A stretch of DNA of 32,510 nt from a virus: positions 1-32,510 of the IMG/VR virus record IMGVR_UViG_3300032215_000306. One strand, 5' to 3'. The notes below the pieces were generated by a model. The model searched no databases and was not told where the DNA came from. It was given only the letters and a program-made list of their open reading frames with translations. Below, one piece after another: positions 1 to 32,510 of the stretch. Position numbers and translations under genes: made by a program. Each line of letters starts with the position of its first letter. Position 1 is the first letter of the stretch.

Positions 1-11
1 TCTTCCGATCT
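1..11. other. Illumina adapter remnant at contig edge
   Basis: The first 11 bases, TCTTCCGATCT, equal the 3' end of the standard Illumina adapter. They are most simply untrimmed adapter retained by the assembler, so the phage sequence begins at about base 12. The reading frame of the first gene happens to stay open through it, but those residues should not be trusted. Confidence 0.85.
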
Positions 12-1574
12 GTTGATATTAGAAATAGTAGTAACCAATCATTATTTTCAAGTTCATATGGTTTTAAGGGTCCTTCTGAAGGACCACAGTCAATGGCATA
101 TCAGTATTTGTTTCCACAGTCAACAAATACTAATTTAATGGGAAATTTTGGATTCAATGCTAGTGTCGTTGGTCAGGGTTCTGTATACAATATGTATAGT
201 AAGCTAATCGTTACTCCGGATCCTTGTACATCTAACCCATATTCAAGTAGTAAATGTTCGGGGTTTACAGAAGCCATTGCTAAATTGTCTGGAACTAATA
301 CAACAGATTATGCAACTACCGGTTACGCTGAACCGGCTACAGTAACAGCAAGCACCATGGCTCCCATAACGCCCGGTTCAACTACTAGTGGTGTTGTTGT
401 TGATCCAAATGCTATAGCATCGGTACAACAAGGTCAGCCTTTGCAATTGCAATCTCAACAAGGACCGCAGAATCAGCAACAGCAACAAAGCCAAGGTCAA
501 CAACTACCTCCAGGTACTGCTATAGTATCGGCTAGTCCCACAGCAAATAATCCACAACCTAAGGTCGGCGAAGTAGCTAGTGGTAAACAATCTTCACCTA
601 ATGATAATTCTAGTGGAGGACCTAATGTTATGCAAATTGTTTCAATGATTCAAAATCAACAAGCACGTATTACTGCTACTGAAAAAACAGTTGTACAGCA
701 AGCAGAACAGCAAGCACAACAAGCAATGCAACAAACCAATGACCAAGCACTTAATTTTGCAAACAACATAATAACACAAAGTGCTAATAATAGTATGTCC
801 GTTACTGCTAATAATGATACAACTAAAACTACCAAATCTCAAAATCAAGAAATTGGTTTTAGTTTACCAAACATGGCACCTACTCCTGGGTCGACCTCAG
901 TAGTTAAATCAATGATTGGCCCACAAACATTTGATTCAACTATGGTTATAGCTACTACAAGTTCTAACTCATTAAAACAAACTGAGCAAAAAACTACATT
1001 CGAATCAACAACCATTTCAACTAGTTCAATAAATTTATTTGATGGCATCAAACAGACACAACAAGATTTTACTGTAACTAGTCAAGAAGTTAAATTTGCA
1101 TTATTACAACCTAACGTTACTCAACAATTTACTAATATAGAAACATACAATACTGAATCAAGTAAATTAGTTTTGAAATCTGATAATAATTCATCAAATG
1201 TACAACAAGTTGCTAGTGTGGATTCTACTGATGCTAACACTAATAAACTGGGACTAAAGCCTGGCATGTTAAATCTTACTGAACAGAAATCAACAACGCA
1301 ATTAAGTGCTACTACTGAAGAAAAGCCCACAACAGTAAATAAAAATGTACAACAAAATGAGTTGGCTAGTGGTGTGACATTAGCAACACTGGCAACACAA
1401 CCTGCAGGGTATGATGCATATTCATTGTTTACATTAAAGGATGCGTCTTTCTACGCACCAAAAGAAATTTATAAAAATCAAAGAACAGTTGATAACGCCA
1501 GAGCGTTAAGAGTATTGTCAAGTGATAGACTACATCAAGAGATGATAGACCAGCAGTATAAAGTGAAAAATTAA
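12..1574 (+). CDS. Large Gln/Thr/Ser-rich protein, 5' end missing
   Basis: The frame is open from the left edge with no stop before the ATG at 93, so this is the 3' part of a longer gene and the ATG at 93 is probably internal. About 520 residues are visible. The N-terminal visible part is Gly/Asn/Tyr-rich and has a Cys-containing stretch (PDPCTSNPYSSSKC). It is followed by a low-complexity Gln-rich segment (about residues 110-140 counted from the ATG at 93) and a helical Gln-rich segment around residues 185-225. A long Thr/Ser/Asn-rich tail follows, ending in a charged segment. There are no recognisable catalytic motifs and no membrane segment. The composition suits an extended virion or surface-exposed protein, but I do not recognise the family. 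It is followed within two bases by a small membrane protein gene. Confidence 0.7.
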   Translation, partial: VDIRNSSNQSLFSSSYGFKGPSEGPQSMAYQYLFPQSTNTNLMGNFGFNASVVGQGSVYNMYSKLIVTPDPCTSNPYSSSKCSGFTEAIAKLSGTNTTDYATTGYAEPATVTASTMAPITPGSTTSGVVVDPNAIASVQQGQPLQLQSQQGPQNQQQQQSQGQQLPPGTAIVSASPTANNPQPKVGEVASGKQSSPNDNSSGGPNVMQIVSMIQNQQARITATEKTVVQQAEQQAQQAMQQTNDQALNFANNIITQSANNSMSVTANNDTTKTTKSQNQEIGFSLPNMAPTPGSTSVVKSMIGPQTFDSTMVIATTSSNSLKQTEQKTTFESTTISTSSINLFDGIKQTQQDFTVTSQEVKFALLQPNVTQQFTNIETYNTESSKLVLKSDNNSSNVQQVASVDSTDANTNKLGLKPGMLNLTEQKSTTQLSATTEEKPTTVNKNVQQNELASGVTLATLATQPAGYDAYSLFTLKDASFYAPKEIYKNQRTVDNARALRVLSSDRLHQEMIDQQYKVKN

Positions 1575-1575
1575 T

Positions 1576-1704
1576 ATGATAGAAATTGATTTGGTAACAG
1601 GTATAATTATTTCCGCATGTATTTTGTTTACGTATTTGGGAATCAAAGTCATTAATTGGTTGTTTGATAAAACAGATAAGAAGAAAAAAAATTCATTATT
1701 TTAA
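1576..1704 (+). CDS. Small single-pass membrane protein (42 aa)
   Basis: This 42-codon frame starts one base after the stop of the upstream gene. It encodes a hydrophobic segment at about residues 6-28 followed by a Lys-rich tail (DKTDKKKKN), the pattern of a small membrane protein with a cytoplasmic basic end. It lies in a run of four small genes, three of which also encode membrane segments. That clustering resembles phage lysis or membrane-modification modules, but no holin family can be assigned. There is no obvious Shine-Dalgarno sequence, so translational coupling to the upstream gene is likely. Confidence 0.55.
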   Translation: MIEIDLVTGIIISACILFTYLGIKVINWLFDKTDKKKKNSLF

Positions 1705-1715
1705 AGGAGAATGAT

Positions 1716-2060
1716 ATGGCAGAAGAAAAAGAATCAGCAAAAGGACAATTCATAGAGAAACTATTGTTTGCTTTATTGCCTTTACTAATTGGTAGTACTG
1801 GTTATTTGATTAGTGCGTTGGGTGCATTGCAACACGATGTTACTATTCTCAACCAGAAGGTAAGTCTAGTAGTGACCACGGACAACAAACAGGCTACTAA
1901 TAGTGGTGCTGAACTTGCACGTGAAAAATTACGTCAAGAGTTAGAAAAAGAAATTCAAAAGAACCGTGATGCCATTATGGAAAACCGTCAACACATTGCT
2001 GTTCTTGAAGACAGACAAGGACTTAAAAATAAAATAGGTCCAGTAAAAACAAGTGAGTAA
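1716..2060 (+). CDS. Membrane-anchored coiled-coil protein (holin-like?)
   Basis: The 114-residue product has one hydrophobic segment at about residues 15-37 and then a heptad-rich, highly charged helix (about 41-105, with Arg/Glu/Lys/Gln repeats). The start follows an AAGGAG ribosome-binding site at good spacing. The layout of a short N-terminal tail, one transmembrane helix and a coiled coil resembles phage XhlA-type membrane proteins and inner-membrane spanins, but I see no diagnostic motif. The neighbours at 2062 and 2237 are built similarly, so the three may act together in the membrane. The function is not established. Confidence 0.75.
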   Translation: MAEEKESAKGQFIEKLLFALLPLLIGSTGYLISALGALQHDVTILNQKVSLVVTTDNKQATNSGAELAREKLRQELEKEIQKNRDAIMENRQHIAVLEDRQGLKNKIGPVKTSE

Positions 2061-2061
2061 T

Positions 2062-2235
2062 ATGGAATACTATATTGTTTACATAATTATAGGAATTGGG
2101 CTAGGATTGTCAACGACAAGCATTATAAAAAGTAATAGTACCAAAGTACAAAATGCCAAAGATAATCTTGAAGCTAAAAAAGCATGGGTAACTTTGGTAT
2201 CAAACCAAAATAAAAAAGAAAGTAAGGATCGTTAA
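2062..2235 (+). CDS. Small single-pass membrane protein
   Basis: The frame encodes 57 residues from the ATG at 2062, or 60 from a GTG at 2053 that would overlap the upstream stop by eight bases. I prefer the ATG, since neither start has a convincing ribosome-binding site. The N-terminus is a hydrophobic segment (residues 3-21, Ile/Gly-rich), followed by a hydrophilic Lys/Asn/Gln tail predicted to be helical. It sits tightly between two other genes for membrane-anchored coiled-coil proteins. The family is not recognised. Confidence 0.65.
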   Translation: MEYYIVYIIIGIGLGLSTTSIIKSNSTKVQNAKDNLEAKKAWVTLVSNQNKKESKDR

Positions 2236-2236
2236 A

Positions 2237-2857
2237 ATGACAGAAGAAATTAAAAATTTAGATGAAAAGGTTGATGAACTAGAAGCAGCCACGAAAAAGT
2301 ATGCCAGTAAAGATACTGTTATTAGTATTGGCGGCTATGAATTCACACCTGCAAAACTAATGGTAGCATTTACTATTGTATCATCAACATTGGGCGGATT
2401 GTATGGAGCTTTTGAAGTTTACAAAGACTATCAAAGTATGAAGAAAAAGATTGCTGAGTATTCTGCACCTGACTTAAGTGGCTTTGACAAGCGACTAGCA
2501 GTTATTGAAGAAAACAGCAGTAAAACTTCAGATTACACACGTGATATTAAAACTGACTTAAAGAATGATATCCGTCGTAACGAAAGTGTAACAGAACAGG
2601 TAGAGCGTAGTGTTAAAAATGCACAACGTGAAACTGAAGGTGAAATGCGTGATATGCGTAAAGCGGTTCGTGAAGATTTGGAAAGAGCAAGAAGCGAAGC
2701 CGCTACTATTCGTAAAGATATGGAACAAACCCGTAAAGAAATTAATTCAGAATTTACATCAGCCCGTAGAGAAATAAATCGTGAAGTGGAAACACTAAAG
2801 CGTGAGGTTGACCAAAAGATTCAAAAGGCTATTGACAATCCTCTTGCAAACAAGTAA
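2237..2857 (+). CDS. Membrane-anchored long coiled-coil protein
   Basis: The 206-residue product starts with a short acidic helix (residues 1-20) and has a hydrophobic segment at about 40-61. Then comes a long uninterrupted charged helix (about 75-200) rich in Arg, Glu and Lys with heptad character (REDLERARSEAATIRK). This is the plan of a rod anchored to the inner membrane and extending into the cytoplasm or periplasm. It could be an inner-membrane spanin-like protein or a membrane scaffold. A separate spanin-like pair exists at 15397/15906, which argues against this one being the main spanin. The gene starts one base after the previous stop. Confidence 0.8.
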   Translation: MTEEIKNLDEKVDELEAATKKYASKDTVISIGGYEFTPAKLMVAFTIVSSTLGGLYGAFEVYKDYQSMKKKIAEYSAPDLSGFDKRLAVIEENSSKTSDYTRDIKTDLKNDIRRNESVTEQVERSVKNAQRETEGEMRDMRKAVREDLERARSEAATIRKDMEQTRKEINSEFTSARREINREVETLKREVDQKIQKAIDNPLANK

Positions 2858-2861
2858 ACTA

Positions 2862-2869
2862 TATAAATA
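2862..2869 (+). promoter_or_regulatory. T4-type late promoter box TATAAATA
   Basis: An exact match to the T4 late promoter consensus lies just after the 2237 gene and 28 bases before the next ATG. It would give a short leader containing the AAAGGAG ribosome-binding site. It could drive the 43-residue protein and the downstream tmRNA. Confidence 0.65.
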
Positions 2870-2897
2870 GTTATCACAGTCTCGAAAGGAGAATGTT

Positions 2898-3029
2898 ATG
2901 AAAGTTAGAAAATTAGTTATGAAACTTAACAAGGCTGAAATGGAACATAATCTTTCAAAGGTTAAAGAACTTTGGTTTAAACTTCTAAAGAAAAGCCTAA
3001 AAGGCAAACACACAGAGGCAGTTAAGTAA
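2898..3029 (+). CDS. Small basic protein (43 aa)
   Basis: A strong AAAGGAG precedes the ATG by seven bases, and a late-type promoter box lies just upstream, which supports a real gene despite its 43-residue length. The product is Lys-rich and probably one amphipathic helix (MKVRKLVMKLNKAEMEHN). It has no membrane segment and the family is not recognised. The stop codon ends one base before the predicted start of the tmRNA acceptor piece, so gene and tmRNA are probably co-transcribed. Confidence 0.55.
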   Translation: MKVRKLVMKLNKAEMEHNLSKVKELWFKLLKKSLKGKHTEAVK

Positions 3030-3253
3030 AAGTTATTGCTGTATGAAGCAAAGAGAAAAGTGTTCTGGACGGGGGTGCGAATCCCCCCAGGTCCACCACA
3101 AGCATTTTGTATCTAAACGACAGAAAAGTTAGATTTAAGTCAAAAAAGATATTAAAGTGCTTTTGATGGGCCTGACCTAGATTCGACAGGGCAACAAGTA
3201 AATTAGTGGACAGCACGGTAGGCGATGACCGTTAATCAAGCAAAAAAGTAAAC

Positions 3254-3286
3254 GCAAACGACTCACAGTTCGCATTAGCTGCCTAA
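3254..3286 (+). other. tmRNA proteolysis-tag reading frame
   Basis: The frame GCA to TAA encodes ANDSQFALAA and begins in the AAACGCAAACGAC context typical of the tmRNA resume codon. The AND start and ALAA end match the tags of beta- and gammaproteobacteria, where ALAA is the signal read by ClpXP and ClpAP. The middle residues SQF differ from the E. coli ENY. Confidence 0.93.
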
Positions 3287-3327
3287 ACTCAGCTTAGGGT
3301 AGGAAATACCTCGTAACAGAAACAACC

Positions 3328-3353
3328 AAAATAGGGGCTTCGGCCCCTATTTT
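3328..3353 (+). terminator. Rho-independent terminator of the tmRNA
   Basis: An 11-bp perfect stem (3328-3338 with 3343-3353) closed by a TTCG tetraloop runs into TTTT. It ends the tmRNA transcript before the late-type promoter at 3396. Confidence 0.85.
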
Positions 3354-3395
3354 CACCAAAAAACACTAGATTTTTTTACGCAACTGAATTATTAC

Positions 3396-3403
3396 ACTAA
3401 ATA
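3396..3403 (+). promoter_or_regulatory. Late-type promoter box ACTAAATA
   Basis: This variant of the NATAAATA box lies 45 bases before the outer-membrane protein start. The predicted transcript would begin at about 3409-3410, just before the palindrome at 3413. The variant ACTAAATA also occurs by chance at stop codons in this window, so confidence is moderate. Confidence 0.45.
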
Positions 3404-3412
3404 CATATTCAC

Positions 3413-3428
3413 GTGACAAATTTGTCAC
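3413..3428. repeat. Perfect 16-bp palindrome (possible operator)
   Basis: GTGACAAATTTGTCAC is its own reverse complement. It lies between a late-type promoter box and the outer-membrane protein start, where a dimeric repressor could bind or where the RNA could fold a hairpin at the 5' end. A GTG start at 3413 would put it inside the frame, but the signal peptide and ribosome-binding site place the real start at 3449. Confidence 0.6.
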
Positions 3429-3448
3429 ATTTTACAAGGAAACAAAAA

Positions 3449-4000
3449 ATGAAGAAAATCTCTCTAATTATTGCATCATTGGCCTTTGCCGGTCTCGCAT
3501 CAGCAGGAACAATCACTGTTGAAGGTCAAAACCAACAAGGTGACAAGGGTGCCAAAGATTCAGTTAATTATCAATTGTCTGTAAAAGAATCATTCAACAG
3601 CACTTTTGCAGGTGATGTTGGTTTTACTAACTATCAGCAAAATGGTACTAATGCACTAAGCACACGCTTAGAAGCAGGTGTAACTGGTACAATGCCAGTT
3701 GGTCCTCTAGTTGCATATACACGTGTTGCAGTTGGTGACAAGTATTCTAATACAGGTGACTTTAACTATTGGTCAGTTGAGCCAGGTGTTATGTACACTA
3801 CTGGTAAGGTAACTGCTAAATTAGGTTATCGTTATCGCACATCATTTAACTCAAATGTTAATCTTGACACAACTGATACAGTTCGTGTTGGTTTAAGCTA
3901 TGCTTTAACTAAGAAAGATTCACTTGGTATTCGTTACGACCAAGTTCGTGGTGACAGCAACAATCACAGCGTTAACTTTGCATATACACGTTCATTCTAA
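3449..4000 (+). CDS. Outer-membrane beta-barrel protein
   Basis: The ATG at 3449 follows AAGGAAAC and begins a textbook Sec signal peptide: MKK, then a hydrophobic core, then a cleavage site after ASA (about residue 19). This makes a longer start at 3413 unlikely. The mature part (about 164 residues) alternates polar and hydrophobic residues in repeated strands of about 10-12 residues separated by short turns. It ends in a strand terminating with Phe (YTRSF), the signature recognised by the BAM machinery. The size fits an 8-stranded OmpA/OmpW-like barrel. Outer-membrane proteins are rare in T4-like phages, so the gene was probably acquired from a host. A plausible but unproven role is changing the infected cell's surface, for example blocking superinfection. 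A promoter box and palindrome precede it and a terminator follows. Confidence 0.85.
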   Translation: MKKISLIIASLAFAGLASAGTITVEGQNQQGDKGAKDSVNYQLSVKESFNSTFAGDVGFTNYQQNGTNALSTRLEAGVTGTMPVGPLVAYTRVAVGDKYSNTGDFNYWSVEPGVMYTTGKVTAKLGYRYRTSFNSNVNLDTTDTVRVGLSYALTKKDSLGIRYDQVRGDSNNHSVNFAYTRSF

Positions 4001-4017
4001 TCAGTGATTAGAGATAC

Positions 4018-4041
4018 AAAAGGGCTTTAGGGCCCTTTTTC
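4018..4041 (+). terminator. Rho-independent terminator
   Basis: An 8-bp stem (AAAAGGGC with GCCCTTTT) and a 6-base loop run into a T-tract. It separates the outer-membrane protein gene from the phosphoesterase gene. Confidence 0.85.
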
Positions 4042-4072
4042 TTTGGCTTAACAGGGTGTAAGCACACATAGC

Positions 4073-4080
4073 GATAAATA
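4073..4080 (+). promoter_or_regulatory. Late-type promoter box GATAAATA, leaderless geometry
   Basis: The box ends five bases before the ATG at 4086. Transcription starting about six bases downstream would begin at or next to the start codon. No ribosome-binding site is present in the gap. Confidence 0.6.
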
Positions 4081-4085
4081 CTACG

Positions 4086-4880
4086 ATGAAAAAAACTTAT
4101 CGCACTATTTTTATTAGTGATGTCCATTTAGGGACTAGAGACTGCAAAGCCAATGAATTAAATAATTTTCTAAAGCATAACACATGCGAAACATTATTTT
4201 TAGTTGGCGATATCATTGACGCCTGGAGAATACAACAAAACAAATGGCGATGGAAACAAAGCCATACTAACGTTGTACGCAGAGTTTTAGGTCATGCAAA
4301 GCGTGGAACAAAAGTTGTTTATGTTGCAGGCAATCACGATGAGTTTTTACGCCCAATGATACCATATGGTTTCAGCTTTGGTCTTATAGAAATAACAAAT
4401 CAAACTGAACATATAGGTGCAGATGGCAAACATTATCTAGTTACACATGGTGACTTGTTTGATGGCATTACTAGACTTGCACCATGGTTGAGTTTTTTAG
4501 GAGATAAAGCATATGATTTCATTCTTTCGCTTAATAGCAAGTTCAATTGGATACGTCATCGTTTTGGTTTTGGGTACTTTAGTCTTAGTAAATATCTTAA
4601 GCACAGAGTAAAAAAGGCTGTAGATTTTATATTTCAATTTGAAAAGAATCTAGCCGCTTACTGTATCAAACGAGGTTTTGATGGGGTAATATGTGGTCAC
4701 ATACATCATGCAGAAATTAAAAAAATTGATGGTGTTACATATATGAATGACGGAGACTGGGTTGAAAGTTGTACTGCATTGGTAGAGCATCATGACGGTC
4801 GTTGGGAAATAGTAACTTGGGTTAAAACAAATGACGAAAAAAATTCTAATCATAACGGACAACTTGCCGGATCAAATTAA
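4086..4880 (+). CDS. LpxH-like calcineurin-type phosphoesterase
   Basis: The 264-residue product has the complete metal-binding set of the calcineurin-like phosphoesterase fold: SDVHLG (D12, H14), GDIIDAW (D42), GNHDE (N83, H84), THGD (H121) and GHIHHAE (H205, H207). The NDGDWVES motif near the C-terminus is characteristic of the COG2908 group. That group is annotated as UDP-2,3-diacylglucosamine pyrophosphatase-like and includes relatives of LpxH, which acts in lipid A synthesis at the inner membrane. The usual length is about 240-280 residues. It overlaps the downstream glycosyltransferase gene by 50 bases, and in proteobacteria this phosphoesterase is often next to a glycosyltransferase of this type. 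The substrate in the phage context is unknown, but lipid A or glycolipid processing is the best guess. A leaderless late-type promoter precedes it. Confidence 0.88.
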   Translation: MKKTYRTIFISDVHLGTRDCKANELNNFLKHNTCETLFLVGDIIDAWRIQQNKWRWKQSHTNVVRRVLGHAKRGTKVVYVAGNHDEFLRPMIPYGFSFGLIEITNQTEHIGADGKHYLVTHGDLFDGITRLAPWLSFLGDKAYDFILSLNSKFNWIRHRFGFGYFSLSKYLKHRVKKAVDFIFQFEKNLAAYCIKRGFDGVICGHIHHAEIKKIDGVTYMNDGDWVESCTALVEHHDGRWEIVTWVKTNDEKNSNHNGQLAGSN

Positions 4881-5835
4881 TGGTGTCGTTACAACGTATA
4901 AAAATTTGGAGGCTTATGCAGTTCTGGATGATTATACTATTGATTATATTGACCCCAGGAGGTTCAGCTATGTTGATTGTCCTGGCTACAACGAGGTCAA
5001 GATTAGCTATCCGAGGAACATGGGCAAGAAGATTAAGGAGATATCTCCGGATCATATCCATGTCGCCACAGAGGGTACTATTGGTTTGTGGGCTAGAGCA
5101 TATCTTTCAAAATGTAATATTAGGCACAATACTGCTTATCATACTAAGTTTCCTGAAGGTCTAAAAAAGTTATTCAACATACCTGAAACACTAACATGGC
5201 GTTTTGTTCGTTGGTTTCATAAGCATAGTGGTAAAGTATTAACAACTACAGATTCAATGGTAGAAGAATTACAAAGTCATGGCTTTGACACTGAAGTAGT
5301 ATCATGGACTAGAGGAGTTGACCGTGATATTTTTAACCCAACCTATCGTACAAAAACAGTAGTGAATGGCCCTATACTATTATGTGTAGCACGGGTAAGC
5401 AAAGAAAAAAACCTTGAAGATTTCTTTGAACTAGACTACTCAAACGCAAATAAAATTATGGTAGGTGATGGGCCTATGTTAGAGACTTATAAGAAAAAAT
5501 ATCCTGATGTAATGTTTACAGGATTTAAAACAGGTGTAGATTTAGCAAAATATTATGCCATGGCAGATGTATTTGTATTCCCAAGCCGTTGGGAAACATT
5601 TGGTATTGTTATGATTGAAGCTATGGCCTGCGGAACTCCTGTTGCCGCATATCCATGTCAGGGACCTGAAGATGTGGTTGATGAAGGTATAACTGGTTGC
5701 TTGAATGATGATTTAAAACAAGCAGTCAAAGATGCACTAATGTTAGATAGGCAAAAAGTATGGGAAGGAAGTGGCAGATGGTCATGGCAACGTGCATGGG
5801 AAATATTTAGAGACAACTTAGTTCCTACTAAATAA
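4831..5835 (+). CDS. GT4-family glycosyltransferase (GT-B fold)
   Basis: The 334-residue product has both halves of a GT-B glycosyltransferase. The N-terminal domain has NLPDQINGVV (11-20), ATEGTIGLWAR (79-89) and YHTKFPEG (103-110). The C-terminal nucleotide-sugar domain has the VARVSKEKN strand (186-194), GDGP (212-215) and the E-x7-E signature ETFGIVMIEAMACGTPV (255-271). The RGVD motif at 161-164 is typical of the proteobacterial group whose genes pair with COG2908 phosphoesterases. It would transfer a sugar from an NDP- or GDP-sugar to a lipid or envelope acceptor. The start lies inside the upstream gene, so the two are translationally linked. Phage DNA glucosylation is a less likely alternative because T4 alpha- and beta-glucosyltransferases look different. 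Confidence 0.88.
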   Translation: MTKKILIITDNLPDQINGVVTTYKNLEAYAVLDDYTIDYIDPRRFSYVDCPGYNEVKISYPRNMGKKIKEISPDHIHVATEGTIGLWARAYLSKCNIRHNTAYHTKFPEGLKKLFNIPETLTWRFVRWFHKHSGKVLTTTDSMVEELQSHGFDTEVVSWTRGVDRDIFNPTYRTKTVVNGPILLCVARVSKEKNLEDFFELDYSNANKIMVGDGPMLETYKKKYPDVMFTGFKTGVDLAKYYAMADVFVFPSRWETFGIVMIEAMACGTPVAAYPCQGPEDVVDEGITGCLNDDLKQAVKDALMLDRQKVWEGSGRWSWQRAWEIFRDNLVPTK

Positions 5836-5857
5836 ACTCACTTACATAGGAGCTAGA

Positions 5858-6001
5858 ATGCTTATACTTTACTGGGCTGCCGCAGGGTTTTTTACTGTGT
5901 TTGGTTGGAATGCAGGTCAAAAAGTTTGGGACCACTACATTGAACCGCCCGCTATAATTGAGAAAACGGACAAACAGTCAAACACAACAAAAGGATCTTA
6001 G
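5858..6001 (+). CDS. Small N-terminally anchored protein (47 aa)
   Basis: TAGGAG precedes the ATG by seven bases. The product has a hydrophobic N-terminal segment (residues 1-20, with Trp and Phe) and a polar tail rich in Lys, Thr and Ser. It is probably a single-pass inner-membrane protein. The stop codon TAG lies in the loop of the following terminator hairpin, so a ribosome finishing this gene covers the hairpin. The family is not recognised. Confidence 0.55.
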   Translation: MLILYWAAAGFFTVFGWNAGQKVWDHYIEPPAIIEKTDKQSNTTKGS

Positions 6002-6014
6002 GATCCTTTTTTTT
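5989..6014 (+). terminator. Rho-independent terminator
   Basis: A 9-bp stem (AAAAGGATC with GATCCTTTT) with a TTAG loop runs into eight T residues. The stop codon of the 47-residue gene lies in its loop. The -35 box of the next promoter begins inside its T-tract. Confidence 0.9.
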
Positions 6015-6041
6015 GACTTTAAATCCTAGCTGTGTTATACT
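6013..6041 (+). promoter_or_regulatory. Sigma70-type promoter, leaderless geometry
   Basis: TTGACT (6013-6018) and TATACT (6036-6041) are 17 bases apart. The ATG at 6049 starts seven bases after the -10 box, so transcription would start at the base before the ATG. Confidence 0.75.
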
Positions 6042-6048
6042 TCTCTGT

Positions 6049-6306
6049 ATGAACATTGAACATGCATTAGATTGGCAAGACGTTAGTAGCAAGTTGCGTA
6101 CCGAAATGAGTGCCGCTGGCTACAACCCAGATTTAAACAAAATGCTAAGAAACATTGATTCAATGGTTACCGAATTAAGTAAACTTGAAGTCAATGCAAG
6201 AAGAATAGGTCATTCAACACATGTTACCAAAAATAAAGTAGAAGAAATAAACAAAGCAATTAAACATTTGGAACAATTAACATTAATGGCAAAGTTAATG
6301 AGATAG
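6049..6306 (+). CDS. Hypothetical helical protein (85 aa)
   Basis: I place the start at the ATG at 6049 rather than the upstream TTG at 6013, because 6013-6041 is a promoter. The 85-residue product is mostly helical and charged, with a probable coiled coil over the C-terminal half (VEEINKAIKHLEQL). No membrane segment or catalytic motif is seen and the family is not recognised. The message is predicted to be leaderless. It leads a small operon with the gene at 6313. Confidence 0.7.
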   Translation: MNIEHALDWQDVSSKLRTEMSAAGYNPDLNKMLRNIDSMVTELSKLEVNARRIGHSTHVTKNKVEEINKAIKHLEQLTLMAKLMR

Positions 6307-6312
6307 GTTTAT

Positions 6313-6717
6313 ATGAATTTAACAAAATACAGTAAAAGTAAACTATACGCTAGTTTTGTGGAATATGAGGTTGATAAAGATTTTGCCGAACCTATATACA
6401 ATTATTTGGTTCATGGGTATGAACCCGGCGGATTCTTTCATAATATGTTAGCCAATGATTTTATGAACGCAATGTCTAGGTCACATCCTGGAAATACAGT
6501 AACCGCAATTAAACACCTAGTGTCATGGATTGTAAATGAGATTCCTAGGGATATTTGTTGGGGTTCATATCATGCGGTCGATGAATGGCTAAAACTTACA
6601 GATGCCGAACGGCGTGTTGTATTAGAACAACGGCGCTTGATTTTTTCAGAAAAAGATGAGATAATTATGGTTCTAAAAGACCTCCCCGTACGTGATCCTG
6701 AACATATGTTCTTTTGA
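6313..6717 (+). CDS. Hypothetical protein (134 aa)
   Basis: The soluble 134-residue product is rich in aromatic residues and carries a GYEPGGFFHNMLANDFMNA segment around residues 35-55. That segment, with SWIVNEIPRD further on, resembles small proteins found in many T4-like and other phages near early genes, but I cannot name a function. It starts six bases after the previous stop with only a weak AGG upstream, so it is probably translated by coupling. A consensus promoter follows. Confidence 0.75.
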   Translation: MNLTKYSKSKLYASFVEYEVDKDFAEPIYNYLVHGYEPGGFFHNMLANDFMNAMSRSHPGNTVTAIKHLVSWIVNEIPRDICWGSYHAVDEWLKLTDAERRVVLEQRRLIFSEKDEIIMVLKDLPVRDPEHMFF

Positions 6718-6724
6718 AATACGG

Positions 6725-6753
6725 TTGACAACAAATGGATTTGGGTGTATAAT
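6725..6753 (+). promoter_or_regulatory. Consensus sigma70-type promoter
   Basis: TTGACA and TATAAT are perfect and 17 bases apart. The spacer carries the GATTTGGG motif shared with the promoters at 7068, 26353, 26943 and 27880. The leader ends in AACGGAG, a strong ribosome-binding site. Confidence 0.88.
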
Positions 6754-6786
6754 AGAATATTAAACAGTAAAGAAACGGAGTTTTAG

Positions 6787-7047
6787 ATGATAGCAAACAC
6801 CAAACAAGTTCGTAGTTTAGTTCGCAAATATTTTGATGAAAAACTCAACTCAGGTTCCTATACTGATAAAGCAAGCGAAAGTGATATGCGTTTAGTGACC
6901 CTGCAGGTCAGTCCAGATTCTAACCTAGAAGACCTAGAAACCGAGATAAAATTCTTGTTTTTCCTAGTAGGTTACGAAAATCGTGTTAAAGTAACTGCTA
7001 CCAGATACCGTAAATATCTGCGAATCAAAGCTAGTTTTGTTGCATAA
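6787..7047 (+). CDS. Hypothetical small early protein (86 aa)
   Basis: The 86-residue soluble product has a basic N-terminal helix (VRSLVRKYF) and a mixed alpha/beta remainder with a basic C-terminus. It is placed behind a perfect consensus promoter and a strong ribosome-binding site, as expected for an early host-takeover gene in a T4-like phage. No family is recognised. It is monocistronic in design: the next promoter begins 20 bases after its stop. Confidence 0.75.
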   Translation: MIANTKQVRSLVRKYFDEKLNSGSYTDKASESDMRLVTLQVSPDSNLEDLETEIKFLFFLVGYENRVKVTATRYRKYLRIKASFVA

Positions 7048-7067
7048 AAACAACACCCCAAATTCAG

Positions 7068-7096
7068 TTGACAACAATTGGATTTGGGTATATAAT
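7068..7096 (+). promoter_or_regulatory. Consensus sigma70-type promoter
   Basis: TTGACA and TATAAT are perfect, with a 17-base spacer carrying GATTTGGG. The preceding bases (from about 7046, AAAACAACACCCCAAATT) recur before the promoter at 26943, so the repeat unit is larger than the promoter itself. Confidence 0.88.
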
Positions 7097-7129
7097 AGAA
7101 TCTTAGACAGTTAGATAACGGAGCAAGAA

Positions 7130-7411
7130 ATGAAGCAAGACTACACAATGTACATTTATAAAGCTGACAAGCGCACCAAAACTGGTGAGCGTTTGGTGTC
7201 AACTACTGTTTGGACGGACCGTACTGCTGAAGGTATGAAGCGGGAAATGAATGGTCTGTATTGGCTGTACTTGCCTAAAGATGGCTATCGATTTGAATGT
7301 TTTCCCAAGATGAAAACTGTTACTAATTTGATGACCGGTAAGGCTATTCAAATTGACCGTGACACTCCTTGGTGTTGTAACCCTGCTAGCGAATCTTACT
7401 GGAGCATGTAA
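7130..7411 (+). CDS. Hypothetical small early protein (93 aa)
   Basis: The 93-residue product is soluble, with Lys/Arg and aromatic residues spread evenly and two Cys near the C-terminus (PWCCNP). It begins MKQDYTMYIYKADKRTK and is probably a small beta-rich domain. It follows its own consensus promoter and an ACGGAGC ribosome-binding site, and leads an operon with the genes at 7413 and 7718. The family is not recognised. Confidence 0.75.
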   Translation: MKQDYTMYIYKADKRTKTGERLVSTTVWTDRTAEGMKREMNGLYWLYLPKDGYRFECFPKMKTVTNLMTGKAIQIDRDTPWCCNPASESYWSM

Positions 7412-7412
7412 T

Positions 7413-7718
7413 ATGTCATTGACCCCTTTAACTGAACGTCAAAAGACCTTGATTGTAAACAATGTGGTCAAGGCAGTAAAAAATATTGACAGCCTGAATC
7501 GTACTGGGTACAACTTTTTGTATCTTGCAAGTGGTTTTATTGCTCATTACGACCTTTATGGATTCATTGACTTTTATCGTAATGTATCGTTGAAAAATGA
7601 TATCATTGGTTTTGCAAATCAAAATCAATGGAAAAACTTTAGGCCCGGTGAACGTGACTACGAATATTATATGGCTAAGGCTGATGTTTATAATCGTATT
7701 CTGAAAGAAATTGTTTAA
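7413..7718 (+). CDS. Hypothetical protein (101 aa)
   Basis: I choose the ATG at 7413, one base after the upstream stop, over a longer frame from 7353 that overlaps the previous gene. The 101-residue product looks like a soluble helical domain (TPLTERQKTLIVNNVVKAV at the start) with many Tyr, Phe and Asn residues. It overlaps the next start by one base (TAATG). Similar short helical proteins are common in T4-like phage early regions, but I cannot assign a function. Confidence 0.72.
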   Translation: MSLTPLTERQKTLIVNNVVKAVKNIDSLNRTGYNFLYLASGFIAHYDLYGFIDFYRNVSLKNDIIGFANQNQWKNFRPGERDYEYYMAKADVYNRILKEIV

Positions 7719-8158
7719 TGGAGTACAATGTAAAAATAAAAAGCAAGGTTCGAAAGGACCTGCTTGAAAAGGTTATGCCTTTTTATGCTGACCGATTAAA
7801 TATCGGGAACTTTAATTACGATATTATTGTTGTGAATAACAAATATTTGCGTAAATGTTTTAAATACAATGGACAGGTTTTTCATAGTGGTCCTAGGCAA
7901 ATAACTATTGAATTGGATAGTTATCTGAAAACTGGGCCATTGCTAGTTACTTTAGCCCATGAAATGGTTCATGTCAAGCAAATGGTAAGAGGTCAAATTC
8001 AATGGCGCAGGGCAAGGAATGGTAGAGTAATGCCATCATGGTGTGGTAAAACTGTAAAAGCCAAATACGAAGACCGACCATGGGAAATCGAAGCTATAAT
8101 TCGACAAGACTTTTTGTTCACTGAATTGTGTGAAAAAGTAAGTGCCCAAAAAGCATGA
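7718..8158 (+). CDS. SprT-like zinc metallopeptidase
   Basis: The 146-residue product carries LAHEMVHVKQ, with the HExxH zinc motif at residues 81-85. A downstream RPWEIEA segment (120-126) supplies the likely third ligand or conserved Glu. This layout is typical of small SprT-like/phage metallopeptidases, whose eukaryotic relative Spartan cleaves DNA-protein crosslinks. The phage forms are mostly uncharacterised. A helical N-terminus and a basic segment (QWRRARNGR) would suit nucleic-acid contact. It is the last gene of a three-gene operon and lies just upstream of a second zinc-protease-containing module at 8234-10933. Confidence 0.78.
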   Translation: MEYNVKIKSKVRKDLLEKVMPFYADRLNIGNFNYDIIVVNNKYLRKCFKYNGQVFHSGPRQITIELDSYLKTGPLLVTLAHEMVHVKQMVRGQIQWRRARNGRVMPSWCGKTVKAKYEDRPWEIEAIIRQDFLFTELCEKVSAQKA

Positions 8159-8164
8159 AAATTT

Positions 8165-8193
8165 TTGACAACAAATCACATATCTGTTAAACT
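8165..8193 (+). promoter_or_regulatory. Sigma70-type promoter
   Basis: TTGACA and TAAACT are 17 bases apart. The same TAAACT -10 box is used upstream of the gp32 gene. The spacer lacks GATTTGGG. An AAGGAG ribosome-binding site follows before the ATG at 8234. Confidence 0.7.
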
Positions 8194-8233
8194 GTAGTCT
8201 GACTTAAACAAGCCACATACTTAAGGAGTTAAA

Positions 8234-9337
8234 ATGGCATCGCATGTAACTGACAATCTCACTATCACTAGTGTACAAACTCGCAAAGCATTTCTCAAGG
8301 CTTTCAAAGCAAAACGTCCCGTATTCTTGTGGGGCCCCCCCGGTATCGGTAAATCTGAAGTGGTAGCTGAAGTTACTGAAGAACTTGGTGGCTATATGAT
8401 TGACTTGCGTATGGCACAAATGGAGCCTACTGATATTCGAGGTATCCCTTACTTCAATCGTGATATTAACAAGATGGATTGGGCGTCTCCTGTAGATTTG
8501 CCTGATGAGGAACTTGCAAGTCAATACCCTATCGTTGTTCTTTTCTTAGATGAAATGAACAGTGCAAGCCCTGCAGTACAGGCAGCAGGCTATCAATTGA
8601 TTCTTAATCGCCGTGTAGGTAAGTATGTGTTGCCCGATAACGTTGTTATCGTAGCGGCAGGTAATCGTGATAGTGACAAAGGTGTTACATATCGTATGCC
8701 GATGCCCCTAGCTAATCGTTTCTTGCACTTGGAAATGCGAGCTGACTTTACATCATGGCAGAATTGGGCTGTGAACAAAGGCATTCACAAAGACGTTGTG
8801 GGTTACCTGTCATTCGCTAAACAAGACTTGTACGATTTTGACAATAAATCTTCAAGCCGCGCATTCGCTACTCCACGTAGCTGGTGCTTTGTAAGTGACT
8901 TGTTGAGTGATGAGGATGACACTGATACTGATACATTGTTCAATCTGATTGCAGGTTCAGTTGGTGAAGGTCTTGCTGTTAAGTTTGCGGCACACCGCAA
9001 AGTTGCAGGTCGCATGCCTGAGCCGAGCGACATTCTTAGTGGTAAGGTTAAGGACCTTGCAGTTAAGGAAGTGTCTGCAATGTACTCATTGACTATTTCA
9101 ATGTGCTATGAATTGAAGGATTCACTTGAAGGTAAAAAAGTTAGTCAGAAACAATTCCACGAAATGGCTGACAACTTCTTTGGCTACATCATGGCTAACT
9201 TTGAAACTGAATTGGTTGTAATGGGTGCTAAGATTGCGCTTAAAACTTACAAGTTGCCGATTGAGCCTAGTCAATTGAAAAACTTTGATGAGTTTCACAA
9301 GAAGTACGGCAAGTACATTGTAGAAGCAGGTAACTAA
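8234..9337 (+). CDS. MoxR-type AAA+ ATPase
   Basis: The 367-residue product has Walker A GPPGIGKS (34-41), Walker B VVLFLDEMN (101-109), a sensor region (VAAGNRDSD, about residues 140-148) and an Arg-rich ANRFLH segment. It has the spacing of the MoxR/NorQ/CbbQ group rather than a helicase or clamp loader. MoxR ATPases usually work with a VWA-domain partner to remodel a target or load a metal cofactor. Here the metallopeptidase/VWA protein lies two genes downstream, with one small acidic gene between, so the pair fits the family rule. An acidic loop (DEDDTDTDT) follows the core. Its own promoter and AAGGAG drive it. The target in the infected cell is unknown. Confidence 0.88.
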   Translation: MASHVTDNLTITSVQTRKAFLKAFKAKRPVFLWGPPGIGKSEVVAEVTEELGGYMIDLRMAQMEPTDIRGIPYFNRDINKMDWASPVDLPDEELASQYPIVVLFLDEMNSASPAVQAAGYQLILNRRVGKYVLPDNVVIVAAGNRDSDKGVTYRMPMPLANRFLHLEMRADFTSWQNWAVNKGIHKDVVGYLSFAKQDLYDFDNKSSSRAFATPRSWCFVSDLLSDEDDTDTDTLFNLIAGSVGEGLAVKFAAHRKVAGRMPEPSDILSGKVKDLAVKEVSAMYSLTISMCYELKDSLEGKKVSQKQFHEMADNFFGYIMANFETELVVMGAKIALKTYKLPIEPSQLKNFDEFHKKYGKYIVEAGN

Positions 9338-9341
9338 ATAA

Positions 9342-9363
9342 ATGCGGGACTTAGGTCCCGCAT
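9342..9363 (+). terminator. Hairpin after the MoxR gene
   Basis: A perfect 9-bp stem (ATGCGGGAC with GTCCCGCAT) and a TTAG loop are followed by only three T residues. It could be a weak terminator, or an attenuating or mRNA-stabilising hairpin between the first and second genes of the module. Confidence 0.6.
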
Positions 9364-9376
9364 CTTTGAGAAGTAT

Positions 9377-9598
9377 ATGGAAGATAAAAAATTAGAATTA
9401 GTTTTCGCCCCGGGTTGTTTTGATTCCTTCGAAGGAACTCAGGAAGAACTGGATGAATTGGTCCAAGAAATTCAACGCATGTTTGACAGTGGTGAATTTA
9501 TGGAAAAGTCAGAACCGGTAAATTTGGATGAGTTGGATGATGAAATTTTGGAAGCACTAGTGTCCGAAATTGACATGGAACCTCGTAAATTGAATTGA
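9377..9598 (+). CDS. Small acidic protein of the MoxR/VWA module
   Basis: The 73-residue product is strongly acidic, with Asp/Glu-rich helices (GTQEELDELVQEIQRMF and later LDELDDEILEAL). A short conserved-looking segment, LVFAPGCFDSFEG, lies at about residues 9-21. It sits between the ATPase and the metallopeptidase/VWA gene, and its stop lies inside the region of the next promoter. It may be an adaptor or inhibitor for its neighbours, but that is inference from position only. No family name is recognised. Confidence 0.75.
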   Translation: MEDKKLELVFAPGCFDSFEGTQEELDELVQEIQRMFDSGEFMEKSEPVNLDELDDEILEALVSEIDMEPRKLN

Positions 9599-9623
9599 CA
9601 ATTAATCTGAAATGCTGTATACT
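9595..9623 (+). promoter_or_regulatory. Sigma70-type promoter
   Basis: TTGACA overlaps the stop codon of the acidic protein gene and TATACT lies 17 bases downstream. The spacer lacks GATTTGGG. It gives the metallopeptidase/VWA gene independent expression. Confidence 0.8.
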
Positions 9624-9649
9624 ACTAGTATTGAAATAAAGGAATAGCT

Positions 9650-10933
9650 ATGAGTGATGTTATCAGTCCCACAAAACGCAAGCGCAGTAAAAAATTTGAA
9701 AATCTAGTAGGTCCAACTGACCCTAAAATTGATGCTCAGGCTCGTGAACGTATTATTACTGCACGTGTAGGCTTGCTATTGCGCCATTCGTTTTTTGGCA
9801 ATCTTGCAACAAGGTTGCGTTTAGAAAATGCAGATGAATGGTGTAGTACAGCGGCAACAGATGGTGTGAAGTTTTATTACAATTCACGTTTCATTATGTT
9901 GCTAAAGCCAAAAGAAGTTGAATTCTTAGTTGGACATGAAGTGTTGCACGTTGTATATGACCACATGGGTCGTATTGGTGACCGTGACCCACAAATCTTT
10001 AACATTGCTAATGACTATGCAGTTAATGCAGACTTGAAACGTCACAAGGTAGGTGAGTTTATTAAATCGGTTCCTTGCTTGTACGAAACTAAGTATGATG
10101 GCAAGGCTAGTGAGGAAATCTATGATGACCTCATGAAAAATGTTAAGAAAATTAACATTGAAGATTTGATTGACCAAATGATTGACGACCACATGGATGG
10201 TGAAGACGGTGACGGTGGTGGTGAAGGTAAAGAAGGTGATGGCAAAGAAAAAGGCAAAGGTCGCCCTAAAATGTCTCCCGAAGAACGTGAACGTGTTCGT
10301 CAGGAAGTCAAGCAGGCTATCATCAATGCCGCAAGCACTTCTGAGGCAGGTCAATTACCAGCTGGTGTTGAGAGGCTAATCAAGCAACATACTAATCCAG
10401 TTATGCCTTGGCGTGAACTGATTCAAACTAACTTAACTAGTGCTATTCGCACTGACTATAGTTGGATGCGTCCTTCACGCAGAGGTTGGCACATGGATGC
10501 TATTATGCCCGGTATGACTCCCGGAGAAGAAATTGATGTGGTTGTTACACTTGATATGAGTGGCTCTATCAGTAATAAACAAGCACAAGCATTCTTGGGT
10601 GAAATTGCAGGTATGATGAATGCTTTTGATGGTTATAAGATTCATGTATTCTGTTTTGATACTGAGACTTACAACCCAAAAGACTTCAATAGTGAGAACA
10701 TGGATAATATTGATGAGTATGAGCCAATGGGAGGTGGTGGCACTGACTTTGACTGTATCTTTGAGTACTTGAAGACAAATGCAATCGAGCCTAAACGTTT
10801 GATTGTATTCACTGATGGATATCCCTGTGGTTCATGGGGCGACCCAAACTACTGCGATACAACATGGATTATTCATGGTGACAAAAATCCGAATCCCCCG
10901 TTCGGAACTTATGCAATCTATGATGAGAAATGA
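9650..10933 (+). CDS. DUF2201-like metallopeptidase with VWA domain
   Basis: The 427-residue product has two domains. The N-terminal one carries GHEVLHVVYDH, with the HExxH zinc motif at 96-100, as in the putative metallopeptidase domain DUF2201. A flexible acidic/Gly/Lys linker follows (about 178-210). The C-terminal VWA-like domain has a full MIDAS site: DMSGS (302-306), the Thr in GGGGTDF (361-367) and TDG (388-390). VWA/metallopeptidase proteins of this type are typically encoded beside MoxR ATPases, as here. The sequence predicts a metal-dependent adhesion or substrate-recognition module coupled to a protease-like domain and an unfoldase-like partner. It has its own promoter and an AAAGGAA ribosome-binding site, and overlaps the next gene by four bases. 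Confidence 0.87.
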   Translation: MSDVISPTKRKRSKKFENLVGPTDPKIDAQARERIITARVGLLLRHSFFGNLATRLRLENADEWCSTAATDGVKFYYNSRFIMLLKPKEVEFLVGHEVLHVVYDHMGRIGDRDPQIFNIANDYAVNADLKRHKVGEFIKSVPCLYETKYDGKASEEIYDDLMKNVKKINIEDLIDQMIDDHMDGEDGDGGGEGKEGDGKEKGKGRPKMSPEERERVRQEVKQAIINAASTSEAGQLPAGVERLIKQHTNPVMPWRELIQTNLTSAIRTDYSWMRPSRRGWHMDAIMPGMTPGEEIDVVVTLDMSGSISNKQAQAFLGEIAGMMNAFDGYKIHVFCFDTETYNPKDFNSENMDNIDEYEPMGGGGTDFDCIFEYLKTNAIEPKRLIVFTDGYPCGSWGDPNYCDTTWIIHGDKNPNPPFGTYAIYDEK

Positions 10934-11175
10934 TTGTTAAAAACATTGAAGAAGTATTAATATACGAAAGTCCTGATGGCGGAAAGACGGTCTACTCACG
11001 CAAGAGTGGATCGTCTGACCGAGAAATGGTTAAAGAAGACAACACACATAATTCTGTCACTAGGTGGTATGCATGGAGAAACATTCTACGTTTATCTGAA
11101 ACTGAACCTACATTGGCAGATGCAATTAACAAAGCAGAGATGATATATGCCCTCATCAAAAAAGAACAAGACTAA
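10930..11175 (+). CDS. Hypothetical protein (81 aa)
   Basis: The start overlaps the upstream stop (ATGA), so translation is coupled to the metallopeptidase/VWA gene. The 81-residue product begins with a beta-like segment (VEEVLIY-type strands and ESPDGGKTVY) and ends in a helix (LADAINKAEMIYALIKKEQ). It is a soluble small protein without catalytic motifs and the family is not recognised. It overlaps the next gene by 29 bases. Confidence 0.72.
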   Translation: MIVKNIEEVLIYESPDGGKTVYSRKSGSSDREMVKEDNTHNSVTRWYAWRNILRLSETEPTLADAINKAEMIYALIKKEQD

Positions 11176-11524
11176 ACATTATTTGGCAATGTGGGACATG
11201 CTAGGTCTTGAAAGTTTATTCGATGTTGACCAACATATAAAAGAGCATGATGCATGGGAAAAAGAAAAGATTGTTGCTATTCTTAAAGAATCAAAGACGC
11301 ATCCAATAAAGCCAGCTGGCATTCCCTTGCAAATGATGCTCCTTCGTGCTAGAGTCAATAGTCAACGTGCTTATGAGATTTATGAATTCAACAGCACAAT
11401 GGCTTATGATGAATTGAAAGAAGTGTTTAATGACAATCCGCAACCCATCGTAGAATGGATTAGAGATAATGGTAAAAAAGTTTACAGTGACTATGTTAAA
11501 TCAGAAAGAAAAATGATTGTATGA
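11147..11524 (+). CDS. Hypothetical protein (125 aa)
   Basis: The 125-residue product starts with a basic tail (PSSKKNKTKH) and is otherwise helical and charged, with a central QMMLLRARVNSQRAYEIYE segment. The start used here overlaps the upstream gene by 29 bases; an ATG at 11191 (MWDMLGLES) would avoid most of the overlap and is a fair alternative. The stop overlaps the next ATG. No family is recognised, but its place in a run of coupled small genes supports a real gene. Confidence 0.72.
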   Translation: MPSSKKNKTKHYLAMWDMLGLESLFDVDQHIKEHDAWEKEKIVAILKESKTHPIKPAGIPLQMMLLRARVNSQRAYEIYEFNSTMAYDELKEVFNDNPQPIVEWIRDNGKKVYSDYVKSERKMIV

Positions 11525-11928
11525 TGTACATTGGAACAAGTTTAGGTGGTTGTTTACGGTCTATCATGGCAGGTGAAGTGTCCAAGGACGATGTTTTATT
11601 CATTGTTACCCGCACTGATTGTCCTACATATGAAAAATTTGTAGATGTGGTAAAAAAATATCACGAACAAGGTAATCCTTACGCTAGTAATCCTGATAAT
11701 TACTCATTGGACTTATATGATTTAGATGAAGTATTAGGATTGGGTAATTACCTTTGGTATGAAGGAAAAATTCATCAACCTAGGACATATGGTACTGGTA
11801 GTGATTATGTACACGGTGAATTACGGGGACAACTTTGGATTGAAATTATCCCACCTAACATGATGCATAATCCCGCAGTTAAGAAACTGTGGGACCAAAC
11901 TAAAATGCTAGTATCTCTTACACAATGA
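11521..11928 (+). CDS. Hypothetical protein (135 aa)
   Basis: The 135-residue product begins at the first of two tandem ATG codons overlapping the previous stop. It opens with MMYIGTSLGGCLRSI and contains a CPTYEKFVDVV helix and a C-terminal LWIEIIPPNMM segment. The mix of short beta strands and helices suits a compact alpha/beta domain of a type seen in many phages as a conserved unknown. No catalytic residues can be proposed. It overlaps the next gene by four bases. Confidence 0.72.
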   Translation: MMYIGTSLGGCLRSIMAGEVSKDDVLFIVTRTDCPTYEKFVDVVKKYHEQGNPYASNPDNYSLDLYDLDEVLGLGNYLWYEGKIHQPRTYGTGSDYVHGELRGQLWIEIIPPNMMHNPAVKKLWDQTKMLVSLTQ

Positions 11929-12182
11929 CAGAGTACAATATTGATCCATTGTCTTGGTATAGCGACAGACAATTAAATTATACACCAAAGCATTTTACAG
12001 TTGCTAATACTAGATTAACGGAAGAATCTAAAATTTGGATATTAAATGTCTTAAGGGGTAGATTCTCAATTGTGTCTAAAACTGAAGAAGTAGACGGCCA
12101 ATTGTATATACTATCATTTAACGGTTGTCCTGCCTTTGAAGACCCTTCTGAGGCAGTAGCTTATGAATTATATTGGTCATAA
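11925..12182 (+). CDS. Hypothetical protein (85 aa)
   Basis: The 85-residue product starts at an ATGA overlap with the upstream gene. It is rich in Tyr and Trp, with the pattern of a small alpha/beta domain (TEESKIWILNVLRGRFSI, then a LYILSFNGCPAF strand-turn and a short acidic helix). The pairing of a short helix with beta strands and the family of coupled neighbours suggest a real but unrecognised early or middle gene. It is the last gene of the 9650-12182 run. Confidence 0.7.
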   Translation: MTEYNIDPLSWYSDRQLNYTPKHFTVANTRLTEESKIWILNVLRGRFSIVSKTEEVDGQLYILSFNGCPAFEDPSEAVAYELYWS

Positions 12183-12240
12183 AAAAATAATGGGCAATAT
12201 ATATCACATTAAATATCTTTAACTACTCGAGGAGAATAAT

Positions 12241-12975
12241 ATGAGTTTTTTACGACACGTAGGTAAAATGGGCGATAGAAAAGTGGCAATCATTTTTCGT
12301 GAAATCCCAGGTGAACCACACATGTGCTTAGTCACATTTACAGAGACATTGAACCAACACATTCATGATCCATTAATTCGTTGCATTGAAAGTGACATTG
12401 GCCAAAACAGTCAATCACTAAGTGATGCATTGAATCGTACATTGGGTATGGATGGCAGACCTATTCTACAGGTATTACATGCAGAGGGTTTGTTGAAAAA
12501 AGTACAAACAGAACAAATTGTTGTCACACCAAATCCACAAAGTAAAGTTAAATTAAGTGAACTTAATAAAATTTTGACTGAGATGGAAAAGGGTGAAGAA
12601 GCTGTAAAGCGTTTAGCTGAAATGGATCAAAGCCGTGGCTTACAAGATCCGCAGGATGTTGCACGTAGAATGCGTGAAAAACAAACACGTGATGCTAAAA
12701 CCCCTACAACACAACCATTGGTAGCAAACACTAATGATGCATTGGGTGACAATATGATTGCAAACAATTTGCGTCAACAGGCTGCTAAGATGGCTGCTGA
12801 AGCAAAAGGGTTGATGGCTGAAAGTGAAAATTTAATGAAGCAAGCGGCAGAATTAGATCCGGTACAATTAGAAGCTCCAAAAAAAAGAGCATACACTAAA
12901 AAAACTGTAGCTGAACACGTAGCACCTGAACCCGTAGCAAAGGTTAGAAAAACAAAACCAAAAGTTAGTGCATAA
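12241..12975 (+). CDS. Conserved T4-like phage protein, unknown function
   Basis: The 244-residue product has a conserved-looking N-terminal domain (residues 1-100), beginning MSFLRHVGKMGDRKVAIIFR and followed by the GEPHMCLV and IHDPLIRCIESDIGQ segments. A variable helical middle and an Ala/Lys-rich tail resembling a basic DNA-binding extension (KKRAYTKKT, KVRKTKPKVSA) follow. I recognise the N-terminal pattern from T4-like phages of aquatic bacteria, where the gene neighbours replication and nucleotide-metabolism genes, but no function is established to my knowledge. GAGGAG is an excellent ribosome-binding site. A weak late-like box ATTAAATA lies at 12208. Confidence 0.75.
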   Translation: MSFLRHVGKMGDRKVAIIFREIPGEPHMCLVTFTETLNQHIHDPLIRCIESDIGQNSQSLSDALNRTLGMDGRPILQVLHAEGLLKKVQTEQIVVTPNPQSKVKLSELNKILTEMEKGEEAVKRLAEMDQSRGLQDPQDVARRMREKQTRDAKTPTTQPLVANTNDALGDNMIANNLRQQAAKMAAEAKGLMAESENLMKQAAELDPVQLEAPKKRAYTKKTVAEHVAPEPVAKVRKTKPKVSA

Positions 12976-13271
12976 TGAGTCCAGAATTCGTTGAGAAGTG
13001 GGAACATATCCTCGAAGACGTTGAAAAACAAAAAATCCCTGTACAATTTATTAAGAAATTAATAATTAAACTACAGGGAAAACGTCAACAAACTATAAAT
13101 GTGGAACGTTTTTTAAAGCAAGGATTAGATCCTGAGCAAATAGAAGAAGCAGTTAGTAGAAAACTCAATGAATTAGACGATGATATCGTTAATGTAGAAT
13201 TTATATTAAATGTACAATCTATTGCTCAGGTAGTTCAACCTGAAACGGATAAGCTATTAGGTAGGTTATGA
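12975..13271 (+). CDS. Conserved small helical phage protein
   Basis: The 98-residue product is acidic and helical (FVEKWEHILEDVEKQKIPV, then LKQGLDPEQIEEAVSRKL). It starts at the base where the previous gene ends and overlaps ThyA by four bases. The size and charge resemble T4 gp33, the late-transcription co-activator, but I see no sequence motif that proves this and treat it only as a possibility. The late-type promoters in this window do require such a factor somewhere in the genome. Confidence 0.72.
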   Translation: MSPEFVEKWEHILEDVEKQKIPVQFIKKLIIKLQGKRQQTINVERFLKQGLDPEQIEEAVSRKLNELDDDIVNVEFILNVQSIAQVVQPETDKLLGRL

Positions 13272-14179
13272 AACAGTACTTAGATTTATTGCAGGATATT
13301 TTAGACAACGGAGAAATTAAAGATGACAGAACTGGCGTTGGCACTATTAGTGTCTTTGGACGTAGTATTCGCTTTGATTTGCGTAGAAATTTTCCCGCAG
13401 TCACTACTAAGAAACTTGCATGGAAGGCTTGCGTCGGTGAACTTCTTTGGTTTATTGAAGGCAGTAGTGATGAGCGTAGATTGGCAGAACTCACCCACGG
13501 TACAAAAGATGGAACAGTTACCATATGGACGCCCAATGCATTGGCGCCATATTGGAAACCAAAGGCTAAATTCGAAGGTGATTTGGGGAGGGTATACGGA
13601 GTACAATGGCGCCACTGGAAAACACCGGTTGTACATAAATCAGAATCATTTAAAAACGACCTTGGTCACTGGTACCATAGAAAAGGTAGTGTACACTTCA
13701 AAGAAACGGATCAACTCGAAAATTTAATTGAGGGTATTAAAAAAGATCCATATGGGCGCAGACATATTATTAATGCTTGGAATGCAGGCGAATTAGATGA
13801 AATGGCATTGCCACCTTGCCATGTTATGTCACAATTTAATGTAAGCAAAAATGGCGAACTAAGTTGCCATATGTATCAACGTAGTGTAGATGTTTTCTTG
13901 GGACTTCCATTTAATATTGCTAGTTATGCATTACTAACACATATGATTGCACATGTATGTGATTTAAAGGTGGGTGAATTAATCATCAGTACAGGTGATA
14001 CTCACATTTACAATAATCACTTAGACCAAGTGCGTGAACAGTTAACACGTACTCCTTTGGAACTGCCTACACTTTGGTTGAATCCCACTGTAACATCTAT
14101 TGACAATTTTACTATGAATGATGTAAAATTACTAGATTATAAATCAATGGACTCAATTAAGGCACCAATGGCAGTATGA
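13268..14179 (+). CDS. thyA: Thymidylate synthase
   Basis: The enzyme methylates dUMP to dTMP with methylenetetrahydrofolate, supplying thymidine for phage DNA. The 303-residue product has DRTGVGT (20-26, phosphate-binding Arg), the LLWFIEGSS helix (59-67), the RRH phosphate segment (164-166), the catalytic PPCH (Cys184) and YQRSVDVFLGLPFNIASY (203-220). All expected ThyA residues are present, so it is probably active. It is longer than the 264-residue E. coli enzyme because of an insertion around residues 90-145, which occurs in many ThyA proteins. It overlaps both neighbours by four bases, so it is part of a coupled operon. Confidence 0.97.
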   Translation: MKQYLDLLQDILDNGEIKDDRTGVGTISVFGRSIRFDLRRNFPAVTTKKLAWKACVGELLWFIEGSSDERRLAELTHGTKDGTVTIWTPNALAPYWKPKAKFEGDLGRVYGVQWRHWKTPVVHKSESFKNDLGHWYHRKGSVHFKETDQLENLIEGIKKDPYGRRHIINAWNAGELDEMALPPCHVMSQFNVSKNGELSCHMYQRSVDVFLGLPFNIASYALLTHMIAHVCDLKVGELIISTGDTHIYNNHLDQVREQLTRTPLELPTLWLNPTVTSIDNFTMNDVKLLDYKSMDSIKAPMAV

Positions 14180-14433
14180 TTCTTGAACCAGACACAATTG
14201 AAATAATAGCGCATACTATTAAAATGGGTGATGTTGAAGACCCAGATTTATTTGTAGCCCAACCTATTTGGGAATGGCAACAAACAGAAGAAGGACAATG
14301 GATTATGCAAAATAGTAATCCTACTCCTCTTTGGAAAAGACATGTTGACCCTGCAATATATGGGCAGTCATATACGATACATGCCTTTTTAAAATCAAAA
14401 GATTATGTATTTTGGAATTTAAAATTTAAATGA
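14176..14433 (+). CDS. Hypothetical protein (85 aa)
   Basis: The 85-residue acidic product is coupled to ThyA upstream and to the epimerase gene downstream by ATGA overlaps. It begins MILEPDTIEIIAHTIKMGDV and has aromatic-rich segments (PIWEWQQTEEGQWIMQ, DYVFWNLKF). Those suit a small beta-rich domain. There is no catalytic motif and no membrane segment. The family is not recognised with confidence. Confidence 0.72.
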   Translation: MILEPDTIEIIAHTIKMGDVEDPDLFVAQPIWEWQQTEEGQWIMQNSNPTPLWKRHVDPAIYGQSYTIHAFLKSKDYVFWNLKFK

Positions 14434-15422
14434 ACATATTAGTAACAGGCGGATTAGGATTGATTGGACATCATGTAGTTAACCGACTACAGGATCAAGG
14501 TCATATTGTATCTATTATGGATACAGTAACAAACTATGGCATCATTCCTGAGACTGAACTTAATCATTTGATTGAACAAAGAATTAAAAAAATCAAGTTA
14601 GATGGATATTACAAATATGATGTAAGTGACCGAGAAAAAGTCAACAAAGTATTTGATATTGAACAACCTGAAATTGTTATTCACATGGCTAGTTTTCCTA
14701 GACAAAAAGTAGTTAATGCTAATCCTGCATTGGGTAGTAGGGTAATGAGTGAGGGATTGTTAAATCTTTTAGAAGCAAGTAATGCATATGATGTGCGTAA
14801 GTTTATCTATATCAGCAGTTCAATGGTATATGGTGACTTTACTAATGATGTTAAAGAGGATGCTATTTGTAAGCCGCAAGGTCAATATGGAATTATGAAA
14901 CTAGCAGGTGAATGGTTAGTTAGAGATTATACTCGCCGTACTAATCTTACACATACTATAATTCGCCCTAGCGCAGTATATGGTCCGCTTGATGTTGAAG
15001 ATAGAGTTATAAGCAAATTTTTATTAACCGCAATGCGTGGTGGAATACTTAAGGTTAATGGAAGCACAGAAACATTAGATTTTACATACGTTGACGATGC
15101 CGCAGATGGTATTGTTGCCGCGGCTCTGAGTGATAATACTGACAACAAAACATACAATATCACAAAGAGCCATGCAGTTACTTTGTATGAAGCCGCACAA
15201 ATGGCTGTTAAACTAGCAGGAAAAGGTACAATTGAATTGCGTGAAAAGGATGCAGACTTCCCTAGCAGGGGTGCATTAGATATCACAGCCGCTAAAACTG
15301 ATTTCAATTTTGCCCCTAAAGTTGATGTTGCTGAAGGATTTGCAAATTATTATAATTGGTTAACTAATGATTCATATTTCAAAGATAAATATATGAATGT
15401 GGATCCTATCATATCTTCCTGA
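14430..15422 (+). CDS. NAD-dependent sugar epimerase/dehydratase (extended SDR)
   Basis: The 330-residue product is an extended short-chain dehydrogenase. It has the N-terminal TGGLGLIG dinucleotide motif (6-13), YISSSMVYG (127-135) with the catalytic Ser/Thr, the YGIMK catalytic Tyr-Lys pair (Y153, K157) and IRPSAVYGP downstream. This family interconverts or dehydrates nucleotide sugars (UDP-glucose 4-epimerase, dTDP-glucose dehydratase and relatives). The exact substrate cannot be read. Such genes are common auxiliary metabolic genes in T4-like phages, usually linked to envelope or virion sugar modification. It could supply a sugar for the glycosyltransferase at 4831. Its 3' end contains a promoter box for the next gene. 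Confidence 0.9.
   Translation: MNILVTGGLGLIGHHVVNRLQDQGHIVSIMDTVTNYGIIPETELNHLIEQRIKKIKLDGYYKYDVSDREKVNKVFDIEQPEIVIHMASFPRQKVVNANPALGSRVMSEGLLNLLEASNAYDVRKFIYISSSMVYGDFTNDVKEDAICKPQGQYGIMKLAGEWLVRDYTRRTNLTHTIIRPSAVYGPLDVEDRVISKFLLTAMRGGILKVNGSTETLDFTYVDDAADGIVAAALSDNTDNKTYNITKSHAVTLYEAAQMAVKLAGKGTIELREKDADFPSRGALDITAAKTDFNFAPKVDVAEGFANYYNWLTNDSYFKDKYMNVDPIISS
15384..15391 (+). promoter_or_regulatory. Late-type promoter box GATAAATA inside the epimerase gene
   Basis: The box ends five bases before the ATG at 15397, the same spacing as at 4073. No ribosome-binding site lies between. It would give leaderless late expression of the probable spanin gene. Confidence 0.6.
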
Positions 15423-15909
15423 CTTTGTTACTCATGCAATCTTTTTTGTAGGGGTTGTGGGTACGGTAGCCGGATTTGTTTTAGGCTTTATTCCTTTTAT
15501 TAAGCTATACCAATTACCCATACAAATTATAAGTATACTACTATTAAGCCTAGGTTTATATTTAGAAGGTGGGTTAGCTGACCAAGCAATTTGGCAGCTT
15601 AAGGTTAAAGACCTAGAAGCTAAAATTGCTAAAGCAGAAGTAGAATCACAGAAGGTAACTACTGAGGTTGTTACTAAAATACTTACTAAAAAACAAATCA
15701 TAAAAGAAAAGGGTGAGGATATAGTACAATACATTGATAGAGAAATCGTCAAGTATGACAACACCTGTCCTATACCTGTTGAAGTAATAAAGTCGCATAA
15801 TGCGGCCGCATTAAACAATACCAGTATATTAAAGAATGATTTAGTAGTACCTACAGATTTACATAATCAATTGGCTACACCACCTATGATATTGGCGCCA
15901 AAGAAATGA
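15397..15909 (+). CDS. Probable inner-membrane spanin (Rz-like)
   Basis: The 170-residue product has two hydrophobic segments (about 12-34 and 40-57), then a charged helical coiled coil (about 62-115) and a Pro/Asn-rich C-terminal part. The next gene encodes an outer-membrane lipoprotein and starts four bases before this gene ends. A membrane-anchored coiled-coil protein coupled to a small lipoprotein is the classic two-component spanin layout, which fuses inner and outer membranes at lysis. Two transmembrane segments instead of one are unusual for an Rz protein, so a holin-like role or a fused function is possible. Its start overlaps the epimerase gene by 26 bases. Confidence 0.7.
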   Translation: MWILSYLPDFVTHAIFFVGVVGTVAGFVLGFIPFIKLYQLPIQIISILLLSLGLYLEGGLADQAIWQLKVKDLEAKIAKAEVESQKVTTEVVTKILTKKQIIKEKGEDIVQYIDREIVKYDNTCPIPVEVIKSHNAAALNNTSILKNDLVVPTDLHNQLATPPMILAPKK

Positions 15910-16178
15910 AAAAACTACTACTATTATCGGTAATCTTTTTGTCAGCGTGTACTACAGTGGTACCAGTTGTGCAAAAATTCCCTGAATTACCTACTGAATT
16001 GTCACAAACATGCAAACCATTGCAAACTATTGAAGGTGAGACAACTACATTAAGCAAGTTAATGGAAACTGTAGCTAAAAATTACGGCACTAGACATGAA
16101 TGTTCAGCACAATTGGAAGCTATATTAGAGTGGTATAATAAACAAAAGCAGATTTTTGACCAAACGAATTCTCAATAA
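15906..16178 (+). CDS. Probable outer-membrane spanin lipoprotein (Rz1-like)
   Basis: The 90-residue product has a lipoprotein signal peptide with lipobox LSAC (Cys15 after processing), then a Pro-containing segment (KFPELPTEL) and a helical C-terminal half with two Cys. The Thr after the Cys favours outer-membrane rather than inner-membrane retention, by the usual +2 rule. Coupling to the upstream membrane coiled-coil gene makes an o-spanin role likely. Compared with lambda Rz1 it is longer and less Pro-rich, so the assignment is by architecture and not sequence. Confidence 0.72.
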   Translation: MKKLLLLSVIFLSACTTVVPVVQKFPELPTELSQTCKPLQTIEGETTTLSKLMETVAKNYGTRHECSAQLEAILEWYNKQKQIFDQTNSQ

Positions 16179-16190
16179 TCCTAAAATAGT

Positions 16191-16198
16191 GATAAATA
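16191..16198 (+). promoter_or_regulatory. Late-type promoter box GATAAATA
   Basis: The box lies 18 bases before the ATG at 16217 and would give a short leader with AGGA at a usable distance. A second GATAAATA copy overlaps the ATG itself (16210-16217) and is too close to act for this start. Confidence 0.62.
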
Positions 16199-16216
16199 TA
16201 CTATACTAGGATAAAT

Positions 16217-16981
16217 ATGTCTCAGAAAACAATCAATACAAGTAGCTTGCTAAACGCTGTAACGGGTGACCCCTTACTTGCAAATTTATTGGCTTTAGAC
16301 CCTACGGCTAATGTAGCTAACGCAAACGCACAGTTCTCTGGTAATATAAATATTACCAACAATCTATACATCAATAATGTACCATCAGTCATAGAAAATC
16401 CGACTGCAAAGATGTTAACGTTTGATACAAGCGTAGTTGGACCATATGGTAACCAAGAATATATTAATATAGGTGCTACTCCTAACGACGGAGAAGGTGA
16501 CCCATTACGTGTAGCATTTGGTAAGATTAACAATAACTTTAGTAATCTTTTCTTTGTTACTACTAATACATATACAACTTATACGGTTGGATTAGAAGCT
16601 AATCAAGTGTTAGTTGAAATTCCTGTTACAAGTTTTACTCAGGGTAATTTTCAAATTCGCAGTAGTGATACAACAAGTGCTGACAGCCAAAATATCATTC
16701 TCTCAGCACAAATTACAAATAACAACTTAGATGTTAAATATACTGGTTATGGCACTACATTTTCAGGTAATGCACTAACACGCTATGCTATGGATGTTTT
16801 TGATGGTAATGTTAGAGTATTAGCAAGTCCTATAGTAAATGATGTTCTATTACATTTTATTGCTTCTCAGGTAACATTTATCGGTAATACAGTTGGTGGA
16901 TTAAATCTACAACTAGACGGATACATTGACAGCGATATGGCTACAGAAGATTTAGCGTTCGACATATCAACAGAACAATAA
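16217..16981 (+). CDS. Virion structural protein (tail/baseplate-like)
   Basis: The 254-residue product has an Asn/Thr/Ser-rich N-terminus and a motif, INIGATPNDGEGDPLRVAFG followed by KINNNFSNLF (about residues 83-112), of a kind widespread in phage tail-fibre and baseplate proteins. The rest is predicted beta-rich with repeated short strands and no catalytic motif. It follows a late-type promoter, as expected of a structural gene, and lies just before two internal-head-like proteins and the terminase. I infer a late virion protein, most likely tail or baseplate associated. Confidence 0.75.
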   Translation: MSQKTINTSSLLNAVTGDPLLANLLALDPTANVANANAQFSGNINITNNLYINNVPSVIENPTAKMLTFDTSVVGPYGNQEYINIGATPNDGEGDPLRVAFGKINNNFSNLFFVTTNTYTTYTVGLEANQVLVEIPVTSFTQGNFQIRSSDTTSADSQNIILSAQITNNNLDVKYTGYGTTFSGNALTRYAMDVFDGNVRVLASPIVNDVLLHFIASQVTFIGNTVGGLNLQLDGYIDSDMATEDLAFDISTEQ

Positions 16982-16990
16982 AGGTTTATA

Positions 16991-17362
16991 ATGAGAGCGA
17001 AAGAATTCATAACTGAGCAAAATAATTTACCTGACAGGATCGCTAAACCATTGCCGGCTACATGGGTAATACCAGAATTACAAAATCAAAATGCATATTT
17101 GCAATATAGATTTAGCGTAGCGTTAGCAGGGGCAAAGGCTGTTAGAAATGGGGACATATCTAGAATGGATAAAGAATCTGTTTGGGGAGAAAATCAGGTA
17201 GTATCCGGCTATATGAATCCAGAGGCAGAAGAAGATATTGATTTTGCTTTGGGAGAAATGGGCCTTAAAGGTAAAAAATTAGTTACTAGTAAAACAAGTC
17301 AAGAAACACCTGATACTGGTATAGTTAGTCCACTAAAAGGATTCAAAGGATATCCAAAATGA
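16991..17362 (+). CDS. Putative internal head protein, paralog 1
   Basis: The 123-residue product begins MRAKEFITE, which resembles the capsid-targeting start of T4 internal proteins (IPIII starts MKTYQEFIAE). FITE ends in the (L/I)xE pattern cut by the T4 gp21 prohead protease. The C-terminus, VSPLKGFKGYPK, closely matches that of the next gene (VSPVKPFKGYKRK), so the two are paralogs. Similar short proteins with MRAxEF starts are common in aquatic T4-like phages. The predicted role is packaging into the head and possibly injection with the DNA, but no experiment supports this for this family. It overlaps the next gene by four bases. Confidence 0.75.
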   Translation: MRAKEFITEQNNLPDRIAKPLPATWVIPELQNQNAYLQYRFSVALAGAKAVRNGDISRMDKESVWGENQVVSGYMNPEAEEDIDFALGEMGLKGKKLVTSKTSQETPDTGIVSPLKGFKGYPK

Positions 17363-17748
17363 GAGCCAATGAATTTTTAAATGAAGGCAAAGCTGGTTCA
17401 AATTCTGGTGGTAAAATAGGTAAACTGCACCATGAGCAAGAGGCAACAATGCCTAAGGCACATAAATTTGCAGGCACTGCTGATAGAATCTATGATTTAA
17501 ATCGTGCTATGATGGCAGTAGCATCCAGTGACGGTAAAAAATTTACACATGACCCGACTGAAGAATCATGGATTGGCCGTAGCAATATGGCTGCACCTTA
17601 TACTGAAACTGAACACGATATGTTACATCATGCTTATAAAGCAATTGGCATGAACATTGATGATGCCGTTAATAGTCACGGCGCAGAACCAGATTCTACA
17701 CATAGAGTAAGTCCAGTTAAACCATTTAAGGGCTACAAAAGAAAATAA
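17359..17748 (+). CDS. Putative internal head protein, paralog 2
   Basis: The 129-residue product begins MRANEFLNE, with the same (F/L)xE-type site after residue 9 as its upstream paralog. It contains a Gly/His-rich segment (GGKIGKLHHEQEA), helices in the middle and the shared C-terminal tail VSPVKPFKGYKRK. The two genes overlap and were presumably formed by tandem duplication followed by strong divergence in the middle. Internal position in the late region, just upstream of packaging genes, fits a virion protein. Function beyond that is unknown. Confidence 0.75.
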   Translation: MRANEFLNEGKAGSNSGGKIGKLHHEQEATMPKAHKFAGTADRIYDLNRAMMAVASSDGKKFTHDPTEESWIGRSNMAAPYTETEHDMLHHAYKAIGMNIDDAVNSHGAEPDSTHRVSPVKPFKGYKRK

Positions 17749-17751
17749 TTG

Positions 17752-17780
17752 TTGACATGTTATTGAGAATAAGTAATAAT
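17752..17780 (+). promoter_or_regulatory. Sigma70-type promoter
   Basis: TTGACA and AATAAT are 17 bases apart, in an AT-rich run where the -10 could shift by two bases. It would drive the methyltransferase gene at 17803. Confidence 0.6.
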
Positions 17781-17802
17781 ATACATTTAAGGATTACTCT
17801 CA

Positions 17803-18513
17803 ATGAAAGACATGATTGACATCAACCAAACTCTAGACCTAATTAAATTAAAATTCTACAACGAATGGTTATACACCGCTCATATTTACGATGAGGGTGT
17901 TAGTCAAATGCATGAAACATTGACTAAACAAGTTGTAGAAAAATATATTGACCCGTTAAATCTCCCTAAAAATAGTAAAATCTTAGATTTAGGTTGTGGT
18001 CCTGGATATTTCTTAGACGAAATGAAAACTAGGGGCTATACTGACACAATTGGTGTAACATTAAGTCCGGGCGATATTAAAACTTGTGAAGATAAAGGTC
18101 ATACAATTAAAAAATATGATTTAAGTTTTCTTCCACAAAAAGATGGTTACTATGATGAGTCAGTCAATTTTATCTTTCTACGCCAAGCACTAGAACATAG
18201 TCCTTATCCTATTTTTAGTTTAATGGAATACAATCGTGTTCTTACACAGTTTGGAAAAATTTACATTGAGGTTCCTGCTCCCGATTGTGAAAGACGCCAC
18301 GAGTATAACTTAAATCACTATAGTATTTTAGGTCAAAATCAATTAGCCGCATTGCTTCAACGCACTGGATTTAATATTGATAGATTTGAAACTTTTACAT
18401 TTGATGTGCAGTATCCAGTTGATGTTAACAACCCTGAAGGCGAAAAAATAACCGCTAAAGAAACTTTCTATTGTGTAGTTGCTACTAAGCAAAGACCATT
18501 AGATATTAAATAA
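17803..18513 (+). CDS. Class I SAM-dependent methyltransferase
   Basis: The 236-residue product has the SAM-binding motif I ILDLGCGPGYFL (about residues 60-71) after an amphipathic N-terminal helix region. A motif II/III-like strand (FIFLRQALEHSPYP) and a C-terminal beta pair (IYIEVPAPD, FYCVVATK) complete a Rossmann-type methyltransferase. The QALEH segment is typical of Methyltransf_11/25-type small-molecule or sugar methyltransferases rather than DNA methylases, which carry DPPY/NPPY-type motifs absent here. A virion or envelope-glycan substrate is possible. It follows a separate sigma70-type promoter. Confidence 0.88.
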   Translation: MKDMIDINQTLDLIKLKFYNEWLYTAHIYDEGVSQMHETLTKQVVEKYIDPLNLPKNSKILDLGCGPGYFLDEMKTRGYTDTIGVTLSPGDIKTCEDKGHTIKKYDLSFLPQKDGYYDESVNFIFLRQALEHSPYPIFSLMEYNRVLTQFGKIYIEVPAPDCERRHEYNLNHYSILGQNQLAALLQRTGFNIDRFETFTFDVQYPVDVNNPEGEKITAKETFYCVVATKQRPLDIK

Positions 18514-18520
18514 TATATAG

Positions 18521-18796
18521 ATGTTCGATCCATTCAATCAAGCTAAACTTCAATCAGCCTATTCTAAACTTAAGGATGTAAAAATCACTGAGAAGGATAT
18601 GACATTAGATGAATTAAAACGATTGAGTGGGTCTGGGCAAATCACAGGTGAAACCACTGCAACACCTAATAACGAACTTGCAGCCAAAAAACAACAATAT
18701 ATACGTGAGAACAATATTAAACCAGGTACACAAGAATGGTTTAAGGTAATGTTCGCTAAGCCACATCTTACAGGTGAAGACCCTTTTTCTAAATAG
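18521..18796 (+). CDS. Small protein upstream of terminase (91 aa)
   Basis: The 91-residue product is hydrophilic and helical. It has an N-terminal MFDPFNQAKLQSAYSKL segment and a C-terminal NIKPGTQEWFKVMFAKPHL segment linked by a Gly/Thr-rich stretch. It sits immediately before the large terminase gene, the position where a small terminase subunit (gp16 in T4) is usually found, but it is shorter than gp16 and I see no conclusive similarity. A small-terminase or packaging-related function is therefore only a hypothesis. Confidence 0.72.
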   Translation: MFDPFNQAKLQSAYSKLKDVKITEKDMTLDELKRLSGSGQITGETTATPNNELAAKKQQYIRENNIKPGTQEWFKVMFAKPHLTGEDPFSK

Positions 18797-18807
18797 TCGT
18801 AGTTTTC

Positions 18808-18815
18808 ACTAAATA
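18808..18815 (+). promoter_or_regulatory. Late-type promoter box ACTAAATA, leaderless geometry
   Basis: The box ends five bases before the terminase ATG and no ribosome-binding site lies between. The geometry repeats that at 4073 and 15384. The box is the weaker ACTAAATA variant. Confidence 0.5.
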
Positions 18816-18820
18816 GTGAT

Positions 18821-20377
18821 ATGGCTACAAATAATAACGCACCGTCACTAGTAAAGAATCCTTATACCAAAACAGTTTTTAAAACTGATAAAGAACTACA
18901 GGATTTTATAAAATGCTGTGACCCTGATACAGGTTATCTATACTTTATGGATAACTTCTTTATCATACAACACCCTACTAAAGGGAGTATGGTTTATCAT
19001 CCGTGGTCCTATCAAAAACGATTGATTGAAACCTATCATAACTATAGATTTTCAATTAGTTTGATGCCACGACAATCAGGTAAGTCTACGTCAGCGGCTG
19101 GTTACCTACTTTGGTATGCAATGTTTGTACCGGATAGCACAATCTTAGTTGCGGCACACAAATATACAGGTGCTCAGGAGATTATGCAACGTATACGTTA
19201 TGCATACGAAAACTGTCCTAACCATATTAAAGCAGGTGTAACAACATATAATAAAGGTTCACTAGACTTTGAAAACGGATCTCGTATTGTTAGTGCAACA
19301 ACTACTGAAAATACAGGTCGTGGTATGTCTATCACACTATTGTACTTAGATGAGTTTGCATTTGTTAGACCAAGTATCGCTAAAGAATTTTGGACATCTA
19401 TCACGCCAACACTATCAACTGGTGGTAAAGCTATTATCACTAGTACTCCAAACAGTGATGAGGATCAATTTGCTTATATTTGGAAAGGTGCTAACAAGAC
19501 CGAAGATGATTTTGGTAACACAACTGAATTAGGTATCAACGGTTTTAGAGCGTATCGTGCTTATTGGAATGAACAGCCTGGTCGTGATGAACAATGGGCT
19601 ACAGAAATGAAGGCACAGCTTGGTGAGGATCGTTTCAACCGAGAGATTGGTTGCGAATTTATTATTGCTGACGAAACACTGATTAATCCAAATACATTAC
19701 TAATGCTTGAGGGTACTGAACCCATAGACAGAGTGGGACAGATTCGTTGGTATAAGAAACCAACGAAGGGTAATATTTACTGTGTGGGACTAGATCCAAG
19801 TTTAGGTACAGGTGGTGACCCTGCTGGTATACAAATTTTTGAAGCTAACACATTACATCAGGTAGGTGAATGGAAGCATAACAAAACAGTTATCCCAGAC
19901 CAAATTAAATTAATAGCACAAATTAACAAATATATTACTGACTGTACAGGGGAACCTAATAGTTTGTACTACAGTATAGAAAATAATAGCATAGGCGAAG
20001 CCGCATTAGTGTCACTAAATGAATATGGGGAAAATAACATACCTGGTATATTTATTAGTGAACCGGGTAAAAAACGCAAAGGTTTTAATACATCAAACAA
20101 AACAAAATTAGTAGCATGTGCAAAATTTAAAACATTACTTGAAAATAAAAAGATGAAGTTAAATAGTCGCAGTCTTATCAGTGAACTAAAGGCTTTTGTA
20201 GCACATGGCGGAAGTTATGCAGCCAAGATTGGGGATACTGATGATTTGATTATGGCAACATTACTTGTAGTTAGAATAATACAAGAGTTAGGTTCATATC
20301 ATTTAGAATTAGACAACTATGTACGTGACCATGAAGAATTTATTGCACCATTACCCTTCTTTGCCGTGATAAGCTAA
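18821..20377 (+). CDS. Large terminase subunit (gp17-like)
   Basis: The enzyme packages concatemeric DNA into proheads and cuts it. The 518-residue product has Walker A MPRQSGKST (82-90) and Walker B LLYLDEFA (173-180) with catalytic Glu178. A C-terminal RNase H-like nuclease domain carries three acidic residues: D325 in VGLDPS, E387 in YSIENN and D474/D475 in GDTDDLIMA. This spacing is that of T4 gp17 (610 residues), though the protein is about 90 residues shorter. It is the clearest evidence that the window is T4-like. Translation begins without a ribosome-binding site behind a late-type box. Confidence 0.96.
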   Translation: MATNNNAPSLVKNPYTKTVFKTDKELQDFIKCCDPDTGYLYFMDNFFIIQHPTKGSMVYHPWSYQKRLIETYHNYRFSISLMPRQSGKSTSAAGYLLWYAMFVPDSTILVAAHKYTGAQEIMQRIRYAYENCPNHIKAGVTTYNKGSLDFENGSRIVSATTTENTGRGMSITLLYLDEFAFVRPSIAKEFWTSITPTLSTGGKAIITSTPNSDEDQFAYIWKGANKTEDDFGNTTELGINGFRAYRAYWNEQPGRDEQWATEMKAQLGEDRFNREIGCEFIIADETLINPNTLLMLEGTEPIDRVGQIRWYKKPTKGNIYCVGLDPSLGTGGDPAGIQIFEANTLHQVGEWKHNKTVIPDQIKLIAQINKYITDCTGEPNSLYYSIENNSIGEAALVSLNEYGENNIPGIFISEPGKKRKGFNTSNKTKLVACAKFKTLLENKKMKLNSRSLISELKAFVAHGGSYAAKIGDTDDLIMATLLVVRIIQELGSYHLELDNYVRDHEEFIAPLPFFAVIS

Positions 20378-20383
20378 TACTTA

Positions 20384-20391
20384 GATAAATA
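20384..20391 (+). promoter_or_regulatory. Late-type promoter box GATAAATA, leaderless geometry
   Basis: The box ends four bases before the ATG at 20396, with no ribosome-binding site. It lies in the 18-base gap after the terminase stop. Confidence 0.6.
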
Positions 20392-20395
20392 CATT

Positions 20396-22270
20396 ATGCC
20401 AATTAATACAGAAACCCTAAACCGCAAGTTATACAATAAACTATCAAAGTACTCACCAAAACCAATGGATGCATCGGGTAAAGTAACACCTGTTGAAGAC
20501 GAAGCAGACGTTTTCAAATTTAAATTTACAATGAATGGTAAAGATTATGGTGATGTTTTTGCCACAGTAGATGATGAACGTAGGTTGATATTGTACTATG
20601 GCGATGATGTAGGTGATAGTCCAGAATCACCTACTCCAAATTTAGGATATAACGATACGTGGCTAGGGTTTGTAGAAGATTTAAAATCTTGGAAAACTAG
20701 AAACGGATTCAAAGGTTGGCAATTAAAAAATCAAGACCAATTAGCACCAGATATGGCTAGGAGAAATCACATGAAGAAAAAAGATAAGTTAGGTGAAGGA
20801 TATTACCCAATGGGTAAAAGAGCAAGCTACAGCGATGCTATCCCAACCATTAAAATGGTTATACAACATAGCCGTCAAATTGAAGAAGGTGAAAAGCGTT
20901 ACCGCAATATTTCTAAAATCTTTTTAGAAAATCAAGATGGTGAACGTTTCTTAGCTCCAACAATTAAACCAGGTATTGCCCGTGTCTATGCAAGACACAT
21001 TGCAGAAGGTGGCAAACCTCATGATGACCGTTGGAATCATATTGGTAGCTTATGTGAAGAATATCAAAAAATGGCAGGATTCGTTCGTGCTACCCGCGGA
21101 CAACAGTTTAATGAATCAACACAAAAATTAGTTGAAAGTGGTATCCAACACTATCAATCATTGCGTGAGTCACTAAGCAGAATGACAGGACATCGTGGAT
21201 ATAATTCATACTTTGATAGCTGGAGTCCACCGTTAATGGAAGATGATGCTGATACTAGTGTTGTTAACGAATTGTTTGTACAAGAAACATTGGATCCACG
21301 TATTGAATCAGTAATGCCAATACTATCTAAACTACACAAGACTGTAGCAGAGATGAAAGAAGTTGACCAGTTAGCTGAGTGGGCAGATAGCTTAGTTGAG
21401 TTTGCACAACATGACCACAATGATGACGGTGATGATAGTGAAGACGGTTCTCATTTAGATTTTTTATACAGCAGAAAATTTGATTTAGAATCAGAGTTGG
21501 ATTATGCTGACGAAGAAGATAAAGAACATATTCAATCAGAATTAGATGATATCAATGATGAAATTGAATCATTGGGTGGATTATCTGAAGATGATGGAAT
21601 GCAAAGTAATAACTCAGTTGGTATTCCTGAAAATTTTATTAGCATGTCTCCGCAAGCTGTAGCAGAAGGGCTTGATGATACACAACGTGCTAGACTGGAT
21701 GATTTGATTGACCAATATAGTGATTCAGTAGACCCTGATGCATATTATGGTCTTGATGATGAGTACCCAGATAGTGATGAAGTCATTGCTCAAATCAGAC
21801 AAGAGTTTGGTGATAAGATTGCTGACACGGTTGAAGCAGGTGCAAGCAAGATGCATTTCCCAAGACACGATAATACTTTTGACCACGACCCATTGCAAAG
21901 AAAAATGTCACCTAGAGTTACTAAATCAGGTAAGATTAACAGACAAGACAATGATTACATGAAGCGTGAAATCAAACGTAGAATGAATTACGCAAGTGGT
22001 GGGCCTAAGGGAGTGTTACCTGAAGATGAAATGGATGAAGGTATTCTTAGTGCAATTAAAAAAGTAGGTAAGACAGTACTTGATAAAGTTGCACCAGATG
22101 ATGATGAATTATTAAGACAACTTGACAGAGATGCTCACGGCGGAAAGATGCCCAATAGATATAATTCTGACAAAGAATCGGCTAAAAAATATCCAGCAGA
22201 TAGTTGGAAGGTAAAAGTTGATGAAGGTCAAGAGGACTTAAACACAATCAAACGATTATTGGGCAAATAA
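20396..22270 (+). CDS. Large acidic protein, likely virion-associated
   Basis: The 624-residue product begins with a beta-rich N-terminal domain (about 1-110). A conserved-looking helical domain with SYSDAIPTIKMVIQHSRQI, YRNISKIFLENQDGERF and GIARVYARHIAEGGKPHDDR segments (about 140-235) follows. The second half is very acidic, with long Asp/Glu-rich stretches and repeated (L/V)xEG-type sequences. I recognise the middle region as one seen in other T4-like phages of aquatic bacteria, annotated there only as hypothetical. Late-type promoter and place after terminase suggest a virion or head protein. It ends at a hairpin terminator. Confidence 0.8.
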   Translation: MPINTETLNRKLYNKLSKYSPKPMDASGKVTPVEDEADVFKFKFTMNGKDYGDVFATVDDERRLILYYGDDVGDSPESPTPNLGYNDTWLGFVEDLKSWKTRNGFKGWQLKNQDQLAPDMARRNHMKKKDKLGEGYYPMGKRASYSDAIPTIKMVIQHSRQIEEGEKRYRNISKIFLENQDGERFLAPTIKPGIARVYARHIAEGGKPHDDRWNHIGSLCEEYQKMAGFVRATRGQQFNESTQKLVESGIQHYQSLRESLSRMTGHRGYNSYFDSWSPPLMEDDADTSVVNELFVQETLDPRIESVMPILSKLHKTVAEMKEVDQLAEWADSLVEFAQHDHNDDGDDSEDGSHLDFLYSRKFDLESELDYADEEDKEHIQSELDDINDEIESLGGLSEDDGMQSNNSVGIPENFISMSPQAVAEGLDDTQRARLDDLIDQYSDSVDPDAYYGLDDEYPDSDEVIAQIRQEFGDKIADTVEAGASKMHFPRHDNTFDHDPLQRKMSPRVTKSGKINRQDNDYMKREIKRRMNYASGGPKGVLPEDEMDEGILSAIKKVGKTVLDKVAPDDDELLRQLDRDAHGGKMPNRYNSDKESAKKYPADSWKVKVDEGQEDLNTIKRLLGK

Positions 22271-22278
22271 GTTCACAA

Positions 22279-22303
22279 AAACCTCACTTAAAAGGTGAGG
22301 TTT
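22279..22303 (+). terminator. Hairpin terminator before the gp32 leader
   Basis: A 9-bp stem (AAACCTCAC with GTGAGGTTT), extendable by two pairs, follows the 20396 gene. The T-tract is short (TTT), so termination may be partial. Confidence 0.7.
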
Positions 22304-22314
22304 ACCATATTCGG

Positions 22315-22322
22315 CATAAATA
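22315..22322 (+). promoter_or_regulatory. Late-type promoter box CATAAATA
   Basis: It lies directly upstream of the sigma70-type promoter at 22326, giving the gp32 gene a potential early and late supply. Confidence 0.5.
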
Positions 22323-22325
22323 CTA

Positions 22326-22354
22326 TTGACATGACTGTAAGCATATGCTAAACT
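22326..22354 (+). promoter_or_regulatory. Sigma70-type promoter of the gp32 gene
   Basis: TTGACA and TAAACT are 17 bases apart; the -10 equals that at 8188. A leader of about 70 bases follows before the ATG at 22430, unusually long for this genome. Confidence 0.72.
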
Positions 22355-22367
22355 TACACTTGTGTTA

Positions 22368-22386
22368 GTTACTCATAGGGAGTAGC
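22368..22386 (+). promoter_or_regulatory. Hairpin in the gp32 mRNA leader
   Basis: GTTACTC and GAGTAGC can pair (one G:U) around an ATAGG loop, near the predicted 5' end of the transcript and about 45 bases before the start. T4 gene 32 is controlled by its own product binding a structured leader, so this may be an analogous site. The fold is small and unproven. Confidence 0.4.
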
Positions 22387-22429
22387 GACATTAAAACGAG
22401 ACCATCTCAATTTATAAGGAAAATTAATC

Positions 22430-23422
22430 ATGGCATCATTAGCAGAAATCCGCGCACGTATTCAAGCGCAAGACACAAAACAAAATCAAAAGGGTTCTAA
22501 CACCCAATCTGATAATTCTATCTACCCCCACTGGAACATTGACGAAGGCGCAACAGCGACTATTCGTTTCTTGCCAGATGCGGACTCAAAGAACACTTTC
22601 TTTTGGGTAGAACGTCAAATCATCAAGCTACCATTCAATGGCGTTAAGGGTGACCCCAACGTTAAGAAAATTGATGTACAAGTTCCGTGTATGGAAATGT
22701 ATGGTGATGCTTGTCCTGTTTTGGCAGAAGTTCGCCCATGGTACAAAGACGAAACACTAAAAGAAATGGCAAACAAGTATTGGAAGAAACGTAGTTATTT
22801 GTTCCAAGGATATGTTCGTCAGAACCCACTAGGCGATGACAAAACTCCTGCGAATCCAATTCGTAGATTTATTATCAGTCCACAAATCTTTACAATCATC
22901 AAGTCTAGCTTGATGGATCCTGAAATGGAAGAATTGCCAACAGACTTCTTGCGTGGTCTTGACTTTAACGTTAAGAAAACAAGCAAGGGTGGTTACGCAG
23001 ATTACTCTACAAGTAACTGGGCACGTAAAGAATCAGCGTTGACAGAAGCAGAGGCATCAGCAATTGAGTCTCATGGCTTGTTCAATCTTGCTGACTTCTT
23101 GCCTAAGAAGCCCGGTGAAGCAGAATTGCGTATCATCAAAGAAATGTTTGAGGCATCAGTTGATGGTCAACCTTACGACACAGGGCGTTGGGGTCAATAC
23201 TATCGTCCATATGGGTTAGAAGTATCTGCAGGTTCAACAGCGGAAAAACAATCAGCGCCAGCATCAGTGGCAAGCGCACCCGCAACAGCACCCGTAGCAG
23301 ACGATGAGCCTGACGAAGGTACAAATAATTCTCCTATCGTAGTTCCTAAAACTGCCCCAAGCAGTGATAAGGCACAAGATATTCTAGCAATGATTCGTGC
23401 TAGACAGAATAAATCTGCCTAA
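22430..23422 (+). CDS. Single-stranded DNA-binding protein (gp32-like)
   Basis: The protein coats single-stranded DNA at forks and in recombination. The 330-residue product has the three-part gp32 plan. A short basic N-terminal cooperativity segment (LAEIRARIQAQ) comes first. The OB-fold core (about 30-250) follows, with aromatic and basic DNA-contact residues and two Cys (PCMEMYGDACPV). An acidic/Ala-rich C-terminal tail (ADDEPDEG) ends in DILAMIRARQN. T4 gp32 uses one His and three Cys for zinc; here I see only the two Cys in that region, so zinc binding may be altered or lost. AAGGAAA precedes the ATG. UvsX, UvsY and UvsW genes nearby form the recombination machinery it works with. Confidence 0.92.
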   Translation: MASLAEIRARIQAQDTKQNQKGSNTQSDNSIYPHWNIDEGATATIRFLPDADSKNTFFWVERQIIKLPFNGVKGDPNVKKIDVQVPCMEMYGDACPVLAEVRPWYKDETLKEMANKYWKKRSYLFQGYVRQNPLGDDKTPANPIRRFIISPQIFTIIKSSLMDPEMEELPTDFLRGLDFNVKKTSKGGYADYSTSNWARKESALTEAEASAIESHGLFNLADFLPKKPGEAELRIIKEMFEASVDGQPYDTGRWGQYYRPYGLEVSAGSTAEKQSAPASVASAPATAPVADDEPDEGTNNSPIVVPKTAPSSDKAQDILAMIRARQNKSA

Positions 23423-23429
23423 ACAATAA

Positions 23430-23447
23430 AAGGGGCTTCGGCCCCTT
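23430..23447 (+). terminator. TTCG-capped hairpin after the gp32 gene
   Basis: A 7-bp stem AAGGGGC/GCCCCTT with a TTCG loop shares its core with the tmRNA terminator but is followed by only two T residues. It may be a partial terminator or protect the gp32 mRNA 3' end. Confidence 0.6.
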
Positions 23448-23463
23448 AATAAGGAGAATAATT

Positions 23464-23703
23464 ATGACACTACCAGACGAAAGATTTCGTGCCTTAAAAC
23501 AAGGTAAAAAACTATTGGAAGAATTATGTGATCCAGGTAAAACACCTAGAGTCCCTGCCCTAGTTCGTGACCGTGCAAGGGGCGCACTACGACATTTTCC
23601 AAGCGATTATGAATTAGATAGAATGGCAGACCAATGTCCCGATTTGCTTGATAAAGTTGCATACGGTGATAAAATCTATCTCAACGGCACAACAAACAGA
23701 TAA
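23464..23703 (+). CDS. BPSL0761-family small protein
   Basis: The 79-residue product begins MTLPDERFRALKQGKKLLEE and contains VRDRARGALRHFPSDYEL. This matches the pattern of the BPSL0761 family of small proteins best known from Burkholderiales chromosomes (start M-T-x-P-x-E-R-x-R-A-L, later a RHYP-type segment). The function of the family is not known to me. Finding it here points to a betaproteobacterial host or a gene captured from one. AAGGAG precedes the ATG and it lies between gp32 and UvsX, in a compact recombination operon. Confidence 0.82.
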   Translation: MTLPDERFRALKQGKKLLEELCDPGKTPRVPALVRDRARGALRHFPSDYELDRMADQCPDLLDKVAYGDKIYLNGTTNR

Positions 23704-23717
23704 CTTAGGAGAATAAC

Positions 23718-24779
23718 TTGGCTAAGCCATTTGATGTAAGTAAATTCCGTAAGGAAATAACAAAAAGTATCGACGGTCTATCAATTGGGTTTAACGACCC
23801 TACTGATTGGATCTCAACAGGAAATTATGCTCTCAACTACCTCATTAGCGGTGATTTTAATAAAGGCGTACCTCTTGGTAAAGTTACTGTCTTTGCCGGA
23901 GAGTCAGGAGCGGGAAAAAGTTTCATCTGCTCAGGAAACCTTGTTAGACACGCACAAGAACAAGGCATCTTTGTAGTCTTAATTGATTCAGAGAATGCAC
24001 TGGATGAAGCATGGCTACATGCATTAGGTGTAAGTACAGACGAAAGCAAGTTGTTGAAACTTAACATGGCAATGATTGACGAAGTAGGTAAAACTATTTC
24101 AATGTTTGTCAAAGATTACAAACTAATGCCAGAATCAGAACGACCAAAAGTATTGTTTATTGTTGATTCATTGGGTATGCTATTGACACCAACTGACGTT
24201 AATCAGTTTGAAGCAGGGGATATGAAGGGTGACATGGGTCGTAAACCTAAAGCACTTACTGCACTTGTTCGTAATTGTGTTAACATGTTCGGTAGCTTAG
24301 GTATTGGATTAGTTGCTACTAATCACACATACGCAAGTCAGGATATGTTTGACCCAGATGATAAAATCAGTGGTGGGCAAGGTTTCGTTTATGCTTCAAG
24401 TATTGTTGTTGCTATGAAGAAATTGAAACTTAAAGAAGATGAAGATGGTAATAAGATTAGTGAGGTACGAGGTATTCGTGCGGCATGTAAGATTATGAAA
24501 ACTCGCTATGCAAAACCATTTGAAAGTGTGCAGGTTAAGATTCCTTATGAAACAGGTATGAGTCCTTATTCAGGTATGCTTGACATGATTGAGAAGGCTG
24601 AACTTGTTAAGAAAGAAGGTAACAGTTTAGTGTATACAACACTTGATGGTGAAATCATTAAAAAGTTTCGTAAAGCATGGGAAGCAAATACTGACGGTTG
24701 CTTGGACAAAGTAATGAGTGAGTATAGTCAAAAAGCAACATCAAAGATAAGTAATGTAACATCTGACGAGGAGGCATAA
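23718..24779 (+). CDS. uvsX: UvsX recombinase (RecA-like)
   Basis: The strand-exchange protein of T4-like phages, which pairs homologous DNA in recombination-dependent replication. The 353-residue product has Walker A GESGAGKS (61-68), the IDSENALDE segment (89-97), Walker B VLFIVDS (145-151) and a QxGxG-like glycine-rich loop region (KISGGQGFVYAS). The start is TTG at 23718, chosen because TTAGGAG lies at ideal spacing and the protein begins at the usual length (T4 UvsX is about 390 residues). Acidic Cys-less C-terminus (TSDEEA). It is followed by an acidic gene and UvsY, its loading partner. Confidence 0.95.
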   Translation: MAKPFDVSKFRKEITKSIDGLSIGFNDPTDWISTGNYALNYLISGDFNKGVPLGKVTVFAGESGAGKSFICSGNLVRHAQEQGIFVVLIDSENALDEAWLHALGVSTDESKLLKLNMAMIDEVGKTISMFVKDYKLMPESERPKVLFIVDSLGMLLTPTDVNQFEAGDMKGDMGRKPKALTALVRNCVNMFGSLGIGLVATNHTYASQDMFDPDDKISGGQGFVYASSIVVAMKKLKLKEDEDGNKISEVRGIRAACKIMKTRYAKPFESVQVKIPYETGMSPYSGMLDMIEKAELVKKEGNSLVYTTLDGEIIKKFRKAWEANTDGCLDKVMSEYSQKATSKISNVTSDEEA

Positions 24780-24782
24780 AAG

Positions 24783-25049
24783 ATGGGTTTAAATTTGGTA
24801 TCAGAAATTTGGGAAGTGTTGCGTGAGCATATTGGTCCATATGACCGTGCAGAAGCCGCAGATACATTAGTCAACTATTTGATAGAAAATAACTTTGAAA
24901 TAGAAGACATTAATGGTGCTTTTAAAGATAAAGAAATCACAAAAGCCATAAAGGGTTATGCTGATGAAAATCTTATTACTGATGATGCACTTGATGAGGA
25001 TTTTGATGACTATGATTTCAATGATGACGACCACGATGACTGGGATTAA
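24783..25049 (+). CDS. Acidic protein between UvsX and UvsY (88 aa)
   Basis: The 88-residue product has a helical N-terminal domain (NLVSEIWEVLREHIGPYDR and EAADTLVNYLIENNF) and ends in an Asp-rich tail (DEDFDDYDFNDDDHDDW). Similar small acidic proteins lie beside uvsX or uvsY in T4-like phages and are annotated as hypothetical. The acidic tail could mimic DNA or bind a basic partner. It is separated from both neighbours by only a few bases, with GAGGAGG before the start. Confidence 0.8.
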   Translation: MGLNLVSEIWEVLREHIGPYDRAEAADTLVNYLIENNFEIEDINGAFKDKEITKAIKGYADENLITDDALDEDFDDYDFNDDDHDDWD

Positions 25050-25505
25050 ATGAACTGGTACACACGTATCACGGTTGACTTGGCAGTTTTACCTGATTTT
25101 ATTTCTTATTATGAATCAGAGTTAATATCTGCTAAAAATGAAGTAAAGGTTAGCGGCAATGTTGAAAAGAACATTGCCGCTATTCCGGGTACTACTGAGC
25201 ATAGATTTAATCAACTGCAAGAAGTAGAAGCGGTACTCAACTACTTGAATATTCAATTAAAGAAGATTCGCCGAAAACATTTTCAAAAATATTTAGAAGC
25301 GTATAATAGAGCATTGACAAGCCGTGATGCTGAAAAGTATGCTGAAGGTGAAGATGAAGTAATTGATATGGAAGTATTGATTAATGAAGTAGCATTACTA
25401 CGCAATCGTTGGCTTGGTATTATGAAGGGCCTTGAAGCTAAACAATGGCAGATGGGACATATTGTAAGATTACGAACTGCAGGAATGGAAGATATAATTA
25501 TATGA
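25050..25505 (+). CDS. uvsY: UvsY recombination mediator
   Basis: UvsY loads UvsX onto gp32-covered single-stranded DNA. The 151-residue product has the family's features: LAVLPDFISYYESELISAK (11-29), TEHRFNQLQEVEAVLNYL (49-66) and a long basic helix IQLKKIRRKHFQKYLEAYN, followed by SSRDAEKY-type and RNRWLGIMKGLEAKQWQ segments. The length agrees with T4 UvsY (137 residues). It starts at the base after the upstream stop and overlaps the next gene by four bases. Together with UvsX, gp32 and UvsW the set is complete in this window. Confidence 0.92.
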   Translation: MNWYTRITVDLAVLPDFISYYESELISAKNEVKVSGNVEKNIAAIPGTTEHRFNQLQEVEAVLNYLNIQLKKIRRKHFQKYLEAYNRALTSRDAEKYAEGEDEVIDMEVLINEVALLRNRWLGIMKGLEAKQWQMGHIVRLRTAGMEDIII

Positions 25506-26314
25506 GTTATCCAATTAATAATACTATGGCTGGACTTTCACTTGGACCCGATGTAATCACACTAGGGAATATAGCACCAATGACACAACTATCTATCAAT
25601 TCAATTGGTAATATTTCTCTTGCTGAACGCCATTCTTTGTTTGGGGTTTCTAACCGCACTAAAAAATATGAAGTAATAGAATCAGAAGAAGATATTCTAG
25701 TATTAAGTGTGGTGTGGCATAGATTGAGAAAGAAAAATAATAATAATACTTTTCCTAGACCACAACATCTAACTGATAATCTTTTGTTTCAATCTATTGA
25801 ACCAGAAGATAGAGAACTTGCATCAAGTATTCGTAGCTATTATAGTAAAAAAATAATGGTGCTTACATTAAAGGATCAGAAATTAACATCCTTTAGAAAA
25901 GATTTAAATTCTTTTATTCATGGTGATGGTAAAATTTTTAAAGAATCTATTTTACCATTAGTATATCGTTTACCTGAATTTTACGAATATGATATTGGAT
26001 TCGATGAAATTTGTTTTGAATCCACAAAACAATTTGATTCACCAAAATATAAAATAGATAGTTTACGATTAACTCCGGTTACTAAATTAACTGTTAAAAA
26101 ACGAAATGCCAAGTTTACCGAATATTGGTTAAAAGATAATGAAGGTAGATTATCTAAAATAGAAGTTCCATTAGATAATCAATTAACACATTTATGGAAT
26201 CATTTTTTTGAACAAACTAATATTCCAATTATTGGTAATTTTAGGTATAAAGAAAGAGATAATATTAATTATTTCCATATTAAAAATTGGGAAATTGATT
26301 TCACAGCCCTCTAA
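25502..26314 (+). CDS. Hypothetical protein downstream of uvsY (270 aa)
   Basis: I start at the ATG at 25502, which overlaps the uvsY stop (ATGA), instead of the in-frame ATG at 25445 inside uvsY. The 270-residue product has an N-terminal PDVITLGNIAPMTQL segment and a basic, Lys/Asn-rich middle and C-terminal half. No Walker, zinc or nuclease motif is visible. The local base composition is more AT-rich than its neighbours. It is translationally coupled to uvsY and ends just before a terminator, so it could be part of recombination or a separate accessory gene. The family is not recognised. Confidence 0.75.
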   Translation: MSYPINNTMAGLSLGPDVITLGNIAPMTQLSINSIGNISLAERHSLFGVSNRTKKYEVIESEEDILVLSVVWHRLRKKNNNNTFPRPQHLTDNLLFQSIEPEDRELASSIRSYYSKKIMVLTLKDQKLTSFRKDLNSFIHGDGKIFKESILPLVYRLPEFYEYDIGFDEICFESTKQFDSPKYKIDSLRLTPVTKLTVKKRNAKFTEYWLKDNEGRLSKIEVPLDNQLTHLWNHFFEQTNIPIIGNFRYKERDNINYFHIKNWEIDFTAL

Positions 26315-26321
26315 CCGCCGG

Positions 26322-26354
26322 CCAGTGTTGTATTTTTACAACACTGGGTTTCTT
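26322..26354 (+). terminator. Rho-independent terminator
   Basis: A perfect 10-bp stem (CCAGTGTTGT with ACAACACTGG) and a 6-base loop is followed by GTTTCTT. It closes the recombination operon and separates it from the promoter cassettes that follow. Confidence 0.78.
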
Positions 26355-26409
26355 GACAATTAATCGATTTGGGTCTATAATAGAGACTTAAACAGTTAAA
26401 CAACGGAGC
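26353..26409 (+). promoter_or_regulatory. Promoter-leader repeat, copy 1
   Basis: Consensus TTGACA (26353-26358) and TATAAT (26376-26381) are 17 bases apart with GATTTGGG in the spacer. The whole 57 bases down to the ACGGAGC ribosome-binding site are identical to 26943-26999, so the unit was copied recently. Confidence 0.9.
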
Positions 26410-26414
26410 GAAAC

Positions 26415-26594
26415 ATGAGAGCATATGCATTTTTGATGGTTACCGGATTCATTCTGACTTTTGGTGCTGTGGGCGGTATGGATAACGACGGCCCATTGTT
26501 AGATTGTGTGCTTATCGGCTTGCTTGGACTGGGCATTGCAGGTTGCGGTGTATTGATGATGCGCCAAGAAGACAAAAATCAGTATTTTGGTTGA
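26415..26594 (+). CDS. Small two-pass membrane protein (59 aa)
   Basis: The 59-residue product has two hydrophobic segments (about 4-20 and 32-50) separated by a short acidic loop (MDNDGP) and a charged tail. It may form a hairpin in the inner membrane. It stands behind a perfect promoter and ribosome-binding site, and its stop codon overlaps the -35 box of the next promoter. The base composition is visibly richer in G and C than most of the window. It could be an early membrane-acting protein, such as a superinfection or host-interference factor, but the family is not recognised. Confidence 0.7.
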   Translation: MRAYAFLMVTGFILTFGAVGGMDNDGPLLDCVLIGLLGLGIAGCGVLMMRQEDKNQYFG

Positions 26595-26619
26595 CAGTAA
26601 TTGGGTTTGGTGTTATACT
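26591..26619 (+). promoter_or_regulatory. Sigma70-type promoter
   Basis: TTGACA overlaps the stop of the upstream gene and TATACT lies 17 bases downstream. The spacer has a diverged TTTGG version of the shared motif, and the leader has the same CAGTTAAACAACGGAGC string as its neighbours. Confidence 0.85.
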
Positions 26620-26652
26620 AGATACTTAGACAGTTAAACAACGGAGCGAAAT

Positions 26653-26922
26653 ATGACAGCAGTTTACAACAGTTTGACAGAGCAGGAAAAGCGTGAAGTT
26701 CGTATGTACGGTGTGACCGAGGCCGGTATGCGTAAGGTAGTTGGTGAGCGTTTAAAGCGTACTACCCCTGCAATGATGGTTGCCAGTCTATTGTCTGATG
26801 TTCAGGAAATGATTAATTTGGAGTACGGCGAGGTTGATTCCATGCGAGCCGAGGACGCCCGTCAAGCCCTGAATCGTGCAAAATACATTCTTTTTGAGTA
26901 CGCAGAGCAGGATGTTGCTTAA
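26653..26922 (+). CDS. Hypothetical small early protein (89 aa)
   Basis: The 89-residue product is helical, with a start of TAVYNSLTEQEKREVRMYGV and a basic patch (ERLKRTT) followed by MVASLLSDVQEMINL. No catalytic motif or membrane segment is seen. It forms one of several single-gene units each with its own strong promoter and ACGGAGC ribosome-binding site. The gene is richer in G and C than the recombination genes upstream, suggesting separate acquisition. The function is unknown. Confidence 0.75.
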   Translation: MTAVYNSLTEQEKREVRMYGVTEAGMRKVVGERLKRTTPAMMVASLLSDVQEMINLEYGEVDSMRAEDARQALNRAKYILFEYAEQDVA

Positions 26923-26942
26923 AAACAACACCCCAAATTTGG

Positions 26943-26999
26943 TTGACAATTAATCGATTTGGGTCTATAATAGAGACTTAAACAGTTAAACAACGGAGC
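26943..26999 (+). promoter_or_regulatory. Promoter-leader repeat, copy 2
   Basis: Consensus TTGACA (26943-26948) and TATAAT (26966-26971), identical over 57 bases to 26353-26409. CCCAAAT upstream of the -35 and ATTTGGG in the spacer form an inverted repeat around the -35 box, a possible regulator site. Confidence 0.9.
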
Positions 27000-27003
27000 A
27001 GAT

Positions 27004-27471
27004 ATGAAAATCGTCATCAACACTCAAATCCGCGAAAACTACGGTTCTGCCCTCACCCCCTACTGGAAGTTCAAGGGCGGTGATGTTTACGTTGTCCCTA
27101 ATCTGAGCCCGGCTCAAGTCCTCAAGGTTAAAGAGTCGGGTATCCCGACGTTAACGGCCCTCATTGAGGTACGTAACGAGGGTTTTGAGGAGTATGTGGT
27201 TGACTGGTACATCGCCGATGACGGTGACAAGGTCGCCCAAGAGTGGGAGACCCCATTCGAACTCCGTTATGTTGGTGGACGTTGGATTGCTACCCGCAAC
27301 ACGGAGAACGATGAGTACGGTTACATGCGCCGTGAAATTCAACGCAAGACCGAAGAGTATGATATGCTACCCGGCGGTGAGCGTGATAACTACCGTGCAG
27401 TTTTCACTATGCGTGATGGTCAGATACTGACCGACAAACAACTTAACGAATACTTTAACAAAGCCGCTTGA
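27004..27471 (+). CDS. Hypothetical protein, GC-richer than neighbours (155 aa)
   Basis: The 155-residue product begins MKIVINTQIRENYGSALTPY and is predicted alpha/beta (IEVRNEGFEEYVVDWYI, FELRYVGGRWIATRN). It ends in a charged helix. No catalytic motif can be named; the N-terminus resembles small conserved unknowns in phages of Proteobacteria. Codon use differs from most of the window: C-ending codons such as ATC, GTC, CTC and CGC are frequent, and G+C is by eye near half. That suggests a recent arrival from a host of higher GC or another phage. It has a private promoter and is followed by two small co-directional genes. Confidence 0.75.
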   Translation: MKIVINTQIRENYGSALTPYWKFKGGDVYVVPNLSPAQVLKVKESGIPTLTALIEVRNEGFEEYVVDWYIADDGDKVAQEWETPFELRYVGGRWIATRNTENDEYGYMRREIQRKTEEYDMLPGGERDNYRAVFTMRDGQILTDKQLNEYFNKAA

Positions 27472-27481
27472 GGAGTAAGCT

Positions 27482-27694
27482 ATGGGTTACAAGGGTGTTG
27501 CAGACAAATTTCAAATGGACCAAATGCGTACCAAGTACGGTCCTCGCAAGGGTCTTGAAGGCCCCTTTAATTTCTCAGGACGTGTCCTGTATTATGATAC
27601 AAAGGAAGGTCAGTACTATGACCCTACTACAGATTTTTACGTGGAACAGGATGAAATGAACCTGATTCACAATCAATTGATTGCTAAACTTTAA
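27482..27694 (+). CDS. Hypothetical small protein (70 aa)
   Basis: The 70-residue product starts ten bases after the previous stop, behind GAGGAGTAAGCT. It is polar, with aromatic residues concentrated in the middle (GRVLYYDTKEGQYYDP) and an amphipathic C-terminal helix. The beta-hairpin-like YYDTKEGQYYDPTTDFY pattern resembles the small beta units found in many phage proteins but gives no function. It belongs to the 27004-27874 operon. Confidence 0.7.
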   Translation: MGYKGVADKFQMDQMRTKYGPRKGLEGPFNFSGRVLYYDTKEGQYYDPTTDFYVEQDEMNLIHNQLIAKL

Positions 27695-27703
27695 AGGATA
27701 AAG

Positions 27704-27874
27704 ATGTCAAAAATGGCTGAGTTGGATATGGAAATTCGGGATATGTTGGATGAGGGTTTTAGCCCGGTTTCGGTCTCGGTTAGGTTGAATATTTCATTAA
27801 CATTTGTTTATGATGTATTGGAATCGGTTCAGGAAGATGAGGATTTAAGCCCCTTTAATACGGTCAATTCCTAA
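27704..27874 (+). CDS. Small protein with HTH-like pattern (56 aa)
   Basis: The 56-residue product has AAAGGATAAAG before its ATG. The central segment IRDMLDEGFSPVSVSVRL and the following VYDVLES have the spacing of a helix-turn-helix (helix, Gly turn, Ser/Val-rich helix, second helix), as in resolvase or sigma-region-4 type DNA-binding motifs. The start and end are acidic, which is unusual for a DNA-binding protein. It could be a small transcription regulator of the surrounding promoters, which is inference from position and fold pattern only. Confidence 0.65.
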   Translation: MSKMAELDMEIRDMLDEGFSPVSVSVRLNISLTFVYDVLESVQEDEDLSPFNTVNS

Positions 27875-27879
27875 AAAAC

Positions 27880-27908
27880 TTGACAATAAATCGATTTGGG
27901 CTTATAAT
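27880..27908 (+). promoter_or_regulatory. Consensus sigma70-type promoter
   Basis: TTGACA and TATAAT are perfect and 17 bases apart; the spacer carries GATTTGGG. The AACGGAGC ribosome-binding site is shared with the other cassettes. It drives the AAA ATPase gene. Confidence 0.88.
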
Positions 27909-27941
27909 ACTTGTATAGATTAACTAACGGAGCAAATAAAT

Positions 27942-28973
27942 ATGTCAACGATTCGCATTCTTTCTGGTTCTTATCGCAATCAGCCAGTTGCAGGTGAAGT
28001 GTTTACACTAGTCAAGGGATTTCAAACAGGTAAAAAAGGTAACTATGTTACTGTAAAAAATGAGGGGCAGTTTGCTATTGCTATTAATGAAGTTAAAGTA
28101 AAAGTAGATTGTATTGATGATATTGAATTTTTGAATGGAGAACAAGTAGTGAGTAAAGCGATAGAATTTAAAACAAAGGCAGAAGTGCCCGCCGAGACTG
28201 AAGAAATGGCAATGGATCGTATTGCTGAACGTTTCAGTATTCTTGATGAAATGGCCCGTGCATGTATCAGTGGTGACATTCGTGCTATGATTGTTGCAGG
28301 CCCCCCGGGCGTCGGTAAGAGTTATGGTGTTGAAACACAAATGGAAAAGGCTAGCATGTTTGACAAGATTGCTGGCAAGAAGGTCCGTTTCAATATTGTT
28401 AAAGGTGCAATGACTGCACTTGGTTTGTACGCACAATTGTACAAATATAGTGACAGTAAGAATGTATTGATTTTTGATGACTGCGATAGTGTGTTTAGTG
28501 ATGAATTGGCATTGAACATTCTTAAAGCGGCTCTTGATTCAGGTAAGACTCGCAAGATTTGCTGGAACAGTGATTCACGTTTGCTACGTGAAGAAGGTAT
28601 CCCGAACATGTTTCACTTTAATGGCAGTGCAATTTTCATTACAAACTTGAAGTTTGATAATGTGAAAAGCAAGAAATTGCAGGATCATTTGGAAGCATTG
28701 CAAAGTCGTTGTCACTTTCTTGATTTGACGATTGACAGCGAACGTGACAAAATGTTGCGTATCAAGCAGGTCCATCGTGATGCTGATGGTGGTTTGTTCA
28801 AAGACTATGATTTTGATGAAGTTCAGGCTACTGAAGTTCTTGATTTCATGTGGGACAATCATACAAAATTGCGTGAAGTGTCCTTGCGTATGAGTTTGAA
28901 GATTGCTGATTTGGTAAAGATTAGCCCGGCTAATTGGAAGAATCTTGCACGTACTACATGTATGAAAGCATGA
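27942..28973 (+). CDS. AAA-type ATPase
   Basis: The 343-residue product has a non-ATPase N-terminal domain (about 1-90) built of short beta strands with a KGF-type basic loop (VKGFQTGKKGNYVTVKN). An ATPase core follows with Walker A GPPGVGKS (120-127) and Walker B NVLIFDDCD (174-182). A sensor-like NGSAIFITN segment comes after these. A helical C-terminal lid completes the protein. The core is of a type found in many phages and plasmids as an uncharacterised ATPase. The N-terminal domain may bind nucleic acid or a partner protein. Its own consensus promoter makes it an early gene, and two hairpins follow it. Confidence 0.88.
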   Translation: MSTIRILSGSYRNQPVAGEVFTLVKGFQTGKKGNYVTVKNEGQFAIAINEVKVKVDCIDDIEFLNGEQVVSKAIEFKTKAEVPAETEEMAMDRIAERFSILDEMARACISGDIRAMIVAGPPGVGKSYGVETQMEKASMFDKIAGKKVRFNIVKGAMTALGLYAQLYKYSDSKNVLIFDDCDSVFSDELALNILKAALDSGKTRKICWNSDSRLLREEGIPNMFHFNGSAIFITNLKFDNVKSKKLQDHLEALQSRCHFLDLTIDSERDKMLRIKQVHRDADGGLFKDYDFDEVQATEVLDFMWDNHTKLREVSLRMSLKIADLVKISPANWKNLARTTCMKA

Positions 28974-28989
28974 ATTGATTAATGCTCCG

Positions 28990-29004
28990 CTTGCTGAAAG
29001 CAAG
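28990..29004 (+). repeat. Short hairpin after the ATPase gene
   Basis: CTTGCT and AGCAAG form a 6-bp stem with a GAA loop, followed by TTTT. It may help terminate transcription ahead of the stronger terminator at 29011. Confidence 0.5.
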
Positions 29005-29010
29005 TTTTAT

Positions 29011-29036
29011 AGGGATCGATTTCGATCCCTTTTTTC
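29011..29036 (+). terminator. Rho-independent terminator
   Basis: A perfect 8-bp stem (AGGGATCG with CGATCCCT) with an ATTT loop is followed by six T residues. It isolates the ATPase gene from the uvsW operon. Confidence 0.9.
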
Positions 29037-29044
29037 CTTTATGC

Positions 29045-29073
29045 TTGTAAGTTCGTAGTATATATTATATAAT
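29045..29073 (+). promoter_or_regulatory. Sigma70-type promoter, leaderless geometry
   Basis: TTGTAA and TATAAT are 17 bases apart. The ATG at 29080 begins exactly six bases after the -10 box, so transcription should start on the start codon. No ribosome-binding site is present. Confidence 0.75.
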
Positions 29074-29079
29074 GTAAAA

Positions 29080-30075
29080 ATGGTAGAGTTAAAAACAGCC
29101 GAACATGTGGTTCATTTTATGATGAAGGATATCAACCTTAGTAGGTTTGATAAACGATTCGTTGAAAGCCTACAGGTCTTAAATCAAATAACCACTAATC
29201 AAGTGGAATTGTTTTATAAAATTGTTTTCAAATATCGTAGGCAATTTTTAAAACATGAATTGGATGTTGACAAACTTATTTACCTACCATGGAATAAAAA
29301 GGTAATTGAAAGTTCAATTCAATATACGGCCGGGCATGTTTCCATAGAGAACGACAAGATATTTTTCAAGTGTCCATATAACAAGAATTTTATTCAGGCC
29401 TTTAGAAATCAACCAAGTAACACCTTTATATGGGATAAAGAATCAAGACAATACCAATCCAATTATGGAGCCTATCAATTAAGATTATTAACAACAACTA
29501 TACCTAAATTTTTTAAAGAAATTCATTACTGTAATGTTACACAATCTATTTTAGAAAAGGTAAAAGAATACGAAACGGTTAAGTATTGGCAACCAACATT
29601 GCTTACTGTTAATGGCAACTTAATGATTGTCGCTACTAATGGTTACCTTGATGAAGCACTAGGTGACATGGTATTAAATACTGATTCTAAGACAATTGCA
29701 ACATTAGTATACCACGGTGTAACTATTGACCCATCCGTTTATGATGCTACAGATAACAAACAAGTTTTTATGTCTAATATGTTTGTTGATGTTGAATTAG
29801 ATTCTACATCAAACATTGTCCCTTGGTTAAAAGAAATAAACTGTGATGCAGTATTTTTATTTAAATTTGGACATATGTATATAGAATGTGTAAAAAATAT
29901 ATTAGATAAATTGGTCAAAGCAAAGATTGATGTAATTTTAGAAGATACAATAATTAAAAAGAAATATAATTTTCCGGTTATATTGAGATTTAAAACCATA
30001 CGTGATACAATAGAAATATCTAAGGTTGGAAAAAATATAAAGATAGTAGACTCAACACCAGTGGAGGTTAAATGA
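29080..30075 (+). CDS. Hypothetical protein coupled to uvsW (331 aa)
   Basis: The 331-residue product overlaps uvsW by four bases, so it is probably a functional partner. A segment at about 91-120 (IFFKCPYNKNFIQAFRNQPS, then WDKESRQYQSN) resembles the HARP-type accessory domain of annealing helicases, where a conserved aromatic/basic surface binds DNA. That match is by eye and weak. The rest is alpha/beta, with an IEISKVGKNIKIVDS C-terminus. It has no Walker or nuclease motif of its own. The combination of a possible HARP-like protein and UvsW suggests it helps the helicase recognise branched DNA. Confidence 0.75.
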   Translation: MVELKTAEHVVHFMMKDINLSRFDKRFVESLQVLNQITTNQVELFYKIVFKYRRQFLKHELDVDKLIYLPWNKKVIESSIQYTAGHVSIENDKIFFKCPYNKNFIQAFRNQPSNTFIWDKESRQYQSNYGAYQLRLLTTTIPKFFKEIHYCNVTQSILEKVKEYETVKYWQPTLLTVNGNLMIVATNGYLDEALGDMVLNTDSKTIATLVYHGVTIDPSVYDATDNKQVFMSNMFVDVELDSTSNIVPWLKEINCDAVFLFKFGHMYIECVKNILDKLVKAKIDVILEDTIIKKKYNFPVILRFKTIRDTIEISKVGKNIKIVDSTPVEVK

Positions 30076-31550
30076 AGCAATGTAAACTAATCATTAAGGA
30101 TGAAGTCAATGTAAAAATTGAAGGTTTGGAATTAGCCGAACGTAAGGCTTTAATGAAGAAATTTGAATTTGAAGTACCGGGTGCAAGGTTTTTGCCTAGT
30201 GTCCGATTAGGTAGATGGAACGGCAAACAAAGTTTCTTTAGCCTAGCAGGTAGTAGTTATGTTAACCTATTACCAGATATATTGCCACTGATAGATAGTG
30301 CAGGATACGATATTGAGTTAGAAGATATACGCCAATATCAAACTACCTTTTCATTTAACGAAGTTTCAGAAGAAACATTTAAGCATAAAGTGTGGCCTAA
30401 AAATCATCCAGTAGCAGGTCAGCCAATTGTATTGCGTGATTATCAAATTGAAATTGTCAATAACTTTTTAAAGAATCCACAATCATTGCAAGAGATTGCA
30501 ACTGGCGCGGGCAAAACAATTATGACAGCGGCACTAAGTTATAGTGTTGAGCAATATGGTCGTAGTATTGTAATTGTACCAAATACAAGTCTTGTTACAC
30601 AAACAGAAAATGATTACATTAATTTGGGCCTTGATGTTGGTGTTTACTATGGTGGACGTAAAGAGTATGATAAAACACATACAATTTGCACATGGCAAAG
30701 TTTAGGTAATATGTTAAAGAATACCAAAGCAGGCGAAGCAGAGGTTTCAATTATTGATTTCTTAGAAGGTGTTGTTTGTATTATCGTAGACGAGGTTCAT
30801 CAAGCTAAAGCAGAAGTATTGAAAACATTATTGACAGGAGTAATGAGTCATATACCATTACGTTGGGGATTGACAGGAACTATTCCTAAGGCCTTGCATG
30901 AATCAACATCGTTAAATGTTAGCATTGGCCCGGTGATTAATCAACTAGCCGCTAGCACATTGCAAGAAATGGGTGTGCTTTCTATGTGCCACGTTAACAT
31001 TATACAATTACAAGATGGTGTGGAGTTTAGTAACTATCAAAGCGAATTGAAATATCTAACCAGCGATGAAAAACGAATGAACAAAATTGCTGAGTTAGCA
31101 GGTAGGGTCAAAGAATCAGGCAACACATTAATTTTAGTTGATAGAATTGAAGCCGGTAAATTACTGCATCTTAAATTAGAAGAAAATGGTGTTAAGGAAG
31201 AAAACGTAGTGTTCATTTCAGGTGATACCAAGGGTACTACTAGAACAGAACACTATGATGATATTGCTACAGCAACCAATAAAATCATTATTGCTACATA
31301 TGGTGTAGCGGCAGTGGGTATTAATATACCACGTATCTTTAATGTAATGTTGCTAGAGCCGGGTAAAAGTTTTGTCAGAGTAATTCAAAGTATTGGTCGA
31401 GGAATACGTAAGGCAGAAGACAAGGATTTTGTGCAGATTTGGGATATCACTAGTAACTGTAAGTTTGCCAAAAGACATTTAACACAACGTAAAGCCTTTT
31501 ATAAAGAGGCTAACTACCCGTTCGATGTTGAAAAATTAAAATATAAGTGA
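30072..31550 (+). CDS. uvsW: UvsW helicase
   Basis: UvsW unwinds and remodels branched DNA and R-loops in T4 recombination and replication. The 492-residue product has a small N-terminal domain (about 1-110) with a VRLGRWNGK segment. A superfamily-2 helicase core follows, with LRDYQ (121-125), Walker A ATGAGKT (143-149), DEVH (240-243), the GLTGTIP motif III and QSIGRGIRK motif VI. Its length agrees with T4 UvsW (about 500 residues). It follows a coupled gene and its transcript is predicted to start leaderless at 29080. Confidence 0.95.
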   Translation: MKQCKLIIKDEVNVKIEGLELAERKALMKKFEFEVPGARFLPSVRLGRWNGKQSFFSLAGSSYVNLLPDILPLIDSAGYDIELEDIRQYQTTFSFNEVSEETFKHKVWPKNHPVAGQPIVLRDYQIEIVNNFLKNPQSLQEIATGAGKTIMTAALSYSVEQYGRSIVIVPNTSLVTQTENDYINLGLDVGVYYGGRKEYDKTHTICTWQSLGNMLKNTKAGEAEVSIIDFLEGVVCIIVDEVHQAKAEVLKTLLTGVMSHIPLRWGLTGTIPKALHESTSLNVSIGPVINQLAASTLQEMGVLSMCHVNIIQLQDGVEFSNYQSELKYLTSDEKRMNKIAELAGRVKESGNTLILVDRIEAGKLLHLKLEENGVKEENVVFISGDTKGTTRTEHYDDIATATNKIIIATYGVAAVGINIPRIFNVMLLEPGKSFVRVIQSIGRGIRKAEDKDFVQIWDITSNCKFAKRHLTQRKAFYKEANYPFDVEKLKYK

Positions 31551-31556
31551 TATAAT
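31528..31556 (+). promoter_or_regulatory. Sigma70-type promoter, leaderless geometry
   Basis: TTGAAA (inside the 3' end of uvsW) and TATAAT are 17 bases apart. The ATG at 31563 begins exactly six bases after the -10 box, the same geometry as at 29080. Confidence 0.75.
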
Positions 31557-31562
31557 ATAAAC

Positions 31563-32063
31563 ATGAGAATACTAACATTAGATAATAGATTTTACAATTT
31601 GGAAACACTACCGGACGAGGTCGATGATTTACGATTTGCAATATTGGACAACAGTAACCCAAACAATGTAGACTATCATTACATTCCATTAATCTTTTTA
31701 GAGAGTTTTAGTGCTCCTGCACTTGTATTAAAGATTGGTAAGTATACTATTAAGATGCCGGTAGATTGGCAGATATTGATTGGTGAAAAAGAACACGGGG
31801 ACCTAGAAACATTACCACTAACTAGTATTAATGACCGAGGATTTAACGCATTTGAATTTAATCCATTAACTAGTTTTAGTCCTAGCTTTTTACCTATTGA
31901 GATTGTAGACATTTACCATGATGTAACTTGGTATGCACCTCGATTGAAGAATGGACAGTTTTTATGTGTGCCATTAGATGATAGTGTTGCACCACAATGT
32001 GTGTATTTTGTAAAAGAGATTAGTCGTAATTGTGAGATAGTAGATTATAGTCAAGCATTTTAA
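31563..32063 (+). CDS. Conserved T4-like phage protein near uvsW (166 aa)
   Basis: The 166-residue product begins MRILTLDNRFYNLETLPDEV and has YHYIPLIFLESFSAPALVLK, IGKYTIKMPVDWQILIG and CVYFVKEISRNCEIVDY segments. I recognise this pattern from T4-like phages of aquatic bacteria, where it lies beside uvsW and replication or late-transcription genes, but I know of no assigned function. It is a compact beta-rich protein without catalytic motifs. The predicted mRNA is leaderless. Confidence 0.82.
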   Translation: MRILTLDNRFYNLETLPDEVDDLRFAILDNSNPNNVDYHYIPLIFLESFSAPALVLKIGKYTIKMPVDWQILIGEKEHGDLETLPLTSINDRGFNAFEFNPLTSFSPSFLPIEIVDIYHDVTWYAPRLKNGQFLCVPLDDSVAPQCVYFVKEISRNCEIVDYSQAF

Positions 32064-32074
32064 AAGGAGTAAAA

Positions 32075-32383
32075 ATGTTGAATTGGTTTAAGCAAAAAGT
32101 TATTAACTGGGTTAAAGAAGATTGGAATAAAGTCCGTTCCGACAATGATATACAATCTTCAAAATCTATTGGTATTGGTACTATTAGTTCAGGTCGTAGA
32201 ATAGACCAGTCAAATGGTATGAACTTTACAATACATTCAGCTAACGGTGGATATGTTATGGAGTACAACAAATACGATTCTAGAACAGATGAACGCAATA
32301 CTGCTCTACACATCATTACTAGTGACCAAGACTTAGGTCAAGGTATCGCACACATTATAACTTTTGAAATGCTGAGAAAATAA
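32075..32383 (+). CDS. Conserved T4-like phage protein (102 aa)
   Basis: The 102-residue product has an amphipathic basic N-terminus (NWFKQKVINWVKEDWNKVR) and a beta-rich C-terminal domain with NGMNFTIHSANGGYVMEYN and SDQDLGQGIAHIITFEML. This pattern recurs in T4-like phages as an uncharacterised conserved protein. AAAGGAG precedes the ATG. It overlaps the next start by one base (TAATG). Confidence 0.78.
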   Translation: MLNWFKQKVINWVKEDWNKVRSDNDIQSSKSIGIGTISSGRRIDQSNGMNFTIHSANGGYVMEYNKYDSRTDERNTALHIITSDQDLGQGIAHIITFEMLRK

Positions 32384-32510
32384 TGGCAAAAGAAAAAGTC
32401 GCAATTGATGAAAAGTTTGAAAAACAAGATGTAGACTTGTTTGATATGCTTGCGGCTATTGATAAGAAAGACTATGGCTATTATGATAGGCTAACTCCTG
32501 AGCAACAAAA
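32383..32510 (+). CDS. Possible clamp-loader subunit (gp62-like), 3' end missing
   Basis: The frame is open from the ATG at 32383 to the right edge, so only the first 42 residues are seen. They are acidic and contain VDLFDMLAAIDKKDYGYYDR followed by LTPEQQ. This resembles the start of small proteins annotated as the T4-type clamp-loader small subunit in aquatic phages, but 42 residues are too few to be sure. The position, one base into the previous stop, fits a coupled replication operon. Confidence 0.6.
   Translation, partial: MAKEKVAIDEKFEKQDVDLFDMLAAIDKKDYGYYDRLTPEQQ

Follow-up and report, generated by a model that had tools for sequence, protein, structure and literature searches.

Does a circularly permuted, two-piece tmRNA gene on a phage genome serve the phage that carries it, or is it host DNA picked up in passing? 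The DNA analysed here (the window) is the whole of IMG/VR record IMGVR_UViG_3300032215_000306, 32,510 bases, a 32.5 kb fragment of a large aquatic T4-like phage that encodes a terminase, a UvsX-like recombinase, a T4-type single-strand binding protein and a phage helicase. The closest terminases among isolates (INPHARED), about 50% identical, belong to Sinorhizobium, Pseudomonas and Agrobacterium jumbo phages, while relatives that are 81–90% identical are common among viral contigs. One of these, 86% identical, lies on a contig of 524,565 bases that also carries a permuted tmRNA, and permuted tmRNAs score above cutoff in 6 of 34 terminase-relative records (the 524 kb contig included), most of which are fragments. 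In the 80.6 kb record of another terminase relative (G002), two partial matches to a permuted tmRNA, both weak, lie about 400 nt from each other (L207 and L208) and may reflect a decaying or duplicated tmRNA gene. Elsewhere in the window, a MoxR/AAA-type ATPase (8234–9337) is paired with a DUF2201 metallopeptidase/VWA-like protein (9650–10933), the latter 77–92% identical in five terminase relatives.

The window gene is a complete, phage-borne, two-piece tmRNA gene at positions 3037–3355. The first-pass annotation had read it from the letters as a phage-encoded, circularly permuted tmRNA and proposed a check with Infernal and the Rfam models. ARAGORN calls a permuted tmRNA with the tag ANDSQFALAA, and cmscan gives 148.4 bits for RF01850 beta_tmRNA (E 7.6e-46, 2984–3355; curated cutoff 84) and 144.2 bits for RF04321 tmRNA_permuted (E 1.1e-28, 3037–3286; curated cutoff 47), a signal far above chance. 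The acceptor piece comes first, followed by the intervening segment and the coding piece, and every coordinate given earlier for the CCA, the 69 nt segment and the start of the coding piece agrees with the sequence. The features are as follows.

2832–2860, + strand: promoter-like site TTGACA-17-TAAACT upstream of the tmRNA, on weak evidence (10 of 12 consensus bases; 4 sites in the region against 1.4 expected)
3037–3098, + strand: acceptor piece, the 3′ half of the tRNA-like domain, with encoded CCA (RF04321 match starting at 3037; sequence)
3038–3042, + strand: outer P2 strand GCUGU, partner of ACAGC at 3210–3214 in the other piece (86–94% standard pairs, with compensatory swaps, in 127 phage homologues among the matches listed)
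3061–3067, + strand: inner P2 strand UGUUCUG, partner of CAGGGCA at 3187–3193 (86–100% standard pairs, with compensatory swaps, in the 127 homologues among the matches listed)
3071–3087, + strand: T-arm, a 5-bp stem GGGGG/CCCCC (3071–3075/3083–3087) with loop UGCGAAU, position 55 being G3077 (stem 100% paired in the 127 homologues among the matches listed)
3088–3098, + strand: acceptor 3′ strand CAGGUCC (3088–3094), discriminator A3095 and CCA 3096–3098 (sequence, covariance models)
3099–3167, + strand: intervening segment, 69 nt, predicted to be removed (position between the pieces)
3168–3174, + strand: acceptor 5′ strand GGGCCUG, start of the coding piece (sequence, covariance models)
3179–3180, + strand: D-loop AG (positions 18–19), A18 paired off with G55 (comparison of phage homologues)
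3187–3193, + strand: inner P2 3′ strand CAGGGCA (covariation)
3210–3214, + strand: outer P2 3′ strand ACAGC (covariation)
3254–3286, + strand: tag frame ANDSQFALAA and TAA (sequence, ARAGORN)
3328–3353, + strand: terminator-like hairpin AAAATAGGGGC-TTCG-GCCCCTATTTT at the 3′ end of the gene (inside the RF01850 match; a terminator scan flagged the − strand only)

The perfect 7-bp acceptor stem with a G:U third pair and the 5-bp T-stem, both described in the first pass, can be read directly in the sequence; the seven acceptor pairs are G3168–C3094, G3169–C3093, G3170:U3092, C–G, C–G, U–A and G–C. The alanine identity set is intact, as had been claimed, with G3170:U3092 (G3:U70), discriminator A3095 and the CCA at 3096–3098. 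So is the tag, which is encoded as GCA AAC GAC TCA CAG TTC GCA TTA GCT GCC TAA and has a resume codon, a hydrophobic LAA-type end and a stop. A point absent from the first reading is the elbow of the tRNA-like domain: the T-loop UGCGAAU has G at position 55, deviating from the UUCRA consensus, and the D-loop is AG instead of GG. The same T-loop deviation occurs in dozens of other homologues. In an unconstrained single-sequence co-fold of both pieces the tRNA-like domain did not form, the T-stem slipping into a GCGA tetraloop in the minimum free energy structure, and support for this domain comes from the covariance models and the comparative data.

The first-pass annotation would have been refuted by close relatives whose acceptor and P2 stems lacked compensatory changes. 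Phage permuted tmRNAs were gathered both by structural pattern and by tag, giving 181 unique parsed homologues among the matches listed, and 127 non-redundant phage homologues among the matches listed were used for covariation. Such changes were found: across the 127 (among the matches listed), pairing holds in 83–100% of cells for the acceptor and T stems and for the inner and outer P2 helices. Where pairs vary, compensatory swaps (GC/CG/AT) are numerous and clearly exceed those in shuffled controls. Both discontinuous P2 helices, which bridge the two RNA pieces, are backed by covariation, indicating that the P2 helix joining the pieces is under structural selection. The third acceptor pair is G:U in 84 of 84 unique homologues from the tag scan (among the matches listed), a set for which the search pattern fixed neither side of that pair. 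When 5,827 column pairs were ranked blindly by mutual information, an acceptor pair came first (3090–3172), a P2 pair second (3066–3188) and the tertiary pair 55–18 third (3077–3179), the last lying about 14 standard deviations out.

The intervening segment ranges from 20 to 220 nt in homologues among the matches listed. Two loci (L216, L237) do not encode the CCA (ACCT instead) and have intervening segments of only about 20–25 nt, the hairpin of which extends the acceptor helix. Three others (L247, L210 and L276) have small open frames with a start codon inside this segment, for example MDSEYLYQLVCGVLSIVLIVVFFIVLF in L247.

Position 55 of the T-loop and position 18 of the D-loop sit on separate RNA pieces, and their coupling is perfect over 267 phage tmRNAs among the matches listed. 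Sequences with U55 have a GG D-loop in 92 of 92 cases, and those with G55 an AG D-loop in 88 of 88, with 87 of 87 in an independent G55 scan (all among the matches listed). Of the 175 G55 D-loops listed, 63 are AGG and hence also contain GG, and 112 are AG without GG. An apparent G18–G55 class of 17 sequences was rejected, as it consisted of AGG D-loops in the wrong register. On a tree built without the elbow columns the elbow state changes about 38 times, against 42 for shuffled labels; judged from this tree, elbows are often swapped among phages, apparently always as a coupled pair. The window tmRNA belongs to the A18–G55 class. That this elbow might be specific to phages was considered and rejected, since the Rfam alphaproteobacterial tmRNA consensus already has a G55 loop (GGCgGUA) with an AGG D-loop (AGGAUCGAC). 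Selected suppressor tRNAs from the Steinberg group reportedly follow the same 18–55 rule, and no mention of the elbow rule was found in the literature searched; coupling across two RNA pieces offers a natural test of tRNA elbow rules. Some phage tmRNAs are alpha-like (L211, L213, L227, L246 and similar), with T-loop GGCAGUG and D-loop AGGAUCGAU. They are missed by ARAGORN, the two that were tested (L211 and L246) are detected by RF04321, and they bear ANDSQFALAA, the same tag as the beta-like ones.

These data make it very probable that the window carries a functional phage-encoded circularly permuted ssrA, which would use the AlaRS, SmpB, ribosomes and Clp protease of the host. A phage's own supply of trans-translation, one of the explanations first offered, is the likeliest function. 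An LAA tag ending is recognised by ClpX. Because the window tag keeps the AND...FALAA frame and 163 of the 181 parsed homologues (among the matches listed) have tags ending in LAA, we infer ordinary trans-translation from a phage gene. SmpB was found in none of 61 related or tmRNA-bearing phage records of up to 524 kb (35 + 26, a set to which the window itself does not belong), in a search that matched 10 of 14 control genomes, so that host SmpB would have to serve. The course that we infer for expression, processing, charging, tagging and benefit to the phage is then as follows. Host tRNA-processing enzymes would cut the transcript into the acceptor and coding pieces, which the acceptor and P2 helices would hold together. 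Host AlaRS would charge the molecule via G3:U70, and host SmpB and EF-Tu would bring it to ribosomes halted on broken messages. There ANDSQFALAA would be appended by the ribosome, and ClpXP-type proteases of the host (perhaps also phage ClpP in some relatives) would destroy the tagged product. The likely gain would be that ribosomes remain available at a time when the messages of host and phage are being broken down and the cell no longer expresses its own ssrA.

Three genes follow the tmRNA in the window.

3449–4000, + strand: small outer-membrane porin-like protein, 183 aa, directly downstream of the tmRNA (Pfam Porin_4, 33.3 bits, on a longer frame from 3413)
4086–4880, + strand: LpxH-like (UDP-2,3-diacylglucosamine diphosphatase) metallophosphatase, also found near other phage tmRNAs (Pfam Metallophos; 83–86% identical in L042, L052, L077 and L092)
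4831–5835, + strand: glycosyltransferase, next after the LpxH-like gene (Pfam Glycos_transf_1; about 74% identical in L042, L052 and L092)

An iterated profile search recovered 78 porin-like homologues (49 clusters at 90% identity), and in 55 of the 68 on tmRNA loci the gene starts on the same strand within 700 nt downstream of the tmRNA or just overlaps it. By area the expectation is about 5 (naive binomial p ~1e-48, which is indicative only, the sequences being related). Genes for ClpP-like proteases also lie near and downstream of tmRNAs, for example at L209:43–690, L222:5481–6038 and L020:3018–3572. They are co-oriented and within 3 kb downstream in 21 of 28 loci with a ClpP match (naive p 5e-7), and the 524 kb terminase relative has two ClpP genes.

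An alternative to ordinary trans-translation is that the tmRNA works chiefly by replacing the host tag, sending rescued proteins to a different or phage-modified protease. The phage-only tag, the divergent or very long tags of some relatives and the placing of ClpP genes would all suit such a switch, as would the presence of ClpP in 25 of 50 sampled phage records, although this is a raw share rather than an enrichment over comparable phages. The window tag, however, has the same AND...FALAA frame as ordinary tags and differs from the Cupriavidus tag ANDEKFALAA at two residues, for which reason ordinary ClpXP handling would be expected, and no ClpP was recognised in the window. Tag switching as the chief role is therefore unlikely.

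Very long tags of 23–31 aa, such as ANADTFDFSAMSFTGNTVRGAANESRFALAA, occur at a number of loci (L042, L014, L110, L034, L049, L068, L098 and L052, and further L008, L037, L082, L086, L010, L025 and L111). Synonymous codon changes occur between relatives, most of the tags begin A-N/K/T-A-D/S/N-T-F-E/D-F/Y, and two end in FAV instead of LAA. At L042 and L052 the LpxH-like and glycosyltransferase neighbours of the window are also present.

A second alternative concerns origin. The first-pass annotation had also suggested that the phage captured a host permuted ssrA, and the alternative is that this capture was recent, non-functional or incidental, the gene being a passenger or an integration-site remnant. 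Integration of phages and islands at ssrA is common, and they often bear pieces of the gene (PMC4131195, PMC9004378). For the tRNA-like domain of the window the highest-scoring model is the betaproteobacterial one, and the acceptor stem recurs unchanged in a Cupriavidus copy. The window gene is complete, however, and no integrase was recognised among the larger window ORFs, to which the scan was confined. The DNA pattern of the tag occurs in at least 119 viral contigs, against 1 of 84,980 GTDB species genomes (bacteria and archaea). Even there ANDSQFALAA itself was not found, as the single pattern match reads ANDTQFALAA, and no mention of the tag string was found in the literature searched. 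The match lies on a 3 kb contig (L209) in a small-genome MAG; besides the permuted tmRNA, this contig encodes tRNAs, a small outer-membrane protein and a ClpP-like protein. It was rejected as a true bacterial carrier and read as a mis-binned phage contig, because of this content and because no other tmRNA match above cutoff was found in 55 small genomes sampled from the class of that MAG.

Cultured phages bear on the same question. Searched by BLASTN against isolates, the full tmRNA gave partial matches to the acceptor piece only, but following these up brought to light unannotated permuted tmRNAs in phages of Xanthomonas and Stenotrophomonas. Permuted genes that are unannotated or barely annotated are carried by Xanthomonas phages X1, Rb1 and XacN1, Stenotrophomonas phages QDWS359 and IME-SM1, Bordetella phage PHB04, Sinorhizobium phage Phosso and Pelagibacter phage Mosig, all of them cultured. 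XacN1 has two copies with equal scores near the record ends (L484 and L488), and its tag, read from one of them, is ANANTFDYALAA. Xanthomonas and Stenotrophomonas are bacteria with a one-piece tmRNA, although their phages carry the permuted form. Tag distribution and the presence of permuted genes in phages of one-piece hosts thus point to an old phage-borne lineage that recombines as the probable source of the window tmRNA, and compensatory changes have built up among the phage copies, making recent capture very improbable.

Least probable of all, and hardly credible, is a decoy that inhibits host trans-translation by titrating SmpB or competing with host tmRNA, as the tRNA-like domain alone of mycobacteriophage DS6A suggests by analogy (a similar molecule inhibits tmRNA; PMC4131195, PMC11915505) and the lack of phage SmpB in the 61 records would allow, since the resume codon, tag frame and stop are intact in the window and a decoy needs no degradation tag, whereas LAA ends are kept in 163 of 181 homologues among the matches listed.

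Beyond a functional ssrA, a wider and quite tentative proposal, which we consider doubtful as a whole, is that large aquatic phages possess a dedicated module for tagging and degrading proteins. It would consist of a permuted tmRNA with separately evolving tags, a porin-like gene directly downstream and often a phage ClpP; during infection it might steer proteins that are rescued or truncated towards a fate under phage control, with recombination swapping elbows to suit alpha- or betaproteobacterial hosts.

Phage two-piece tmRNAs are already published. They have been described in Melnitz and its relatives, 53 of 133 unique phage tmRNA structures are two-piece, and 50 of those 53 are aquatic (PMC9004378). 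The earlier remark that tmRNAs are rare in phages holds for isolates, 2.3% of which have one (PMC9004378), but not for aquatic metagenomic phages, given the abundance there of matches to the tmRNA patterns scanned (structure, tag and G55). Methylophilales phage Melnitz and Pelagibacter phage Mosig (PMC9004378) are, like the source of the window, aquatic T4-like myophages with a complete permuted ssrA. The Mosig gene (RF04321, 93.6 bits) has the A18–G55 elbow in common with the window, and its LpxH-like protein is 49% identical to that of the window. The best clan model for Mosig is RF01849 (alpha), whereas that for the window is RF01850 (beta), and the tags differ (GEDNFALAA by ARAGORN in Mosig). 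In Melnitz and Mosig the tmRNA is associated with a glutamine riboswitch (PMC9004378), whereas none was detected in window positions 2500–4100, even at E ≤ 10. The plasmid copy of Cupriavidus sp. KK10 (L356; RF01850 type) matches the window in gene order, acceptor stem (GGGCCTG/CAGGTCC), G:U pair 3 and AND..FALAA tag class, but has ANDEKFALAA, T-loop UUCGAUU (U55) and D-loop GG where the window has ANDSQFALAA, UGCGAAU and AG.

Other large phages with a tmRNA include huge phages (PMC7162821), Sinorhizobium jumbo phage AP-J-162 (PMC11242549) and Phosso, whose permuted tmRNA scores 113.3 bits. The huge phages are reported to have SmpB as well as tmRNA (PMC7162821), in contrast to the 61 records related to the window or bearing a tmRNA. 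Mycobacteriophage tmRNAs (PMC4131195) are likewise phage-encoded but one-piece, or frameless in DS6A, whereas that of the window is permuted and has a tag. What seems new in this setting is a tag without a match in the cellular genomes searched, the link between tmRNA and porin-like gene and the frequent phage ClpP, which are features of the wider family and not of the window gene alone. Phage two-piece tmRNAs would on this comparison be neither curiosities nor fresh host captures, but a large phage-borne family tied to particular neighbour genes and with at least one tag of its own, and with cultured carriers such as those named above the value of trans-translation to a virus becomes a testable question.
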